From Mangrovimonas sp. TPBH4 (lineage in GTDB: Bacteria > Bacteroidota > Bacteroidia > Flavobacteriales > Flavobacteriaceae), in contig NZ_LBIO01000062.1 in the NCBI RefSeq assembly GCF_001280505.1, forward strand, positions 1-64,000: a DNA stretch of 64,000 nucleotides, read 5' to 3'. Positions 1-64,000 of this stretch are shown piece after piece; position 1 is the first letter of the stretch; each line of letters begins with the position of its first letter. The notes beneath the pieces are model-generated. The model was not told the DNA's origin, made no database searches, and saw nothing but the letters and a program-made list of their open reading frames with translations. Both the position numbers and the translations under genes were made by a program.

Positions 1-2
1 GG

Positions 3-107
3 TATGTTTTAGTGATATCATCTTTATTTCTTACAATTATAATTAGTGCAATCTCATATCATCTGTTTGAAAAGCAATTTTTAAAACTCAAAAGATATTT
101 TTATTGA
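3..107 (+). CDS. C-terminal end of an acyltransferase-like membrane protein (partial)
   Basis: An open frame enters from the left edge in frame 3 and stops with TGA at 105-107, giving the last 34 residues of a protein. It has a hydrophobic segment (LVISSLFLTIIISAIS) followed by YHLFEKQFLKLK and a basic aromatic end. A final membrane helix followed by a S-Y-x-x-x-E-K-x-F-x-K-L-K tail is typical of the acyltransferase 3 (OafA/YrhL-like) family, which acylates cell-surface sugars. The match rests on 34 residues only, so the family call is an inference. It converges on the next gene, which is read from the other strand and ends 26 bp away. Confidence 0.45.
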   Translation, partial: YVLVISSLFLTIIISAISYHLFEKQFLKLKRYFY

Positions 108-132
108 AAACAAATAAGCATAAGGTCTAGAT

Positions 133-3100
133 TTAACGCTTAATAAATTTTTTGTTCAGAATCTGTCCGTTGGATAAACGGATTTTAGCAATATAGGACG
201 CCTGGCTTAAATTAGTTAAATTGTAGGTTTCACTAGTACTGTTTGCTCTCAAACTATATATTTTCCTCCCCAACATATCCAAAATGGCAATTTGCAAGAT
301 TTGTAATTGGTCATCGTTTAGTTCGAATTGAACTTCGTCATTTTGAAGCTCGAAAATTGACAATTGACTAGGGTTTGCAAAGTAATCGTTTGTTGATAAC
401 GTATTAGCGGTGAATACAATTTCAAACCGACTATTAAAAGTACCGACTTCCGAAGTGAACGAATAATTGGCCTCAGAAAGATTATGCGTAATGTTGAGTA
501 AATTATCCTTCAAATAAATAGTATTTGACTCCATAAATGCACCTTCTATTTGAGCTATATTTATTGTGTATTGGGTTGATGTTGGCGCCATAGTTTGAAA
601 TCCTAAAGGAATCACTTCTTCTAAATTTAAACTTGTTGGGGATTTCCCTTGAATTGCAAAATTTTTATCCGTTCCCTCAATTATAGAATAAAAAGAGGTA
701 TACACATTGTAGGTTTGTCTGGGCGCATCATAGGACATGCCATCAAAACTGTCGGTTGCACCTTCAAGGTAACTAATCAAAATTTGACCAAAACTATTGT
801 TGCTTGAGGTCAAATTCAACCAAAGTCTTTCATTGGGAGTGTTATTGGCGGCTTTAAAAAACTGACTGTTGTCATTCGTGTCCTTAACCCTCATATCGTT
901 GTTAAATATGATTTGAGTACTATAAATTGGGCTAGTACCAGTTGGAGTGGCATCATTTTCCATGGTTACAAAAAATCCTTGACAAGAAGGAATGTATCTA
1001 TCGTTATCTGCTCCAACAATAGGAGAGACACCATCTCCGCCAGCTGTTTGTCCAGACAAATTAATGATGGCATAATCTGCCTGCGAAAAATTTTCATTTT
1101 CGTTACCATTTGCGCTGCTAGAAGGCGCTGTGTTTTGCGACCATAAATATATCGCGCCAGCTATTTTTCCTGTAAGATAGTTTTCTTCAAAGAACTTTTC
1201 CACGCTAAAGGCAGAAGGGTATGGATTGCCAATAAGATTCCAATTGTCATCGTTAAGTTCTGTGTCATTTCTATAAATATCTACTTCAATACTGCCATTG
1301 TTAAATGGGCCTTCAAAGGTATATTTGAATTGAAAGGGAGGAGTTCCTAGTGTGCTGTTGAATAGTCCGGCATTATGGGTGGAAGCATAACCTTTGCCAA
1401 TTTCCATTAACTCAGAACCTGGAACCCATGTCCAATCGTCGCCATCGTCGTCAATACCATCTTGCCCTGGCGATGCAGTATTATCATTATTGGATTCCAT
1501 AGTAGCATCCAGATAATTTTCGGCTGTAAATTTGTAGCGTCTATTCACTGAAGATTCGGCCAAACCTGTATGGATTTGTTCATTGGTAACAGGAGAGCTC
1601 CAATAGGTGTATTCATACCAATGATTCATTGGGGCAGTAAATTTCTCCACGGTAATTTTTGAAGGGTCATTCAAAACGTCTCCCTCAATTATTCCATCGT
1701 CATTGAGTTGGACAAAAGCACCTTGAGAAGCTACAATGATATTGCCATTTACCGTTAAATCATTTGACACCTCTACATAGGTGTTGTTGGCAATAGTAAG
1801 CGTATATTCTGAATTTACAATTAGGCTACAGGCTTCGAAACTGGTTTGTCCGTCAAGGTTAGTTCCAGTGTCATAATCTGCATTTATGATTATCGCTTTG
1901 TCTGAAGTAGGAGGAGAGGACCACGAGCTGCCATCCCAAATAGCCATGGTGGAAGGAAGGGATATGGCGCTGGAGTTTTGGTAACAGGTAGTGCCGCTTT
2001 CCATGACTTGACAATAGTATTGGGCATCTTCAATTTCGGTAGTATCTAAAATGACAAGTGTATTAGAGGAAGTTCCAGAATAGATAGCATTATCAGAAAG
2101 TGGCGTCCAATTGGATTGTGATGGGGAAATGTAGAGCCAAAGATAAACCAAGTCGTTCATATCGTCTATTTCGTTGTAGCCCTCGATTGCTTCTATGTTT
2201 AGGGAAGTAGAAGTGCATCCTAAACTCGTGGCGTAAATAGTGTTCACGGTAGGAGGTATGCCAGTAGAAAAATCATAGTTTCCTATATCGGAATAATCTA
2301 CATCGTTACAATCTTCCCAATTGGAAATGTTCCAATCGGAAGTACTAAAAGTAGGGTTGGGCAAGGACAAAGAAGCAATGCGTTCAAAAGTAGCGCCACT
2401 TTCTCCAAGCCACAATCCATAGGCCCAAGTTTGATCTCCTAAAACACCAAAGGAATCTATCAAAGCACTGTCTTCATAAAGCCCAATAAAATCATGGCCA
2501 ATACTGGTATTGTAGTCTTTATGGAAATTAATGCTCACACCAACGGTAGTTATTTCCAATTCGGCCAAAGACCCATCGGCGCCATCGGCAGCACATTGGG
2601 TGTCCGTGGTTCCCATCACCACAACAAAGGTATCGTTCTGAAGGATTGTCCCAGAGTTTAAAGTAATAGTATTGTAGCTGGAGGTGTTCCCATTGTTATA
2701 GACTCGTAAACTATAATTTGTAGTTGAAAAATCAATGTTAGAATTGGTGGCATTGTATAATTCTACATAAGATAAACTTCCGGTTGGGGAATCCGTTACT
2801 TGACTAATGAACAGGTTGTCCAAATTTGCAGAATTACTGGTGTCACATCCAGAGATTGATTGGTCAATTAGGGTGAAAGTATTACTGAAGATACAACCAC
2901 TGGCCAATTCTACACTGACCGGCCCACCTATGGTTACGTTCGACGGGATACTAACGGTTAGTTCTTCAGAAGAGTTTGAAACTATGGGAAGAGACAAGCC
3001 ATTAAGTGAAGCAGTTGCTCCCATAAGGTTATCTGTAGAGCTTATGGTGACTTCCGTGCCAATTGGGCCTTCGGTAGGGGTAATTGTGCCACTTGTTGAA

Positions 3101-4569
3101 GGGCAGGTGGCCGTGCCTTCAATCGTAAACGTATAAGGGTTTTTATTGGGGTCTGAATTTACAATGGAAACAACGCAGCTTCTGGTCCCAGAATCTGTGG
3201 TGGGTTGAAAGGTAATGCTGAAGTCTGCATAGCTGCCAATGGAAATGGCGTAGGGAGTGGAGGCCGTTACATAGAAATCGGCCGTATCTCCAGAAAGGGA
3301 AATGTTGGAAACTTCAAGAACGTCACTGCCAGTTTCGTTTGCAATGCGAAAACTCTTGGTTTGACTCCCGGAATTGATGGTTTGTGATGCGAAAAGGGTA
3401 TTGTTTAATCCAGAAGTTGTGGTGCTACCATTAGCAATGGTGGGATTGGCTCCAATCACGCCTCTCACAATAATATTTGGAGCGGGCGTATATCCTTCTC
3501 CTAATAAATTGATAACGCAATCTCCTTCGTTATTATCATTGTTAATTATTTCCAAAGTACCATTTAAGAGGCCATCACTAAGAGGAGAAAACCTTATTGT
3601 AACAATCGTACTTGAACTGGGATTGACCACAAGAGGCGTTGCAACACTGGGAAGTATTACCGGGGCAACAATTGAAAAATCCCCTGTGAGGTTAAAATTG
3701 GTGATTTCCAAATCGGCGTTGCCAATATTTTCAATGGTGAAATTGACATCCGTATAACTATTGTTACTTTCTGTAATACCAAAGTCTATGGTGTAGCCAC
3801 AATTTTGAGGGTTTGCATCGGCGTCCAAAAGTTTTAATTCTGGACTTGGACTTCCGCTAAAGGCTGTTATTGAAATGTTGTCTATGGCAAATTCATCTCT
3901 AGATCCTGTTCCCGAAATGTCATCACCACTCCAACGCAAATAATAAAAGGCACCATCAGCAACAGCCAAATCTGTAAGAGTGATGCTCTTTGATGAGGTA
4001 TTTAAAGTAGCCGTTGCGGTTTCAGGGGAATTGTAATCCAGTGTTGTTTCGTTGATATATGTTGTGTTATCATCGGAATGTGAAAAATTGAAGCTATTGC
4101 TCCGTTCTTGGTCATTAAAACAGAGAATATCATAAGCCAATTCCAAAGAATTAATAAGGTTCCCTGTGTTGTTTTGAATGCGCAGTGTTAGGTCTCCCGG
4201 AGTCCAATCGCTACCACCAGGTTGGATTCCTAGTGCGATATCGCCATTATTACTAAAGGCGTACCAACCACCCGTTGATTCGCCATAAGTAGAAGTCCCT
4301 CCAGCATAATCTCCTGAATCTCCAGTATCTCCAAAGCTTAGATTTCCATCACTGTTTCCTGTATGGGACCAGGCATCGGAATCTAATTGCCCACTGTTGG
4401 GGTTTGGAGACCAGCCACTACCAGTAAAGGCATTGTTGTTTACATTGGTTACGGTGTTGTCAAAATTAATAGTGTAAGGGACACCGGTTGAGTTGATTTC
4501 TAATTGTCCAAAACTATATGTTGCCACAAAGGCGATAGCAACAAAACTGAGGGTTGGTTGTTTTGTCAT
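133..4569 (-). CDS. Very large T9SS-secreted multidomain protein with lamin-tail and choice-of-anchor D-like modules
   Basis: This 1478-residue protein begins with a signal peptide (about 1-22, ending SFGQ). A jelly-roll-like region (about 30-240) is followed by two repeats of the ASPM/Hydin-like choice-of-anchor D type (about 245-490), an IPT/TIG-like segment with TPTEGPIGTEVTI (about 495-565) and a lamin-tail domain (about 575-760). Ig-like and linker regions follow. The last 80 or so residues form a T9SS type A sorting domain with ILDMLGRKIY and the ending GQILNKKFIKR. Such proteins are exported to the periplasm and then passed to the cell surface or medium by T9SS. No catalytic domain is recognised, so adhesion or matrix binding is a guess. 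It is a single gene with a near-consensus promoter about 40 bp upstream. Confidence 0.85.
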   Translation of the reverse strand: MTKQPTLSFVAIAFVATYSFGQLEINSTGVPYTINFDNTVTNVNNNAFTGSGWSPNPNSGQLDSDAWSHTGNSDGNLSFGDTGDSGDYAGGTSTYGESTGGWYAFSNNGDIALGIQPGGSDWTPGDLTLRIQNNTGNLINSLELAYDILCFNDQERSNSFNFSHSDDNTTYINETTLDYNSPETATATLNTSSKSITLTDLAVADGAFYYLRWSGDDISGTGSRDEFAIDNISITAFSGSPSPELKLLDADANPQNCGYTIDFGITESNNSYTDVNFTIENIGNADLEITNFNLTGDFSIVAPVILPSVATPLVVNPSSSTIVTIRFSPLSDGLLNGTLEIINNDNNEGDCVINLLGEGYTPAPNIIVRGVIGANPTIANGSTTTSGLNNTLFASQTINSGSQTKSFRIANETGSDVLEVSNISLSGDTADFYVTASTPYAISIGSYADFSITFQPTTDSGTRSCVVSIVNSDPNKNPYTFTIEGTATCPSTSGTITPTEGPIGTEVTISSTDNLMGATASLNGLSLPIVSNSSEELTVSIPSNVTIGGPVSVELASGCIFSNTFTLIDQSISGCDTSNSANLDNLFISQVTDSPTGSLSYVELYNATNSNIDFSTTNYSLRVYNNGNTSSYNTITLNSGTILQNDTFVVVMGTTDTQCAADGADGSLAELEITTVGVSINFHKDYNTSIGHDFIGLYEDSALIDSFGVLGDQTWAYGLWLGESGATFERIASLSLPNPTFSTSDWNISNWEDCNDVDYSDIGNYDFSTGIPPTVNTIYATSLGCTSTSLNIEAIEGYNEIDDMNDLVYLWLYISPSQSNWTPLSDNAIYSGTSSNTLVILDTTEIEDAQYYCQVMESGTTCYQNSSAISLPSTMAIWDGSSWSSPPTSDKAIIINADYDTGTNLDGQTSFEACSLIVNSEYTLTIANNTYVEVSNDLTVNGNIIVASQGAFVQLNDDGIIEGDVLNDPSKITVEKFTAPMNHWYEYTYWSSPVTNEQIHTGLAESSVNRRYKFTAENYLDATMESNNDNTASPGQDGIDDDGDDWTWVPGSELMEIGKGYASTHNAGLFNSTLGTPPFQFKYTFEGPFNNGSIEVDIYRNDTELNDDNWNLIGNPYPSAFSVEKFFEENYLTGKIAGAIYLWSQNTAPSSSANGNENENFSQADYAIINLSGQTAGGDGVSPIVGADNDRYIPSCQGFFVTMENDATPTGTSPIYSTQIIFNNDMRVKDTNDNSQFFKAANNTPNERLWLNLTSSNNSFGQILISYLEGATDSFDGMSYDAPRQTYNVYTSFYSIIEGTDKNFAIQGKSPTSLNLEEVIPLGFQTMAPTSTQYTINIAQIEGAFMESNTIYLKDNLLNITHNLSEANYSFTSEVGTFNSRFEIVFTANTLSTNDYFANPSQLSIFELQNDEVQFELNDDQLQILQIAILDMLGRKIYSLRANSTSETYNLTNLSQASYIAKIRLSNGQILNKKFIKR

Positions 4570-4606
4570 TACGGATTAATTAATTGGTTGGTAAAAAATG
4601 AAGACT

Positions 4607-4638
4607 TAAATATAAGTAAAATATCTAATATTCAGCAA
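4607..4638 (-). promoter_or_regulatory. Candidate promoter of the large T9SS protein gene
   Basis: On the minus strand a TTG (4636-4638) is separated by 21 bp from TATATTTA (4607-4614). This matches 7 of 8 positions of the Bacteroidota -7 consensus TAnnTTTG and fits its usual TTG spacing of about 17-23 bp. The start codon follows about 37 bp downstream. Confidence 0.4.
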
Positions 4639-4672
4639 GTTGTGAGTTTTTATGAAATTATTTAATTGTTGT

Positions 4673-4680
4673 TATTTTTG
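4673..4680 (+). promoter_or_regulatory. Candidate -7 promoter element of recX
   Basis: TATTTTTG is a perfect TAnnTTTG match ending 4 bp before the recX ATG. If used, the transcript would begin at or just beside the start codon, giving a leaderless or nearly leaderless mRNA. No TTG at the usual spacing is seen. Confidence 0.35.
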
Positions 4681-4684
4681 AAAC

Positions 4685-5158
4685 ATGCAAACACACAAAA
4701 CCTATACGGTAGAGGAAGCCATCAAAAAGCTGGAGCATTATTGCGCCTATCAGGAGCGTTGCCATAAGGAAGTCGTTCAAAAATTACGAACAATGCACAT
4801 GATCCCTGAGGCCATTGACCATATCGTGGTGCATTTGCTTGAACATAGGTTTTTAAATGAAGAACGCTTTGCCAAAAGTTTTGTGAGGGGAAAGTTCCGA
4901 ATCAAGAAATGGGGACGAAATAGGTTGAAGAATGAACTAAAGTTTAAGGAAATTTCCGCTTATAATATCAATTCGGCTCTAAAGGAAATTGATGAGCAGG
5001 ACTATATGGAAGTGTTTCATAGCCTGGCAGAAAAGCAATGTGGAACCATTAAGGAAACCAATACTTTTAAGAAAAAGAAAAAACTAGCAGATTACCTGCT
5101 GTACCGTGGGTGGGAATCCCATCTGGTCTATGAAAAGGTGAATGAATTGATCCGATAA
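4685..5158 (+). CDS. recX: Regulatory protein RecX
   Basis: The 157-residue product fits the RecX family, small all-helical proteins that bind RecA filaments and modulate recombination and SOS activity in the cytoplasm. The N-terminal region carries the family signature (EEAIKKLEHYCAYQERCHKEV), followed by the second repeat with HRFLNEERFAKSFVRGKFRIKKWG. Length is normal for the family. The ATG at 4685 places the signature at residues 10-30 as expected, and no later Met is suitable. The gene stands alone between the convergent DUF6646 gene and the divergent T9SS gene, and a strong hairpin terminator follows the stop directly. Confidence 0.93.
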   Translation: MQTHKTYTVEEAIKKLEHYCAYQERCHKEVVQKLRTMHMIPEAIDHIVVHLLEHRFLNEERFAKSFVRGKFRIKKWGRNRLKNELKFKEISAYNINSALKEIDEQDYMEVFHSLAEKQCGTIKETNTFKKKKKLADYLLYRGWESHLVYEKVNELIR

Positions 5159-5161
5159 AAA

Positions 5162-5190
5162 AAGGCTGTTTATTAAACAGCCTTTTTTAT
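5162..5190. terminator. Bidirectional terminator between recX and the DUF6646 gene
   Basis: AAGGCTGTT and AACAGCCTT (5162-5184) pair over a TATTA-type loop, with a run of A before and a run of T after. It serves recX on the plus strand and the convergent gene on the minus strand. Confidence 0.85.
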
Positions 5191-5210
5191 ATATGATTTG
5201 TTACTTCAAT

Positions 5211-5702
5211 TTACAGATTGAAGGAAGCTCCAAAGCTAATGGTAAACTGATTGTGCAATTTCTCTGCAGGGGTTAAATGGCCAGTGTCGTAAAAAGCGAT
5301 TGGGTAGGTAGCTTCGGTAAACACGCCAAAACCTGAGGTAAAGAAATAACGCGCTCCTAAGTGCCCTCCAAAATTCTTGATGCTAAAATCCAATCCAGGG
5401 TATAAATCGAAATCTTCGTGAATGTTGATAACATTTCCCAAATGTGCATTAAAGCGTGCTTTAACATCAAAACGGTCAATAAAATCGGCATCAAGGAATT
5501 CAGGAACATCCAAAGCGTAGGTAGAAGCGAACCCTAAAGAGATGTTTTCCCCAAGACCGAAGTCGTAGGTCGCGTTGATTCCCGTAGCGCGGTCTTGAAA
5601 ATTGGCCCCAATTTGGAATTTTTTGTCGCCTTTTCCTTGAAAGGCTTGCGAGTAGGTTAAGGTGGCACATAACAAAAATGCCACAAATAGAATATTCTTC
5701 AT
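5211..5702 (-). CDS. DUF6646-type outer-membrane-like protein
   Basis: With the start at 5702 the product has 163 residues: a signal peptide (MKNILFVAFLLCATLTYSQA) and alternating hydrophobic strands ending in F-x-I-S-F-G-A-S-F-N-L, the aromatic end of an outer-membrane beta-barrel. The wording GDKKFQIGANFQDRATGI and GARYFFTSGFGVFTEATYPIA matches my memory of flavobacterial DUF6646 proteins. Its function is unknown. A longer frame starts at 5738, but a perfect TATATTTG promoter element lies at 5725-5732, inside that extension, and the signal peptide begins at 5702, so the shorter start is chosen. It stands downstream of the cupin gene with its own promoter. Confidence 0.8.
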   Translation of the reverse strand: MKNILFVAFLLCATLTYSQAFQGKGDKKFQIGANFQDRATGINATYDFGLGENISLGFASTYALDVPEFLDADFIDRFDVKARFNAHLGNVINIHEDFDLYPGLDFSIKNFGGHLGARYFFTSGFGVFTEATYPIAFYDTGHLTPAEKLHNQFTISFGASFNL

Positions 5703-5724
5703 GTTATTTGGTTTTTTGAGTGGA

Positions 5725-5732
5725 CAAATATA
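5725..5732 (-). promoter_or_regulatory. Candidate -7 promoter element of the DUF6646 gene
   Basis: TATATTTG on the minus strand is a perfect TAnnTTTG match 22 bp upstream of the ATG at 5702. It decides against the longer reading frame that starts at 5738. Confidence 0.5.
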
Positions 5733-5747
5733 GCACAACCAAAGAAG

Positions 5748-6614
5748 TTATGCGTTAAGATTTATTCTATTATGGGTCCGTGTAATGGCTTGTTCATTTT
5801 TCCAGTCGATCCATTTTTGTCCTTGTAAACGCCTCATGAAATTGTCCAAATATCGCAATACGAAGACATTATAAATGGCGATTCCCAAATTTTTAGGATG
5901 TCTTGGAATGGCCCTTAAACTCATAGAAAAACCAGGAGTTAGATATTTCATATAGTGCCAGAAACCTTCGGGCATGTAGAGTACTTCACCATGTTTCAAT
6001 TGAGTTGTGTAGCCTTCTACATTTTTCAGGGCTGGCCATTGGTTGAAATCTGGATTTGAAAAATCGATATCTTCCCTGGTAATTAAGGAATAGGGGATTT
6101 TATAGAGATGTTTGTTTTGGTTTTGATTGAAAAGAATGATTTGTTTGGTCCCTTCAAAATGAAAATGAAAGATGTTTGCCAAATCAATATCGTAGTGCAT
6201 AAACGTGTGCGAATTTTCTCCTCCAAAGAATAACATTGGCAGCTTCTTCATGAGCTTGATACCAAAATCTGGAAAGGAGAAATCACTTTGTAGTTCTGGG
6301 ACTTCCTTAAGGATATTCCAAAGAAAGATGCGGTATTTGGTGGGTTCGCTTCTTAAAAGGTCGATGTATTCGGCCATTTTCATGGTGGCGTGTGGTTGAT
6401 TGAAACCATCTTCGTGATGTACTGGTCGATCATCGTAAAGCGGAACCGTTCTGTCTCCCGAAACAGATTTCATATACTCCAATGACCATTTGGAATAAGC
6501 CGGCCAATCTTCAGTTAAAGATTCAATAACCACAGGTTTCTGAGGCTTGAAGTAGTTTGCAATAAAGTCCTCTTTGGTAATAGTTTTTACGCGAGGAATG
6601 TTATGAAGCTTCAA
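5748..6614 (-). CDS. Cupin-like (JmjC-type) Fe(II)/2-oxoglutarate oxygenase-fold protein
   Basis: The 288-residue product belongs to the cupin-8/JmjC-like group related to FIH and bacterial protein hydroxylases. The iron site is visible: H140-x-D142 in FMHYDID and a distal His220 in EGFWHYM. The N-terminal KPVVIESLTEDWPA is also typical. Such enzymes usually hydroxylate a protein or small molecule using 2-oxoglutarate and oxygen; the substrate here is unknown. The only start that includes the conserved N-terminus is a TTG at 6612-6614, since an in-frame TAG lies just upstream (6639-6641) and the next Met is residue 48. That TTG lies inside one arm of a long inverted repeat. It follows the TonB receptor gene on the same strand by 93 bp. 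Confidence 0.82.
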   Translation of the reverse strand: MKLHNIPRVKTITKEDFIANYFKPQKPVVIESLTEDWPAYSKWSLEYMKSVSGDRTVPLYDDRPVHHEDGFNQPHATMKMAEYIDLLRSEPTKYRIFLWNILKEVPELQSDFSFPDFGIKLMKKLPMLFFGGENSHTFMHYDIDLANIFHFHFEGTKQIILFNQNQNKHLYKIPYSLITREDIDFSNPDFNQWPALKNVEGYTTQLKHGEVLYMPEGFWHYMKYLTPGFSMSLRAIPRHPKNLGIAIYNVFVLRYLDNFMRRLQGQKWIDWKNEQAITRTHNRINLNA

Positions 6615-6686
6615 TAGAAAAGTATGAATAGTTAACGTCTAAAGTTAAGAAAAGGTTAGGACATGATATTCATACTTTTGCTATTG
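6612..6686. repeat. Long inverted repeat overlapping the cupin start codon
   Basis: Arm 6612-6630 (CAATAGAAAAGTATGAATA) is the reverse complement of 6667-6686 except for one extra base in the second arm. This gives 19 base pairs with a single bulge around a 36-nt loop. On the minus-strand transcript the 3' arm ends in the TTG start codon of the cupin gene. There is no T-run after it, so it is not a normal intrinsic terminator. Confidence 0.75.
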
Positions 6687-6707
6687 TTGAAAACTTGCTT
6701 TTGAGAC

Positions 6708-8528
6708 CTATTTAAAATGATAAGTTACCCCGAACAGTACATTGCCTTTAGGCATTGGTACTAAGTTAGTTTCGTAATATTCTTCGTTGAAAATATTGTT
6801 AGCGTAGAGAGATACATCCAATTGTTGAATACTCACGGTAAGGCTTGCGTCCCATACAGTATAAGCCTGTCCTGAGGTGCGTTCGGCGTATTTGTAGGTC
6901 AAACTTGGTTGTACAATTTTAAAGAAATGACCACGGTAGGTTGCTGTTGCCTGATGCTTTAAAGAGTTGATAGAATATCTTGAATAGTCGATATCCAAAT
7001 CTTTAATTTCATCTTCTATAAAGGTATAGCCAAGATCGATGTGTTGTGTGAGTCCAGACAGTTCAAAATGATAATTAAGGTTGGCTTCAAAACCTTTAGT
7101 GTTCAAATCTCTTATGTTTTCTGCTTGCCAAAGATCGTCCTCATTTACTTTTACATAATCAATAAGTTTTTGGGAATCTCTGTTGAAGAATGCCACAGTA
7201 GCATTGATAGATTTTCCTAGGAATTTAATCCCTATTTCCTCGGCAATGGCCTCTTCAGGATCCAATTGGTCATTTCCTAAAGTTGTTGGGTCGCTGTAGT
7301 ATAAATCGGTGTAGGTGGGGATGCGGTATGTATAACCAATATTTCCGTAAAGTTTTAATTGATCGGAAACGGAATATCCTACATCTACTCCAGGGAATGC
7401 ATGGAATTTAAAATCTGAAAAATAGGTTACTGCCACTCCAGGAGTCACGTCGAATTTGTTGTTGAAAAATTTGAAACGGTGCTCCAAGAAGAAGTTGGTC
7501 ATAAAACGATCACGCTTTCCAAGATTGTTACTTGAGAGGTAGATTTGTGCCAAATCCACTCCAAAACCGGTAGTTCCAATTTTGGTGTTGTAAGAACCGT
7601 GAAGTTCCGCCGCAATTTTATTTGTTTGGTGAAGGTTTCTATAGCCTTCGGGGTTGGTTCTTGTATATAAATACATGTCTTGGTTGCGTCTCCAATACAC
7701 TCTAGGTTTAAGGGTTAGGCTATTATTTCTGTAAGTAGAGGATAGGCCAACCAAGCTAGCTTGTGTCTCTTCATATTGATTTACTGCTGAAGGGGAGGCG
7801 TAAAATCCGTTGGCGCCAAAATCACGTTCTTGGAAAGTGGCAATCAAATCGATGGGCATGTGGTTTTTGTTGAAACTGCTTTTCAAAAAGTAATTCTGAT
7901 TGTCATAATCGGTGTTATAACGATAGCCCTCAGAGGTGTTTCTGGAATAGTGAATGATGTGCGAGGTATTGCTAAGCTCACTACCTACTGTTACCGACGC
8001 ATTTTTCTGCCCGAAAGAACCAGCTTGTACTCCTAAATCTACTCGGTTGTCCATAGATTTTTTAGTCACAATATTGACTGCTCCCGTGAAGGCATTTTGG
8101 CCAAAGACTCTAGCGGCGGGCCCTTTGATGATTTCAATACGTTCAATTACTTCCAAGGGCAATGCCAAGTTCATACTGTGGTGACCGGTTTGTGCATCTT
8201 CCAACTTAATTCCGTCAATTAACAATAAGGTCTGGTCAAAACTTCCACCGCGTATATAAAGATCGGCTTGAGAGCCAAAAGTTCCACGACGACGAACATC
8301 CACTCCGGCTACTTGTTGTAATAAATCGGGAAGATTGGTAGCGGGGCTTTCCTTGATATCTTTTGAGGTGATTACAGTAATGGTTCTTGAGTTTTCTTTA
8401 AAGGGAAGGTCAATACGTGTGGAGGTAATGATGACTTCGTCTAGGGAATCCATTTTTACAGGTTCCACTTGGGCAGTACCTATTAAAGTTGACAATATAA
8501 ATGCCGATGAGAGTAATTTGCTTTTCAT
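6708..8528 (-). CDS. TonB-dependent receptor (small, BtuB/siderophore-receptor type)
   Basis: This 606-residue outer-membrane receptor has a signal peptide (about 1-19), a TonB-box-like stretch (DSLDEVIITSTR), a plug domain (about 40-155, with LPDLLQQVAGVDVRRRG and the IERIEIIKGPAARVFG signature) and a 22-strand barrel ending YHFK. It lacks the N-terminal carboxypeptidase-like domain of SusC-type receptors, so import of a small ligand such as a siderophore, cobalamin or another vitamin is more likely than a polymer. Length is near BtuB (about 600). It is divergent from a MocR-type regulator across 70 bp that hold repeated TAGTCCGG-like boxes, so control by that regulator is likely. The ligand cannot be read from the sequence. 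Confidence 0.9.
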   Translation of the reverse strand: MKSKLLSSAFILSTLIGTAQVEPVKMDSLDEVIITSTRIDLPFKENSRTITVITSKDIKESPATNLPDLLQQVAGVDVRRRGTFGSQADLYIRGGSFDQTLLLIDGIKLEDAQTGHHSMNLALPLEVIERIEIIKGPAARVFGQNAFTGAVNIVTKKSMDNRVDLGVQAGSFGQKNASVTVGSELSNTSHIIHYSRNTSEGYRYNTDYDNQNYFLKSSFNKNHMPIDLIATFQERDFGANGFYASPSAVNQYEETQASLVGLSSTYRNNSLTLKPRVYWRRNQDMYLYTRTNPEGYRNLHQTNKIAAELHGSYNTKIGTTGFGVDLAQIYLSSNNLGKRDRFMTNFFLEHRFKFFNNKFDVTPGVAVTYFSDFKFHAFPGVDVGYSVSDQLKLYGNIGYTYRIPTYTDLYYSDPTTLGNDQLDPEEAIAEEIGIKFLGKSINATVAFFNRDSQKLIDYVKVNEDDLWQAENIRDLNTKGFEANLNYHFELSGLTQHIDLGYTFIEDEIKDLDIDYSRYSINSLKHQATATYRGHFFKIVQPSLTYKYAERTSGQAYTVWDASLTVSIQQLDVSLYANNIFNEEYYETNLVPMPKGNVLFGVTYHFK

Positions 8529-8550
8529 GAATTGATGTAATTTAACCCTG

Positions 8551-8611
8551 CAAAAGTCGTAACTTTCCGGACGAGTAAACTAGTCCAGTTTTAAAACTAT
8601 GAATAGTCCGG
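8551..8611. promoter_or_regulatory. Divergent TonB-receptor/MocR control region with repeated TAGTCCGG-like boxes
   Basis: Three related boxes occur: CCGGACGA (8567-8574, reverse orientation), TAGTCCAG (8581-8588) and TAGTCCGG (8604-8611, inside the first codons of the regulator gene). A perfect 12-bp palindrome AGTTTTAAAACT (8587-8598) sits directly before the regulator ATG. On the minus strand GACTTTTG (8551-8558) is a 7/8 match to the -7 consensus for the receptor gene, with boxes just upstream. GntR/MocR proteins commonly bind repeats next to their own divergent promoters. Confidence 0.45.
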
Positions 8612-10089
8612 TTAATAACCTCTTAAAACAGCTGATTTTTTTTGAAAAGTCAAGTTCAACAGCTGTTTATATTCAAATAGCACAACAAATTATCAATGCT
8701 ATTCAGAGGGGATATCTTTCCAAAGGTACGGCATTGCCGGGAACGCGAAGTTTTAGTCAGATTTTCGGTATCCATAGAAATACGGCTGTGGCGGTTTATG
8801 ACGAATTGGCCTCACAGGGTTGGGTAGAGATTCTGCCCAATAAAGGAACCTTTGTATTGTTGCCAGAACAACGAACGGCTCCCATTAAGGCCTCGGTACA
8901 GCAATTAGATCAGGTTTATAATTATTCTAAAACTACTGGTTTTCCATTTCAACAGTCCTTTCATTTGGCGTCTACGGCTCAGGAAACAAATGCGAAATAT
9001 ACCATTAATGATGGGCAACCTGATTTAAGGCTGCATCCGGTGCATCAATTTTCAAGGTGGTACAGTGCGGCCATGAAGCGAAAGTCGCTAATTTCAAAAT
9101 GGAACCATACAAGCGAATTGTCGGCTTCTGTATTTGAAACCCAATTGTGCAATTATTTAAACGCTACCAGGGGATTTCACATACAGCCTAATGATCTACT
9201 TAGTACGCGTAGTACCGAAATGAGTCTGTACATCGTCTCTCAGTTGTTGATCAAACAGAATGATGTGGTGATAGTGGGGCAATTGGGAAATTATGCCTCA
9301 AACATGATTTTTCAGCAGGCTGGGGCTGCGATTAGGACTATTCCTGTGGATGCACATGGGTTGGATGTCGGTTTTATCCGGACACATTTTGTAAAGGGAA
9401 GTATTCGTTGTGTATATGTGTGTGCTCATAGGCATTATCCAACCACTAAAACTCTGAGTGCCGAACGACGTTTAAAACTTTTGGAATTGGCGAAAGCTTA
9501 TCAGTTTGCCATTATCGAAGATGATTATGATTACGATTTTCAATTTGAAGGTTCAGCCATGTTGCCAATGGCCAGCGCCGATGCCAATGGTCTGGTGATT
9601 TATTTGGGAAAATTGGGGCAGTCTTTGTTCCCAAGTTTTCAAACTGGCTTTGTAGTGGCTCCTGAGAACTTGATTTTGGAGGCGAAAAACTATTTGCAAT
9701 TATTGGACCGTCAAGGCGATTTAATTCAGGAGCAAATGCTTTCGGAATTGATTAGTGAAGGGGAAATGTACCGTTTAGTTAAGAAGAATGTCATTGTTTA
9801 TAAACAACGGCGAGATTATTTGTGTAGTCTGTTGAAGACTTATTTTAAGGATATCATTTCTTATGAAATTCCGGCTGGAGGGTTAGCGATTTGGTTACAA
9901 TTCAAATCCAAAATTTCTTTGGTAAAATTGGCTGAACAAGCAGAAAAGCATGATTTGTTTTTGCCAAAAACTATTTTGTATCAAGATGCGGAAACCTGCG
10001 CCATAAGGTTTGGTTTTGGACATTTAAATGAAGAGGAAATTCAATTTGTCGTTGAACGTTTGAAAAGGGCGTATGATGAGGTGGCTTAA
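8599..10089 (+). CDS. MocR-type regulator: GntR helix-turn-helix plus degenerate aminotransferase-like domain
   Basis: The 496-residue protein has an N-terminal GntR winged helix (about 18-88; AVYIQIAQQIINAIQRGYL, LPGTRSFSQIFGIHRNT) joined to a class I aminotransferase-like domain (about 130-490). This is the MocR/PdxR architecture. In MocR proteins the large domain binds PLP through a Lys in a S-K-T-L-F-P motif. Here that segment reads GKLGQSLFPS, with Gln341 at the lysine position. The acidic EDDYDYDF motif (307-314) is kept, but the SHQYPTG segment is altered to AHRHYPTT. It is therefore a transcription factor that probably does not form the PLP Schiff base and may sense another ligand. 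It is divergent from the TonB receptor and probably controls it. Confidence 0.88.
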   Translation: MNSPVNNLLKQLIFFEKSSSTAVYIQIAQQIINAIQRGYLSKGTALPGTRSFSQIFGIHRNTAVAVYDELASQGWVEILPNKGTFVLLPEQRTAPIKASVQQLDQVYNYSKTTGFPFQQSFHLASTAQETNAKYTINDGQPDLRLHPVHQFSRWYSAAMKRKSLISKWNHTSELSASVFETQLCNYLNATRGFHIQPNDLLSTRSTEMSLYIVSQLLIKQNDVVIVGQLGNYASNMIFQQAGAAIRTIPVDAHGLDVGFIRTHFVKGSIRCVYVCAHRHYPTTKTLSAERRLKLLELAKAYQFAIIEDDYDYDFQFEGSAMLPMASADANGLVIYLGKLGQSLFPSFQTGFVVAPENLILEAKNYLQLLDRQGDLIQEQMLSELISEGEMYRLVKKNVIVYKQRRDYLCSLLKTYFKDIISYEIPAGGLAIWLQFKSKISLVKLAEQAEKHDLFLPKTILYQDAETCAIRFGFGHLNEEEIQFVVERLKRAYDEVA

Positions 10090-10110
10090 CTATATTTTAT
10101 TTTTTTACGG

Positions 10111-10149
10111 TTAAAAATTATTGATAAACGATAATTTTTAATAAGTTTG
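10111..10149 (+). promoter_or_regulatory. Promoter and probable operator of the DUF2975-HTH operon
   Basis: TTAAAAATTAT (10111-10121) and ATAATTTTTAA (10131-10141) form a perfect 11-bp inverted repeat around a 9-bp spacer (TGATAAACG). It abuts a perfect -7 element TAAGTTTG (10142-10149). A repressor bound to the repeat would cover the -33 region. The operon encodes its own Cro/CI-type protein, which makes autoregulation likely. Confidence 0.5.
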
Positions 10150-10168
10150 TTTTAAAAGAAGTTGTCCT

Positions 10169-10678
10169 ATGAAGAAATTAATCCTTTTAAAATGGCTAGT
10201 GAGATACCTTTGGATTACAGGAGTTCTTGCTATGGGCGTAATGTTATTCTCCTATCTTCATTTTATATTTACCGGTACACTTAATGCCATTGTTAAGATT
10301 AATGGTGTTGAAGTGCAAGGAATGACAATTGAAAAGCACATTTTCTTATTGTTAATCTATATTTCTTTGGGCTTGGTGCTTAGAGCGGTTTTTCTTTTGG
10401 ATGATGTACTGGACTATTTTAAAAACTTAAAACCGTTTAGTCAATCTGTAATCAAAAATTTCAATGAAATAGGAGTTCTCTTTGTTGTTATTGCATTGAT
10501 TACTGGTATACCATCGTTTTTATTGTCGGTTTATCTCGGAAATGACATTGAACGGACTTTTTCAGTAACTCCAGGACCAATCATAATGGTTATGTGTCTA
10601 GGGTTGTTTTTTATGGTTTTAAGTGAGTTGTTTAAAATAGCCAAAGCTGCTAAAGAAGAGAATGAATTAACAGTTTAG
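10169..10678 (+). CDS. DUF2975 domain membrane protein
   Basis: This 169-residue protein has four hydrophobic segments (about 12-36, 56-76, 104-128 and 138-158), and the arrangement matches the DUF2975 family of small inner-membrane proteins. The characteristic tract after the second segment, VLDYFKNLKPFSQSVIKNF, is present. DUF2975 genes are usually followed directly by a small Cro/CI-type regulator, as here, where the gap is 2 bp. The biochemical role is unknown; in this pairing the membrane protein is often thought to influence the regulator, but nothing in the sequence proves that. A palindromic operator-like site precedes the gene. Confidence 0.85.
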   Translation: MKKLILLKWLVRYLWITGVLAMGVMLFSYLHFIFTGTLNAIVKINGVEVQGMTIEKHIFLLLIYISLGLVLRAVFLLDDVLDYFKNLKPFSQSVIKNFNEIGVLFVVIALITGIPSFLLSVYLGNDIERTFSVTPGPIIMVMCLGLFFMVLSELFKIAKAAKEENELTV

Positions 10679-10680
10679 GG

Positions 10681-10887
10681 ATGGGGATTATTGTGAATGT
10701 GGATGTGATGTTGGCCAAGCGTAAAATGAAAAGTAATGAGCTTGCAGAGGCGATTGGGATTACTACTGCCAATCTTTCTATTTTAAAAACAGGCAAAGCT
10801 AAAGCAATTCGGTTTTCTACTTTGGAAGCTATTTGCAGAGAACTCGATTGTCAACCAGGCGATATTTTGGAGTATGTGGAGGGTTAA
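10681..10887 (+). CDS. Small Cro/CI-type helix-turn-helix regulator (YozG-like)
   Basis: The 68-residue protein is essentially one helix-turn-helix domain of the HTH_26/Cro-CI type: MLAKRKMKSNELAEAIGI, then TTANLSILKTGKAKAIRFS and the family ending LEAICRELDCQPGDILEY. It starts 2 bp after the DUF2975 stop and is co-transcribed with it. It probably represses the shared promoter, whose 11-bp inverted repeat is the natural binding candidate. A start at the internal Met (residue 10) would also keep the whole domain. Confidence 0.9.
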   Translation: MGIIVNVDVMLAKRKMKSNELAEAIGITTANLSILKTGKAKAIRFSTLEAICRELDCQPGDILEYVEG

Positions 10888-10912
10888 ATTTTATTAACTG
10901 AGTCATAAAAAC

Positions 10913-10943
10913 AAAAAAGCCAAACGTAATTGTTTGACTTTTT
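10913..10943. terminator. Bidirectional terminator between the HTH gene and atpC
   Basis: AGCCAAAC and GTTTGACT form a stem with one mismatch around GTAATT, flanked by A-runs on the left and T-runs on the right. It lies between two convergent genes and can serve both. Confidence 0.65.
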
Positions 10944-10964
10944 CTATCTCTAAGTTTCCGAATC

Positions 10965-11261
10965 TTATTTTTCAACAAGAATGATTACTTTATTGTCTTT
11001 CATTTCAACAGTTCCAGAATCTATGTTTAAGGTCAACACCTTGTCATCTGTATGCAACGGGATGATTTCGGCAGGCAATTCCTTAAATCCAGGAAGGCTT
11101 TTGGTGTGCGTATGGATTTTAATGGTGCCTTGTTGCAACAACGAGATAATAGGCGCGTGGTTTTGCAACACTTGGAATTCACCATCAACTCCAGGCAACA
11201 CTACTGAGTCCACTTCTGAACTGAACAATGTAGCTTCTGGCGATACTATTTCTAAATACAT
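10965..11261 (-). CDS. atpC: ATP synthase F1 subunit epsilon (short form)
   Basis: The 98-residue product is the epsilon subunit of F-type ATP synthase, part of the central stalk at the cytoplasmic face. It contains the N-terminal beta-sandwich (MYLEIVSPEATLFSSEVDSVVLPGVDGEFQVLQNHAP with the conserved PGxxGEFxxLxxHAP pattern) and stops where the two C-terminal regulatory helices would begin; E. coli epsilon has 139 residues. The short form is common in Bacteroidota, so this is not a local truncation. The helical domain that inhibits ATP hydrolysis in E. coli is missing. It lies 14 bp downstream of atpD in one operon. The other ATP synthase subunits are not in the window. Confidence 0.95.
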   Translation of the reverse strand: MYLEIVSPEATLFSSEVDSVVLPGVDGEFQVLQNHAPIISLLQQGTIKIHTHTKSLPGFKELPAEIIPLHTDDKVLTLNIDSGTVEMKDNKVIILVEK

Positions 11262-11275
11262 AGTTTAGTGTTTTA

Positions 11276-12787
<1,512 letters not shown>

Positions 12788-12867
12788 TTATATGTTTAAT
12801 GTTTAGATATTTTAATACTGAAAAACAAGGACTACGCATTGAAGCAGGCTCCCCGTTTTTTGCGCTG

Positions 12868-12875
12868 CAAAGATA
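12868..12875 (-). promoter_or_regulatory. Candidate -7 promoter element of atpD-atpC
   Basis: TATCTTTG on the minus strand is a perfect TAnnTTTG match, followed by a leader of about 80 nt before the atpD ATG. No TTG at normal spacing is visible in the A/T-rich upstream region. Confidence 0.5.
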
Positions 12876-12923
12876 TATTTTTTTAATTTAATAATAAAGC
12901 CATTTTTTTTAGTTTTTCAGGAT

Positions 12924-12967
12924 AAAAAAACGCCTACTTGATAGAGTTTGACAAGTAGACGTTTTTT
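12924..12967 (-). terminator. Terminator after the SGNH lipoprotein gene
   Basis: ACGCCTACTTG (12930-12940) pairs with CAAGTAGACGT (12952-12962) with one mismatch around an 11-nt loop. On the minus strand it is followed by a run of seven T. It ends the TonB-receptor/SGNH operon before the atpD promoter. Confidence 0.75.
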
Positions 12968-12986
12968 ATGAAAATTCTTAGCTATT

Positions 12987-14591
12987 TTATTGAAGGGTAG
13001 GAGCGTAGTTTGTTGGGAAGTTTCCTATATCTACTAAATTTCCTGAGGCTTCAAAATTGGAACCGTAAGTTAGGTCTATAGCTTTTAGGAAGGCATTTGC
13101 TATAGCCGCGTAACCCCTTGAGGTAAGGTGTACACCATCCAAAGAGATGGCACCTCCGGTAACTAAATTGGCGTTTAGGGTGAAATCTCCATCTGTTAAG
13201 CCTCCGTTGGCCAATTGGTGTAGCATTACGTTGGTATCCACCATGGCCAAACCAGCAGAAGAAGCTGCTGCTTGAATAGTCGCATTAAAATTATTAGTGG
13301 CAGTTGCTATTTCGGTTTGCTCTGTTGGAATCAATACCCATTTGTCTTCCAGAGGTAAGGTGATCCCCTCTACTGCAAATTGTGCTGCTAAGGCTTGAGG
13401 TAATCCTTGAGCCATTAAAGCTCCTGCGTAGGGAGTGTTCACTGTACCAATTACAGTACTACTGGTCAACACAAATAAGTCATTTTCGTTGGCCTGTCTT
13501 GTCTGTCCGTAGGTTTGTCCTAATAAAGCGGCTACCAATGGAGCTGCTTCCTCAGGAAGTCCAAATTGACCTATAAAGGCAGGGAAAGTTGGGCTGGCCA
13601 TTAAGGCTCCCGTAATAGTAGATGAAATATCTTCTAAGCTTTCGTCCTTAATCACTACGGCACTGGCTTCTGTTTCTGAAAACACAATGGTTCTTTCGGG
13701 AGCTCCGATAGCTACGTAAACTTGGTTTAAAGCACCAAAAATAGCATTCAAGGTTGGGATTTGAGGCCCGAAATCAGGGTTGGAAGGATCCAGCGGATTG
13801 TAAGGAACGGTTGTAAAATGTGGAATTGTTGTGATGTCTGGAATATTGGCCACTACTCCTTTAGCACCTCCTGATGTTAACGTGGTCACCAAGGTAGATA
13901 TGGCATAATCAAAGGTTGGCTGGTCTGTAATAGGTGAAGACCCATCGGCACCACTTAAAGCATATCCTAAAACGTCATTGTTTCCTATCCACATAGTAAA
14001 GAAGGATGGGTTTTGAGCCATGGCCATTTCAATAACACTTGCATCTGGAGTGGCCCCCGTCATTCTTACAAAATAAGGATTGGCCAATCCTGCTGATAGG
14101 TTAGCTAAATTTCCATAACCCGGAGCCAAAAGGTGAAAACTTTTTGCCCCTGGAACTCCCATATTGTTGAAAGGTCCGGTTGGATTGTTGGCAGCGATAT
14201 CAGTGGTAACAGTTACAGGTCCAATCACCGATTCCAAAGATACTGGTCCTGCACCCCCAAACACCAATCTTGGAGCGGCAATGCGATTTCCTGCAAGAGC
14301 CAATCCACCGTAATTATCGTTCATTAATGGTTGGGTGAAACTTCCGCCACCGGCCAAACTGAATTGAGAGGCCAAAATGTTCGGGAAGGAATTTTCTTGA
14401 GAGGCTATAAATAATGCCCCATCGGTATAACCAGAGGTCAATGAATTCCCCAAAGAAACATAGTTTGAAAAGTCGGCTTCACCCGCAGTCAATTCCGGTA
14501 GGGGTTCAGTGCTAGGAGCTATTGTGTCGTCACTGTCGCAGGCCATGAATCCTAAGGAGATGGCGAGCAACCATATATATTTTGTATTCAT
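12987..14591 (-). CDS. SGNH/GDSL-family hydrolase lipoprotein
   Basis: This 534-residue lipoprotein has a signal peptide and lipobox ending MAC (Cys18). SGNH blocks are visible: block I reads VSLGNSLTSG, with the nucleophile Ser50 and Asn in place of the usual Asp of GDSL; the Asn block is WIGNNDVLGY; and the Asp485-x-x-His488 pair lies in LDGVHLTSRGY. The protein is longer than a minimal GDSL esterase because of a central insertion (about 230-430). It is probably an outer-membrane-anchored esterase or lipase facing the periplasm or surface. The upstream TonB receptor gene ends 21 bp before it, so the two form an operon and may process and import the same ester or lipid substrate. The substrate is unknown. 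Confidence 0.85.
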   Translation of the reverse strand: MNTKYIWLLAISLGFMACDSDDTIAPSTEPLPELTAGEADFSNYVSLGNSLTSGYTDGALFIASQENSFPNILASQFSLAGGGSFTQPLMNDNYGGLALAGNRIAAPRLVFGGAGPVSLESVIGPVTVTTDIAANNPTGPFNNMGVPGAKSFHLLAPGYGNLANLSAGLANPYFVRMTGATPDASVIEMAMAQNPSFFTMWIGNNDVLGYALSGADGSSPITDQPTFDYAISTLVTTLTSGGAKGVVANIPDITTIPHFTTVPYNPLDPSNPDFGPQIPTLNAIFGALNQVYVAIGAPERTIVFSETEASAVVIKDESLEDISSTITGALMASPTFPAFIGQFGLPEEAAPLVAALLGQTYGQTRQANENDLFVLTSSTVIGTVNTPYAGALMAQGLPQALAAQFAVEGITLPLEDKWVLIPTEQTEIATATNNFNATIQAAASSAGLAMVDTNVMLHQLANGGLTDGDFTLNANLVTGGAISLDGVHLTSRGYAAIANAFLKAIDLTYGSNFEASGNLVDIGNFPTNYAPTLQ

Positions 14592-14612
14592 ATTAATGAT
14601 GTTTGCTAAATG

Positions 14613-17393
14613 TTATAGGTTATTGATTGTCCATGAAACGTAGTACATAGATCCTATGTATCCTGTACCAATGGCAGTAAAGTACTCGTCACCCAATAGG
14701 TTGGTGGCTCCAGCCTTAAAGCTAGACTTGATAGATGGTACTCTGTAGTTTACCTGGGCATCCAAGGTGTGGTATGCAGGAATTGCTCCGTCACCAAAAG
14801 TTGCTTGCCAGTAGTAGTCATCGCTCCATCTCCAAGCAAGGTTAAATCCAAAGTTTTTGAAAAGGTCTGTATGTCCAAAAGAAGCCTTTACTTTATGTTC
14901 TGGCGTGTTGAAGTTGGTCCTGAAATCTGGGTAAGCGGCTTGATCAAAATCTTGTTTCGTGTACGTGTAACTTCCACCTAAATCGAAATCACCAAATATT
15001 TTCGTTGAAACCCCAAGGGAACCACCATAAGAATTTACATCAGCTTCTGAATTTGTATAGGTCTGGTATACATTGTAATCGCCATTTGCAATGGCTGCAA
15101 TGGAAAGTCCATTATCACCAACTTCTCCATAAAGAGGGGCTACTACATTTTCATTGGAAATAAAGTCTTTATATCTATTGTAGTAAACACTTAAGTCGAT
15201 AATGTTCTTTTCCAATTTACCACGGTAGCCAACTTCAAAGGAGGTGACACGTTCTGGTTTCACTAGGTCTGGATTTCCTATTTCCAATAGGGCAGGGTTA
15301 CCTGCTTGGGCAAAGGCTTGTACGGATGATGCTGAATAGGAGTTGTTATAAGCAGCCGCTCCTGTTTGCGAAATATTGGAAGGTTGCCCTAATAATTGTC
15401 CTGAAGCACTAATAGCATAATCTCTAGAGTAACGGTCTAAATTGTCTGGGGCTGCACCCACCAAAACAGCGCGTCCGGCATCCAATCCTATAAATAAATC
15501 TTGTGTTGTTGGGTTTCTAAATCCAGTTTGAACAGAGGCACGGATGTTATGGTCTTCATTAACCGTTAAACCTGCCGATAATCTTGGTGAAAGAAATCCG
15601 TCAAAGAATTCTGATTTGTCATAACGAATGGATCCAGTTAATTTTAGGGACATATCGTTGTCAAACTTGAAAAGTTTCTGCATTTGAGTGTAGATCCCAA
15701 ATTCAGAATAATCAATTGCTCCGTCGTAATCGGTATAGATGGTTCCAGAAGAATTAAGACTGTACTGTCTGAAAGAACCTCCAACTTGAATTTCTACCAC
15801 ATCCCATAAATGTGTAAAGTTGTAGTTGGCATCGGCGTGGTAATATTTGGAAGCATCTTGGAATTTAGATCCCGTGCTTAAATTTGGATCGCTGATACTT
15901 CTGTTGAAAGCCGCCTTGAACTCAGGAGACCCTGGTTCATATCTGCCTGTATCGGCTTGAGCACGTGCAATGGCATGAGCTTGCTCATTCGTAGCTCCAG
16001 CCAAGGTGGCCTGTACATAGGTTCCAGTATATTCTCCAAACCAAGTTTGATCGTCTTTCCACGCTCTGTTAATATTGATTCCCGTGAAGACCATGTCGTA
16101 AGAATCTCCAGCTTTATCGGATACTACATAACCTCTTACAAAGAAGTTGTTGTTGCGAACTTCCAATTTGTGTTGTTGTTGGAAGAAGTTGTCAATGGTA
16201 TATCTGTTAGTCCCTTGATAAATAGTTGAACCTGTTCCAACTTTACCAACATAGGCAATTTCAAAATCATCAGCCATAGGTCTGAAATACAATCCCCAAT
16301 CGGCTTTGATACTTTCGGCGTTATAATCGGTTAAATCACGTTCCTCATACCCTGTTCTACTCACGTCTACTGAAGGGACTAAGGATTCAGCACCGTTTGG
16401 AAGAATTCCCAATCCAACTAAGGCAATGGCAACATCTCTAATGTCTGTAGACACTTCATCTCCATAAATATTGTATCCATCATAACCAACACTTTCTCTG
16501 GTGGCTCCAGTTCCTGGTTTTCCTTCATAATTGTTGGCAACCCAATCGGTTCCTTTTAACCAACCAAAATTCACCTTGGCGGCAAATTTGTCACTGAATT
16601 TGTAGGCAGCTCTAATCCCTGCATCACGATAGGTATTGTCTCCCGCAGCATCCTGTGAAGTGATCCCTTGCTTGTAGTACCCACTAATACCTTGGTGGTC
16701 AAATGGGTTTTTACTACGCATGAACAGGATACCATTAAAGGCATTTGCACCGTACAAGGCCGAAGCGGCCCCAGGCAATAATTCCACACTTTGAATATCG
16801 GTTTCGTTCATCCCAACCAAGTTTCCTATAGGAAAGTTAAGGGCAGGAGTAGAGTTGTCCATACCATCTACCAATTGCATAAAACGGGTGTTGGAAAAGG
16901 TGGCAAACCCTCTTGTATTAATGGCTTTAAAGGTTAAACTGTTGGTGTTAATGTCTACACCTTTCAAGTTTTCTAGTCCATCGTAAAAATCTGCAGAAGC
17001 GGTATTTTTGATTTCTTTCAAACCGAAGCGTTCCACGGTTACGGGCGATTCAAAAATTCGCTCTGGAGTTCTGGAAGCAGAAATGACGATTTCGTCCAGT
17101 TCTGTCCCCTCGTTCAAAATAATATTGATGGTTTGTGGGTTGGTTGTAACTTCTTTGGTGACACTTTGAAATCCAACGCTACTTACTTGAATGTTAAAAG
17201 GAGGTTCTTGATTAACAACAAAGGAATAATTTCCATCAAAATCCGAAATAGTTCCTTCGGAGGACCCAAGAGCGATGATATTTGCTCCTGGAAGAGGTTG
17301 GCCATTTTGGTCGGTAATTTTTCCTGATACAGTTGTTTGCGCAAACGAATAGGCACAAAAAAGCAGCATGAGAATCTTAGGGAGTGTTTTCAT
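14613..17393 (-). CDS. TonB-dependent receptor with carboxypeptidase-like N-terminal domain
   Basis: This 926-residue outer-membrane receptor has a signal peptide (about 1-18), a carboxypeptidase-regulatory-like domain (about 20-100; VSGKITDQNGQPLPGANI), a TonB-box region (ELDEIVISASRT), a plug (about 110-235, VELLPGAASALYGANAFNG) and a barrel to the C-terminus. No SusD partner is present; an SGNH lipoprotein follows in the same operon. Receptors of this form import substrates against a gradient using TonB energy. The hydrolase neighbour suggests an ester or lipid-like ligand, which is inference. A perfect 16-bp palindrome lies about 75 bp upstream of the start. Confidence 0.92.
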   Translation of the reverse strand: MKTLPKILMLLFCAYSFAQTTVSGKITDQNGQPLPGANIIALGSSEGTISDFDGNYSFVVNQEPPFNIQVSSVGFQSVTKEVTTNPQTINIILNEGTELDEIVISASRTPERIFESPVTVERFGLKEIKNTASADFYDGLENLKGVDINTNSLTFKAINTRGFATFSNTRFMQLVDGMDNSTPALNFPIGNLVGMNETDIQSVELLPGAASALYGANAFNGILFMRSKNPFDHQGISGYYKQGITSQDAAGDNTYRDAGIRAAYKFSDKFAAKVNFGWLKGTDWVANNYEGKPGTGATRESVGYDGYNIYGDEVSTDIRDVAIALVGLGILPNGAESLVPSVDVSRTGYEERDLTDYNAESIKADWGLYFRPMADDFEIAYVGKVGTGSTIYQGTNRYTIDNFFQQQHKLEVRNNNFFVRGYVVSDKAGDSYDMVFTGININRAWKDDQTWFGEYTGTYVQATLAGATNEQAHAIARAQADTGRYEPGSPEFKAAFNRSISDPNLSTGSKFQDASKYYHADANYNFTHLWDVVEIQVGGSFRQYSLNSSGTIYTDYDGAIDYSEFGIYTQMQKLFKFDNDMSLKLTGSIRYDKSEFFDGFLSPRLSAGLTVNEDHNIRASVQTGFRNPTTQDLFIGLDAGRAVLVGAAPDNLDRYSRDYAISASGQLLGQPSNISQTGAAAYNNSYSASSVQAFAQAGNPALLEIGNPDLVKPERVTSFEVGYRGKLEKNIIDLSVYYNRYKDFISNENVVAPLYGEVGDNGLSIAAIANGDYNVYQTYTNSEADVNSYGGSLGVSTKIFGDFDLGGSYTYTKQDFDQAAYPDFRTNFNTPEHKVKASFGHTDLFKNFGFNLAWRWSDDYYWQATFGDGAIPAYHTLDAQVNYRVPSIKSSFKAGATNLLGDEYFTAIGTGYIGSMYYVSWTINNL

Positions 17394-17465
17394 GTTTTTG
17401 AATTAGTTATTAGTGGCGCCAATATATATAAACTTTGAGAACTTTCAATGAAGAATTTTCAAAAA

Positions 17466-17481
17466 ACTATGCGCGCATAGT
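17466..17481. repeat. Perfect 16-bp palindrome upstream of the TonB receptor operon
   Basis: ACTATGCGCGCATAGT is fully self-complementary, with a GC-rich centre that stands out in this A/T-rich intergenic region, and is flanked by A- and T-runs. It lies 73-88 bp before the receptor ATG, where an operator would sit. A hairpin role is also possible. Confidence 0.5.
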
Positions 17482-17522
17482 AGTTTTTGATAAAAAAGAT
17501 ATGTCTATAATAGTAAATAGAT

Positions 17523-17580
17523 AAAAAAAACCTCTAAAAATGCTAATTCTACATTGCATTCTTAGAGGTTTTGTTGTTTT
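17523..17580 (-). terminator. Terminator after glmS
   Basis: AACCTCTAA and TTAGAGGTT enclose a second short pairing (ATGC with GCAT). On the minus strand the stem is followed by a long T-run. It closes the glycogen-synthase-like, DUF4270, glmS operon. Confidence 0.85.
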
Positions 17581-17597
17581 TAAAGAGTTGATTTACA

Positions 17598-19445
17598 TTA
17601 CTCTACCGTAACGGATTTTGCTAAGTTCCTAGGTTGATCCACATTTTTACCTAACATTACGGCTATATGGTAGGATAATAATTGTAGTGGAATTGTGGTT
17701 AATAATGGTGAAAGGGATTCCAAAGTTTCTGGAACTTCAATGACATGGTCAGCCAATTCCTTAACACTTTCGTCACCTTCCATGACAATTCCTATAATTT
17801 TTCCTTTTCTGGATTTAATCTCCTGAATGTTGCTTACTACTTTTTCGTAATGTCCCTTTTTGGTGGCAATCACCACAATTGGCATGTTTTCATCAATCAA
17901 TGCGATAGGGCCGTGCTTCATTTCTGCGGCAGGATACCCTTCGGCGTGGATGTATGAAATCTCTTTTAATTTAAGAGCGCCTTCCAAAGCAACAGGGAAG
18001 TTATAGCCTCTTCCCAGATAAAGACAGTTTTTGGAGTCTTTATAGATATCGGCTATTTTCTTTACGATTTCATCTGATTCCAGTGCCTTTTGAACTTTTT
18101 CAGGAATAAGTTCCAATTCAATTAAATGATGTCTGAAGTCGGAACTTGATATCGTGCCTTTAGCTCTGGCCAATCTTAGGGCAATTAAAGACAGTACAGT
18201 GATTTGTGTGGTAAAGGCTTTTGTTGAAGCGACTCCAATTTCTGGCCCAGCGTGGGTGTAGGCACCAGCGTCCGTTTCTCTCGCAATGGATGACCCTACT
18301 ACATTACAAACACCAAAAACAAAAGCGCCTTTGGATTTTGCCAATTTGATGGCTGCTAAAGTGTCTGCTGTCTCCCCGGATTGGGAAATGGCGATTACGA
18401 TATCCTTCTCTGTGATGATTGGGTTTCGGTATCTGAACTCCGAAGCATATTCCACTTCTACCGGAATTCTGGCCAAATCCTCAAAAATATATTCGGCAAC
18501 CAAACCGGCATGCCAAGAGGTTCCACAGGCTACAATGATAATTCTTTCGGCGTTCAGGAATTTTTTCATGTTGTCCTCAACACCTGCCATTTTAATAATG
18601 GCTTGGTCTGTAAGCAAACGTCCTCTAAAAGTGTCTAGAATGGCACTAGGTTGTTCATATATTTCCTTGAGCATGAAATGTGGATAACCTCCTTTTTCAA
18701 TTTGCTCAAGATTTAACTGTAATTGTTGGATGTAAGGGTCTACTTTAGTGTCATCATAAATCTTACGAATTTTGATGTCCTTGTCGCGACGGATAATTGC
18801 CATTTCTTCGTCCTCTAAGTATACAGCATTTTTAGTGTATTCCAAAAATGGAGATGCGTCACTGGCAATAAAAAATTCGCCTTCGCCAATTCCAATGGCC
18901 AAGGGACTCCCCAATCTAGCTACAACAATTTCATTAGGTTTTGTCTTGTCAAACACTGCAATGGCGTAAGCACCGATGACTTGGTTTAAGGCTACTTGAA
19001 CTGCTTTACCAAGTTTCAGGTTTTCTTTCTGCATCACGTCTTCAATCAAATTTACTAATACCTCGGTATCGGTGTCTGATTTGAAGGTAAACCCTCTTTG
19101 AATCAATTCTTTTTTTAGGGATTCATAGTTTTCTATGATACCGTTATGAATGATTACCAAATTCCCTGAATTGGAAAGGTGCGGGTGTGAATTGATATCG
19201 TTTGGAACTCCATGCGTCGCCCAACGAGTGTGACCAATTCCCAAGGTTCCTTGTGTTGAAATTTCCTTTGTAATACGATCTTCTAAATCTGTAACTTTTC
19301 CTTTGGTTTTGGAAAGTTTGATATCGCAATTGTCATAAAGTGCGATCCCAGCACTGTCGTATCCTCTATATTCTAAGCGTTTTAATCCTTTTATGATAAT
19401 GGGGTGGGCCTCACGATGCCCAATATACCCTACAATGCCACACAT
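17598..19445 (-). CDS. glmS: Glutamine-fructose-6-phosphate aminotransferase (isomerizing)
   Basis: The 615-residue enzyme makes glucosamine-6-phosphate from fructose-6-phosphate and glutamine, the first step towards UDP-GlcNAc for peptidoglycan and lipid A. Met1 is followed by Cys2, the N-terminal nucleophile of the class II glutaminase domain (MCGIVGYIG, about 1-230). Two SIS sugar-isomerase domains follow (about 290-430 and 460-600; CGTSWHAG and SQSGETADTLAA), and the end is the conserved LAKSVTVE. Length is typical (E. coli 609). It lies 6 bp downstream of the DUF4270 gene and is the last gene of that operon. No riboswitch-like leader is seen in the 6-bp gap. Confidence 0.98.
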   Translation of the reverse strand: MCGIVGYIGHREAHPIIIKGLKRLEYRGYDSAGIALYDNCDIKLSKTKGKVTDLEDRITKEISTQGTLGIGHTRWATHGVPNDINSHPHLSNSGNLVIIHNGIIENYESLKKELIQRGFTFKSDTDTEVLVNLIEDVMQKENLKLGKAVQVALNQVIGAYAIAVFDKTKPNEIVVARLGSPLAIGIGEGEFFIASDASPFLEYTKNAVYLEDEEMAIIRRDKDIKIRKIYDDTKVDPYIQQLQLNLEQIEKGGYPHFMLKEIYEQPSAILDTFRGRLLTDQAIIKMAGVEDNMKKFLNAERIIIVACGTSWHAGLVAEYIFEDLARIPVEVEYASEFRYRNPIITEKDIVIAISQSGETADTLAAIKLAKSKGAFVFGVCNVVGSSIARETDAGAYTHAGPEIGVASTKAFTTQITVLSLIALRLARAKGTISSSDFRHHLIELELIPEKVQKALESDEIVKKIADIYKDSKNCLYLGRGYNFPVALEGALKLKEISYIHAEGYPAAEMKHGPIALIDENMPIVVIATKKGHYEKVVSNIQEIKSRKGKIIGIVMEGDESVKELADHVIEVPETLESLSPLLTTIPLQLLSYHIAVMLGKNVDQPRNLAKSVTVE

Positions 19446-19451
19446 AATGTT

Positions 19452-21173
19452 TTAGTTTTCTGGTTCTGTATAAAAAATCTCCAAATATACTTTTTTGTCT
19501 TCATCCGCTGTATTGTTTCCAAAAAGTACCGTTCCTCTAGGGGAAAGCACGGAGCTTACAGGTACTTTTACGTCGTCAGCGGTTAACATCTTGGCTTGGG
19601 TGGTAGGTAGTCCAGTGCTACTGTTAATTTCCAAATTAACATTGGTAGAAACCACCAAACCTAATTTTACATTTGTAGAGTCGTTTTCTATAAGGCTTTT
19701 TACGTGTTCTGTAATTCTAAGTTTGTACTTGATTCCTTCTCCATCGGTTTCATCATCTACGCGTTCTAGTTTACCTAAATGATTGGTTCTTGAATAAAGA
19801 GGTGAAGTGGAGCTTGCAATATCTCCTAGATAATCGGTCAAATATCTTTCATTGTCAATATCGTAAAGATAAATACGGTCTGGCTCTTCACCATTCACTT
19901 GCGATTGATCTACATGGAAAACAAGATTTGCTTCGTTGATTAGTCGTCTTCTTTTTACAAACTTTCCTTCCTCATCTGTTTGGGCAAAGAAGTTCTTGAA
20001 ATTTTCAAAGGTGTTGTCACTTTCTGTATTTTCATCAAGGTCTTCTCCATCAAAAAGTTTTACGATTGCCATAGATCCTTGACCTCCTTTTAGGTAGAGT
20101 TTTTCATCTCCGTCCAAATCATTACCGTCCATTAAAGGAAGATTGAATTGGTTTTCCAAAAAGTTAACGCGATTTCCCGAAAAGGTTAGGGTATAAGAGG
20201 CTTCGATTCTGTCTCCATCTTCTACACTAGGATCTTTGGTATAGTATATTGTAATGTTTGCGGAAGTAGAAGACATATTAAGCATGGACATATGTCCAGA
20301 TTCTCCCACTTCTTCAACTTTAAAATAAATGCCTCTAAAGTAGTCGTTGAAGTTGTTGGAGTTACTTAATACAGCATCTCCTTCTTTGGAAATGATTTTT
20401 TGATTCCAATATCCAGGATCTAATTTTAATCTAAGTGCAGGAGCCAAGCGCTCGCTCACTTCATATTCTGGTTCCTCTCCCTCTTCAACTTCATCATCGG
20501 AAGGTTCGGTAAGGATGATTTGTGCTTCGCTTGGTTTGAAATTTTGAAGTAGAGGTGGTTCGGTATCGCTTAAAAGTTCTGCAATTGGCGTGCCTTCCAA
20601 AGCTGTTGGATCAATCATCTCTGTAGGTGATGTAGCTCCATTGGAATAATAGCGTTGGCTTTCATCAAATTCAGAATTTGGATCGAACCCTCTTAAGAAA
20701 TAAGTGCTTTCATACAGCGACAATTTAATGTAACCGTCTCCAAAAATAGAATCCAGTTCATAAGTGCTTCCGCCTTCATCTGCAGTCCCTGTAACGGTAC
20801 TGAAGTAAGGAATAGTCATTACAACAGAGTCAATTTGCGTGCCTTCCCCAAAACTTGGATCGGAGGTGGATTGCGCCAATTGGGTTACAAAACTGGCAGT
20901 TGTACGTCCGTAAGTAGGGTCGTCATAAATTCCCAGAAGGTTGGACGGTAGATTATTGGTTTGAACGGGTCTGAATTGTTCCCCTTCACCGCCAAGTGCC
21001 CTGTTGTAAGTGATTACATCGTAAAGGCTTGTCTCTGAATTGAAGTGGGAGTTGTTATCGCTATTGATAAGGTCCGAATCCAGAGTGGAAAAATCTTCAT
21101 TACAAGCAATGGTAGCCAAAGATAGTACTGCCAGTACCGCAATGTTTTTTAGGGCAATTGTTTTCTTTTTCAT
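19452..21173 (-). CDS. DUF4270 lipoprotein
   Basis: This 573-residue protein begins with a lipoprotein signal ending TIAC (Cys24) and matches the DUF4270 family of Bacteroidota surface or periplasmic lipoproteins. Typical features are the N-terminal stretch with NLPSNLLGIYDDPTYGRTTA, strand-rich central parts with acidic insertions and the C-terminal SPRGTVLFGNN. The function is unknown. It sits between the glycogen-synthase-like gene and glmS with gaps of 11 and 6 bp, so it is co-transcribed with them; I recall the same gene order in other flavobacteria. An envelope role is suggested only by this context and the lipid anchor. Confidence 0.85.
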   Translation of the reverse strand: MKKKTIALKNIAVLAVLSLATIACNEDFSTLDSDLINSDNNSHFNSETSLYDVITYNRALGGEGEQFRPVQTNNLPSNLLGIYDDPTYGRTTASFVTQLAQSTSDPSFGEGTQIDSVVMTIPYFSTVTGTADEGGSTYELDSIFGDGYIKLSLYESTYFLRGFDPNSEFDESQRYYSNGATSPTEMIDPTALEGTPIAELLSDTEPPLLQNFKPSEAQIILTEPSDDEVEEGEEPEYEVSERLAPALRLKLDPGYWNQKIISKEGDAVLSNSNNFNDYFRGIYFKVEEVGESGHMSMLNMSSTSANITIYYTKDPSVEDGDRIEASYTLTFSGNRVNFLENQFNLPLMDGNDLDGDEKLYLKGGQGSMAIVKLFDGEDLDENTESDNTFENFKNFFAQTDEEGKFVKRRRLINEANLVFHVDQSQVNGEEPDRIYLYDIDNERYLTDYLGDIASSTSPLYSRTNHLGKLERVDDETDGEGIKYKLRITEHVKSLIENDSTNVKLGLVVSTNVNLEINSSTGLPTTQAKMLTADDVKVPVSSVLSPRGTVLFGNNTADEDKKVYLEIFYTEPEN

Positions 21174-21184
21174 GTAAGCGATTC

Positions 21185-21994
21185 TTATTTTAAGACTTCG
21201 GTAGTGTAAAATTCTGTATAAGGCTCCATAAATTCATCTGGAGCGTAATAGTCAAGTACAGGTTTACCGCAAGCTTTTAAGTATTCGGTCAATTCGTCAG
21301 GGATTACCTCAGACCCTTGTATCAACGCATCGGAATGGTCTATGGCCACTTTCATGATGTTGTTGTAGTTTGGGGTTTCCAAAACCTTGACCATATCTTG
21401 ATCGATATTGTCGAACTTTATTTTGTTGATCATTTCACTATCTAACGTTCCGTCGAAACTTTGATTGTATACCGAAGTTACAATTTTACTTTCATTGAAA
21501 AGCGGCTCGTTCTTATAAAATTCTTTTAGGTAAAGAGGAAGCAATGAAGCCATCCATCCGTTTACATGGATGATATCTGGTGACCAATTAAGTTTTTTTA
21601 CAGTTTCAATCACCCCTTTTGCAAAAAATATAGCACGCTCGTCGTTATCTGGAAATAGCTTTCCTTCTTCGTCGGTCAATGTAGCTTTGCGCTTAAAATA
21701 TTCTTCGTTGTCAATAAAATAAACCTGGATGCGTTCTTTTGGGATAGAAGCCACTTTGATGATCAATGGCATGTCTAAATCGTTTATCACTAGGTTGATA
21801 CCGGAAAGGCGAATTACTTCGTGTAATTGATGTCTTCTTTCATTAATGTTACCATACCTAGGCATAAATATTCGTATCTGGCCTCCTTGTTTGTTTACCA
21901 TTTTTGGAGCTTCAAATGACATCGATGAGATCTCTGTTTCTGGTAAATATGGTACAACTTCGGAAGACACATACAATATTCGCTTATCTTTCAT
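21185..21994 (-). CDS. Short glycogen/starch-synthase-like protein (N-terminal GT5-like domain only)
   Basis: With the start at 21994 the product has 269 residues and resembles the N-terminal half of glycogen synthase (GT5): KRILYVSSEVVPY at the start, IRIFMPRYGNINER, and PDIIHVNGWMASLLPLYLK. Full enzymes have about 470 residues and two Rossmann domains; the second, with the EXXXXXXXE catalytic motif, is absent. The ADP-glucose-binding KTGGL motif is also missing: the equivalent place reads PETEISSMSF. Catalysis on its own is therefore doubtful. The frame can be opened upstream to 22033, but a -7 element at 22035-22042 puts the transcript start downstream of that. It is the first gene of the operon with DUF4270 and glmS. 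Confidence 0.78.
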   Translation of the reverse strand: MKDKRILYVSSEVVPYLPETEISSMSFEAPKMVNKQGGQIRIFMPRYGNINERRHQLHEVIRLSGINLVINDLDMPLIIKVASIPKERIQVYFIDNEEYFKRKATLTDEEGKLFPDNDERAIFFAKGVIETVKKLNWSPDIIHVNGWMASLLPLYLKEFYKNEPLFNESKIVTSVYNQSFDGTLDSEMINKIKFDNIDQDMVKVLETPNYNNIMKVAIDHSDALIQGSEVIPDELTEYLKACGKPVLDYYAPDEFMEPYTEFYTTEVLK

Positions 21995-22034
21995 AAAATA
22001 GGTTCGATTTAGTAAATTAGAAATAAAAAACATG

Positions 22035-22042
22035 CAAAATTA
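22035..22042 (-). promoter_or_regulatory. Candidate -7 promoter element for the glycogen-synthase-like operon
   Basis: TAATTTTG on the minus strand is a perfect TAnnTTTG match about 40 bp before the ATG at 21994. It supports the shorter start of that gene. Confidence 0.45.
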
Positions 22043-22073
22043 CAAAATTTTATGCAGATTGCCAGTAAAATAT

Positions 22074-22081
22074 TAGTTTTG
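22074..22081 (+). promoter_or_regulatory. Candidate -7 promoter element for panC-panD
   Basis: TAGTTTTG is a perfect TAnnTTTG match. Transcription would start near 22085-22088, too close to the ATG at 22092 for a leader but about 20 nt before the GTG at 22107. It favours the GTG start. Confidence 0.4.
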
Positions 22082-22106
22082 CACGCTGTTAATGTTTTGT
22101 TGTCAC

Positions 22107-22955
22107 GTGAGAATTTATTATAAATCCAGTGAGTTAAAAAGCACTGTCGAGGAACTCAAAGCCCAAGGACGTAGCATTGGTATGGTACCTACCATGGGCG
22201 CTCTGCATAGAGGACATCTGTCCTTAATCCAGCAGGCATTGGATGAAAATGATGCCGTTGTGGTAAGCATTTTTGTGAATCCTACCCAATTCAATAATCC
22301 AGAAGATCTTGAAAAGTATCCAAGAATGTTGGAAACCGATGTAGAGCTGTTACAGCAGCTTAGCGACGAAATTATGGTGTTTGCACCTTCGGTGGACGAT
22401 ATTTACGGAGCGGAAGTTGAGTCCATATCTTTTTCTTACGATGGTTTGGAGCATGAAATGGAAGGACGGTTTAGGGACGGACATTTTGACGGTGTTGGAA
22501 CCATTGTAAAGCGCCTTTTTGAAATAGGTCTGCCCAACAATGCCTATTTTGGCGAAAAGGATTTTCAGCAATTGATGATCATCAAAAAGTTGGTTGAAAA
22601 GTATGGAATCCCTGTAAATGTCATAGGTTGCCCAATTTTTAGAGAAGCAGATGGTTTGGCAATGAGTTCTAGAAACATTCGGTTGAAACCTGCGCACAGG
22701 GAGGCTGCTCCTTTCATCTACAAAACGCTGCAAGCTGCCAAAGATAAGTTTGGCACAGAAAGTGCTAAAGCAGTTACCGATTGGGTTGAAAGTCAATTTT
22801 CGAATAATGAATTGTTGGAATTGGAATATTTCATTATTGCAGATGAACAGACCCTGAAAACAATAACAGAAAAAACGAATACAAATGCATGTCGCGGTTT
22901 TATTGCCGTGTATGCAGGTGATGTTAGACTTATAGATAACATTGCCTTAAATTAA
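22107..22955 (+). CDS. panC: Pantothenate synthetase (pantoate-beta-alanine ligase)
   Basis: This enzyme joins pantoate and beta-alanine with ATP to give pantothenate, the precursor of coenzyme A. The HIGH-type nucleotide motif [15 protein letters not shown], the [18 protein letters not shown] segment, [15 protein letters not shown] and the KMSKS-like MSSRN are all present. From the GTG at 22107 the protein has 282 residues, as usual for the family, and begins [10 protein letters not shown], which lines up with other PanC N-termini. The frame also contains an ATG 15 bp earlier (22092), which would add five residues. panD, which makes the beta-alanine, follows by 13 bp. The gene is divergent from the glycogen-synthase-like gene. 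Confidence 0.95.
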
Positions 22956-22968
22956 TATTTTTTGCCTC

Positions 22969-23319
22969 ATGCAAATTCAAGTAGTAAAATCTAAGATTCA
23001 TAGAGTTAAGTGTACAGGTGCAGATCTGAATTATATTGGAAGTATTACCATTGATGAAGATCTAATGGATGCGGCCAATATTATCCAAGGGGAGAAGGTG
23101 CAAATTGTGAACAATGATAACGGTGAGCGATTGGAAACTTATGTAATTCCTGGGCCTAGAAATAGTGGTGAGATTACCTTAAATGGTGCTGCAGCTAGAA
23201 AGGTTGCGGTTGGTGATACCTTGATCTTGATCACTTATGCCTTTATGGACATTGAAGAGGCTAAAACTTTTAAGCCTTCATTGGTTTTTCCAAACGAAGC
23301 CACTAACTTGTTAAACTAA
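22969..23319 (+). CDS. panD: Aspartate 1-decarboxylase precursor
   Basis: This 116-residue pyruvoyl enzyme converts aspartate to beta-alanine for pantothenate synthesis. The self-cleavage site Gly24-Ser25 (NYIGSITID) is in the expected place, where Ser25 becomes the pyruvoyl group of the alpha chain. The active-site residues Arg54, Thr57 and Tyr58 (ERLETYVI) are at the same numbers as in E. coli. The C-terminal [13 protein letters not shown] is typical. It is co-transcribed with panC, so both steps feeding pantothenate from aspartate and pantoate are encoded here; panB is not in the window. Confidence 0.97.
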
Positions 23320-23328
23320 TTCCTAAGA

Positions 23329-24282
23329 TTGAATTCGAAGCTTAAAACCATCCTGAAATTAACACTGCCATTATTGTTGGGTGTTGTTTTAGTGTGGTAT
23401 TCGCTGTCCAAGATATCAATCGGGGAACTCATTGTATACTTTAAAAAGGCAAACTACTTCTGGATTGTCTTAGGGATTCTTTTTGGGTTTTTAAGTCATT
23501 TGTCAAGAGCCTATCGTTGGAAGTTTTTATTGGAACCATTGGGGTATCATCCTAAAATGACCAATAGGTTGATGGCGGTTTTTGCTGGGTATTTAGTGAA
23601 CTTTACCATTCCGCGGGCAGGTGAGGTTACAAGGGCCACCGTACTCACCAATTACGAAGGTGTGCCTTTTGAAAAGGGCTTTGGGACCATCGTGTCTGAA
23701 CGTGTTGCTGATCTTGTGGTGCTCCTCTTGATTATAGTGACTACCTTGTTTCTGGAGTTTGAATTCATTTATAATTTCTTCATACAAAAATTTGATGCCA
23801 TCAAAGTGCTCTCTGCAGGGGGGATTTTACTTGTTTTAGGATTGGGCATGATTGTTTATTTCAAGAAAGGAAAATCCAAATTTGCTGTAAAGGTAAGGGC
23901 CTTTGTGGTTGGTTTATTGGAGGGAGTATTCAGTATCTTGAAAATGAAGAAAAAATGGGCATTCATTGGACATACCTTTTTCATATGGATCATGTATCTT
24001 TTAATGTTCTACGTAACCTCTTTGGGAATTGAAGAATTACAGCCTATCCCATTAGCTGCAATTTTGGTAGGTTTTATTTCTGCAACCTTTAGTATTGCCG
24101 CTACTAATGGAGGAATTGGTTCCTATCCAGAGGCGGTGGTTTTGGCCTTTACCTTGTTCGCATTACCAGTGGATCCAAGCAGGGCTTTTGGGTGGATTAT
24201 GTGGTCCACACAAACCCTTATGCTTACACTTTTGGGAGGATTATCTTTAATTTGCCTTCCAATCTATAATAGAACCAAATAA
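23329..24282 (+). CDS. UPF0104/lysylphosphatidylglycerol synthase-type membrane protein
   Basis: This 317-residue integral membrane protein has about eight hydrophobic segments. It matches the transmembrane domain family found in MprF flippases and UPF0104 proteins: SHLSRAYRWKFLLEPLG, FAGYLVNFTIPRAGEVTRAT, SERVADLVVLLL and the late GGIGSYPEAVVLAF are signature stretches. It lacks the cytoplasmic synthase domain of MprF, so lysine transfer to lipid is not expected. Movement or flipping of a lipid is a possible role, unproven. The start is a TTG at 23329, 9 bp after the panD stop, so it is probably read with panC-panD. Confidence 0.85.
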   Translation: MNSKLKTILKLTLPLLLGVVLVWYSLSKISIGELIVYFKKANYFWIVLGILFGFLSHLSRAYRWKFLLEPLGYHPKMTNRLMAVFAGYLVNFTIPRAGEVTRATVLTNYEGVPFEKGFGTIVSERVADLVVLLLIIVTTLFLEFEFIYNFFIQKFDAIKVLSAGGILLVLGLGMIVYFKKGKSKFAVKVRAFVVGLLEGVFSILKMKKKWAFIGHTFFIWIMYLLMFYVTSLGIEELQPIPLAAILVGFISATFSIAATNGGIGSYPEAVVLAFTLFALPVDPSRAFGWIMWSTQTLMLTLLGGLSLICLPIYNRTK

Positions 24283-24321
24283 TTTTATAAATTGCCGTAA
24301 CAATATAAATGAAGGAAAATT

Positions 24322-25464
24322 ATGCATAAGTTTTTCATGCTTTTGGTATTTGTTTTGGGCTTTCAAACGTTTCAATCCCAAGTGCTGTTCGAAACAATGG
24401 AGTCATCCATTTTGGGAGAAACTAGAGAATTGAAAATTCAACTGCCGTCCAATTACAACCCGGAGGATAAAACAGAGTATCCAATTATCATTGTGTTTGA
24501 TGGGGATTATCTGTTTGAGCCAGTGATCGGTAATGTTAATTACCAGTCCTATTGGGGGGAAATGCCAAAATGTATTGTTGTAGGAATTAATCAGGCTTCT
24601 AGTCGAGAGGTGGATTTTTTCTATGATGATGAAACTTATTTTCCTGCTCATGAAGGAGCTCGTTTTTTTGAATTTGTTGGTGTGGAGTTGATTCCTTACA
24701 TCGAGAGTAAGTTTAAGGCTTCTAAATTTAGAATTGGAGTAGGGCATAATTTAAGTGCCAATTTCATGAATTATTACGTGTTTAAGGAATTTCCAATCTT
24801 TAGGGCTTTTGTGGAATTCAGTCCAGATTTGGCCCCGGAAATGGCCAATCGTTTGGAGCAACGCCTAAATAATATTCCAATAGATACCTTCTTTTATTTG
24901 GCAACCGCAGAAAATGATTTGGGTAATTTAAACCAAAGTATTGTCAATCTTGACAAAACTTTAAGTGTTATTGAAAACCCAAAATTGCATTATAGGTTCG
25001 ATAATTTTGATGATGCCAATCATTATTCATTGGTAGGTCTGGCAATTCCAAAGGCCATGAACCAGATTTTTTCTTTGTATAAGCCCATCAATAAAAAGGA
25101 ATATACTGAAAATGTGCTCCCTTATGAAGGGTCTCCTTATGAATATTTAATGAAGAAATATGAGGATATCGAGCTGTTTTATGGCTTTGAAAAACAAGTT
25201 GTGGAAATTGACTTAAAGGCTATTGCAGCTGCTTCAAAGAAAAAGGGAGATATGGAATCTTTAAAAAATGTATCCAAATTGGCGAAAAAAGAGTATCCGG
25301 ATTCTATGATCAGTGCCTATTACCAAGGTATGTATTATGAGGAAGAGGGCAATATGAAAAAGGCCCTGCAATACTACCAATCAGGTTTGATGCTGAACGA
25401 GTCTGAGTACATTGATAAGGACATGCTTCTGGAAAAAGTTTATAGCATCAAAGACCAAAATTAA
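24322..25464 (+). CDS. Secreted esterase-fold (alpha/beta hydrolase) protein with TPR-like tail and altered nucleophile, copy 1
   Basis: The 380-residue protein has a signal peptide (about 1-19) and an esterase D-type alpha/beta hydrolase domain (about 25-260; ELKIQLPSNYNPEDK, YPIIIVFDGDYLFEP). In this family the nucleophile elbow reads G-H-S-x-G-G. Here it is VGHNLSANF, with Asn143 where Ser should be. A late His (DDANHYSLVG) is kept. The C-terminal part (about 300-375) looks like TPR helices (AYYQGMYYEEEGNMKKALQYYQSGLMLNE). Classic serine-esterase chemistry is therefore unlikely; a binding or scaffold role in the periplasm is possible. The next gene is a paralogue with the same change. Confidence 0.8.
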   Translation: MHKFFMLLVFVLGFQTFQSQVLFETMESSILGETRELKIQLPSNYNPEDKTEYPIIIVFDGDYLFEPVIGNVNYQSYWGEMPKCIVVGINQASSREVDFFYDDETYFPAHEGARFFEFVGVELIPYIESKFKASKFRIGVGHNLSANFMNYYVFKEFPIFRAFVEFSPDLAPEMANRLEQRLNNIPIDTFFYLATAENDLGNLNQSIVNLDKTLSVIENPKLHYRFDNFDDANHYSLVGLAIPKAMNQIFSLYKPINKKEYTENVLPYEGSPYEYLMKKYEDIELFYGFEKQVVEIDLKAIAAASKKKGDMESLKNVSKLAKKEYPDSMISAYYQGMYYEEEGNMKKALQYYQSGLMLNESEYIDKDMLLEKVYSIKDQN

Positions 25465-25507
25465 TACAAATAATTGCATTTCATCGATTTTTTTTAGCAG
25501 GTTAACT

Positions 25508-25515
25508 TATTTTTG
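25508..25515 (+). promoter_or_regulatory. Candidate -7 promoter element of the second esterase-fold gene
   Basis: TATTTTTG is a perfect TAnnTTTG match 32 bp before the ATG at 25548. It suggests the second paralogue can be transcribed separately from the first. Confidence 0.4.
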
Positions 25516-25547
25516 GTATGTTTACTATCCTAATCCAAACCTACTAA

Positions 25548-26720
25548 ATGATGAATAGAAATCTACTTTTTGTCTTCGCACTACTTACCTTTAGTGTTAG
25601 TTTTGCCCAGGTTAAACGAGAAAAGTTTCAGTCCCGAAAGCTAAATACTACTCGAGAAATAAAAATTAAGTTGCCGGCAGGTTACGATCCAAGTTCGCCT
25701 TTAAAACATCCTGTAATAGTGGTGTTTGATGGCGATTATCTTTTTGAGGCAGTTGCAGGCCAAGTAGCTTTTCAAACCTACTTTGATGAGATGCCCAAAT
25801 CCATTATTGTAGGGATTGAGCAAGGGAAGCAAAGATTATATGATAGTTATTACGATGAAGTCACTGGAATGCCAATAGAATCTGGAGAAAGGTTCTACAG
25901 GTTTGTTTCAGAAGAATTATTGCCATACATAGATAGCAAGTACAACACGAGTAAATTTAGAGTAGCTGTTGGGCACAATGTGATGGGGAATTTTATCAAT
26001 TCATTCTTGTTGAGTGCAGACCCAATGTTTAATGCCTATGTTAATTTAAGTCCTGATTTTAAAGGGGAAATGAAGGAGAATGTGGTAAGTCGATTGAAGT
26101 GGATTGATGAGGATATCTTCTATTATATGGTGACTAGCGATCATGATTTTGCGCCTTTAAAAGATAATATTCGTGAAGTGGATGCCAATCTTCAAGGCGC
26201 CAAAAACAATTCATTGACTTATTATTTTGATGAGTTCAAAGGGGATACGCATTACATGTTGGTTACCGGAGGAGTTTCAAAAGCGTTGGATAAAATCTTT
26301 GAGCTGTATAAGCCTTTGGACGAAAAGGAGCTAAAAGAAAAAGTATTCCCGTATGAAGGGACTTTGGATCGTTACATTGTAGATCGTTATAAGAGAATTG
26401 AAAACCTCTTTGGAATTTATAAGCCAATAACCGAAGAAGAATTTGAAAAAATTGTTGAGGTAGCCGAAGAGCGCGAGGATGTGGAATCTTTGGAGAAAAT
26501 AGGTAAATTGGCGAATAAGCAAGATCCTAATTCATCCTTGGGAACCTATTATTTGGCCTTGTATGCCGAGAAAATGGGTAAAACCAAAAAGGCTGTTAAA
26601 TTATACGAAAGCGCTTTGGAACTTAACGAAATGGCACATATAGATAGAGATTTCATTCTTTCTAAAGTTGAAGATTTAAAGTTTGCAGCCGAAGAAGTAG
26701 ACGACGAAGCAGAAAACTAA
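25548..26720 (+). CDS. Secreted esterase-fold (alpha/beta hydrolase) protein with TPR-like tail and altered nucleophile, copy 2
   Basis: This 390-residue paralogue of the preceding gene keeps the same layout: signal peptide ending SFAQ (about 1-21), esterase D-like domain with HPVIVVFDGDYLFEA, elbow VGHNVMGNF with Asn144 in place of the nucleophile Ser, a kept late His (GDTHYMLVTGG), and a TPR-like C-terminus (TYYLALYAEKMGKTKKAVKLYESALELNE). The two copies diverge over most of their length, so the duplication is old. Both lost Ser in the same way, which argues for a conserved non-classical function rather than decay. It has its own promoter element; a terminator follows before radA. Confidence 0.8.
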   Translation: MMNRNLLFVFALLTFSVSFAQVKREKFQSRKLNTTREIKIKLPAGYDPSSPLKHPVIVVFDGDYLFEAVAGQVAFQTYFDEMPKSIIVGIEQGKQRLYDSYYDEVTGMPIESGERFYRFVSEELLPYIDSKYNTSKFRVAVGHNVMGNFINSFLLSADPMFNAYVNLSPDFKGEMKENVVSRLKWIDEDIFYYMVTSDHDFAPLKDNIREVDANLQGAKNNSLTYYFDEFKGDTHYMLVTGGVSKALDKIFELYKPLDEKELKEKVFPYEGTLDRYIVDRYKRIENLFGIYKPITEEEFEKIVEVAEEREDVESLEKIGKLANKQDPNSSLGTYYLALYAEKMGKTKKAVKLYESALELNEMAHIDRDFILSKVEDLKFAAEEVDDEAEN

Positions 26721-26760
26721 AAAGTACAAAAAAATACCAATCACTCAATTATTTTGCTGT

Positions 26761-26793
26761 CCCCAATGCCGATGTATTGGGGATTATTTTTTT
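26761..26793 (+). terminator. Terminator after the esterase-fold pair
   Basis: CCCCAAT (26761-26767) and ATTGGGG (26776-26782) pair around an 8-nt loop, followed by ATTATTTTTTT. It separates the pair from radA. Confidence 0.8.
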
Positions 26794-26832
26794 GCGGTCA
26801 TTTATTCCTTATTTTAGCCTAAATTTCTAAAT

Positions 26833-28194
26833 ATGGCCAAGGTTAAAACTACGTTTTATTGTCAAAATTGCGGTACTCAATATTCAAAATGGCAAGGGCA
26901 GTGTACCTCCTGTAAAGAGTGGAATACCATTGCAGAGGAAGTCCTTCAAACTCCTGAAAAGAGTGATTGGAAAAGTCCTGCTTCAGCTTCCAAAAAACGT
27001 GCAGCGAAACCTTTGCTTATCAATGAGATTGATGCTTCTCAAGACGCTAGGATAGATGTGGTTGACAAGGAATTCAATCGTGTGTTGGGTGGCGGATTGG
27101 TGCCGGGATCCCTGACACTTTTGGGAGGAGAACCTGGCATAGGAAAAAGTACCCTGCTACTGCAAATGGCCTTGCGATTGCCTTATAAAACACTTTATGT
27201 TTCTGGAGAGGAAAGCCAAAAGCAGATTAAAATGCGTGCCGAGCGTATCAATCCTAGTTCTAGTAATTGCTATATTTTAACAGAAACCAAAACGCAAAAT
27301 ATCTTCAAGCAGATTGAGGAATTGCAACCAGATGTTGTGGTTGTGGATTCCATTCAGACATTGCATAGCGATTATATTGAATCTTCTGCAGGGAGTATTT
27401 CTCAAATTAAGGAATGTACAACTGAGCTCATCAAATTTGCCAAAGAAACAGCGACACCGGTAATTCTTGTTGGGCATATTACCAAAGATGGGCACATTGC
27501 TGGGCCTAAAATTTTGGAGCACATGGTGGATACGGTATTGCAGTTTGAGGGAGACCGAAACCATGTGTTTAGAATTTTACGAGCCAATAAAAACCGATTT
27601 GGATCCACCAATGAATTGGGGATTTATGAAATGCAAGGAGCAGGCCTTAGGGAAGTGAGTAATCCTTCAGAAATTCTTATTTCCAGAAAGGATGATGAGC
27701 TGTCAGGGAATGCGGTAGCAGCCACTTTGGAAGGTATGCGCCCCTTGATGATTGAAGTGCAGGCCTTGGTGAGTACGGCGGTCTATGGGACGCCGCAGCG
27801 TAGTGCCACGGGGTTTAATGCGAAACGTCTCAATATGTTGTTGGCAGTCTTGGAAAAACGCGCTGGTTTTAGGTTGGGAGCCAAAGATGTGTTTTTGAAT
27901 ATCACAGGGGGAATTACCGTAGATGACCCTGCCATCGACCTTGGAGTCGTGGCGGCTATTTTATCCTCAAATGAAGATGAAGCCTTGCCGAAAGACTACT
28001 GTTTTGCAGCCGAAGTTGGGCTTTCCGGTGAAATCAGACCCGTGCAACGAGTTGAACAACGTATTTTGGAAGCTGAGAAGCTTGGATTCTCGACCATTTT
28101 TGTGTCCAAGTACAATAAAATTTCGTTGAAACAAACAGCTATTAAAATTCAGATGATTTCCAAAATCGAAGACTTGGTAGGCTTTATTGTGTAA
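26833..28194 (+). CDS. radA: DNA repair protein RadA
   Basis: The 453-residue RecA-related protein promotes branch migration during recombination. It has the N-terminal four-cysteine zinc finger (C10, C13, C24, C27), a RecA-like ATPase core with Walker A GGEPGIGKST (about 98-107), the RadA-specific KNRFG motif (ANKNRFGSTNELGIYEM) and a C-terminal Lon-protease-like domain (about 290-450, FNAKRLNMLLAVLEKRAG, DLGVVAAILSS). Length is normal (E. coli 460). It is preceded by a terminator and followed by ileS 93 bp later, so it is probably its own unit or loosely linked to ileS. Confidence 0.97.
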   Translation: MAKVKTTFYCQNCGTQYSKWQGQCTSCKEWNTIAEEVLQTPEKSDWKSPASASKKRAAKPLLINEIDASQDARIDVVDKEFNRVLGGGLVPGSLTLLGGEPGIGKSTLLLQMALRLPYKTLYVSGEESQKQIKMRAERINPSSSNCYILTETKTQNIFKQIEELQPDVVVVDSIQTLHSDYIESSAGSISQIKECTTELIKFAKETATPVILVGHITKDGHIAGPKILEHMVDTVLQFEGDRNHVFRILRANKNRFGSTNELGIYEMQGAGLREVSNPSEILISRKDDELSGNAVAATLEGMRPLMIEVQALVSTAVYGTPQRSATGFNAKRLNMLLAVLEKRAGFRLGAKDVFLNITGGITVDDPAIDLGVVAAILSSNEDEALPKDYCFAAEVGLSGEIRPVQRVEQRILEAEKLGFSTIFVSKYNKISLKQTAIKIQMISKIEDLVGFIV

Positions 28195-28287
28195 GTGACA
28201 TTTTCAAGGTGACCATTTTCCTCCAAATAGCACGGCTATTTCTCTAAAAATCATTAATTTCGCAGGTCCAAAAGAATTAATGACAAT

Positions 28288-31200
28288 ATGAGTACGAAAT
28301 TCCCTGAATATAAAGGTCTTGACTTACCTAAAGTAGCCGATGAAATGTTGGCCTATTGGAAAGAGCATTCCATTTTTGAAAAAAGTGTCACGTCTCGAGA
28401 CAACGCAAAACCTTTTGTGTTTTTTGAAGGGCCTCCGTCGGCAAATGGTCTTCCTGGAGTGCACCACGTTTTGGCACGTGCCATCAAGGATATCTTTCCT
28501 CGCTATAAAACTATGAAAGGGTTTCAGGTAAAGAGAAAGGCTGGATGGGATACTCATGGACTTCCAATTGAATTGGGAGTTGAAAAGGAATTGGGAATTA
28601 CCAAAGAGGATATTGGAAAAACTATTTCAGTAGAAGATTACAATGCAGCTTGTCGTAAGGCGGTGATGCGTTACACGGATGTGTGGAACGACCTTACTGA
28701 AAAAATGGGGTACTGGGTGGACATGGATGACCCGTACATCACTTACGAGCCAAAATACATGGAAAGTGTATGGTGGTTGTTGAAAGAAATCTACAATAAG
28801 AATTTATTATACAAAGGCTACACGATTCAGCCGTATTCTCCAAAAGCAGGGACTGGTTTGAGTTCTCATGAGCTGAACCAGCCGGGAACCTATCAGGATG
28901 TGACCGATACTACGGTAGTGGCGCAATTCAAAGCTAAGTCAGAATCCTTACCAGAGTTTTTGCAAAACGAAGGAGATATTCATTTCTTGGCTTGGACGAC
29001 TACACCTTGGACTTTACCGAGTAACACAGCCTTGACTGTGGGGCCAAAAATTGACTATGTATTGGTTGAAACTTTTAATCAGTACACTTTCGAGCCTATC
29101 AAAGTTGTAGTAGGAAAGCCTTTGGTAGGAAAGCAGTTTTCGGGGAAATATGTCGTAGCGGAGTCTCAAGCAGATATTGATAATTATTCAAAAGAAAATA
29201 AAAAGATTCCCTATCGCATACTTAAGGAATTCAAGGGAGCAGATTTAGTGGGGATTGCCTATGAGCAATTATTGCCTTACGCCTTGCCACATAATAATCC
29301 AGAGAATGCCTTTAGAGTGATTTCGGGAGATTTTGTAACAACTGAAGATGGTACTGGAATTGTACATACCGCACCAACTTTTGGTGCCGATGATGCCATG
29401 GTAGCCAAACAAGCGACTCCAGAAGTACCACCGATGTTGGTAATGGACGAGCAAGGGAATTTGGTGCCGTTGGTGGACTTGCAAGGAAAGTTCAGACCAG
29501 AAATGGGTGAGCATGCCGGGAAATATGTGAAGAACGAATATTATGCCGATGGCGAAGCGCCTGAGCGCTCGGTAGATGTTGAGATTGCCATCCGTTTAAA
29601 AGAAGAGAACAAAGCCTTTAAGGTTGAAAAATACAAACACAGCTACCCTAATTGTTGGAGGACCGATAAGCCTATTTTGTACTATCCATTGGATTCTTGG
29701 TTTATCAAGGTAACCGATGTGAAGGAACGCATGTTTGAATTGAACGAAACCATCAACTGGAAACCTAAAGCTACTGGAACAGGACGTTTCGGAAATTGGT
29801 TGGCAAATGCTAATGATTGGAATCTGTCTCGTTCTCGCTATTGGGGAATTCCATTACCAATTTGGAGAACCGAAGATGGCAAGGAGGAAATCTGTATTGG
29901 TTCTGTAGAAGAATTAAAAGCCGAAATGCAACGTGCTATTGAAGCAGGTGTTTTGGCGGAAGATATTTTCAAGGATTTTGAAGTAGGTAATAATGATGAT
30001 GCCAATTACGCGAAATTAGACTTGCACAAAAACATTGTGGATCAAATCACTTTGGTATCAGCTTCTGGTAAGCCAATGAAGCGTGAAAGCGATTTGATTG
30101 ATGTTTGGTTTGATTCGGGATCTATGCCGTATGCACAGTGGCACTATCCTTTTGAAAATAAAGAGAAAGTTGATGCTCATACGTCTTTCCCAGCCGATTT
30201 TATCGCGGAAGGAGTAGACCAAACGCGTGGATGGTTCTATACGCTTCATGCCATTGCGACGATGGTGTTTGATTCGGTTGCTTATAAGAATGTGGTTTCT
30301 AACGGACTTGTTTTGGATAAAAACGGCCAAAAAATGTCCAAGCGCTTGGGGAATGCCGTAGATCCATTTGAAACCTTGGCCAATTATGGTGCCGATGCTA
30401 CACGTTGGTACATGATTTCCAATGCGAACCCTTGGGATAACTTAAAATTTGACCTTGAAGGCGTAGAAGAGGTAAAACGTAAGTTCTTCGGGACACTTTA
30501 CAATACCTATTCTTTCTTCACTTTATATACCAATTTGGACAACTTCACCTATAATGAAGCTGATATTCCTTTGGAAGAAAGACCAGAGATTGATCGCTGG
30601 ATCTTATCTGAATTACATACTTTAATACAAAAAGTTGACGAGTATTATGCCGAATACGAACCAACAAAGGCTGCCAGAGCAATTTCGGACTTTACTCAGG
30701 ATTACTTGAGTAACTGGTACGTGCGTTTAAGTAGAAGACGTTTTTGGAAAGGCGATTACCAATCCGATAAGATTTCGGCATACCAAACCTTGTATACCTG
30801 TATGCTAACCTTGGCGAAACTTGGGGCGCCGATTGCGCCATTCTACATGGACAAAATTTACCAGGACTTAACAAAAGTGACACAAAAAGAAAACTTTGAA
30901 AGTGTACATTTGGCAGAGTTCCCTGTGAGCGATCCTGCTTTTATAGATAAGGAGTTGGAGCGTAAAATGGAAAGCGCACAAACCATTTCATCATTGGTGT
31001 TGTCATTGCGTGCTAAGGAAAAGATAAAAGTGCGTCAGCCATTACAAAAAATCATGGTTCCAGTGAACAGTGAACAGCAAAAGTCTGAGATTTTGGCGGT
31101 TGCAGATTTGATTACTTCGGAAGTAAATGTAAAGGAAATCGAAGTTTTGGAAGATGCTTCTGAGATTTTGGTGAAGCAAATCAAGCCGAATTTCAAAGTT

Positions 31201-31692
31201 TTGGGCCCTCGTTTTGGAAAAGATATGAAATCCATTGCGCAGATAATCAGTGGATTTACATCTGAGGACATAAAAAAAATGGAGCAAAGCGGTGAAATGG
31301 ATGTTGAAATTAATGGAAAAAGTATTACATTAGAACGTTCTGATGTGGAAATTACCTCACAAGACATCGAAGGTTGGCTTGTAGCAAACGAAGGAGCTCT
31401 AACCGTTGCACTGGATGTTACAATCAATGATGAACTTAAAAAAGAGGGTATTGCAAGAGAGTTGGTAAACAGAATCCAGAACCTTAGAAAAGATTCAGGA
31501 TTTGAGCTTACAGATAGAATTGCGGTCCACTTGCAAAAGGATGAACAGATTAGTAATGCGGTAAAACAAAATATCGATTATATAAAAACAGAGACGTTAA
31601 CAGATCAATTGGAAATTTTAGACATTGTAAACAATGGTGTAGAGATTGCCTTTGATGATGTAAATACCAAACTGTTTATTCAAAAATTATAA
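28288..31692 (+). CDS. ileS: Isoleucine-tRNA ligase (long, eukaryote-like type)
   Basis: This 1134-residue class I synthetase charges tRNA-Ile. The HIGH region reads PPSANGLPGVHHVLAR, in which the motif is shifted to G-V-H-H. The editing (CP1) domain includes LAWTTTPWTLPSNTAL, and the KMSKS motif is KMSKRLGNAVDP. The anticodon-binding domain begins around residue 760. The length and the GLP signature place it with the long type-2 IleRS group shared with eukaryotes rather than the E. coli type (938); this form is often mupirocin-resistant, which is general knowledge about the group and not shown here. The DksA-like gene follows 4 bp after its stop. Confidence 0.97.
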   Translation: MSTKFPEYKGLDLPKVADEMLAYWKEHSIFEKSVTSRDNAKPFVFFEGPPSANGLPGVHHVLARAIKDIFPRYKTMKGFQVKRKAGWDTHGLPIELGVEKELGITKEDIGKTISVEDYNAACRKAVMRYTDVWNDLTEKMGYWVDMDDPYITYEPKYMESVWWLLKEIYNKNLLYKGYTIQPYSPKAGTGLSSHELNQPGTYQDVTDTTVVAQFKAKSESLPEFLQNEGDIHFLAWTTTPWTLPSNTALTVGPKIDYVLVETFNQYTFEPIKVVVGKPLVGKQFSGKYVVAESQADIDNYSKENKKIPYRILKEFKGADLVGIAYEQLLPYALPHNNPENAFRVISGDFVTTEDGTGIVHTAPTFGADDAMVAKQATPEVPPMLVMDEQGNLVPLVDLQGKFRPEMGEHAGKYVKNEYYADGEAPERSVDVEIAIRLKEENKAFKVEKYKHSYPNCWRTDKPILYYPLDSWFIKVTDVKERMFELNETINWKPKATGTGRFGNWLANANDWNLSRSRYWGIPLPIWRTEDGKEEICIGSVEELKAEMQRAIEAGVLAEDIFKDFEVGNNDDANYAKLDLHKNIVDQITLVSASGKPMKRESDLIDVWFDSGSMPYAQWHYPFENKEKVDAHTSFPADFIAEGVDQTRGWFYTLHAIATMVFDSVAYKNVVSNGLVLDKNGQKMSKRLGNAVDPFETLANYGADATRWYMISNANPWDNLKFDLEGVEEVKRKFFGTLYNTYSFFTLYTNLDNFTYNEADIPLEERPEIDRWILSELHTLIQKVDEYYAEYEPTKAARAISDFTQDYLSNWYVRLSRRRFWKGDYQSDKISAYQTLYTCMLTLAKLGAPIAPFYMDKIYQDLTKVTQKENFESVHLAEFPVSDPAFIDKELERKMESAQTISSLVLSLRAKEKIKVRQPLQKIMVPVNSEQQKSEILAVADLITSEVNVKEIEVLEDASEILVKQIKPNFKVLGPRFGKDMKSIAQIISGFTSEDIKKMEQSGEMDVEINGKSITLERSDVEITSQDIEGWLVANEGALTVALDVTINDELKKEGIARELVNRIQNLRKDSGFELTDRIAVHLQKDEQISNAVKQNIDYIKTETLTDQLEILDIVNNGVEIAFDDVNTKLFIQKL

Positions 31693-31696
31693 GATT

Positions 31697-32080
31697 ATGG
31701 CAGTAGAAACTAACAACAGGTATTCCGATAAGGATTTGGCAGAGTTTAAAGTATTGATTCTAGATAAAATTGAAAAGGCAGAACATGATTTGGGACTTTT
31801 AAAAAGTGCTTACATGAACGACCTTAATAATGGTACTGATGATACTTCACCAACGTTCAAGGCTTTTGAAGAGGGTAGTGAAACTATGAGTAAGGAAGCT
31901 AATTCACAACTGGCAATTAGACAGGAAAAGTTTATCCGAGACTTGAAAAATGCCCTTATACGAGTAGAGAATAAAACTTATGGTATTTGCCGTGTAACTG
32001 GTAAATTAATCAGTAAGGAGCGCCTAAAGTTAGTGCCACATGCTACATTGAGTATTGAGGCAAAAAACATGCAGCAATAA
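31697..32080 (+). CDS. DksA/TraR-family protein with degenerate zinc finger
   Basis: The 127-residue protein has the DksA/TraR coiled-coil plus C-terminal finger fold (YGICRVTGKLISKERLKLVP). In DksA the finger uses four Cys. Here the positions are C98, T101, S119 and A122, so only one ligand remains and zinc is unlikely to bind. Zinc-independent DksA paralogues are known in other bacteria, and they still act on RNA polymerase. Related flavobacterial proteins that I recall have the same lack of cysteines. The coiled-coil tip has DDTSPTFKAFEEGSE. Regulation of RNA polymerase is inferred from the fold. It is co-transcribed with ileS (4 bp gap) and ends at a strong terminator. Confidence 0.88.
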   Translation: MAVETNNRYSDKDLAEFKVLILDKIEKAEHDLGLLKSAYMNDLNNGTDDTSPTFKAFEEGSETMSKEANSQLAIRQEKFIRDLKNALIRVENKTYGICRVTGKLISKERLKLVPHATLSIEAKNMQQ

Positions 32081-32103
32081 GTATACTTATAACATTAAAA
32101 CTG

Positions 32104-32135
32104 CGCCCTGTATTTTTACAGGGCGTTTGTTTTTT
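32104..32135 (+). terminator. Terminator after the DksA-like gene
   Basis: CGCCCTGT (32104-32111) and ACAGGGCG (32118-32125) form a perfect GC-rich stem around ATTTTT, followed by a T-rich run. Confidence 0.9.
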
Positions 32136-32189
32136 GTGTACTTAAGGATTCTAAATTTATTAAGTACCTACAATCAATTTAATAAATCC

Positions 32190-32197
32190 TATTTTTG
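32190..32197 (+). promoter_or_regulatory. Candidate -7 promoter element of lspA
   Basis: TATTTTTG is a perfect TAnnTTTG match 20 bp before the lspA ATG at 32218, just after the preceding terminator. Confidence 0.45.
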
Positions 32198-32217
32198 TGT
32201 TTCATCAATACTAAACC

Positions 32218-32907
32218 ATGTCAATAAAAAGAGCATTTCTGTTAATCCTGTTGATATTGCTTGTTGACCAAATCAGCAAAATTTACATTAAAACCCATTT
32301 TGAACTTAGGGATCGCATTGAGGTTTTTGAATGGTTTCATATTGCCTTTGTTGAAAATGATGGAATGGCATGGGGAACCAAAATCAGTGATTTTGTATCC
32401 TTTATTTCAGATAAAACAGCCAAGTTGAGCCTGACACTCTTTAGGATTGTGGCTGTTTTTGGGATTGGCTATTGGTTGGTGTCTTCCATTAACAAAAAGG
32501 CCTCCAAAACCCTAATTTGGGCTGTAGCCTTGATTTTCGCAGGGGCTTTAGGCAACATTATCGATTCGGTTTTTTATGGGGTTGTATTCAGTGACAGTAT
32601 CAATAGAGTCGCTGAATTTATGCCTGAGGACGGAGGTTACGCTGGCTTGTTCTATGGCAACGTCGTGGATATGCTACACTTTCCTATATATAGCGGAATC
32701 TACCCAGAGTGGGTTCCTTTTGTGGGCGGGAAGAGTTTTTCTTTTTTTGAGCCTGTTTTTAATGTGGCCGACATGGCTATAAGTACCGGGATAGGAATTC
32801 TGATCGTCTTCAATAGAAAAGTATTCCCGAAACCTTCAGATCAATTGGAAGGTTTGGATAAGGAAATTGTAGACAAAAAGGATGCTACTCAGTTAGAGAA
32901 TGTATAG
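32218..32907 (+). CDS. lspA: Lipoprotein signal peptidase (signal peptidase II), long form
   Basis: This inner-membrane aspartic protease removes the signal peptide of lipoproteins at the lipobox Cys. The family motifs are present: LLVDQISK (near residue 15), FVENDGMAWG, AGALGNIIDSVFYG and FNVADMAIS. Catalytic aspartates are Asp151 (GNVVDMLHF) and Asp185. It has 229 residues, against about 165 in E. coli. The extra length comes from an insertion between the GNIID and VVDML motifs (about 121-148) plus a hydrophilic tail. Many lipoproteins in this window are its likely clients. Its last 19 bp overlap the end of the convergent cyclo-ligase gene. Confidence 0.95.
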   Translation: MSIKRAFLLILLILLVDQISKIYIKTHFELRDRIEVFEWFHIAFVENDGMAWGTKISDFVSFISDKTAKLSLTLFRIVAVFGIGYWLVSSINKKASKTLIWAVALIFAGALGNIIDSVFYGVVFSDSINRVAEFMPEDGGYAGLFYGNVVDMLHFPIYSGIYPEWVPFVGGKSFSFFEPVFNVADMAISTGIGILIVFNRKVFPKPSDQLEGLDKEIVDKKDATQLENV

Positions 32908-33458
32908 ATGGTTTTTGGAGTGACGCAGTAGTCGAGAGGAATATCGGCTTCATGCATGTCTTCAAATGATGATTCTGCTTCAAAAAATGACAGTCCAATT
33001 TTTATGGCATTTGGTTTGCACCTGGCCAAAAATGTATCGTAAAATCCCTTGCCATAACCAATCCTTTGTCCATGGTCGTCAAAAGTCAAAAGTGGAACAA
33101 AAATCACATCCAATTTGTCATTGGCAATTTCAATCCCATCTTCAGGTTCCGGAATCCCATAAGCGTTAACCTTTATTACGGTGTTGTCGGTCAACAGAAA
33201 ATTGGTCATGGTACCCGCCTCGAAATCACTTTTTGAAATAACTATGTTTTTGTCTTTCCCGGAAAGAATGTTCAGGATGAAATCGGTTTGTATTTCTTTC
33301 TTAGACGCAATGCTTAAAAACAAATGGTAAAAGGAATGCTTCCAAATGTCCATTTTTAAAAGCTGATTGGCAATATCCATGCTCAATTGGTCAATCTCAT
33401 CTTCTGTAAGGTTGGCTCGCTTGGATTTATATAGAGTTCTTAATTCAGACTTGGTCAT
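32889..33458 (-). CDS. 5-formyltetrahydrofolate cyclo-ligase
   Basis: The 189-residue enzyme converts 5-formyl-THF to 5,10-methenyl-THF with ATP, recycling an inactive folate. The family signature is visible: KSELRTLYKSKRANLT at the N-terminus, the central LDVIFVPLLTFDDHGQRIGYGKGFYD with the GxGxGYYD-type loop, and the late IPLDYCVTP. The frame opens at 33506, but the conserved N-terminus begins at the ATG at 33458, which overlaps the upstream aspartoacylase-like gene by 14 bp. It is the last gene of the rimK block and ends 19 bp inside the 3' end of lspA. Confidence 0.92.
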   Translation of the reverse strand: MTKSELRTLYKSKRANLTEDEIDQLSMDIANQLLKMDIWKHSFYHLFLSIASKKEIQTDFILNILSGKDKNIVISKSDFEAGTMTNFLLTDNTVIKVNAYGIPEPEDGIEIANDKLDVIFVPLLTFDDHGQRIGYGKGFYDTFLARCKPNAIKIGLSFFEAESSFEDMHEADIPLDYCVTPKTIYTFSN

Positions 33459-34428
33459 TTTTAAGTTTTGTACTGATATGGAATAAGGCATCTCCTTGAT
33501 AGACAATAGGGAGTTCGTTTACATTGATAATATATCCCGAATAAATGGCTTTTACAAAATGGTTGAACTTGCCGTAGGGATCAGTAATGTTTCCAATAAT
33601 CTCGCCCTTGGTGACTTTTGAATTCAGGGTTGCCGAAGGTTTGAACATTCCAGAATAGTTGGCACGCTGCCAACTGCTATCTAGAATGGTTACCGTATCT
33701 ACTTTTGGTTTGGATGCCTTGAATTTTGTTGAAAGCATTCCTAAGTGCTGCAATACGCGTTTCACTCCATTCACGCCTGTATTTGTAATGTTGACGTCAA
33801 TATGGGTAGATTTTCCGCCCTCAAATAGTAAAATAGGCTTTCCTTGTTTGCTACAAGTATTCCTAAATGATTTTTTGATGTTTTTGGAATATAAAATAAA
33901 AGGCGCTCCAAACACATTGGCCAATTCATCCAATGTAGGGTTGTTTTTGGTAATGCGTACTTGTGGCGCGTTGAACCTTCCCGATCCTCCAGTATGGAAA
34001 TCCATGATAATATCTACATCAGGAAGCACTTCGCTTACCAATTTATGAGCTACCCGACTGGCCAAAGAACCTTTTTTTGTGCCGGGAAACACACGGTTTA
34101 AATCCCTTCCGTCCGGAAATTCACGTTTTAGGTTGATAAATCCGAACACATTGATTATTGGAATACAAATGATGGTGCCGCACTTAGGTTTGTTGATGCC
34201 TTTGGCAATGATTTGCCTAATGATTTCAACCCCGTTCACTTCGTCGCCATGAATGCCGGCGGTTAAAAGTAGGACGGGCCCCGGTTTTTTGGAGCGCTCC
34301 ACGATTACAGGAACATCAATGCTGGAAGTGGTGTGTAAATTGGCTACCCCAAAATTCAATTCACAACGCTCACCCGCTTTAATGTCTTTGCCAAGTATGG
34401 ATATGATTGGTTTTTGGGTATAGGTCAT
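33445..34428 (-). CDS. Succinylglutamate desuccinylase/aspartoacylase-family zinc hydrolase
   Basis: This 327-residue M14-like zinc hydrolase has the metal ligands of the AstE/AspA family: His60 and Glu63 in AGIHGDEVNG and His145 in MDFHTGGSG. A catalytic Glu is expected near 203 (ILLFEGGKS). A C-terminal beta domain follows (about 240-320). The family cleaves N-acyl or peptide-like amide bonds. It starts one base after the rimK stop, and together with rimK and the retropepsin-like gene it forms a compact block seen in other bacteria as a RimK neighbourhood. Removal of amino acids added by RimK, or trimming of a small peptide, is a reasonable inference. Confidence 0.88.
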   Translation of the reverse strand: MTYTQKPIISILGKDIKAGERCELNFGVANLHTTSSIDVPVIVERSKKPGPVLLLTAGIHGDEVNGVEIIRQIIAKGINKPKCGTIICIPIINVFGFINLKREFPDGRDLNRVFPGTKKGSLASRVAHKLVSEVLPDVDIIMDFHTGGSGRFNAPQVRITKNNPTLDELANVFGAPFILYSKNIKKSFRNTCSKQGKPILLFEGGKSTHIDVNITNTGVNGVKRVLQHLGMLSTKFKASKPKVDTVTILDSSWQRANYSGMFKPSATLNSKVTKGEIIGNITDPYGKFNHFVKAIYSGYIINVNELPIVYQGDALFHISTKLKNDQV

Positions 34429-35301
34429 CTATCGGTTCCTTTCAATATAGGTTATAATGGCTCTCGCAATATTTTTGCCAGTAGCTTCCTCTATGCCTTC
34501 CAGCCCTGGAGTAGAGTTCACTTCCAAAAGCAAAGGCCCTCTGTCAGACTGAAGCATGTCTACACCGCATACAGGAAGTTTTAGGGCTCTAGAGGCCTGC
34601 ATGGCCAGTTTCAATTCCGCTTCGTTAAGTTTAATGATTTTGGCAGTACCTCCCCGGTGTAAATTAGAGCGGAATTCACCTTCTTTTCCTTGGCGTTTCA
34701 TTGCGCCAACTACTTGTCCATCTACAACCAATGCTCTAATGTCTGCTCCTTTGGCTTCTTTAATAAATTCTTGCACGATTACTCTAGCTTGTAATCCGTT
34801 AAATGCTTCTAAAACAGATTCTGCCGCACTTTTGGTTTCTGCCAAAACCACGCCCAAACCTTGGGTTCCTTCCAGGAGTTTTATGATTACCGGAGTTCCC
34901 CCAACATGATCGATTACTTCCTCAACGTCTCTGGAATAGTTGGTGAACACCGTTTTTGGCATCCCAATTCCTGCTTTGCTCAGGCGTTGTAGACTGCGTA
35001 GCTTATCTCTTGAGCGCTGAATGGCATCTGAGGTTACAATGGTGAAGACGTTCATCATTTCAAATTGACGCACCACGGCGCATCCGTAAAAAGTAATGGA
35101 AGCTCCAACCCTAGGGATAATGGCATCCACATAATCCAAATACCGGTCTTTGTAAAAGATGGTAGGTTTTTCTTTTTCAATGATGATGTCGCATTTTAAA
35201 GGGTCTATGACTTCAACCTGATGCCCTCGCTTCCGCCCCTCCTCAATGAGGCGTTGCGTAGAATATAAATAAGAATTTCTAGAAAGAATGACTATGTTCA
35301 T
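34429..35301 (-). CDS. rimK: RimK-family ATP-grasp ligase (ribosomal protein S6-L-glutamate ligase type)
   Basis: The 290-residue ATP-grasp enzyme matches RimK, which adds glutamates to the C-terminus of ribosomal protein S6 in E. coli. It has an N-terminal pre-ATP-grasp region ([22 protein letters not shown]), the nucleotide loop [17 protein letters not shown] (about 135-150), [23 protein letters not shown], and the metal-binding end [21 protein letters not shown]. Length is close to E. coli RimK (300). Its ATG overlaps the stop of the retropepsin-like gene (ATGA), and the hydrolase gene follows at once. RimK homologues may act on other substrates; S6 as the target is inference. Confidence 0.94.
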
Positions 35302-35726
35302 GCGCGTTTACTTGCGTTAAAAGATATGTTTTGCTGATCTACATCAACGAGAAATTTTTTGCTTAAAAACTGTCTGCCAATGAGAACAGGGAATTTCATA
35401 TCGTCTCTAGTGCTTAAAGTTAAGTTAATCTTGTAGGTTTTACCAAAAAATATGACATCGGTTTTTATTTTAAACCTATTTTCCTTGTAACCATTGCTGC
35501 TTTTTACATTGGTTCTGGAATAGGAGTTGAAAGTAACCTGGACACCACTAAAATTTGGATGGCCCTCACTGTGAAATGTGCAGATGAGGCTGTTGTTTTT
35601 TTCGATGATTTTTGAGCAATGTATAGCAGAAGTATAGGCGCCAGTATCTATCTTGACATCTACTTCAAATAGTTGTAGCTCAGGAAAATCAATCCTGTCT
35701 GTGCGGCCTATGGTTTGTGTTTTCAT
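35298..35726 (-). CDS. Retropepsin-like aspartic protease (RimB-type, RimK-associated)
   Basis: This 142-residue cytoplasmic protein contains the aspartic-protease motif Asp27-Thr-Gly-Ala ([12 protein letters not shown]) and the later hydrophobic strand [11 protein letters not shown], as in the group annotated as ATP-dependent zinc protease or RimB. It has a single DTG motif, so a dimer would be needed for activity, as in retropepsins. In Pseudomonas the rimB gene lies with rimK and affects S6 modification. Here its stop overlaps the rimK start, so the products are made together. It is divergent from uvrC. Confidence 0.88.
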
Positions 35727-35842
35727 TGCTGAATTAAAAAGTGTACCAAGTTAGTGAATTACTAATATCAATGTTAGGTTTGTCAATATAATTTTTGGGG
35801 CAATTAACATTTTGGCTGCCGAATGAAAACCATGAAAATGGT

Positions 35843-35850
35843 TACCTTTG
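35843..35850 (+). promoter_or_regulatory. Candidate -7 promoter element of uvrC
   Basis: TACCTTTG is a perfect TAnnTTTG match ending one base before the ATG at 35852. If used, the transcript would be leaderless or start at the second Met. The arrangement resembles that before recX. Confidence 0.35.
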
Positions 35851-35851
35851 A

Positions 35852-37648
35852 ATGATGAGCCAAACTTCACTTGAAATTCAGTTGCAAACCTTGCCAAATC
35901 AGCCAGGAGTCTACCAATATTATGATGCTGAGGGGAAGATTTTATACGTTGGAAAAGCAAAGAACCTGAAAAAAAGAGTCAGTTCTTATTTTACAAAACA
36001 GCACGATTACGGAAAGACTCGGGTATTGGTGAAAAAAATTGCCAGTATCAAGCATATTGTCGTTGATACAGAGACCGATGCTCTGCTGTTGGAAAATAAC
36101 CTGATTAAAAAGTATCAGCCCAAATACAATGTCATGTTGAAGGATGATAAATCCTATCCTTGGATTTGTATCAAGAAGGAGCGGTTTCCAAGGGTGTTTT
36201 CCACGCGAAGGGTCATTAAGGACGGTTCGGAATATTTTGGTCCATATACCAGTATGAAAACCGTGTCTACCTTGTTGGAGTTGATAAGAGGGTTGTTTCA
36301 GCTAAGAACTTGTAATTATGATTTGGCGGAAGAAAAAATAGAAGCGGACAAATACAAGGTGTGTCTGGAATATCATTTGGGAAATTGCAAAGGTCCTTGC
36401 GAAGGCTATGAAACGGAAGGGGAATACCATGCCAATATTGCCTCGATAAAGGAGATTTTAAAGGGGAATTTTAAGGACTCCTTGTCTCATTTTAAAAAGC
36501 AAATGCAGGTCTTGGCGCAAGATATGAAGTTTGAAGAAGCCCAAAAAATAAAGGAAAAGATTGAAGTGCTGGAAAACTATCAGGCAAAATCTACCATCGT
36601 CAATCCGAAAATCAGTAATGTAGATGTGTTCTCCATAGTGAGCGATGAAGGTTATGGGTATGTCAATTTCCTTCAGTTGTCATACGGTTCCATCATCCGT
36701 TCCCATACTTTGGAAATCAAAAAGAAATTGGAAGAAACCGATAAGGAGCTTTTGGAGTTGGCGATAACTGAACTTAGGCAGCGTTTCAATTCCAATTCCA
36801 GAGAAATCTATGTGCCTTTTAAAGTTGATATTGGAGATAATATAAAAGTGACGGTTCCAAAGTTGGGAGACAAAAAGCATATTCTGGATCTTTCTATCAG
36901 AAATGCAAAGTACTACCGTATGGAGCGCTTCAAGCAAGTGAAGATTACAGATCCTGATAGGCATGCCAACCGCATTATGGCACAAATGAAGGCCGATTTA
37001 CGGTTGCATGAGGAACCGCGGCATATTGAGTGCTTTGATAATTCCAATATTCAGGGAACAAATCCAGTGGCCGCCTGCGTGGTATTTAAAAATGGGAAGC
37101 CAAGTAAAAAGGACTATCGGCATTTCAATATAAAAACAGTTGAAGGACCAGATGATTTTGCCTCAATGGAAGAGGTGGTGCACAGACGTTATAAAAGGCT
37201 TTTGGATGAGGGGCAACCACTGCCACAATTGATCATTATTGATGGAGGAAAAGGACAATTGTCTTCGGCGCTTAATAGTTTGGAAATCTTAGGTTTACGT
37301 GGAAAAATTGCGATCATCGGAATTGCGAAGCGTTTGGAAGAATTATTTTACCCAGAAGATCCAATTCCCTTATATTTAGATAAAAAAAGCGAAACCCTCA
37401 AGGTCATTCAGCAATTGCGTAATGAAGCGCACCGTTTTGGTATAGAACATCATAGAAACCGGAGAAGCAAAAGTGCTCTTAATACGGAGCTGGAGACTAT
37501 TCCGGGTATTGGTGAGAAAACCATTGTGGAACTAATGACACATTTTAAATCGGTAAAACGGATTTCCCAAGCCTCTCTTGAAGATCTCACTGCCGTAGTA
37601 GGGCCTTCCAAGGCGCAAAAAATAAAAGCCTTTTATGTAAGCAAATGA
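35852..37648 (+). CDS. uvrC: Excinuclease ABC subunit C
   Basis: The 598-residue nuclease makes the two incisions of nucleotide excision repair together with UvrB. It has the N-terminal GIY-YIG domain (about 14-95; GVYQYYDAEGKILYVGKAKNLKKRVSSY), a UVR motif that binds UvrB (about 205-240), the RNase H-like UvrC domain (about 350-510; IECFDNSNIQGTNPVAACVVF, LIIIDGGKGQL) and C-terminal helix-hairpin-helix repeats (TIPGIGEKTIVELM). The second Met (35855) is an equally good start. The patatin gene overlaps its stop by 4 bp. Confidence 0.97.
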   Translation: MMSQTSLEIQLQTLPNQPGVYQYYDAEGKILYVGKAKNLKKRVSSYFTKQHDYGKTRVLVKKIASIKHIVVDTETDALLLENNLIKKYQPKYNVMLKDDKSYPWICIKKERFPRVFSTRRVIKDGSEYFGPYTSMKTVSTLLELIRGLFQLRTCNYDLAEEKIEADKYKVCLEYHLGNCKGPCEGYETEGEYHANIASIKEILKGNFKDSLSHFKKQMQVLAQDMKFEEAQKIKEKIEVLENYQAKSTIVNPKISNVDVFSIVSDEGYGYVNFLQLSYGSIIRSHTLEIKKKLEETDKELLELAITELRQRFNSNSREIYVPFKVDIGDNIKVTVPKLGDKKHILDLSIRNAKYYRMERFKQVKITDPDRHANRIMAQMKADLRLHEEPRHIECFDNSNIQGTNPVAACVVFKNGKPSKKDYRHFNIKTVEGPDDFASMEEVVHRRYKRLLDEGQPLPQLIIIDGGKGQLSSALNSLEILGLRGKIAIIGIAKRLEELFYPEDPIPLYLDKKSETLKVIQQLRNEAHRFGIEHHRNRRSKSALNTELETIPGIGEKTIVELMTHFKSVKRISQASLEDLTAVVGPSKAQKIKAFYVSK

Positions 37649-39897
37649 AGCAATATCTACTCGTTATAATCATTTTTCTATCTTTTGTAGGTCTTGGGTT
37701 GGCCCAAGAAGTTCCTGCCAAGGATTCTTTGAAAATTGGTTTGGTATTGAGTGGCGGTGGGGCTAAGGGATTTGCCCATATCGGGGTGTTGAAAGTACTG
37801 GACAGCATTGGACTAAAGGTAGATTATATTGCAGGTTCCAGTATGGGGGCTATTGTTGGTGCGCTCTATTCCTCTGGCTATTCGGGGAAACAACTGGATT
37901 CCATTTTTGGAAGTGTTGACTATGACGAGGTGATCACGGATTACTTGCCAAGGGAATCCAAGACCTTCTATGAACGCGAGAATTCTGAAAAATATGCCTT
38001 AACCTTACCTTTTAATAGGTTTAAGTTGAAGTTGCCCTCGGCCATTTCCTCCGGGCAAAACATATATAATTTATTGACTTACCTAACCCTTCCTGTCAGT
38101 GATGTTGAAGAATTCGACCAGTTGCCAATTCCATTTTTTTGTACGGCAACCAATGTTGAAACGGGAAAGGCCGTCTATTTGGAAAGGGGCAATTTGGCGC
38201 AGGCTATTACAGCTAGTGGCGCCTTTCCTTCCTTGTTTCAACCGGTTATAATAGATGATCAATTATTGATAGATGGCGGGGTGACCAATAATTACCCTAT
38301 TGATGAATTGAAAGCTAAAGGGATGGATGTAATTATAGGGGTGGATGTTCAGGATGAACTGGCTACCAGGGAAGAGCTTACTTCCGCTCCCGATGTGCTT
38401 CTTCAAATTAACAACTATAGGACCATAAATGATATGGTATGGAAATCGAAGAAAACAGATATCTACATCAAACCGGATATTAAGGATTTCTCGGTCATCT
38501 CATTTAGTGAGGGGCAAAGGATTGTGAAAAATGGAGAAATGGCGGCGAGGGAAAGTCTTCCAGCCCTTGTCGAGCTTTCTAAAAAAGTTTGGGATGCCAA
38601 TGATGCTCCAAAGGCAGTGTTGAAAAGTCCCGATAGCATCAGAATCAATTCTATTAAGATTAGGGGCTATGAGAGGTATACTAGAGCTTATGTTTTGGGG
38701 AAACTGAAGCTTAAAAGTAATTCTACAGTAAGCTATACCGATTTTAGTCGAGGTGTCAATAATTTGATGGCAACCAATAATTTTGACAGTTTTGAGTATC
38801 GGTTCCAAAGATCCTATGGAGTTGAAGGCTACGATTTGTTGGCCACCATAAAAGAAAATGAAACCACTAATTTTTTGCGATTTGGATTGCATTATGACGA
38901 ACTTTATAAAAGTGCTGCCATTTTAAACCTTACCCGCAAGCGGACTCTTTTTGATAATGATGTACTATCCTTAGACGTGGTTCTTGGTGATAATATTAGG
39001 TATAACTTGGATTATTTTATAGATAGAGGATTTTATTGGAGTGTTGGCTTACGAACCCGTTTCAACCAATTTCACAGAGGGGTCAATTCGCAATTGATCG
39101 TGAGGAGTTTTGAAGAGGAAATGAATAATGTAAACAAGGTGGATATAAGGTTGCAGGATTTTAACACGCAATTTTATGTACAGACCTTATTTAGAAAGGA
39201 TTTTGCTTTAATTGCAGGTGTTGAGCATAAGCACTTAAGAATTGCTTCCCAAACCTTGGTGAATCAGTTTAGTAACAACAATGACGATGAATTTTTGTTT
39301 GAGAATACCGATTATTTGAGTTTGTACGGAAACATTAAGTTGGATACTTATAGCCATAGGGATTTTCCAAAAAGTGGTTTTTATTTTAATGGAGACATTC
39401 ATTCATATTTTTATGCCTCCAGTTTTAATGAAAATTTTAGACCCTTTACACTTGCCAAGGCAGATATAGGCTATGCTTTTAGGATAACGAAGAGATTGTC
39501 CATGAATATTTTGGAGCAAGGTGGGTTTAAAATGGGGGACAATGGGACTTCTTCCTTGGATTTTGGACTGGGAGGTTATGCCAATAATTTCATCAATAAC
39601 TTCGTTTCTTTTTATGGGTACGATTTTGTGACCATTACCGGGAATAGCTTTGTAAAGAGTACGTTTACCTTAGATTACGAATTTTTTAAAAAGAACCACT
39701 TACTGCTCGCGGCCAATATAGCCAATGTTGAAGATAATATTTTTGACACGGGAGAGTGGTTGACCACTCCGAATTATTCAGGTTTTGCTGTGGGCTATTC
39801 TTTTGAAACCTTTTTAGGTCCTATTGAAGCTAAATATACTTGGTCTCCAGATACGAAAAGGGATTATTGGTTTTTTAATCTAGGGTTCTGGTTTTAG
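37645..39897 (+). CDS. Patatin-like phospholipase with POTRA and Omp85 barrel (type Vd-like)
   Basis: This 750-residue protein has a signal peptide (about 1-20) and a patatin lipase domain (about 28-300) with the oxyanion loop GGGAKG (37-42), nucleophile Ser66 in GSSMG and the dyad Asp210 in IDGGVTNNYP. A POTRA-like segment follows (about 325-400; RINSIKIRGYERYTRAYVLGKLKLK), then an Omp85-type barrel to the C-terminal aromatic end LGFWF. This order is that of type Vd autotransporters such as PlpD and FplA, in which the lipase is carried across or held at the outer membrane. All catalytic residues are intact. It overlaps uvrC by 4 bp (ATGA), although no functional link is evident. Confidence 0.9.
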   Translation: MKQYLLVIIIFLSFVGLGLAQEVPAKDSLKIGLVLSGGGAKGFAHIGVLKVLDSIGLKVDYIAGSSMGAIVGALYSSGYSGKQLDSIFGSVDYDEVITDYLPRESKTFYERENSEKYALTLPFNRFKLKLPSAISSGQNIYNLLTYLTLPVSDVEEFDQLPIPFFCTATNVETGKAVYLERGNLAQAITASGAFPSLFQPVIIDDQLLIDGGVTNNYPIDELKAKGMDVIIGVDVQDELATREELTSAPDVLLQINNYRTINDMVWKSKKTDIYIKPDIKDFSVISFSEGQRIVKNGEMAARESLPALVELSKKVWDANDAPKAVLKSPDSIRINSIKIRGYERYTRAYVLGKLKLKSNSTVSYTDFSRGVNNLMATNNFDSFEYRFQRSYGVEGYDLLATIKENETTNFLRFGLHYDELYKSAAILNLTRKRTLFDNDVLSLDVVLGDNIRYNLDYFIDRGFYWSVGLRTRFNQFHRGVNSQLIVRSFEEEMNNVNKVDIRLQDFNTQFYVQTLFRKDFALIAGVEHKHLRIASQTLVNQFSNNNDDEFLFENTDYLSLYGNIKLDTYSHRDFPKSGFYFNGDIHSYFYASSFNENFRPFTLAKADIGYAFRITKRLSMNILEQGGFKMGDNGTSSLDFGLGGYANNFINNFVSFYGYDFVTITGNSFVKSTFTLDYEFFKKNHLLLAANIANVEDNIFDTGEWLTTPNYSGFAVGYSFETFLGPIEAKYTWSPDTKRDYWFFNLGFWF

Positions 39898-40197
39898 TGG
39901 TTCAAAATATGGCTTAGCGCTTTGAGAATATAAGCTCTTCGGGATTTATTAAAAATCTACAAAAATTTTACGATATTTGCAGAACATCGCATGGTTTTAA
40001 GAGAAAACTATAAGGTTGCAAAACGCTCCTGATAAATAGTAAACAAGAATTTTAAGTGACACATTTTTGGACAGGTTTATTGGCGCATCTTCATTTTCTT
40101 ATCAAGAGAAATCCTGAATAAGTAGGCGTTTTGTGCCTTCTACACAGGCGGAAATGCCGCTTGTTATTTTTACTTTCAACTATTAAAATTATTAACA
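39898..40197. other. 300-bp intergenic region before the tyrosine-catabolism genes
   Basis: No open frame of note and no RNA gene are seen. There is no clear terminator after the patatin gene. TATTTTTA at 40165-40172 is a 7/8 match to the -7 consensus and may drive the homogentisate dioxygenase gene 26 bp later; a small GCGG-CCGC hairpin lies just before it. The gap is longer than most in this window, so additional control is possible. Confidence 0.4.
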
Positions 40198-41358
40198 ATG
40201 CCTTTTTATCATAAACTAGGGAACATACCCCCAAAACGTCATATACAATTTCGAAAGCCGGACGGCAGTTTGTATAGTGAACAACTTTTTGGAACCATAG
40301 GGTTTGATGGCATGTCCACCAACTCCTATCACGAACAACGACCAACTCAGGTCAAAGCTATTCAAAATCAATATAGCGTCGCTCCAAAGATTGCTAGGGA
40401 AAACAACATGCAATCCTATCGTTTTAGAGGGTTTCAAGTGAAGCCGGAAAACGATTATTTGGAGAGCCGAAAAACCGTGCTTACCAATAGCGATTGTAGT
40501 ATTATTTTGGCTGCTCCAAAGCAATCTACAACAGAATATTTTTACAAGAATACTGATGCTGATGAGTTGATTTTCATCCATAAGGGAACAGGGAAATTGC
40601 GTACCCATCTCGGAAATCTAGACTTTAAATACGGAGATTATTTGTTAGTGCCTAGAGGCATTATCTACAAAATAGATTTTGATACGGATGATAACCGCTT
40701 GTTTATAGTGGAATCACGTCGTCCTATTTACACACCTAAGCGTTACCGCAACTGGTTTGGGCAATTGCTGGAGCATTCGCCATTTTGCGAGCGTGACATC
40801 AGACGTCCTGAAGAATTGGAAACCTACGATGAATCGGGAGACTTTCTAATCAAGGTGAAAAAGCAGGATGATATGTTTGATATGGTGTATGCGTCCCATC
40901 CTTTTGATGTGGTTGGTTATGATGGCTATTGCTATCCCTACGCCTTTTCAATCCATGATTTTGAACCTATAACCGGACGGATCCATCAGCCGCCACCGGT
41001 GCACCAAACTTTCGAGACCGATGCTTTTGTGGTGTGCAGTTTTGTGCCGCGTTTGTATGATTATCATCCAGAAAGTATTCCAGCACCATACAACCATAGT
41101 AACATTGATAGTGATGAGGTGCTGTACTATGTGGATGGTGATTTTATGAGTAGGAATGATATTGCCGCAGGGCATATTTCATTGCATCCTGCTGGGATTC
41201 CTCATGGACCACATCCGGGAGCAACCGAACGTAGTATTGGGAAAGAGAAAACTGATGAATTGGCCGTTATGGTAGATACCTTTAAGCCGTTAAAAGTTAC
41301 TGAAGAAGCATTAAAAATAGCAGACGAAGATTATTTTAAATCTTGGTTGGAACACTAA
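40198..41358 (+). CDS. hmgA: Homogentisate 1,2-dioxygenase-like protein
   Basis: This 386-residue cupin-fold Fe(II) enzyme opens the ring of homogentisate to maleylacetoacetate in phenylalanine/tyrosine breakdown. Likely iron ligands are His300 and Glu307 (YNHSNIDSDEVLYYVDGDF) and His336 (GIPHGPHPG), in positions like His335, Glu341 and His371 of the human enzyme. It is shorter than the classical enzyme (about 430-445), and the spacing between the first His and the Glu is one residue longer, so it belongs to a divergent bacterial subgroup. The function is supported by the HPPD gene 13 bp downstream, whose product is homogentisate. Confidence 0.88.
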   Translation: MPFYHKLGNIPPKRHIQFRKPDGSLYSEQLFGTIGFDGMSTNSYHEQRPTQVKAIQNQYSVAPKIARENNMQSYRFRGFQVKPENDYLESRKTVLTNSDCSIILAAPKQSTTEYFYKNTDADELIFIHKGTGKLRTHLGNLDFKYGDYLLVPRGIIYKIDFDTDDNRLFIVESRRPIYTPKRYRNWFGQLLEHSPFCERDIRRPEELETYDESGDFLIKVKKQDDMFDMVYASHPFDVVGYDGYCYPYAFSIHDFEPITGRIHQPPPVHQTFETDAFVVCSFVPRLYDYHPESIPAPYNHSNIDSDEVLYYVDGDFMSRNDIAAGHISLHPAGIPHGPHPGATERSIGKEKTDELAVMVDTFKPLKVTEEALKIADEDYFKSWLEH

Positions 41359-41371
41359 AAAATTAAAGATT

Positions 41372-42532
41372 ATGAGTAAAGAAATTAAGTCGGTTGAATA
41401 CGGACTGGAAAAAATATTTGAAGGGGCAGAAGACTTTTTGCCTTTGTTGGGGACTGATTATGTAGAGTTGTATGTAGGTAATGCAAAACAAGCGGCTCAT
41501 TTTTATAAAACCGCTTTTGGATTTCAATCTTATGCCTATAAAGGTTTAGAAACGGGTTCGAGAGATGAGGTGAGCTATGTACTGCTTCAGGATAAAATTA
41601 GATTGGTTTTAACGACACCTTTGAATAGTAAATCTCCAATTAACCAGCATATTGTAAAGCATGGAGACGGTGTGAAAGTTGTGGCGCTTTGGGTAGAAGA
41701 TGCAAGAAGTGCTTATGAAGAAACTACCAAAAGAGGTGCCAAATCCTATATGGTGCCAACCGTTGAAAAGGACGAATTTGGTGAAGTGGTGAGAGCTGGT
41801 ATTTATACCTACGGAGAAACGGTTCACATGTTTGTGGAGCGCAAAAACTACAATGGACAGTTCATGCCTGGGTTTGTGAAATGGGAATCGGATTATAATC
41901 CGACGCCAACAGGTTTAAAATTCATAGACCACATGGTAGGAAATGTTGGTTGGGGTGAAATGAACACTTGGGTAAAGTGGTATGAAGACGTGATGGGCTT
42001 TGTGAATTTCCTTTCGTTTGATGATAAGCAAATCCATACGGAATATTCAGCCTTGATGAGTAAGGTAATGAGTAACGGTAACGGTCGTATCAAATTCCCA
42101 ATTAATGAACCTGCAGAAGGCAAGAAACGTTCTCAAATTGAAGAGTATCTAGATTTTTACGAGGGTTCAGGTGTACAGCACATTGCTGTAGCTACGGATG
42201 ACATTATCAAAACTGTTTCTGATTTGCGTTCTAGAGGCGTGGAATTCTTGTCAACACCACCGGAAGAATATTATAGAGCAGTTCCTGGAAGGTTGGAAGA
42301 GTTCAGTCATGAGCTTCGCGAGGATATCGAAACCTTGAAAGGCTTGGGAATCATGATCGATGCGGATGAAGAAGGATATCTATTGCAAATTTTTACCAAA
42401 CCGGTTGAAGATAGACCAACCCTGTTTTTCGAGATTATCCAAAGAATGGGAGCGCGTGGATTTGGAGCTGGGAATTTTAAAGCCCTTTTTGAATCCATCG
42501 AAAGAGAGCAAGAAAAAAGAGGAACATTATAA
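41372..42532 (+). CDS. hppD: 4-hydroxyphenylpyruvate dioxygenase
   Basis: The 386-residue Fe(II) enzyme converts 4-hydroxyphenylpyruvate to homogentisate. Two vicinal-oxygen-chelate domains are visible (about 25-155 and 183-355). The metal ligands are His187 (FIDHMVGNV), His270 (GVQHIAVAT) and Glu354 (LFFEIIQRMG). The C-terminal GFGAGNFKALFESIEREQ, which forms the gating helix, is present. It directly follows homogentisate dioxygenase in an operon ended by a strong terminator, so the two encode consecutive steps of tyrosine catabolism. The later enzymes (fumarylacetoacetase, maleylacetoacetate isomerase) are not in the window. Confidence 0.96.
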   Translation: MSKEIKSVEYGLEKIFEGAEDFLPLLGTDYVELYVGNAKQAAHFYKTAFGFQSYAYKGLETGSRDEVSYVLLQDKIRLVLTTPLNSKSPINQHIVKHGDGVKVVALWVEDARSAYEETTKRGAKSYMVPTVEKDEFGEVVRAGIYTYGETVHMFVERKNYNGQFMPGFVKWESDYNPTPTGLKFIDHMVGNVGWGEMNTWVKWYEDVMGFVNFLSFDDKQIHTEYSALMSKVMSNGNGRIKFPINEPAEGKKRSQIEEYLDFYEGSGVQHIAVATDDIIKTVSDLRSRGVEFLSTPPEEYYRAVPGRLEEFSHELREDIETLKGLGIMIDADEEGYLLQIFTKPVEDRPTLFFEIIQRMGARGFGAGNFKALFESIEREQEKRGTL

Positions 42533-42556
42533 CAAATTTTTAACGTTCCACGTTTT

Positions 42557-42596
42557 AAAAAACTCCATCGGGCAACTATGGAGTTTTTTGTTTTTT
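42557..42596 (+). terminator. Terminator after the tyrosine-catabolism operon
   Basis: AAAAAACTCCAT (42557-42568) and ATGGAGTTTTTT (42578-42589) are perfect complements around a 9-nt loop, followed by more T. Confidence 0.9.
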
Positions 42597-42597
42597 A

Positions 42598-42605
42598 TAC
42601 ATTTG
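42598..42605 (+). promoter_or_regulatory. Candidate -7 promoter element of the DUF3108 gene
   Basis: TACATTTG is a perfect TAnnTTTG match directly after the terminator and about 75 bp before the ATG at 42681. Confidence 0.4.
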
Positions 42606-42680
42606 GAACAGTAATTGTTTGTCAGCTTTTTTAACAGCCTCATGATTTGCCAAAAGTTAGGAGGACAAGATACTTTTAAC

Positions 42681-43460
42681 ATGAAATTTAATCTTTTTTT
42701 TCTCAGTTTTCTTTTCTTTGCGCAAATTGCTTCGGCTCAGGACAAAACAGCTTTTGAGGGAGGTGAATGGTTCAAGTTTAAGATGAGTTATAGTGGCTTT
42801 TTAAAGGCAGGTAACGCAACACTTGAAGTGCATGAAAAAATGCTGGATGGTAAAGAAGTATATCATGTAGTAGGTAAAGGATGGACTACAGGAGCCATTG
42901 GTTGGTTTTTTAAAGTAGACGACCATTACGAAAGTTATTTTGATAGGCAAACTGGTGCGCCATATAAGTTCATAAGGAAGATTGACGAAGGTGGCCATAC
43001 CAAGGATATTGAAATCAAGTTTGATCACGATGAAAACAAGGCTCATGTCAAGAACCATAAAAATGGCGGAAGGCAAGAGTTTGCTACAGAAAAGGATGTG
43101 CAGGATATGGTGTCGGCGTTTTATTATTTACGCAATAATTATGACACTGATAGGATAAGGGTTGGAGATGTGGTGAAACTGAACATGTTTTTTGATGAAG
43201 AAAACTATGTGTTCAAACTTAAGTTTTTAGGAAGGGAAACCATCGAAACAGAATTTGGTAAAATAAAGACACTTAAATTCCGTCCATATGTAATGGCTGG
43301 CAGGGTGTTTAAAGAGCAAGAAAGTTTAACACTATGGGTGAGTGCAGATAACAACAAGATCCCATTAAAAATAAAGGCAGATTTGGCAGTGGGATCGTTA
43401 CGGGCAGAACTAGAATCCTTCAGGGGGCTGAAACACTCATTCCAAATTCAATTTGACTAA
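42681..43460 (+). CDS. DUF3108 domain periplasmic protein
   Basis: From the ATG at 42681 the product has 259 residues: a signal peptide (about 1-20, ending ASAQ) and a beta-rich domain of the DUF3108 type. Typical are the opening FEGGEWFKFKMSYSGFLKAGNATLEV, the central FYYLRNNYDTDRIRVGD and the late SLTLWVSADNNKIPLKIKADLAVGSLRAEL. The frame extends upstream to 42615, but those residues do not form a signal peptide and precede the natural start. The function of the family is not established; a periplasmic lipid- or polymer-binding role is only a guess. The tryptophan dioxygenase gene follows by 7 bp. Confidence 0.85.
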   Translation: MKFNLFFLSFLFFAQIASAQDKTAFEGGEWFKFKMSYSGFLKAGNATLEVHEKMLDGKEVYHVVGKGWTTGAIGWFFKVDDHYESYFDRQTGAPYKFIRKIDEGGHTKDIEIKFDHDENKAHVKNHKNGGRQEFATEKDVQDMVSAFYYLRNNYDTDRIRVGDVVKLNMFFDEENYVFKLKFLGRETIETEFGKIKTLKFRPYVMAGRVFKEQESLTLWVSADNNKIPLKIKADLAVGSLRAELESFRGLKHSFQIQFD

Positions 43461-43467
43461 CTAACAT

Positions 43468-44400
43468 ATGGCCAACCCAAATAAATTTGACAATGTAATA
43501 GAAGAACTTGAGGACAAGTTCCAATCCATCAATCAAAATACCGAGGACCATTTAAAAGGGCTGCTTTACAGTAAGCCCATTACATATTGGGATTATATTC
43601 AAACAGATGCCCTTTTGGGATTGCAGATTCAGCGTACACAGTTACCTGATGAAATGGTGTTTATTGCCTATCATCAAATCAATGAGCTGTTGTTCAAAAT
43701 GATTTTGTGGGAAATTGAGCAGGTAGCGGAATGTAAAGAGCTAAAAGCCGATTTCTTTGCAGAAAAGGTAATGCGCGTTAGTCGATATTTTGATATGTTG
43801 ACCACTTCTTTCAATATCATGCGAGAAGGTATGGAAGTGGAGCAATACATGAAGTTCCGCCATACGTTGACACCTGCAAGTGGTTTCCAAAGTGCGCAGT
43901 ATCGTATGATAGAATTTGCTTCAACAGAGTTGATCAATTTGATTGATTACAGGTTCCGTGCCACCATAGACAGAAATACACCATATACCCATGCTTTTGA
44001 GCATTTGTATTGGCAAGCTGCAGGAAAGGATTACAAAACTAGCGAAAAGTCAACACTTTTAGTTAATTTTGAAAAGCGCTATAAGGATGATTTCTTGAGG
44101 TTTATGGAAAGTTATAACACCAAAAACCTTTGGACTAGATTTAAGGAGCTGCCAATGGAAGCTCAAAAAGATGAAAATCTCGTGCAGGCCATGAGGCATT
44201 ACGACTATACAGTCAATATCACATGGGTGATGGCACATTACAATACCGCAAGGCATTATATTGAAAGTGGTCTTGGAGACGGAGAAGCAACTGGAGGAAG
44301 TGACTGGAAGAAATATATGCACCCCAAATATCAAAGGCGTATATTTTTCCCAGAGTTATGGTCCCAAGATGAGTTGGATAACTGGGGAGAGAATATTTAA
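43468..44400 (+). CDS. kynA: Tryptophan 2,3-dioxygenase
   Basis: This 310-residue heme enzyme opens the indole ring of tryptophan to give N-formylkynurenine. The family motifs are present: FIAYHQINELLFK with the active-site His69, SGFQSAQYRMIE with the substrate-binding Arg, and the proximal heme ligand His257 in WVMAHYNTARHYI followed by ATGGSDWKKYM. Length is near that of other bacterial enzymes. Kynurenine formamidase and kynureninase are not nearby. The gene is packed between DUF3108 (7 bp) and the M23 lipoprotein gene (15 bp), close to the tyrosine-catabolism genes. Confidence 0.96.
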   Translation: MANPNKFDNVIEELEDKFQSINQNTEDHLKGLLYSKPITYWDYIQTDALLGLQIQRTQLPDEMVFIAYHQINELLFKMILWEIEQVAECKELKADFFAEKVMRVSRYFDMLTTSFNIMREGMEVEQYMKFRHTLTPASGFQSAQYRMIEFASTELINLIDYRFRATIDRNTPYTHAFEHLYWQAAGKDYKTSEKSTLLVNFEKRYKDDFLRFMESYNTKNLWTRFKELPMEAQKDENLVQAMRHYDYTVNITWVMAHYNTARHYIESGLGDGEATGGSDWKKYMHPKYQRRIFFPELWSQDELDNWGENI

Positions 44401-44415
44401 AATTGATATAATTTA

Positions 44416-45717
44416 ATGCAAACAAGATTATTAACAGCACTATTTGTGTGTGTGACATTTTTATCATGTAAGGATGATAAAAAGGTGAAAGAAGAGAAAA
44501 TTGAGCCGTTACAAACTTTTGTTGAACCTGCAGAAATTCATGAGTTTGGATTCAATCTTAATGAGTTCATTGTAAAGCGCGATACCATTAAAAATGGGGA
44601 TAGTTTTGGAGCTATCATGGAGCGCAACAGAATTGGATACCCTCTTATTTACAATATTGTAGAGAGCGCAAAGGATAGCTTTGATATTGCTAGAAGACTT
44701 CAAGTAGGAAAGCCTTATACCTTATTGTGTTCCAAAGATTCATTGGAGCTTCCGCAGTGTTTTATTTACCAACCTAATCAGGAGGAATATGTGGTAATTA
44801 ATTTTAAGGACTCTATCCATGCCTATACCAATAGAAAGCCTATTAAGTATATGGAAAAGGAAGCAACCGGGGTTATTGACAGCAACATTTCTGAAACTTT
44901 GGAAGCTCAAGGCTTGAGTCCGCGACTGGCCTATATGATGGCCGATGATATTTATGCCTGGACCATAGATTTTAGACGTCTGCAAAGAGGAGATCGATTT
45001 AAGGTGATTTACACAGATAAGTATATTGATGACAGTATTTATGTAGGGGTAGATCACATTAAAGCGGCTTATTTCGAGCATAATAACGAGCCTTTCTATG
45101 CTTTTCAATTTAAAACAGATACCGTAAAAGGTATCGTTGACTACTTTAATGAGGAGGCTAAAAATTTACGTCGTGCGTTCCTGAAGTCACCCGTTAAATT
45201 TGGACGAATTTCATCTAGATACAATCTTAAGCGTCGTATTGCCTATTATGGATACAAGGTAAGACCACATAAGGGAACCGATTTTGCGGCGCCCATTGGA
45301 ACGCCTATTATGGCAACTGCCAATGGAACCGTAACCGAATCTACTAGACGCGGTGGTAATGGAAAATATGTGAAGATTAGACATAATGCTACCTACGAGA
45401 CACAGTATCTGCATATGAAAGCCCAAAACGTTAAGAAAGGGCAATTTGTAAAGCAGGGAGATGTTATTGGTTGGGTTGGTATGACCGGTAATACTGGAGG
45501 TCCTCACGTTTGTTACCGTTTCTGGAAAAATGGAAGGCAAGTGGATCCGCTAAGGGAAAAATTGCCAGAAGCCAAACCTATCTCAGATAGTTTGAAAACA
45601 AGATACATGGAATATATTTCGCCAATAAGAGGTCGCCTTGATGGAATTCAGTTTGAAGGGATTCAGGAAGAAGAAGAATTTTTGGCGGAAGAAACATTAA
45701 TTACACAAGCAAAATAA
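44416..45717 (+). CDS. M23-family peptidoglycan DD-metallopeptidase lipoprotein with altered H-x-H motif
   Basis: This 433-residue lipoprotein (lipobox ending FLSC, Cys18) has an N-terminal region with an opacity/LysM-like module (about 45-240) and a C-terminal M23 LytM-type domain (about 270-380). The zinc ligands His285 and Asp289 ([11 protein letters not shown]) and the catalytic His333 (TQYLHMKAQ) are present. The last motif, usually H-L-H with the second His binding zinc, reads His364-Val-Cys366 ([10 protein letters not shown]). Cys could still bind zinc, so activity is possible but not certain. M23 enzymes cut cross-links in peptidoglycan or regulate amidases. The pgi ATG follows 2 bp after the stop. 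Confidence 0.88.
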
Positions 45718-45719
45718 AA

Positions 45720-47342
45720 ATGGCATTAAAAGCAATAAACCCTACGACTACAGAGGCATGGACGCAGCTGAAAGAGCATTTTGAAACCCTTAAAGATGCT
45801 CATATGAAAGATTGGTTTGCCCAAGATCCACAAAGGGCAGATAATATGACCATTTCATGGGAAGATTTTTACGTAGACTTCTCCAAAAACAGGATTACAG
45901 GAGAAACGCTTGAGCTTTTGCTGAAATTGGCAGAGGAAGTAGATCTTAAGGATGCCATTTCAAAGTATTTTGGAGGTGATGTCATCAACGAAACGGAAGG
46001 TAGAGCAGTACTGCATACAGCTTTAAGGGCCCCAAAAACTGCTGAGGTTTTGGTGGATGGTGAAAATGTCATGACCGAAATCTATGAGGTGAAGGAAAAG
46101 ATGAAGGCTTTTACCAATCAAGTCGTTTCAGGAGAGTTAAAAGGGTATACAGGAAAGGCATTTACCGATATCGTGAACATAGGAATTGGTGGATCTGATT
46201 TGGGTCCTGCCATGGTAGTGGATTCACTTACCTATTATAAAAATCACCTAAAGACACATTTTGTAAGCAATGTTGATGGGGATCATGTGAATGAGGTCAT
46301 CAAGCATCTAGATCCGGAAACAACCTTGTTTGTGGTGGTGTCCAAAACGTTTACTACTCAAGAAACTTTATCCAACGCAAGTACCATTAGGAACTGGTTC
46401 TTGATCAATGCGCCGGAAGAAGCAGTCGCCCAGCATTTCGTAGCGGTGTCTACCAATATAGAGCGTGTAAAGGCGTTTGGAATTGATGAAAGCAATATTT
46501 TTCCAATGTGGAATTGGGTAGGCGGCCGTTTCTCTTTATGGAGTGCGGTTGGATTGTCTATCAGTCTTTCTGTTGGATTCGAGAATTTCGACAAGTTGTT
46601 GTTGGGAGCCCACAAGATGGATGAACATTTTAGAACTACCAGTTTCGATAAAAATATCTCCGTGATATCTGCACTGTTGAGTGTGTGGTATAATAATTTC
46701 TTCGGTGTTGAAACCGAGGCGGTGATTCCTTATTCTCAATATTTAAATCAGTTTGCGACTTATTTGCAGCAAGGGATTATGGAAAGTAACGGAAAGAGTA
46801 TCGACCGAAGCGGGAATCCTGTGAACTATCAAACAGGAACCATCATTTGGGGAGAGCCGGGAACCAATTCGCAACACGCTTTCTTCCAATTGATACACCA
46901 AGGGACAAAATTAATTCCAGCAGAATTTATCGGGTTTGCTCAAGCATTACATGAAGATAAAGATCATCAAGACAAATTGATGTCCAACTTTTTGGCACAA
47001 ACAGAAGCCTTGCTAAATGGGAAGACAGAACAGCAGGTGAAGGATGAAGGTGCTTCAGGTAGTTTAGTGCCATTTAAAGTCTTTGAGGGCAACAAGCCTA
47101 CAACATCTATATTAATTGAGAAATTAACGCCAGAGAGTCTTGGAAAATTGATTGCCATGTACGAGCATAAGATTTTTGTGCAGGGGGTTGTTTGGAATAT
47201 TTTTAGCTACGATCAATTTGGTGTGGAATTAGGAAAACAACTTGCCAATACTATTTTGGAAGATATCAACGCATCAGGAAGTGGTAACAGTCATGATGCT
47301 TCCACGCAAAACCTTTTGGAGTTTTATAAAAAACTTTCTTAA
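45720..47342 (+). CDS. pgi: Glucose-6-phosphate isomerase
   Basis: The 540-residue glycolytic enzyme interconverts glucose-6-phosphate and fructose-6-phosphate in the cytoplasm. The signature segments are present: [74 protein letters not shown] (with the catalytic Glu and His) and the C-terminal [28 protein letters not shown]. Length is normal (E. coli 549). It is placed 2 bp after the M23 gene and is probably the last gene of the DUF3108-kynA-M23-pgi unit. A weak A/T-rich hairpin follows (47348-47364). Confidence 0.98.
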
Positions 47343-47461
47343 TAAATGTTAAAAAACTTTTAACAGCTTTCATGTTTAATTGTTGATGGTTTGATATTAA
47401 TCATTAACTTTCAGGTGCTTAATTGCTAACATTGGGGTAATATTTGATTATCATTAATGAG

Positions 47462-47469
47462 TAATTTTG
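47462..47469 (+). promoter_or_regulatory. Candidate -7 promoter element of the TonB receptor operon at 47.5 kb
   Basis: TAATTTTG is a perfect TAnnTTTG match 31 bp before the ATG at 47501. The 160-bp region between pgi and this gene is A/T-rich and holds several TTAAT/ATTAA repeats but no open frame. Confidence 0.45.
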
Positions 47470-47500
47470 ATAAAACTAATTCAAATTTCAACAATTAAAC

Positions 47501-50044
47501 ATGAAAAACATTTACCAGTTACTATGTGCAGCTGCTGTATTTTTATGTACTTCGGCGCTGTTCTCACAGAGCACTATCAAAGGTAAAATCATCGGTTCAG
47601 ACTTCAGTGAACCATTACCAGGTGCAAACATCATTGAAAAGGGAACATCAAACGGGACAACTACCGATTTTGATGGGAATTTCACAATTACTACACAAGC
47701 AACTTCGGGAGAATTGGTGATTACCTATGTAGGGTATACCACTCAAACCATCACCTTTAGTGGTGATCAGGATTTTGGTGTGATTACTTTGGAGTCTAGC
47801 GAGGTTGGTTTGCAGGAAGTGCAAATTATTGCCTCTGTAGCGGTCGATAGAAAGACTCCTGTAGCGGTGTCCACGGTAAAGGCTGAAGAAATAGCCTTAA
47901 AGTTGAGTACTCAAGAATTTCCTGAAATTTTAAAATCTACACCAGGAGTGTATGCTACTAGAGCTGGTGGTGGATATGGAGATGGAAGGATTAACTTGAG
48001 GGGATTTGATTCAGAAAACGTTGCGGTTATGATCAATGGTGTTCCTGTCAACGATATGGAAAACGGAAGGGTCTATTGGTCTAACTGGGCTGGTTTAGGA
48101 GATGTAACGTCCACCATGCAGGTGCAGCGTGGTTTAGGGGCCTCAAAGGTGGCTGTGCCATCAGTAGGGGGGACCATTAATATAATTACAAAAAGTACGG
48201 ATGCCGAAGCTGGAGGAAATATTATTTCCAGTATTGGTAATAATGGGTACTTGAAATATGGGATGACGTATTCCACAGGTTTGACTTCAAAGGGTTTTGC
48301 TGCTACAGTAAGCGCTGCTAAAATCTCAGGAGACGGTTATGTTGATGGGACTGAATTTTCAGGGTTTAACTATTTTGTGAGTTTGTCTCAACAGTTGAAT
48401 GATAAGAATAGATTGACCTTTAGTGCGTTTGGAGCGCAGCAAGAACATGGACAGCGTTACAATAGATCTACTATTTCGGAGTTGCAAGCAACGGAATCTG
48501 GACCTAGAAGGGCTAACAAAGATTGGGGATATAAAAATGGGGAAGTATATCATCAATCTTTTAATTTTTACCACAAACCGCAATTGTCTTTAAATCACTT
48601 ATGGGAAATCAATGATAATTCTGCTTTGTCAACTGCCCTTTATGCTTCTTTTGGTAGTGGTGGTGGACGTAGAGATGAAGGGAATAAAATTGGAGCAAGT
48701 GACTACCGAATTGGAAGTTCAGGATTGCAGCCTATAGATTTTGATAGAATTGTGGATGAAAATATTGCTAATGGCGCATCTGGTTCTACAGATATTATTT
48801 CTTCATCAAGAAACTCGCACGAATGGTATGGTATTCTTTCAACGTACAAAAATTCACTCAGTGATAACTTGACAATTTCAGGAGGGCTGGATACGCGATA
48901 TTACATAGGATCGCACTGGTATGAGGTAGATGATTTGCTTGGAGGCCAGTTTTTCCTAGATAATGAGTCGGATACCTTTGCTTATGGCAAACCACTAAAA
49001 GTTGGTGATCGTTATAATAAGGATTATGATGGCATTGTGCTTAGATATGGTCTTTTCGGTCAAGCTGAATACCAACTAACAGATGACTTAAACTTCTTCC
49101 TTGCTGCGGATGTGTCTAATTCCAACTATAAGAAAAAAGAGTTTATGAATAGTGAAATTACCGGCAGCAGAACTTCAGATGCTGTGGATTTTCTTGGTTT
49201 TGGTGTGAAAGGAGGAGGGAACTACAACTTGGATGTCAATAATAATGTGTTTGTTAATGTTGGGTATTTTTCAAAGGCACCTTTTGTAATTTCAGTTTTC
49301 TTGGATGAAGATACGTTAGATGCCAATAAGGACGCTACAAATGAAAAGGTCTTTAGTGTGGAAGTAGGTTATGGGTTTAGAGGAGAAAAGCTGTCTGCAA
49401 ATGTGAATTTGTATCGAACTAGCTGGTTGGACAAAGCTATCAATGGGTCATATCCAGGAGCAACTCCTGAAGCAGATAGAATTTATTATAACCTAACAGG
49501 AATGGATGCTTTGCACCAAGGTATTGAAATTGATCTCCGTTATAGGTTGTCAGACGACTTAACTTTTACTGGTATGGCTTCTATAGGAGATTGGAAATGG
49601 AAAAGTGATGTGTCGGCAATAATTAGGGACCAAGACGGAGAAGAGATTGATGTGGTTGATGTGTTTGCAAAAGATTTGAAAGTAGGTGATGCCGCTCAAA
49701 CAACCTTTGCTTTGGGAGCTAATTATAGGTTTGCAGATAGATCTAGAATCTATTTGGATTATAATTATGCGGGGAATATGTATTCTTCCTATTTGGTTAC
49801 TAGTCGTGGAAGTGCTGATCTCCCAGATACATGGGAAACACCTGCCTATGGGCTATTTGATATAGGTGTAAGTCATACTTTTGATTTAGGCTCCTTTGAA
49901 GCCGTTTTGAATGGGAAAATTAATAATGTTTTTAATACAGAATATATCTCAGATTCTAATGACGTGGATGGAACTGCTGCCAGTGCTTTAGTTTATTATG
50001 GAGCAGGTAGAACTTATAGTGTAGGTTTAAAACTTAATTTTTAA
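47501..50044 (+). CDS. TonB-dependent receptor with carboxypeptidase-like N-terminal domain
   Basis: This 847-residue outer-membrane receptor has a signal peptide (about 1-23), a carboxypeptidase-like domain (about 25-105; IKGKIIGSDFSEPLPGANII, TTDFDGNFTI), a TonB-box region (VGLQEVQIIASVAVDRKTP), a plug (about 118-235; INLRGFDSENVAVMINGVPVNDMENGR) and a beta-barrel ending AGRTYSVGLKLNF. The INGVPVNDMENGRVYWSNWAGL wording is typical of flavobacterial receptors with an uncharacterised ligand. No SusD homologue is present. A surface lipoprotein gene follows by under 10 bp and may encode a ligand-binding partner. Confidence 0.92.
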   Translation: MKNIYQLLCAAAVFLCTSALFSQSTIKGKIIGSDFSEPLPGANIIEKGTSNGTTTDFDGNFTITTQATSGELVITYVGYTTQTITFSGDQDFGVITLESSEVGLQEVQIIASVAVDRKTPVAVSTVKAEEIALKLSTQEFPEILKSTPGVYATRAGGGYGDGRINLRGFDSENVAVMINGVPVNDMENGRVYWSNWAGLGDVTSTMQVQRGLGASKVAVPSVGGTINIITKSTDAEAGGNIISSIGNNGYLKYGMTYSTGLTSKGFAATVSAAKISGDGYVDGTEFSGFNYFVSLSQQLNDKNRLTFSAFGAQQEHGQRYNRSTISELQATESGPRRANKDWGYKNGEVYHQSFNFYHKPQLSLNHLWEINDNSALSTALYASFGSGGGRRDEGNKIGASDYRIGSSGLQPIDFDRIVDENIANGASGSTDIISSSRNSHEWYGILSTYKNSLSDNLTISGGLDTRYYIGSHWYEVDDLLGGQFFLDNESDTFAYGKPLKVGDRYNKDYDGIVLRYGLFGQAEYQLTDDLNFFLAADVSNSNYKKKEFMNSEITGSRTSDAVDFLGFGVKGGGNYNLDVNNNVFVNVGYFSKAPFVISVFLDEDTLDANKDATNEKVFSVEVGYGFRGEKLSANVNLYRTSWLDKAINGSYPGATPEADRIYYNLTGMDALHQGIEIDLRYRLSDDLTFTGMASIGDWKWKSDVSAIIRDQDGEEIDVVDVFAKDLKVGDAAQTTFALGANYRFADRSRIYLDYNYAGNMYSSYLVTSRGSADLPDTWETPAYGLFDIGVSHTFDLGSFEAVLNGKINNVFNTEYISDSNDVDGTAASALVYYGAGRTYSVGLKLNF

Positions 50045-50053
50045 AGAAAAGTG

Positions 50054-51739
50054 ATGAAAAAAGTATTTTATTTATATGCAATGTTTTTAGGGGCAATTAT
50101 TTGTTCTTGTAACCCTATGGATGACCTGCACGATGAAGCCAGAGAAAATGCGGCTGGAGTGGTGGAATCATTTGATTTGACTTTAACGGATGATGATTAC
50201 GATGAGTTGGACCTGCAGTATGGTAGTTTCAATTCAGAAGATGAAGCTAGAGAAATGTTGCCTGACTATTTGGCTGAATTGTATCCCTATTTGGATGCTG
50301 GGTCATCTGTTAATGTATTCTATAACCTTTATGTTGGAAATGCAGAAGGGCTGGAAGATTATACAGATGCAGATGTCTATGAATTGACAACTGCAGATTA
50401 TGCGGCTTCAGGCAGTGATGCTTTTGGGTACTATCCAAACGTCGATGCTACAGAAGAGATTATGTCGGTTTTGGATTCGCAAATAGAATCTCCTTCAGAA
50501 GGGCAGATCGTATTGGTGCAATATAGACAGTATTTGGAAGTGCCGGAAGTAGGCTTTGCCAATTTATATGAATATGGGTTTAATGGTACTCTGGATGGAT
50601 TTGAGAGTGTTAATGTGGTTGGTGATCAAGTGTGGGAAGCAGACTCTTTTGGAGGTGTAGAATATGCCTATATGAGTGGATACGATGGTGGGAGTATCGT
50701 GAATGAAGATTGGTTGATTTCTCCTGAATTGGATTTATCGGGGGAGTCCGATATAAGAGTTCAAATTAACCAGGCTATCAATTATGCCAGCGACTTGTCA
50801 TTATTAGGTGTGTGGGTGACTTCAGACTATACTACAGGAGGAGACGTGTCTGCAGCTACATGGGAAATGATTGATTTTGCCAATGCCCCAGCAGGGAATA
50901 ATTGGGATTTTATCCTTTCTGAAGATTATGATTTGTCTGCTTATGATGGGCAAACGATTCATATTGCTTTTAAATATGAATCCACTGCAGATGAGTCTGC
51001 CTCATGGGAAATAGATGAGTTATTGGTGAAATCGTTAGGTGTTTCTGGAGATTATGATTCCAAAGGAGAGTACTTTGTGTATTCTGAAGGTGCTTGGGAA
51101 GTGATGGAGGGTGTCTATTATCTAAGTTCCGTGGATTACAACTCTATGGGTGAAGGCTCTGGACAACCAGGACAGTATGATAATTTCAGTAGTTCTGTTC
51201 CTGCAGATAGCTATATACCTACCTTCTTGAGTATTGAGTATCCATACGCGCAAGAAGAAGAGCAGATGTTTGTAATCTATAAGTACTATTCAAGTTCTGC
51301 TGGAGCGGTTCAAATAAGAGGAAATTCTTATACGGTAGTTGAAGGCGAATGGACAGCATACCAATCTACTATTGAATCTAGTTTACAATTTGGTTTTGAT
51401 GGAACAGAATGGGTACCAGACAATACAATTCAATATACTTTAACTGGTGCCGATTATGATTATATAGCTGCAGCTTATGCCGCTGAGCCAGGATTTGAGG
51501 CGGCCGCTGGAAATTTGGCAAATTATGGTAACTTTAATAGGACAGGAGGGAGTACATCTTGGAGTGATGAGATGATGTTTACGGTGTTGACAGACCTATT
51601 GGCAAATGTTATTGATCCAACGGCAGAAGAAGGACAGAAATATGTACTGAGCTATGATGTTTACAATGGTAGTAGTGCCATTGAAACCATGAGTCTTATT
51701 AAAGAAGGCGGTGAGTGGGTGCTCAATGTGAATGACTAG
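50054..51739 (+). CDS. Choice-of-anchor J-type surface lipoprotein, TonB receptor partner
   Basis: From the ATG at 50054 the product has 561 residues with a lipoprotein signal ending ICSC (Cys19) and a run of acidic residues after it, as in exported surface lipoproteins of Bacteroidota. The middle part (about 170-320; DGFESVNVVGDQVWEADSFGGVEYAYMSGYDGGS, NEDWLISPELDLSG, ASWEIDELLV) is a choice-of-anchor J/MAM-like jelly roll. The C-terminal part is acidic and shows no known domain. The frame also contains a GTG three bases earlier. Operon position after the receptor suggests it binds the same ligand at the surface. The ligand is unknown. A strong bidirectional terminator follows. Confidence 0.85.
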   Translation: MKKVFYLYAMFLGAIICSCNPMDDLHDEARENAAGVVESFDLTLTDDDYDELDLQYGSFNSEDEAREMLPDYLAELYPYLDAGSSVNVFYNLYVGNAEGLEDYTDADVYELTTADYAASGSDAFGYYPNVDATEEIMSVLDSQIESPSEGQIVLVQYRQYLEVPEVGFANLYEYGFNGTLDGFESVNVVGDQVWEADSFGGVEYAYMSGYDGGSIVNEDWLISPELDLSGESDIRVQINQAINYASDLSLLGVWVTSDYTTGGDVSAATWEMIDFANAPAGNNWDFILSEDYDLSAYDGQTIHIAFKYESTADESASWEIDELLVKSLGVSGDYDSKGEYFVYSEGAWEVMEGVYYLSSVDYNSMGEGSGQPGQYDNFSSSVPADSYIPTFLSIEYPYAQEEEQMFVIYKYYSSSAGAVQIRGNSYTVVEGEWTAYQSTIESSLQFGFDGTEWVPDNTIQYTLTGADYDYIAAAYAAEPGFEAAAGNLANYGNFNRTGGSTSWSDEMMFTVLTDLLANVIDPTAEEGQKYVLSYDVYNGSSAIETMSLIKEGGEWVLNVND

Positions 51740-51760
51740 GCAGCTTTAGTTAAATGCATC

Positions 51761-51793
51761 AAAAAAGCCATCAACAACGTTGATGGCTTTTTT
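51761..51793. terminator. Bidirectional terminator between the surface lipoprotein gene and gldD
   Basis: AAAAAAGCCATCAAC (51761-51775) and GTTGATGGCTTTTTT (51779-51793) are perfect complements with a 3-nt loop. The genes on both sides converge on it. Confidence 0.93.
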
Positions 51794-51812
51794 GTTTTTT
51801 ATGGATATATAA

Positions 51813-52385
51813 TTAGTTCCAGGTAATGGTTTCCATAATATGTTTGATGTCGTTTTTTAAGTACACGGCAGCCGGATAAATGGAGTCGTAATTAGGTTTT
51901 GCATAAAAGTACAAAGAACCTGTTAAAAAGTGGTTGACGCTGTCTGTAACATAGAATTGCGATTGGCTGGCGGCATTGCCTCCAACTTCGTAAAACATCC
52001 CAAAAACGTTATGTAATTTGTTTTCGTAGGGCTGTTCAATGATCTCATCGGCTTTTACAACGTGCTTTTGTGTAAGGTTTTGGGCATCTTTAATAAGAGA
52101 CTCCAAATTGTCCTTGTTCACTTGTTTATAGGTTAGGTAAATGGTGCCTTTCATTTCCGGGTACTGAATATCCAAACCAAAGGTCTTTTTTGAAGGATCA
52201 ACTTTTATGTTGTCTATGTCCTCTGCCAATTCATTTTGTTCAAAAGAAAATGGCAAGGCAGTCCTAACTGAGTGATAAGTAGCTTGAGGGTAGTCTAAAC
52301 GTAAAAACGCCTTAGGTTTAGGGATGGGGTCTTCTGCGCATGAAAAACAAAGTCCTGCCATTATAAGTGCTACTAATCTCTTCAT
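51813..52385 (-). CDS. gldD: Gliding motility lipoprotein GldD
   Basis: The 190-residue lipoprotein (lipobox ending FSC, Cys16) matches GldD, needed for gliding and type IX secretion in Flavobacterium johnsoniae. Its start after the lipobox, with PKPKAFLRLDYPQATYH, is the family signature, followed by a beta-rich domain with FGLDIQYPEMKGTIYLTYK and GMFYEVGGNAASQSQFYVTDS. Its exact biochemical role is not known. It lies 31 bp downstream of gldE in the same operon; this pair and ssb/mutY form a gene order I recall from other flavobacteria. It fits the T9SS cargo protein encoded at the left end of the window. Confidence 0.94.
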   Translation of the reverse strand: MKRLVALIMAGLCFSCAEDPIPKPKAFLRLDYPQATYHSVRTALPFSFEQNELAEDIDNIKVDPSKKTFGLDIQYPEMKGTIYLTYKQVNKDNLESLIKDAQNLTQKHVVKADEIIEQPYENKLHNVFGMFYEVGGNAASQSQFYVTDSVNHFLTGSLYFYAKPNYDSIYPAAVYLKNDIKHIMETITWN

Positions 52386-52416
52386 TTTAATGTGGTATTG
52401 TCCTAAAAAGGATTTT

Positions 52417-53727
52417 TTAGGCGTCTAAAATAGTAAACTTTACCTGTTTAATACGTTTTTTGTCCAAAGCCTCTATAGTGAAAACGTAGTTTTTGAAATT
52501 TATTTTACTGTTGCGCTTTGGGAAAAGTCCAGAAATTTCCAGAACAAATCCCGCAATGGTTTCGGCTTCACCTTTATGGTCTTCAAAAACGGATTCGTCA
52601 TCTATCTTGATGATTTTGTAGAAGTCTTTTAAAGGGGTTTTGCCTTCAAAGGAATAGTTTTTATCGTCAATGATGGTATAGGATAAATCATCGTCATCAA
52701 ACTCGTCGCTTATATCTCCCACAATTTCCTCGATAACATCTTCCAAAGAAATCACCCCAGAGGTGCCTCCGTATTCATCTACTACAATAGCTAAGTGAAC
52801 TTTTTTGCTTTGGAATTCCAGCATCAAATCGTCCAACTTTTTGTTTTCGGGAACAAAAAATGGTTCTCTTAGTAGGGCAGTCCAGTCAAATTGTTTTTTG
52901 TCAATATGGGGGAGTAAATCCTTAACATATAAAATCCCAATGACGGAGTCTATGCTGTCCTTGTAAACAGGAATCCTGGAATAGCCGTTTTTGGTGATTT
53001 GCTCAATAACTTCACTGTACTTCTGGTCGGTTTGAAGAGCGAAAATATCCATTCTGGGTTTCATGACCTGCTTGGTGTCCGTATTTCCAAAGGAGACGAT
53101 GCCCTGTAAAATTTTATGTTCTTCCCTAGTGGTGTCCTGTTCACTTGTGAGTTCTAAGGCCTGTGATAATTGATCGACGCTTAAATTGGATTTTTGCTTG
53201 CCCAATTTGTTATGGATAGCAATGGTGAAATAACGCATTGGGAGGGTGAAAGGAGTAAAAATCACATCCAATACCTGTAGCGGAATGCTCATGAAGGTGG
53301 AGAATTTTACTCTATTTCTGCTGGCGTATATTTTCGGAATGATTTCTCCAAACAATAGGATAAGGAAGGTGATGACAACTACTTCCAGAAAAAACTTCAT
53401 CCAATGACTCTCGATGGAGGCGAATAGGTGTTCTCCCAAAAAGGCAAATAGAATAACAATACCAACGTTTATAAAATTGTTGGCAACTAGGATCGTGGCC
53501 AATAATTTTTTGGGACGTTCCAAAAGTTTGGAAATGATTTTAAATGTATTTGGCTTTTCTTCAAGGCCAGTATCGATATCTGACCGGGTCAATGAGAAAA
53601 AAGCAACTTCGGCACCAGAAATAAGTGCAGAGCAAATCAATAAAACAACGAGCAGGGCAATTCCAGAAATTAAGGGAATGTTGATGGATAATAATGGTAA
53701 TATTAAACTCGGGGGTTCAGGGTCCAA
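52417..53727 (-). CDS. gldE: Gliding motility-associated protein GldE (CNNM/CorC-like)
   Basis: This 436-residue inner-membrane protein has the hemolysin C/CNNM architecture: a DUF21 region with four hydrophobic segments (about 18-190; SGAEVAFFSLTRSDID), a pair of CBS domains (about 215-345; MKPRMDIFALQTDQKYSEVIEQI, VVDEYGGTSGVISLEDVIEEIVGDI) and a CorC/HlyC C-terminal domain (about 355-430). Relatives take part in magnesium or cobalt handling. In F. johnsoniae gldE supports gldD function. It lies between ssb (24 bp) and gldD (31 bp) and is probably read with both. Confidence 0.94.
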   Translation of the reverse strand: MDPEPPSLILPLLSINIPLISGIALLVVLLICSALISGAEVAFFSLTRSDIDTGLEEKPNTFKIISKLLERPKKLLATILVANNFINVGIVILFAFLGEHLFASIESHWMKFFLEVVVITFLILLFGEIIPKIYASRNRVKFSTFMSIPLQVLDVIFTPFTLPMRYFTIAIHNKLGKQKSNLSVDQLSQALELTSEQDTTREEHKILQGIVSFGNTDTKQVMKPRMDIFALQTDQKYSEVIEQITKNGYSRIPVYKDSIDSVIGILYVKDLLPHIDKKQFDWTALLREPFFVPENKKLDDLMLEFQSKKVHLAIVVDEYGGTSGVISLEDVIEEIVGDISDEFDDDDLSYTIIDDKNYSFEGKTPLKDFYKIIKIDDESVFEDHKGEAETIAGFVLEISGLFPKRNSKINFKNYVFTIEALDKKRIKQVKFTILDA

Positions 53728-53751
53728 TTCAAAAAAGATTAGTTAAACATA

Positions 53752-54189
53752 TTAAAATGGAAGATCGTCATTTCCATCCATTGGCTCTGGGGCCGTATTT
53801 TGTGTGTTTTCCGTTTGCGGCTGTGGACTGCCTCCAGAATTTTGAGACTCACTTTTGGTGGTTAAAAATGTAAAGTCTGTGCACTGAATTTCTGTCGAGT
53901 AACGGTCCATGCCTTTTTCGTCCTGCCATTTCCTGGTTTTGATACGTCCTTCTACATAAATGCGATCCCCCTTGGTGAGGTATTTTTCGCAAATTTCGGC
54001 AGCTTTGTTTCTTACCACTATATTATGCCACTCTGTATTGGTTACACGTTCGTTGGTTTGTCTGTTGGTATATGTTTCATTGGTGGCCAAAGGAAAGCGG
54101 CCTACACAATTTCCTCCTTCAAAATAATGCAGTTTGACTTCATCTCCCAAATGCCCAATTAGCATTACTTTATTTAAGGTTCCTGACAT
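53752..54189 (-). CDS. ssb: Single-stranded DNA-binding protein
   Basis: The 145-residue protein has an OB fold (about 1-108; TLNKVMLIGHLGDEVKLHYF, NTEWHNIVVRNKAAEICEKYLTKGDRIYVEGRIKTRKW), a Gly/Gln/Asn/Pro-rich flexible linker and the acidic tip DGNDDLPF that recruits partner proteins. It coats single-stranded DNA in replication and repair. A perfect -7 element lies upstream, so the gene can start the ssb-gldE-gldD unit. mutY lies upstream on the same strand, with a gap of about 77 bp. Confidence 0.97.
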   Translation of the reverse strand: MSGTLNKVMLIGHLGDEVKLHYFEGGNCVGRFPLATNETYTNRQTNERVTNTEWHNIVVRNKAAEICEKYLTKGDRIYVEGRIKTRKWQDEKGMDRYSTEIQCTDFTFLTTKSESQNSGGSPQPQTENTQNTAPEPMDGNDDLPF

Positions 54190-54211
54190 ATAGTTGTGGT
54201 GTTTGTGTTAG

Positions 54212-54219
54212 CAAAATTA
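54212..54219 (-). promoter_or_regulatory. Candidate -7 promoter element of ssb-gldE-gldD
   Basis: TAATTTTG on the minus strand is a perfect TAnnTTTG match about 23 bp before the ssb ATG at 54189. Confidence 0.5.
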
Positions 54220-54266
54220 ACCATTTTTAAATGACTTTCTTAAAAGTAAGAAAAATTTGTGAGTCT

Positions 54267-55313
54267 TTATAATGGGAATCGAAATTCCTCCAGAAAGTTC
54301 CCTATCAGGATAGGGGTCGGGAATTGTTTTAAGTCAACAATTGGAATGCCTTCCTCCGGTAATTGGTCTATTTCTACAACCCAAAACTTGGTGTGCAAGT
54401 TCTGGTGGGACAATTTATGGATAATAGTGTCCTTATTATATAAGGAGAATTCAAAATCGCTACCCTTGAAATATTCTTGAACCAATGGATTTGTTTTAAA
54501 TGACGAAGCGGTTAATGGCTTGTCTGTTTCTATTAAGGGAAATTGATAGAGGTTTTGCCAAATGCCTTTTCCTGTACGTTTCTTAAAAGTGGTTTCTCCT
54601 TTGGAAGAGATCAAAACCAAAAAATTGAAATGCTTTTTACTAACCTTCACTTTTTTCAGTTTTACAGGAAGTTCCCCGATGGTTTTGGATTGTAAAGCAA
54701 CACAAGAATTGTTTAATGGACAAGCACTACAGTCAGGATTTTGTGGTTTGCATTGTCTGGCACCAAACTCCATGATAGCCTGATTGTAATCGCCGGGATT
54801 AGATTGGTCCATTAAAGTTGTGGCAAGTTCCTTAAATTCTTTAATGCCTTTGGTACTATTAATAGGAGTGTGGATGCCGAAGTGTCTAGCGAGTACCCGA
54901 TACACATTTCCATCTACAACGGCGGTAGGTTCGTCAAAGCATATTGAGGCTATAGCGCTTGCAGTATAATCTCCAATACCTTTTAATTGTAAAAGTCCTT
55001 TATAGTTGTTGGGGAATACACCTTTTAGTTCGTTTGCAATATATTTGGCTGTAAAGTGAAGGTTACGTGCTCTGGAGTAATAGCCTAGGCCTTGCCAAAG
55101 TTTTAAAACCTCCTGTTCGTTGGCCTTGGCAAGCTCGAAGATGGATGGAAATTCCTTAACAAAAGCTTCATAATAGGGTAATCCTTGTTTTATTTGGGTT
55201 TGTTGTAAAATAATTTCGGAGAGCCAAATGTGATATGGGTTTTTTGTTTTTCGCCATGGGAGACTTCGTTTGTTTGCTGAGTACCAATGAGTTAATTTCT
55301 CCTTAAAATTCAT
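54267..55313 (-). CDS. mutY: A/G-specific adenine glycosylase MutY
   Basis: The 348-residue base-excision repair enzyme removes adenine paired with 8-oxoguanine. It has the helix-hairpin-helix with LKGIGDYTASAIA (about 110-122), the catalytic Glu33 (SEIILQQTQ) and Asp134 (AVVDGNVYRV), and an iron-sulphur cluster loop with Cys188, Cys195, Cys198 and Cys204 in the C-x6-C-x2-C-x5-C spacing. The C-terminal NUDIX-like domain (about 225-340) recognises 8-oxoG. Length matches the family (350). It is first in the mutY-ssb-gldE-gldD row and divergent from the HU gene. Confidence 0.96.
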   Translation of the reverse strand: MNFKEKLTHWYSANKRSLPWRKTKNPYHIWLSEIILQQTQIKQGLPYYEAFVKEFPSIFELAKANEQEVLKLWQGLGYYSRARNLHFTAKYIANELKGVFPNNYKGLLQLKGIGDYTASAIASICFDEPTAVVDGNVYRVLARHFGIHTPINSTKGIKEFKELATTLMDQSNPGDYNQAIMEFGARQCKPQNPDCSACPLNNSCVALQSKTIGELPVKLKKVKVSKKHFNFLVLISSKGETTFKKRTGKGIWQNLYQFPLIETDKPLTASSFKTNPLVQEYFKGSDFEFSLYNKDTIIHKLSHQNLHTKFWVVEIDQLPEEGIPIVDLKQFPTPILIGNFLEEFRFPL

Positions 55314-55374
55314 TTCTATTTTTTAATTTTTGCGAAAATAATCCTTTATAAGCTTAAATTTTAATTAATTAGGT

Positions 55375-55406
55375 TTGAAATATTGAAATTAAAATTCCTA
55401 TATTTG
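55375..55406 (+). promoter_or_regulatory. Candidate promoter of the HU gene
   Basis: TTG (55375-55377) and a perfect TATATTTG (55399-55406) are separated by 21 bp. This is the only plus-strand promoter in the window with both consensus parts in a normal spacing. The ATG follows about 40 bp later. Confidence 0.6.
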
Positions 55407-55446
55407 CATCCCTTAATAATTAATAATAACCCTAAAATTAAATACG

Positions 55447-55737
55447 ATGACAAAAGCTGATATAGTAGCGAAAATTTCCGACAAATTAGGAATGGAAAAA
55501 GGCGACGTGCAAGCAACAGTAGAAACTTTCATGGAAGAAGTAAAGGCTTCTTTAGAGAATGGAGACAATGTATATTTAAGAGGTTTTGGAAGTTTCATCA
55601 TCAAAACTAGAGCAGAAAAAACAGGAAGAAATATTTCTAAAAATACAACTATCAAGATTCCTGCTCACAATATCCCAGCGTTCAAACCTGCAAAAGTATT
55701 TGTAGAAGGCGTAAAAACAAATGTAGAAGTTAACTAA
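55447..55737 (+). CDS. HU-family DNA-binding protein
   Basis: This 96-residue histone-like protein bends and compacts DNA. The HU/IHF fold is clear: MTKADIVAKISDKLGMEKGDVQATVETFMEEV, DNVYLRGFGSFIIKTRAEKTGRNI, and the DNA-clamping arm with NTTIKIPAHNIPAFKPAK. Length is typical (E. coli HU 90). It has the best promoter in the window, as expected for an abundant protein. A tiny gene for a very basic protein follows 38 bp later and then a terminator, so the two are probably co-transcribed. Confidence 0.96.
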   Translation: MTKADIVAKISDKLGMEKGDVQATVETFMEEVKASLENGDNVYLRGFGSFIIKTRAEKTGRNISKNTTIKIPAHNIPAFKPAKVFVEGVKTNVEVN

Positions 55738-55775
55738 CTTTTTAACCTAAATATTAATTTTTAAAAATACAATTT

Positions 55776-55865
55776 ATGCCAAGTGGTAAAAAGAGAAAGA
55801 GACACAAGGTAGCGACGCACAAGCGTAAAAAAAGAAGACGCGCTAACCGTCACAAAAAGAAATAA
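55776..55865 (+). CDS. 29-residue highly basic protein
   Basis: An ATG at 55776 opens a 29-codon frame ending at TAA 55863-55865: MPSGKKRKRHKVATHKRKKR followed by RRANRHKKK. About 60 percent of residues are Lys or Arg, with four His and no acidic residue. It stands between the HU stop and a strong terminator and has normal spacing for a real gene. I recall near-identical short basic proteins in Bacteroidota downstream of HU genes, usually annotated only as hypothetical. The composition is like that of very small ribosomal proteins or nucleic-acid chaperones, so RNA or ribosome binding is a reasonable guess without proof. Confidence 0.75.
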   Translation: MPSGKKRKRHKVATHKRKKRRRANRHKKK

Positions 55866-55868
55866 AAT

Positions 55869-55904
55869 GAAAAAGTAGTTTTTTAACTACTTTTTCATTT
55901 TTTT
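55869..55904 (+). terminator. Terminator after HU and the small basic protein gene
   Basis: GAAAAAGTAGTT (55869-55880) and AACTACTTTTTC (55885-55896) are perfect complements with a 4-nt loop, followed by a run of seven T. It begins 4 bp after the small gene's stop, which supports that gene being real. Confidence 0.92.
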
Positions 55905-56053
55905 AAGTAACGTTCTTTGATATTTAGTTCATGACAATTTTGCCCTTACCTTGGCAAAACATGAGCTTAACGGAAAATACTTTCTGTGTCAAAAATTAAG
56001 AGTATAATCCATCTGCCTCCAAAGCTTTTTTGGGGTGGATATAAATTTACAGT

Positions 56054-57595
56054 ATGGATAAAGAATTGATTATAAGATCAGGTTCCGATATTGTTGATTT
56101 TGCCTTATTGAAAGATGGAAAACTTATTGAATTACATAAAGATGAAGAAGACAACAACTTTTCGGTTGGTGATGTGTTTATAGCCAAAATTAGAAAAGCT
56201 GTTCCGGGTCTAAATGCCGCATTCGTGAATGTGGGTTATGAAAAAGATGCTTTTTTGCACTATCATGATTTAGGTCCAAAACTACCTTCGCTTTTAAAAT
56301 TCGTAAAACGTGTAAGCACAGGAAAAAACACCGATTTTTTACTCAAAAACTTTCAATTTGAAAAGGATATCGATAAGGATGGCAGCATTTCAAATGTGTT
56401 AAAAGCCAACCAATCTATCTTGGTTCAGATTGTAAAAGAGCCAATTTCCACCAAGGGTCCCCGTATCAGTTCAGAACTGTCTATTGCAGGGCGCTATTTG
56501 GTGTTGGTGCCGTTTTCGGATCGCATTTCAATTTCTCAAAAAATTGAATCCAAAGAGGAAAAGGACCGTTTGAAACGCTTGGTAAAAAGCATTACTCCAA
56601 AAGGATTTGGAGTTATTGTACGTACCGTAGCAGAAGACAAAAAGGTTGCCGAATTGGATAAGGATCTGCAAAACTTGCTCAACAGGTGGACGGCCATGTG
56701 TAAAAAATTGAACAGAGCACATCATCCAAGTAAAGTGCTGGGAGAAATGAACAAAGCATCCTCTATTTTGAGGGATATTTTTAACGATTCATTCTCAAGC
56801 ATTATTGTTGATGATGAAGCTATGTACACTCAAATTAAAGATTATGTGCAAGAAATTGCACCTAACAAAGAGTCTATTGTAAAGTTGTATAAAAATGGCG
56901 TGCCAATATTTGAAAAATATGGCATTGAACGCCAGATAAAAACATCTTTCGGACGTACAGTGTCTATGGCCAAGGGCGCCTATTTGGTAATTGAACATAC
57001 CGAAGCCCTTCACGTTATAGATGTAAACAGTGGTAATCGCTCCAACAAACAAAAAAATCAGGAGGACACTGCTTTAGAAGTCAATTTAATATCAGCATCA
57101 GAAATAGCCCGACAGCTGCGCTTGCGCGATATGGGTGGGATCATCGTAGTGGATTTCATTGACATGGGGAAAGCAGAGAATCGTAAAAAACTGTACAATC
57201 ATCTCCGCGAAGAAATGCAGGATGATAAAGCAAAACATAAAATATTGCCTCCTAGTAAGTTCGGACTGGTACAAATTACTAGACAACGTGTACGCCCAGA
57301 GCGCAATATTGAAACCAAGGAAGAAAATCCTAATGGTGCTGGAGACGAAATAGAAGCACCAATTAAAATTGTGCAGAAGATTACCCAAGACATGGAACGT
57401 ATTTTCAAAAAAGACTACAAAAAGGTGACCCTAAACACACATCCTTTTATAGCAGCCTTTTTAACCAAAGGTTTTCCTTCAATACGTTCTAAATGGTTTT
57501 TAGAACATAAAAAATGGGTAAAAGTATTGCCCAGAGATGCTTACACGTATCTTGAATACCATTTTTATGATAAAAATGGTAAGGAAATCAAATAA
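56054..57595 (+). CDS. rng: Ribonuclease E/G family endoribonuclease (RNase G type)
   Basis: The 513-residue enzyme processes rRNA and degrades mRNA. It has an S1 RNA-binding domain (about 36-130; VGDVFIAKIRKAVPGLNAAFVNVGYEKDAFLHYHDL), a 5'-sensor and RNase H-like region, and a DNase I-like catalytic domain with the metal-binding aspartates Asp323 (HVIDVNSGN) and Asp367 (VVDFIDM). The long C-terminal scaffold of E. coli RNase E is absent. The Zn-link cysteines that join subunits in E. coli are missing: the region after TRQRVRPE (about 415-435) has no Cys. A 7-bp inverted repeat (TTTTGCC/GGCAAAA, 55938-55959) lies in its upstream region. Confidence 0.94.
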   Translation: MDKELIIRSGSDIVDFALLKDGKLIELHKDEEDNNFSVGDVFIAKIRKAVPGLNAAFVNVGYEKDAFLHYHDLGPKLPSLLKFVKRVSTGKNTDFLLKNFQFEKDIDKDGSISNVLKANQSILVQIVKEPISTKGPRISSELSIAGRYLVLVPFSDRISISQKIESKEEKDRLKRLVKSITPKGFGVIVRTVAEDKKVAELDKDLQNLLNRWTAMCKKLNRAHHPSKVLGEMNKASSILRDIFNDSFSSIIVDDEAMYTQIKDYVQEIAPNKESIVKLYKNGVPIFEKYGIERQIKTSFGRTVSMAKGAYLVIEHTEALHVIDVNSGNRSNKQKNQEDTALEVNLISASEIARQLRLRDMGGIIVVDFIDMGKAENRKKLYNHLREEMQDDKAKHKILPPSKFGLVQITRQRVRPERNIETKEENPNGAGDEIEAPIKIVQKITQDMERIFKKDYKKVTLNTHPFIAAFLTKGFPSIRSKWFLEHKKWVKVLPRDAYTYLEYHFYDKNGKEIK

Positions 57596-57607
57596 TATCA
57601 AAAAATT

Positions 57608-57647
57608 AACCCCTTTCAAATAGTTTTGGAAGGGGTTTTTTGTTTTT
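57608..57647 (+). terminator. Terminator after rng
   Basis: AACCCCTT (57608-57615) and AAGGGGTT (57630-57637) pair around a 14-nt loop, followed by a T-rich run. A-rich sequence on the left may let it also act on the convergent aldo/keto reductase gene. Confidence 0.85.
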
Positions 57648-57660
57648 AATGACGATGTGT

Positions 57661-58701
57661 TTAAGTGGCTGGATTTGGTATTAAAGTATGCACTTCATTG
57701 ATAGCTTTTAAAATATCATCATTTAAGGTGATATGGATACTTCCGATATTTTCTTCAAGCTGTTCTAGGTTGGTAGCTCCAATAATATTACTGGTTACAA
57801 AAGGTTGCTGCGTCACAAAAGCCAAAGACATTTGGGCCAATGTCATATTGTTATCTTCAGCAATTTCTAAGTAGCGTTTTGTAGCTTCGGTACATTGTTC
57901 GCTGCTATATCTAGAGAATCTAGGAAAGAGTTTTAATCTAGCATTGTCTGCTGCCGTACCTTTGATATATTTTCCAGACAAAACGCCGAAGGCCATTGGT
58001 GAATAGGCTAACAAACCAATATTTTCACGCATGGAGATTTCTGCTAAATCGCCCTCAAAAGTTCTGTTTAAAAGAGAGTAGGCATTTTGAATGGTTTTCA
58101 TTCTAGGTAAGCTGTTCTTTTTGGATTCTTCCAAAAAGCGCATGGTTCCCCAAGCCTTTTCATTGCTTAAACCAACATGACGAATTTTTCCAGCCTTAAT
58201 TTGAAGGTCCAGTTTATGAAGCACTTCCTTAAAGTTGTCTTCCCAAGCATCATTGGGATTGTGTTTGTAATCACGAGTTCCAAAGGTGTTGGTTTCACGT
58301 TCTGGCCAGTGAATTTGATAAAGGTCTATATAATCCGTTTGAAGGCGTTTTAACTCAGTATTTAAGGCTTCTTGAATAGAATCTCCCTGAAGTCCTGTAG
58401 TTCTAATATGGGCTGTATAATCACTAGGGCGGCCTACAATTTTACTGGCGATAATCACCTTGTCGCGATTTCCCCGTTCCTTTAACCAGTTGCCGATAAT
58501 CGTACTGGTTGATCCTTGTGTTTCAGGGCTCGCAGGTACTGGATACATTTCGGCAGTGTCAAAGAAATTGATGCCTTTATCCAAAGCCATATCCATTTGG
58601 GCAAAACCTTCTTCTTGGGTGTTTTGGTTTCCCCAAGTCATGGTGCCCAAACAAATTTTACTAACTTTTATATCGGTATGAGGTAATGTGGTGTATATCA
58701 T
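57661..58701 (-). CDS. Aldo/keto reductase (Tas-like)
   Basis: This 346-residue NADP(H)-dependent TIM-barrel oxidoreductase contains the AKR signatures: KVSKICLGTMTWGNQNTQEEGFAQMD at the N-terminus, FFDTAEMYPVP with catalytic Asp and Tyr, VIIASKIVG with Lys, and LYQIHWPER with His. The Q-N-T-Q-E-E-G pattern and the MYPVPASPETQGSTSTIIGNWL stretch resemble the Tas/YghZ-like group. The physiological substrate cannot be told. It is a single gene, convergent with rng and separated from the OmpA gene by a strong terminator. Confidence 0.93.
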   Translation of the reverse strand: MIYTTLPHTDIKVSKICLGTMTWGNQNTQEEGFAQMDMALDKGINFFDTAEMYPVPASPETQGSTSTIIGNWLKERGNRDKVIIASKIVGRPSDYTAHIRTTGLQGDSIQEALNTELKRLQTDYIDLYQIHWPERETNTFGTRDYKHNPNDAWEDNFKEVLHKLDLQIKAGKIRHVGLSNEKAWGTMRFLEESKKNSLPRMKTIQNAYSLLNRTFEGDLAEISMRENIGLLAYSPMAFGVLSGKYIKGTAADNARLKLFPRFSRYSSEQCTEATKRYLEIAEDNNMTLAQMSLAFVTQQPFVTSNIIGATNLEQLEENIGSIHITLNDDILKAINEVHTLIPNPAT

Positions 58702-58744
58702 TGTAAGTTGCTGTTTTGTATTTGAAAAAAAGAAGCTTAAAGAT

Positions 58745-58780
58745 AAAAAAACCTTTCCGCGCTAAACATGGAAAGGTTTT
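58745..58780 (-). terminator. Terminator after the OmpA-family gene
   Basis: AAAACCTTTCC (58748-58758) and GGAAAGGTTTT (58770-58780) are perfect complements around an 11-nt loop, with a T-run on the minus-strand 3' side. Confidence 0.9.
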
Positions 58781-58801
58781 AAAACTATGTTAATGTTATT
58801 T

Positions 58802-59761
58802 TTAGATATCCTCCAACAGTTTGGAGATTTCGTCCAATTTAGGTGTTAAAATCACTTCAATACGTCTGTTTTTAGCTCTCCCTTCTGCAGAATCATTGGA
58901 AGCTATTGGCGCAAATTCTCCACGTCCGGCAGCCGTCAAGTTTTCTGGGTTAATGGAAGGGTTTTCCCTTAAAATGTTTACAATGGCTGTAGCACGTTTT
59001 GTGGATAAATCCCAGTTTCCTTTTAACTGCCCATTGCCCTGGTAAGGCACGTCATCTGTATGGCCTTCAATTAAAATAGCAATATCTGGATTTTCTGCCA
59101 ATACGCTACCCAACTGCTGAACGGCCTCTTTACCATTGGCGCCTACAGCCCAGCTTCCAGATTGGAATAACAATTTATTTTCCATAGAAATGTAAACTTT
59201 TCCACCACGTTGCTCAACGGTTAATCCTTTGCCTTCAAAGTTGGTCAAGGCTTTGGAAATGGCATCCTTAAGTTGTCCCATGGCCGCATCTTTGGAAGCA
59301 ATCACACGCTCCAATTCTGCCACACGTTGTGAGCGGGCTTCTAATTCTTGTTTTAGTTTCTCTAAGCGGGCATTTTCATTGGCCAAAGCTTGTTCTTTAG
59401 CTTCCAATTGCGCTAAAAGCTCGCGGTTTTTCTGTGCGTTCTTTGCAATTTCCGAAGAACTGTTTTTCTCAAGGGCGTCGTAAGACGACTTCAAGTTGGA
59501 TAAGTTGGCTTTGGCAGCTTCGTAGTCACTTTTTGAGGCGTCACGCTGTGCCACGGCAGCATCGTATTCTTTTTGCAATCTGTCAAGATCGTTTTTGGTC
59601 TTGTTCAAGTTTTCCGAAAGGCTGCCGTTTTGGTCAGCCAAATCGCGATTCTCTTTCTTCAATTCGGCATATTTGTCTTCCAAATCGGTGTAGATCTTTT
59701 TGGAAACACAAGAGGTGGCCAACATAAATGAAAGGGCAACAACTGAAATTTTTTTAAGCAT
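58802..59761 (-). CDS. OmpA-family peptidoglycan-binding lipoprotein with coiled coil
   Basis: The 319-residue protein starts with a lipoprotein signal ending ATSC (Cys18). A long heptad-rich coiled coil (about 28-165; LEDKYAELKKENRDLADQNG and many Glu/Lys/Ala/Leu repeats) leads to a C-terminal OmpA domain (about 190-310) with IEGHTDDVPY, LSTKRATAIVNIL and GRAKNRRIEVIL, which binds diaminopimelate in peptidoglycan. It probably ties the outer membrane to the cell wall. The layout is lipid anchor, coiled-coil spacer, then wall-binding domain. It is a single gene with a terminator of its own. Confidence 0.94.
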   Translation of the reverse strand: MLKKISVVALSFMLATSCVSKKIYTDLEDKYAELKKENRDLADQNGSLSENLNKTKNDLDRLQKEYDAAVAQRDASKSDYEAAKANLSNLKSSYDALEKNSSSEIAKNAQKNRELLAQLEAKEQALANENARLEKLKQELEARSQRVAELERVIASKDAAMGQLKDAISKALTNFEGKGLTVEQRGGKVYISMENKLLFQSGSWAVGANGKEAVQQLGSVLAENPDIAILIEGHTDDVPYQGNGQLKGNWDLSTKRATAIVNILRENPSINPENLTAAGRGEFAPIASNDSAEGRAKNRRIEVILTPKLDEISKLLEDI

Positions 59762-59803
59762 ACGGGATAAATTTTTAAATGTTGTTTAGTAATGAAATTT
59801 GGT

Positions 59804-60565
59804 TTAAGCTTCTATTTCCAATAGAATTGGACAGTGGTCGCTATGAACTGCTTCTGATAGGATAACGCTCCTTTTGATTTTTTCTTGTAAAGGCTCGGTT
59901 ACCATACTGTAATCCAAACGCCAGCCTTTATTGTTGGCTCTGGAATTAGCTCTATAGCTCCACCAAGTGTATTCTTGTTTTTTTGGGTGCAAATGTCTAA
60001 AGGCATCTATAAATCCACTTTCGATAAATTGTCCTAGCCATTCGCGTTCTTCGGGTAAAAAACCAGAGACGCCTTTCATTTTTGGGTTATGAATATCGAT
60101 TTCTTCATGACAAATATTGTAATCGCCACACACAATTAGGTTTGGGTGGGTTTCACGCAAGTTGTCTAAATACTCATGAATCATGTTCATATACTCAAAT
60201 TTGTGGGCCAACCTATCATCATTGGTTCCTGAAGGCAAATACATGCTCATTACGGAAACGCCATTAAAGTCTGCTCTTAGGTTGCGGCCTTCAAAATCCA
60301 TGGACTCAATTCCCGTGCCATACTCCACATGATCGGGTTCAATTTTACTTAAAATGGCAACCCCGCTATAGCCTTTTTTTTGCGCACTAAACCAGTAGTT
60401 GTGGGTGTAGCCTGCTTCGGTAAAAAGATCGAGGTCCAATTGGCTTTCCATGGCCTTTATTTCTTGAAGACAGACAACATCGGGATTTGCACTTTTGAGC
60501 CAGTCCATAAATCCTTTGTTAATAGCTGCCCTGATGCCATTGACATTGTAAGAAATGATTTTCAT
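59804..60565 (-). CDS. xth: Exodeoxyribonuclease III (AP endonuclease)
   Basis: This 253-residue enzyme of the Exo III/APE1 family cuts DNA at abasic sites and trims 3' ends. Motifs visible are KIISYNVNGIRAAINKGF, the metal ligand Glu in VVCLQEIKA, LIVCGDYNICHEEIDIHNP with Asp and Asn, the WWSYR tract and the terminal SDHCPILLEIEA with the catalytic Asp-His pair. Length is close to E. coli Exo III (268). It is divergent from the large surface protein gene. Confidence 0.95.
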   Translation of the reverse strand: MKIISYNVNGIRAAINKGFMDWLKSANPDVVCLQEIKAMESQLDLDLFTEAGYTHNYWFSAQKKGYSGVAILSKIEPDHVEYGTGIESMDFEGRNLRADFNGVSVMSMYLPSGTNDDRLAHKFEYMNMIHEYLDNLRETHPNLIVCGDYNICHEEIDIHNPKMKGVSGFLPEEREWLGQFIESGFIDAFRHLHPKKQEYTWWSYRANSRANNKGWRLDYSMVTEPLQEKIKRSVILSEAVHSDHCPILLEIEA

Positions 60566-60810
60566 ATATGATTGTAAATTAAATAGAATGCTGCCATTTG
60601 TTCTGTTTTGTACAGATGCGATTTAAGAAACGGCAAATTTCAGCTAAAATAAATAATACAGTACTTTTACGCCATTATTTTATGGAGCTTTTAACGATAA
60701 AATAATTTTTATCTTATGAAGTTTTAGTATCAGATGAAATACTACCGACTTAAAGGCTGTGCCAATGGGAGAAGTATTTCATTTACTGATATGGAAGTTT
60801 AAATCCCGTA
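60566..60810. other. 245-bp region with inverted repeats before the large surface protein gene
   Basis: The region holds no gene. GATAAAA and TTTTATC (60696-60713) form a perfect 7-bp A/T hairpin. A larger imperfect inverted repeat joins 60726-60743 (AGTATCAGATGAAATACT) to 60773-60791, with 16 pairs and a 3-nt bulge, and encloses a 29-nt loop. It ends 19 bp before the ATG at 60811, so it would fold in the 5' leader of the mRNA. TACTTTTA at about 60662 is a 7/8 -7 match for that gene. Confidence 0.5.
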
Positions 60811-63800
60811 ATGAGAATACCGCTAAGTGTAATATGTTTGTTCCTGTCGTTTTGTGCGTTTGCGCAGGAACTCCCGTCACATTACAGGACTAAAAAGTTG
60901 GCGGTGCGCGATACCATACAAATAGATACGGTAAGCATTAATTCCAGTAGATTTTTGGTGAAAACCAAACAGAACAAGGTTTTAGATTCTTCCTTTTATT
61001 CCATCGATTTTTCAAAGGCCTTACTGGTGTTTAAAGAGCCAATTGAAACAGACTCTATTGTTGTAGACTATTTGCGGTTCCCCGATTTTATGACCCGTCG
61101 CTATTTTCAGTTGGACGACAAAATCATCGTTGAAGATACCAAAGACATGCAGCGTTTGTACAAACTGCAGCAGTCCACGATTGAACGTAGTTTTACGCCC
61201 TTTGAAGGGTTGTCTACTTCAGGAAGTATTTCTCGTGGAGTGACCATTGGGAACAATCAAAACTCTGTGTTGAATAGTGAATTGGACTTGCAAATTTCTG
61301 GAAAATTGAGTGATAAAGTATCGCTTAGGGCATCTATTCAAGATGCCAATATTCCTATGCAGGAAAGTGGTTATTCCCAGCGTTTGGATGAATTCGATCA
61401 GGTGTTTATTGAATTGATGAGCGACCGATGGAACATCAGGGCGGGAGATATCGATTTGGGTACGACCAATACCTATTTTGGAAATTTTAGTAAGCGGGTG
61501 CAAGGGCTTTTGGTAAATGCCAATTTGGAACATCCCAATTCCAAAACCAATTTGTTTGCCTCAGGTGCTTTGGTGAGAGGGCAGTTTACCACGAGTAAAT
61601 TTACTGCAGAAGAAGGAAATCAAGGGCCTTATAAATTGCGTGGCCCCAATAATGAGTTGTTTGTGCTTATAGTGTCTGGAAGTGAAACGGTGTATGTGAA
61701 TGGAGTACCTGTGGAGCGAGGTGAAAACAAGGATTATATCATAGATTACAATGCGGGAGAGATTATTTTCAATTCTACCTATCCTATTACTTCGGAAATG
61801 CGTATCACGGTCGATTATCAATTCAGTGAGCGCAATTATTCCAGATTTATAGTGTTTGGAGGTGGGGCTCACGAAACCGAAAAACTCAAAATTGGAGCTT
61901 CTGTCTATTCCGAAGTGGATGCAAAAAATCAACCTTTGCAGCAAAATTTGTCTGATGATCAAAAGGAAATTTTATCCAACGCAGGTGATGATAATTCGTT
62001 GATGGTTGCGTCATCTGCCATTCCTGAAACCTATAGTGAGAACAGGATTCTCTACAGGAAGGAGATTGTTGACGGAGAAGAAATTTATATGTTCTCCAGT
62101 AATCCTGGGGATGAGTTGTACAGCGTAAAGTTTACTTTGGTTGGCGACAATCAAGGCAATTATATTTTGGTGAGCAGCGATGCTATCTCTAATATTTATG
62201 AATACGTTGCACCGATAAATGGTGTGCCACAAGGAAATTATGAGCCTGTTGTAAAACTGATAGCGCCAACCAAATTGCAATTGGCTGTAGTAAACACTTC
62301 CTATCAACCTACGGATAAAACTGATATTTATTTTGAAGTAGCTGGGAGCAAAAATGATGAAAACCTATTTTCTACTTTGGACGATGGCAATAACGATGGT
62401 TTTGCGGCGAAGTTGAAAGTGAAACAAGCTTTGGTCAAAACCGATAGTTTGTGGAACTTAAATGTGTTTGTGGACGGGGATATCATCCAGAAGAACTTTA
62501 AGACTATTCAACGGTTGTACTATGCCGAATTTAACAGAGACTGGAATTTGGAAGATCCTTTGGGAAATCAAAGCCTATTGACTGGGGGTATGGAATTGTT
62601 ACACTCTAAAAAAGGGATGGCCAATTATAGATTTGAACATCTCAATTTTTCAGAAAACTTTAATGGCAATAAGCATAATGTTTTTGCCAACTTGTATTTT
62701 AATAAGTGGAGTATTTATTCAAATTCTAGCTTTTTGGATAATAGAAGTAGTTTGACCACCTCTACATTTTTAAGAAGTTTTAACCGGGTCACTTACAGTT
62801 TTAAAAAGCAATGGGTAGGCACTAAATTCGCCATGGAAGATAATGAGCAGCGGGAACGTGCTACAGATGAACTTACAAACTTGAGCCAACGTTTTACAGC
62901 CTATGAAGTATTTACCGGAGTTGGAGACAGTACAGGAGTGTTTGTGGAGTTGGGCTATAAACATCGTGTCAATGATAGTTTAAGGGAAAACAGAATTACT
63001 AAGGTGAGCCATTCCAATACATACTATTTGAAATCCAAACTCATACAAAATGCCAATACCAACCTTGGGGTGTATGTTAATTACAGGAATTTAAAGTCGG
63101 CGGATGCTGAGGTTGAAGATGAACAATCTTTAAATTCAAGGGTGGTGTTCAATCAAAAGTTATTCAACCAAATCGTGCTATGGAATACCATTTATGAAAC
63201 CAACTCGGGGACTTTGCCTCAACAGGACTTTACCTATGTAGAAGTGGAGCCTGGACAAGGAAGTTATACTTGGATTGATTACAATGAGAATGGAGTACAG
63301 GAACTCAACGAATTTGAAATAGCCCAGTTTCAGGATGAAGGTGAATTTATCAGGGTGTTGTTGCCCAATCAAGTATTTGTAAAGACCCATCAAAACAGAT
63401 TGAGCCAAACCTTGACCTTAAATCCTGCCCAATGGTCTGTTGCTGAGAAAGGAGCCAAAAAAGTGCTGTCACATTTTTACAACCAAACTTCTTTTTTGAT
63501 TGATAGCAAAAACAAAAGGGAAGGAGGAGAGTTCAATTTAAATCCGTTTGTAACGGAAGAGGACGAGCTCTTGGCCTTGAGTCAAAGTATTCGGAATGTG
63601 CTGTTTTTTAATCGTGGCAAACAACGTTATACCACTTCCTATACGTTTTTGAGCAATCGAAACAGGACGGTGTTGTCTATCGGATTTCAAGAAAATAAAT
63701 TGAAAAGCCATCAACTTAATTTCAACCATAAGTTTGCCGAGAGTTGGTTGTTTAATTTTCAGAATAGTTTGGGGACCAATGAAAGTTTAAGTGAAAACTA

Positions 63801-64000
63801 TGCCAGTAGAAATTATGAGATTGAAGAGCTGAGATGTCATCCAAAACTATCTTATTTATTCAATGAAAATGCCCGCTTTGATGTGTTCTATCAATACACT
63901 TCCAAGGAAAATGTCATAGGCGGTATGGAGGTATTGTCACAGAACAACTATGGAATGTCTTTTACTTATAACAAGGCCCAAAAGGTATCTTTAACGGGAG
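60811..64000 (+). CDS. Very large outer-surface protein, N-terminal 1063 residues (runs off the window)
   Basis: An ATG at 60811 opens a frame that stays open to the right edge. It begins with a signal peptide (MRIPLSVICLFLSFCAFAQ). The region after it (about 20-330) has the strand-rich ISGKLSDKVSLRASIQDANIPMQE, RAGDIDLGTTNTYFGNFSKRVQGLLVNA and GPNNELFVLIVSGSETVYVNGVPVERG segments. From about 560 onward, alternating strands such as GMANYRFEHLNFSENFNG and NVFANLYFNKWSIYSNSSFLD look like a beta-barrel. I do not recognise a named family; I recall similar long hypothetical proteins in flavobacteria. The GEPVERG and IIDYNAGEIIFN wording resembles Ig-like or fibronectin-like repeats of outer-membrane usher or cell-surface proteins. 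Its function is unknown. Confidence 0.85.
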   Translation, partial: MRIPLSVICLFLSFCAFAQELPSHYRTKKLAVRDTIQIDTVSINSSRFLVKTKQNKVLDSSFYSIDFSKALLVFKEPIETDSIVVDYLRFPDFMTRRYFQLDDKIIVEDTKDMQRLYKLQQSTIERSFTPFEGLSTSGSISRGVTIGNNQNSVLNSELDLQISGKLSDKVSLRASIQDANIPMQESGYSQRLDEFDQVFIELMSDRWNIRAGDIDLGTTNTYFGNFSKRVQGLLVNANLEHPNSKTNLFASGALVRGQFTTSKFTAEEGNQGPYKLRGPNNELFVLIVSGSETVYVNGVPVERGENKDYIIDYNAGEIIFNSTYPITSEMRITVDYQFSERNYSRFIVFGGGAHETEKLKIGASVYSEVDAKNQPLQQNLSDDQKEILSNAGDDNSLMVASSAIPETYSENRILYRKEIVDGEEIYMFSSNPGDELYSVKFTLVGDNQGNYILVSSDAISNIYEYVAPINGVPQGNYEPVVKLIAPTKLQLAVVNTSYQPTDKTDIYFEVAGSKNDENLFSTLDDGNNDGFAAKLKVKQALVKTDSLWNLNVFVDGDIIQKNFKTIQRLYYAEFNRDWNLEDPLGNQSLLTGGMELLHSKKGMANYRFEHLNFSENFNGNKHNVFANLYFNKWSIYSNSSFLDNRSSLTTSTFLRSFNRVTYSFKKQWVGTKFAMEDNEQRERATDELTNLSQRFTAYEVFTGVGDSTGVFVELGYKHRVNDSLRENRITKVSHSNTYYLKSKLIQNANTNLGVYVNYRNLKSADAEVEDEQSLNSRVVFNQKLFNQIVLWNTIYETNSGTLPQQDFTYVEVEPGQGSYTWIDYNENGVQELNEFEIAQFQDEGEFIRVLLPNQVFVKTHQNRLSQTLTLNPAQWSVAEKGAKKVLSHFYNQTSFLIDSKNKREGGEFNLNPFVTEEDELLALSQSIRNVLFFNRGKQRYTTSYTFLSNRNRTVLSIGFQENKLKSHQLNFNHKFAESWLFNFQNSLGTNESLSENYASRNYEIEELRCHPKLSYLFNENARFDVFYQYTSKENVIGGMEVLSQNNYGMSFTYNKAQKVSLTG

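Follow-up and report, generated by a model that had tools for sequence, protein, structure and literature searches.

Inverted repeat at the start of a cupin gene

The window analysed here is a stretch of 64,000 nucleotides from the marine bacterium Mangrovimonas sp. TPBH4. On its minus strand, a TonB-dependent receptor gene (8528-6708; Pfam PF00593 and PF07715) is followed after 93 nt by a cupin gene (6614-5748) and then by a DUF6646 gene. The cupin gene encodes an oxygenase-like Cupin_8 protein of 288 aa (Pfam PF13621, E 5.5e-31) and begins with a TTG codon. The corresponding protein of a relative from the same genus is 98% identical. For the receptor, the nearest NCBIfam model was that of a B12 receptor, with a score far under the model cut-off. 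A literature search for this Cupin_8 gene found no study.

An inverted repeat reaches from the intergenic stretch into the cupin start codon. Read on the minus strand, like the cupin gene, it consists of a 5' arm of 20 nt (6667-6686), a loop of 36 nt (6631-6666) and a 3' arm of 19 nt (6612-6630). Between the arms, 19 bp are formed and a single base (6680) bulges out. The repeat lies exactly at the coordinates given by an earlier, sequence-only reading of this locus. The core consists of 13 perfect base pairs (6618-6630 with 6667-6679), to which 6 further pairs are added. The 3' arm ends at 6612, where the TTG start codon (6614-6612) also ends. An in-frame TAG stop is the ninth codon upstream of this TTG. 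No inner symmetry is visible in the arms.

Fold strength and rarity of the repeat

The minus-strand RNA from 6710 to 6550 was folded, a check that the sequence-only reading had proposed. The fold had an energy of -30.9 kcal/mol (z -3.77) and was equalled by 1 of 200 shuffles. Folding of the hairpin as a single DNA strand resulted in a z of -4.66. When these 161 nt were dinucleotide-shuffled 1500 times, a perfect arm pair of 13 bp was never obtained, and the best result, 12 bp, occurred once. Perfect arm pairs of at least 12 bp with loops of 15-60 nt were searched for in 464 kb of the genome, comprising the window (64 kb) and 400 kb sampled from another contig. No other such pair was found in the window and none in the sample. 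When loops of 3-60 nt were allowed, the window contained 4 pairs of at least 13 bp, whereas 20 shuffles had 0.05 on average. The other 3 pairs had loops of 3-4 nt only.

An intrinsic terminator was rejected: no T-run follows the stem, in agreement with the sequence-only reading, and a terminator scan of 5600-7000 revealed none between the genes. The remnant of a mobile hairpin element (MITE, REP), which that reading had offered as one origin, was dismissed as well, the exact arm pair being present once in each of three Mangrovimonas genomes. No known RNA family reached the Rfam gathering threshold near the hairpin, where a search of 5000-9000 had no match up to E = 1. The 7 weak matches up to E = 1 in this range were all below the gathering score and all within 5079-5265.

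Other hairpins of the window have a terminator-like appearance. Between recX and the DUF6646 gene, a perfect 14-bp hairpin at 5158-5188 has an A run at one end and a T run at the other and looks like a two-way terminator. Tight perfect hairpins with arms of 16 and 17 bp and loops of 3-4 nt are found at 51760-51794 and 55864-55901.

A conserved promoter-like element in the loop

The loop contains a feature that the first reading had overlooked. A promoter-like element of 19 bp, TAACCTTTTCTTAACTTTA (6640-6658, minus strand), lies wholly within it. The family consensus of this element is TAACGTTTTCTTAACTTTG and holds TAACTTTG, the -7 box of Bacteroidota. In the window, the -7 box reads TAACTTTA (6647-6640) and its final base is A, where G is usual. 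TAnnTTTG has been described as the -7 box of the main flavobacterial sigma factor (sigma-A), and in F. johnsoniae the G of this box lies at -5 (PMC6847099). Applying this rule, we predict transcription to start within the loop at 6635 (+1). By the same numbering, the 5' arm would lie upstream of the promoter core (-51 to -32), and the 3' arm would span +6 to +24.

We analyzed the conservation of the element in front of related cupin genes. A total of 492 relatives were found and the best 80 were read, 1 of which is from Mangrovimonas. With at least 14 of 19 matching bases, the element precedes the cupin gene in 73 of these 80 loci. In 69 of the 73, it ends 17-21 nt before the start codon. TAHHTTTG was present in 53 of the 73 loci, and TAHHTTT followed by G or A in 65. 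When the loci were anchored on the box only (78/80 loci), TAAC at -23 to -20 and TTT at -17 to -15 were conserved, and a weaker TAAA was visible directly after the predicted start. The conserved bases TAACG and TTTT upstream of the box are common to this gene across genera.

The pattern was also scanned in 60 genomes with up to 2 mismatches. This yielded 29 sites in 24 genomes, compared with 35 sites for the reversed pattern. In the own genome, 8 sites were found at the same stringency and 10 for the reversed pattern. The counts are not above the reversed control in either search, and a genome-wide regulon of the element is not supported. However, 15 of the 29 sites stand in front of this cupin gene, and so do 11 of the 12 sites with 0-1 mismatch. 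Thus the element stands out by its place, but not by the total number of sites in the 60 genomes.

The likeness to flavobacterial sigma-A promoters lies in the -7 box and in the distance to the gene, which suits the short leaders of the family. In F. psychrophilum, leaders have a median length of 24 nt (PMC9723704). In contrast to such promoters, the box in the window ends in A, and TAACG and TTTT are additionally conserved upstream. The A in place of G may weaken the box. We infer that the loop element is the active promoter of the cupin gene. Since the predicted start at 6635 is downstream of the 5' arm, mRNA initiated there would not contain the hairpin. As a side result, a promoter-like element is kept before this Cupin_8 gene across Flavobacteriaceae genera, at a nearly fixed distance to the TTG or ATG start.

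The 5' arm also contains TACTTTTG (6673-6680). On the plus strand, this is a perfect TAHHTTTG box, which would be directed in antisense towards the 3' part of the TonB gene. It may be there by chance.

A shifted start codon and a rewritten leader

Start codons in the 80 loci were assigned by a start-picking rule of our own. This resulted in 47 TTG, 32 ATG and 1 GTG starts, with Mangrovimonas among the TTG loci. A TTG start is ordinary in this cupin family. The sequence-only reading had treated the TTG as rare and had argued that, together with the upstream stop codon, it strengthens the coincidence with the repeat; this argument does not hold.

Most relatives start two codons further upstream than Mangrovimonas. 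In the codon alignment, their usual start (position -6) reads TTT in Mangrovimonas, and the Mangrovimonas TTG occupies a position where relatives mostly carry a Leu codon. The gap between element and start is 25 nt in Mangrovimonas, compared with the usual 17-21 nt. The shifted alignment of the start codons indicates that the leader stretch has been rewritten in Mangrovimonas. The rewritten stretch fits a single template-switch event, by which one arm would have been copied from the other.

Predicted accessibility of the start codon

The accessibility of the start region (mean of -10 to +12) was predicted for RNA beginning at the loop promoter and for RNA entering from upstream. In the promoter-initiated RNA, the value was 0.64. 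Most of the 3' arm was unpaired in this fold, and the best fold of the short RNA had a weak 3-bp helix across the start codon. In the upstream-initiated RNA, the predicted accessibility was 0.19, and it was 0.17 and 0.17 in two Mangrovimonas relatives. The earlier claim that folding would hide the TTG at the end of the 3' arm is borne out by this prediction for RNA that enters from upstream.

The accessibility in upstream-initiated RNA was also predicted for 72 of the 79 loci outside the genus. The lowest accessibility among these was 0.20 and the median was 0.50. In the 7 loci left out, the element was weak, no start codon was found where expected, or the upstream sequence was short. In 8 loci of other genera with the TonB-cupin gene order, the accessibility was 0.46-0.66 in 7 and 0.23 in the eighth. 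These genera retain the gene order but have no strong hairpin. For the start codon alone, the predicted value was 0.005 here, and the five lowest of the 72 other loci had 0.001, 0.005, 0.007, 0.024 and 0.027. The drop from short to long RNA was 0.45-0.47 in Mangrovimonas, 0.47 in one locus of another genus (L099) and 0.43 in a second locus (L057). By these predictions, hiding of the start is not unique to Mangrovimonas.

Conservation within and outside of the genus

We compared the 75-nt hairpin between three Mangrovimonas species. Pairwise, 1, 1 and 0 differences were observed. The sole change was at one loop base, and the arms were invariant. At four-fold sites of the flanking cupin and TonB genes, the same species diverge by 26-36%. 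Compared with this divergence, the hairpin is nearly invariant and the region is thus constrained. However, among 824 non-coding windows of 75 bp from the stretch compared, 51 were as conserved as the hairpin, and the bases upstream of the 5' arm are likewise conserved in the genus. Therefore, the conservation is no proof of the hairpin itself. Since the arms are invariant within the genus, there is also no compensatory change or covariation that could prove the pairing.

Pairing was tested in 79 of 82 sequences; 3 sequences were left out, as the element matched at fewer than 13 of its 19 bases within the search range. In the 76 loci outside the genus, the mean pairing z was 0.03 (60 single-base shuffles each), and 73 of the 76 were above -2. 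Strong pairing is missing in these 73 loci, and a family-wide conservation of the structure is not supported. The sequence-only reading had proposed an alignment of related genomes and had named an unpaired, diverged repeat in related species as evidence against its proposal. The comparison gave a divided result, in that the repeat is kept within the genus but unpaired in most loci outside of it.

Three outside loci were outliers beyond the normal spread, namely L115 (z -4.3), L057 (z -3.8) and L119 (z -3.7). L119 and L115 had patchy pairing, and L119 also contained a separate upstream hairpin. In L057 (Oceanihabitans sediminis, positions 2941-2988 of the locus), an 11-bp perfect pair lies around the same element of the same gene, beside but not over the start. 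This repeat is unrelated to that of Mangrovimonas and, at 1 of 76 loci, may be due to chance.

In summary, the inverted repeat is a real, rare and genus-specific hairpin. A needed function is argued against mainly by the weak pairing and the open starts outside the genus.

A possible insulation of the cupin gene from read-through

The repeat brackets the predicted cupin promoter and would act at the RNA level in read-through transcripts only. The TonB-dependent receptor gene is a possible origin of RNA that reads through into the cupin gene. Such RNA would have both arms and could fold, the TTG start would be buried and the cupin would not be translated. In contrast, RNA begun at the loop promoter (around +1 at 6635) would carry the 3' arm only. 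It could not fold in this way and would be translated. We count the lack of a T-run terminator between the TonB and cupin genes in favour of this reading. The repeat, its single copy and its conservation in three species are read from the sequence, as are the predicted folds and the conserved loop element at its position. The reading further supposes that read-through occurs, that the fold would block ribosomes and that the repeat has been kept for that reason. Among the titles listed by a literature search on Mangrovimonas and transcriptomes, none was on the genus.

This arrangement resembles the leader of phage T4 gene e. In T4, long upstream transcripts of gene e, soc, gene 49 and I-TevI form a hairpin that hides the start, whereas RNAs from promoters just before the start are without the 5' strand and are translated well (PMC3014915). 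For gene e, the structure in long early transcripts lowers lysozyme synthesis 100-fold compared with transcripts without it (PMC3014915). The cupin locus is alike in that the start region is predicted to pair with an upstream strand in the long RNA, and in that the predicted promoter would give RNA without this strand. It differs in being a cellular gene with the promoter-like element wholly in the loop, and its behaviour is predicted where that of T4 was measured; common ancestry is not implied. A further difference from the T4 case is that the Bacteroidota have been described as a phylum that does not use Shine-Dalgarno sequences (PMC6847099).

A limited literature search, judged by title and the start of the abstract, revealed no precedent for such a hairpin at a cellular gene. 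A comparable fold-back is known from the transposase gene of IS10/Tn10, where external read-through RNA folds over the start and RNA from the inner promoter does not. In contrast to IS10/Tn10, the cupin locus has no transposase gene and no element ends, and it is present in a single copy.

From these predictions, the hairpin is a good candidate for a mechanism of a known type. We tentatively favour an insulation of the cupin gene from read-through, similar to the T4 gene e leader, although we would put its likelihood somewhat below even. If it is true, a bacterium can keep the gene downstream silent in read-through RNA with no terminator, by means of a promoter bracketed by a repeat, as in T4. 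This would matter for the reading of Bacteroidota operons, where adjacent genes are easily assumed to be co-expressed. A more complete scenario appears unlikely to us. It holds that an insulator with its promoter in the loop and a 3' arm ending in the start codon was gained in one genus by a template switch, which also shifted the start by two codons.

Alternative explanations

The repeat could instead be a mutational relic. In this case, a template switch (quasipalindrome) in the Mangrovimonas ancestor would have produced one arm as a reverse-complemented copy of the other, rewritten the leader and displaced the start by two codons. The repeat would have no function of its own and would have been kept via other constraints on leader and promoter. 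Perfect hairpins have been described to arise by template switching (PMC8794818). A relic is consistent with the lack of strong pairing at 73 of the 76 outside loci, with the TTT at the relatives' start and the TTG at their Leu codon, which mark a rewritten stretch, and with the equally conserved non-coding windows nearby. However, both arms are unchanged in three species despite the four-fold divergence of 26-36%, and the outgroups are too distant for a reconstruction of the event. We regard the relic as a serious candidate that is on balance rather unlikely.

A site for a protein, also raised by the sequence-only reading, would take the form of a pair of DNA operators. A regulator would bind two inverted sites, at -51 to -32 and at +6 to +24, and would repress the promoter between them or loop it out. 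The conserved arms do flank the promoter core, and in the family element TAAC at -23 to -20 is conserved in addition to the -7 box, which suggests regulation at the promoter. In contrast, the genome search for the arm sequence suggested by the earlier reading revealed no excess and a single copy of the exact pair. With up to 1 mismatch and both arms counted, 21, 25 and 27 arm-like 13-mers were found in the three Mangrovimonas genomes, compared with 28, 44 and 40 in the reversed control, and there is no sign of a regulon defined by the arm sequence. The absence of visible inner symmetry in the arms also argues against an operator. A near-copy of the arm at 8593-8605 belongs to the conserved start region of a MocR-like gene. 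The AGTCC/GGACT repeats of that region are absent from the arms, and a MocR operator in the arms is likewise not supported. We keep the operator pair as an alternative but find it quite improbable.

Three other explanations receive little weight. The sequence-only reading had considered a translation switch, and a switch of the riboswitch or thermosensor type within the cupin mRNA would agree with a predicted fold that buries the start codon. The burying of the start persists as a prediction for read-through RNA. For the cupin's own transcript a switch is very unlikely, given that the usual mRNA from a loop promoter would be without the 5' arm and that Rfam had no match up to E = 1 near the hairpin (5000-9000); a promoter at the predicted place would exclude it. 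An invertible promoter, in which a recombinase would invert the 36 bp enclosed by the arms, would correspond to the layout of Bacteroidales invertons, which are from the same phylum and have a promoter between inverted repeats (PMC11892184). In contrast to these, one orientation was present in all three assemblies, the arms differ in length by one base, and none of four nearby genes tested matched a recombinase family. The loop of 36 bp is moreover very short against known invertons, and we consider inversion highly improbable. By a simple-composition estimate, a bare 13-bp pair with such loops is expected a few times per genome, which would leave room for a chance repeat. The result of 0 in 1500 shuffles, the lack of an equal in 464 kb, the 6 further pairs and the conservation in three species make chance a highly unlikely source.

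Start region of the MocR-like regulator gene

The MocR-like regulator gene is divergent from the TonB gene. Its start region (8529-8613) could be matched in 11 of the 80 loci and showed strong conservation there. This region contains repeats resembling GGAY-N10-GTCC and, in most of these loci, a stretch TAACTTTC. AGTCCGG was found within codons 3-5 in 11 of 11 loci. The region is likely an operator of the regulator itself. It reads AAAACAATGAATAGT in 5 of the 10 loci that were matched outside the genus.
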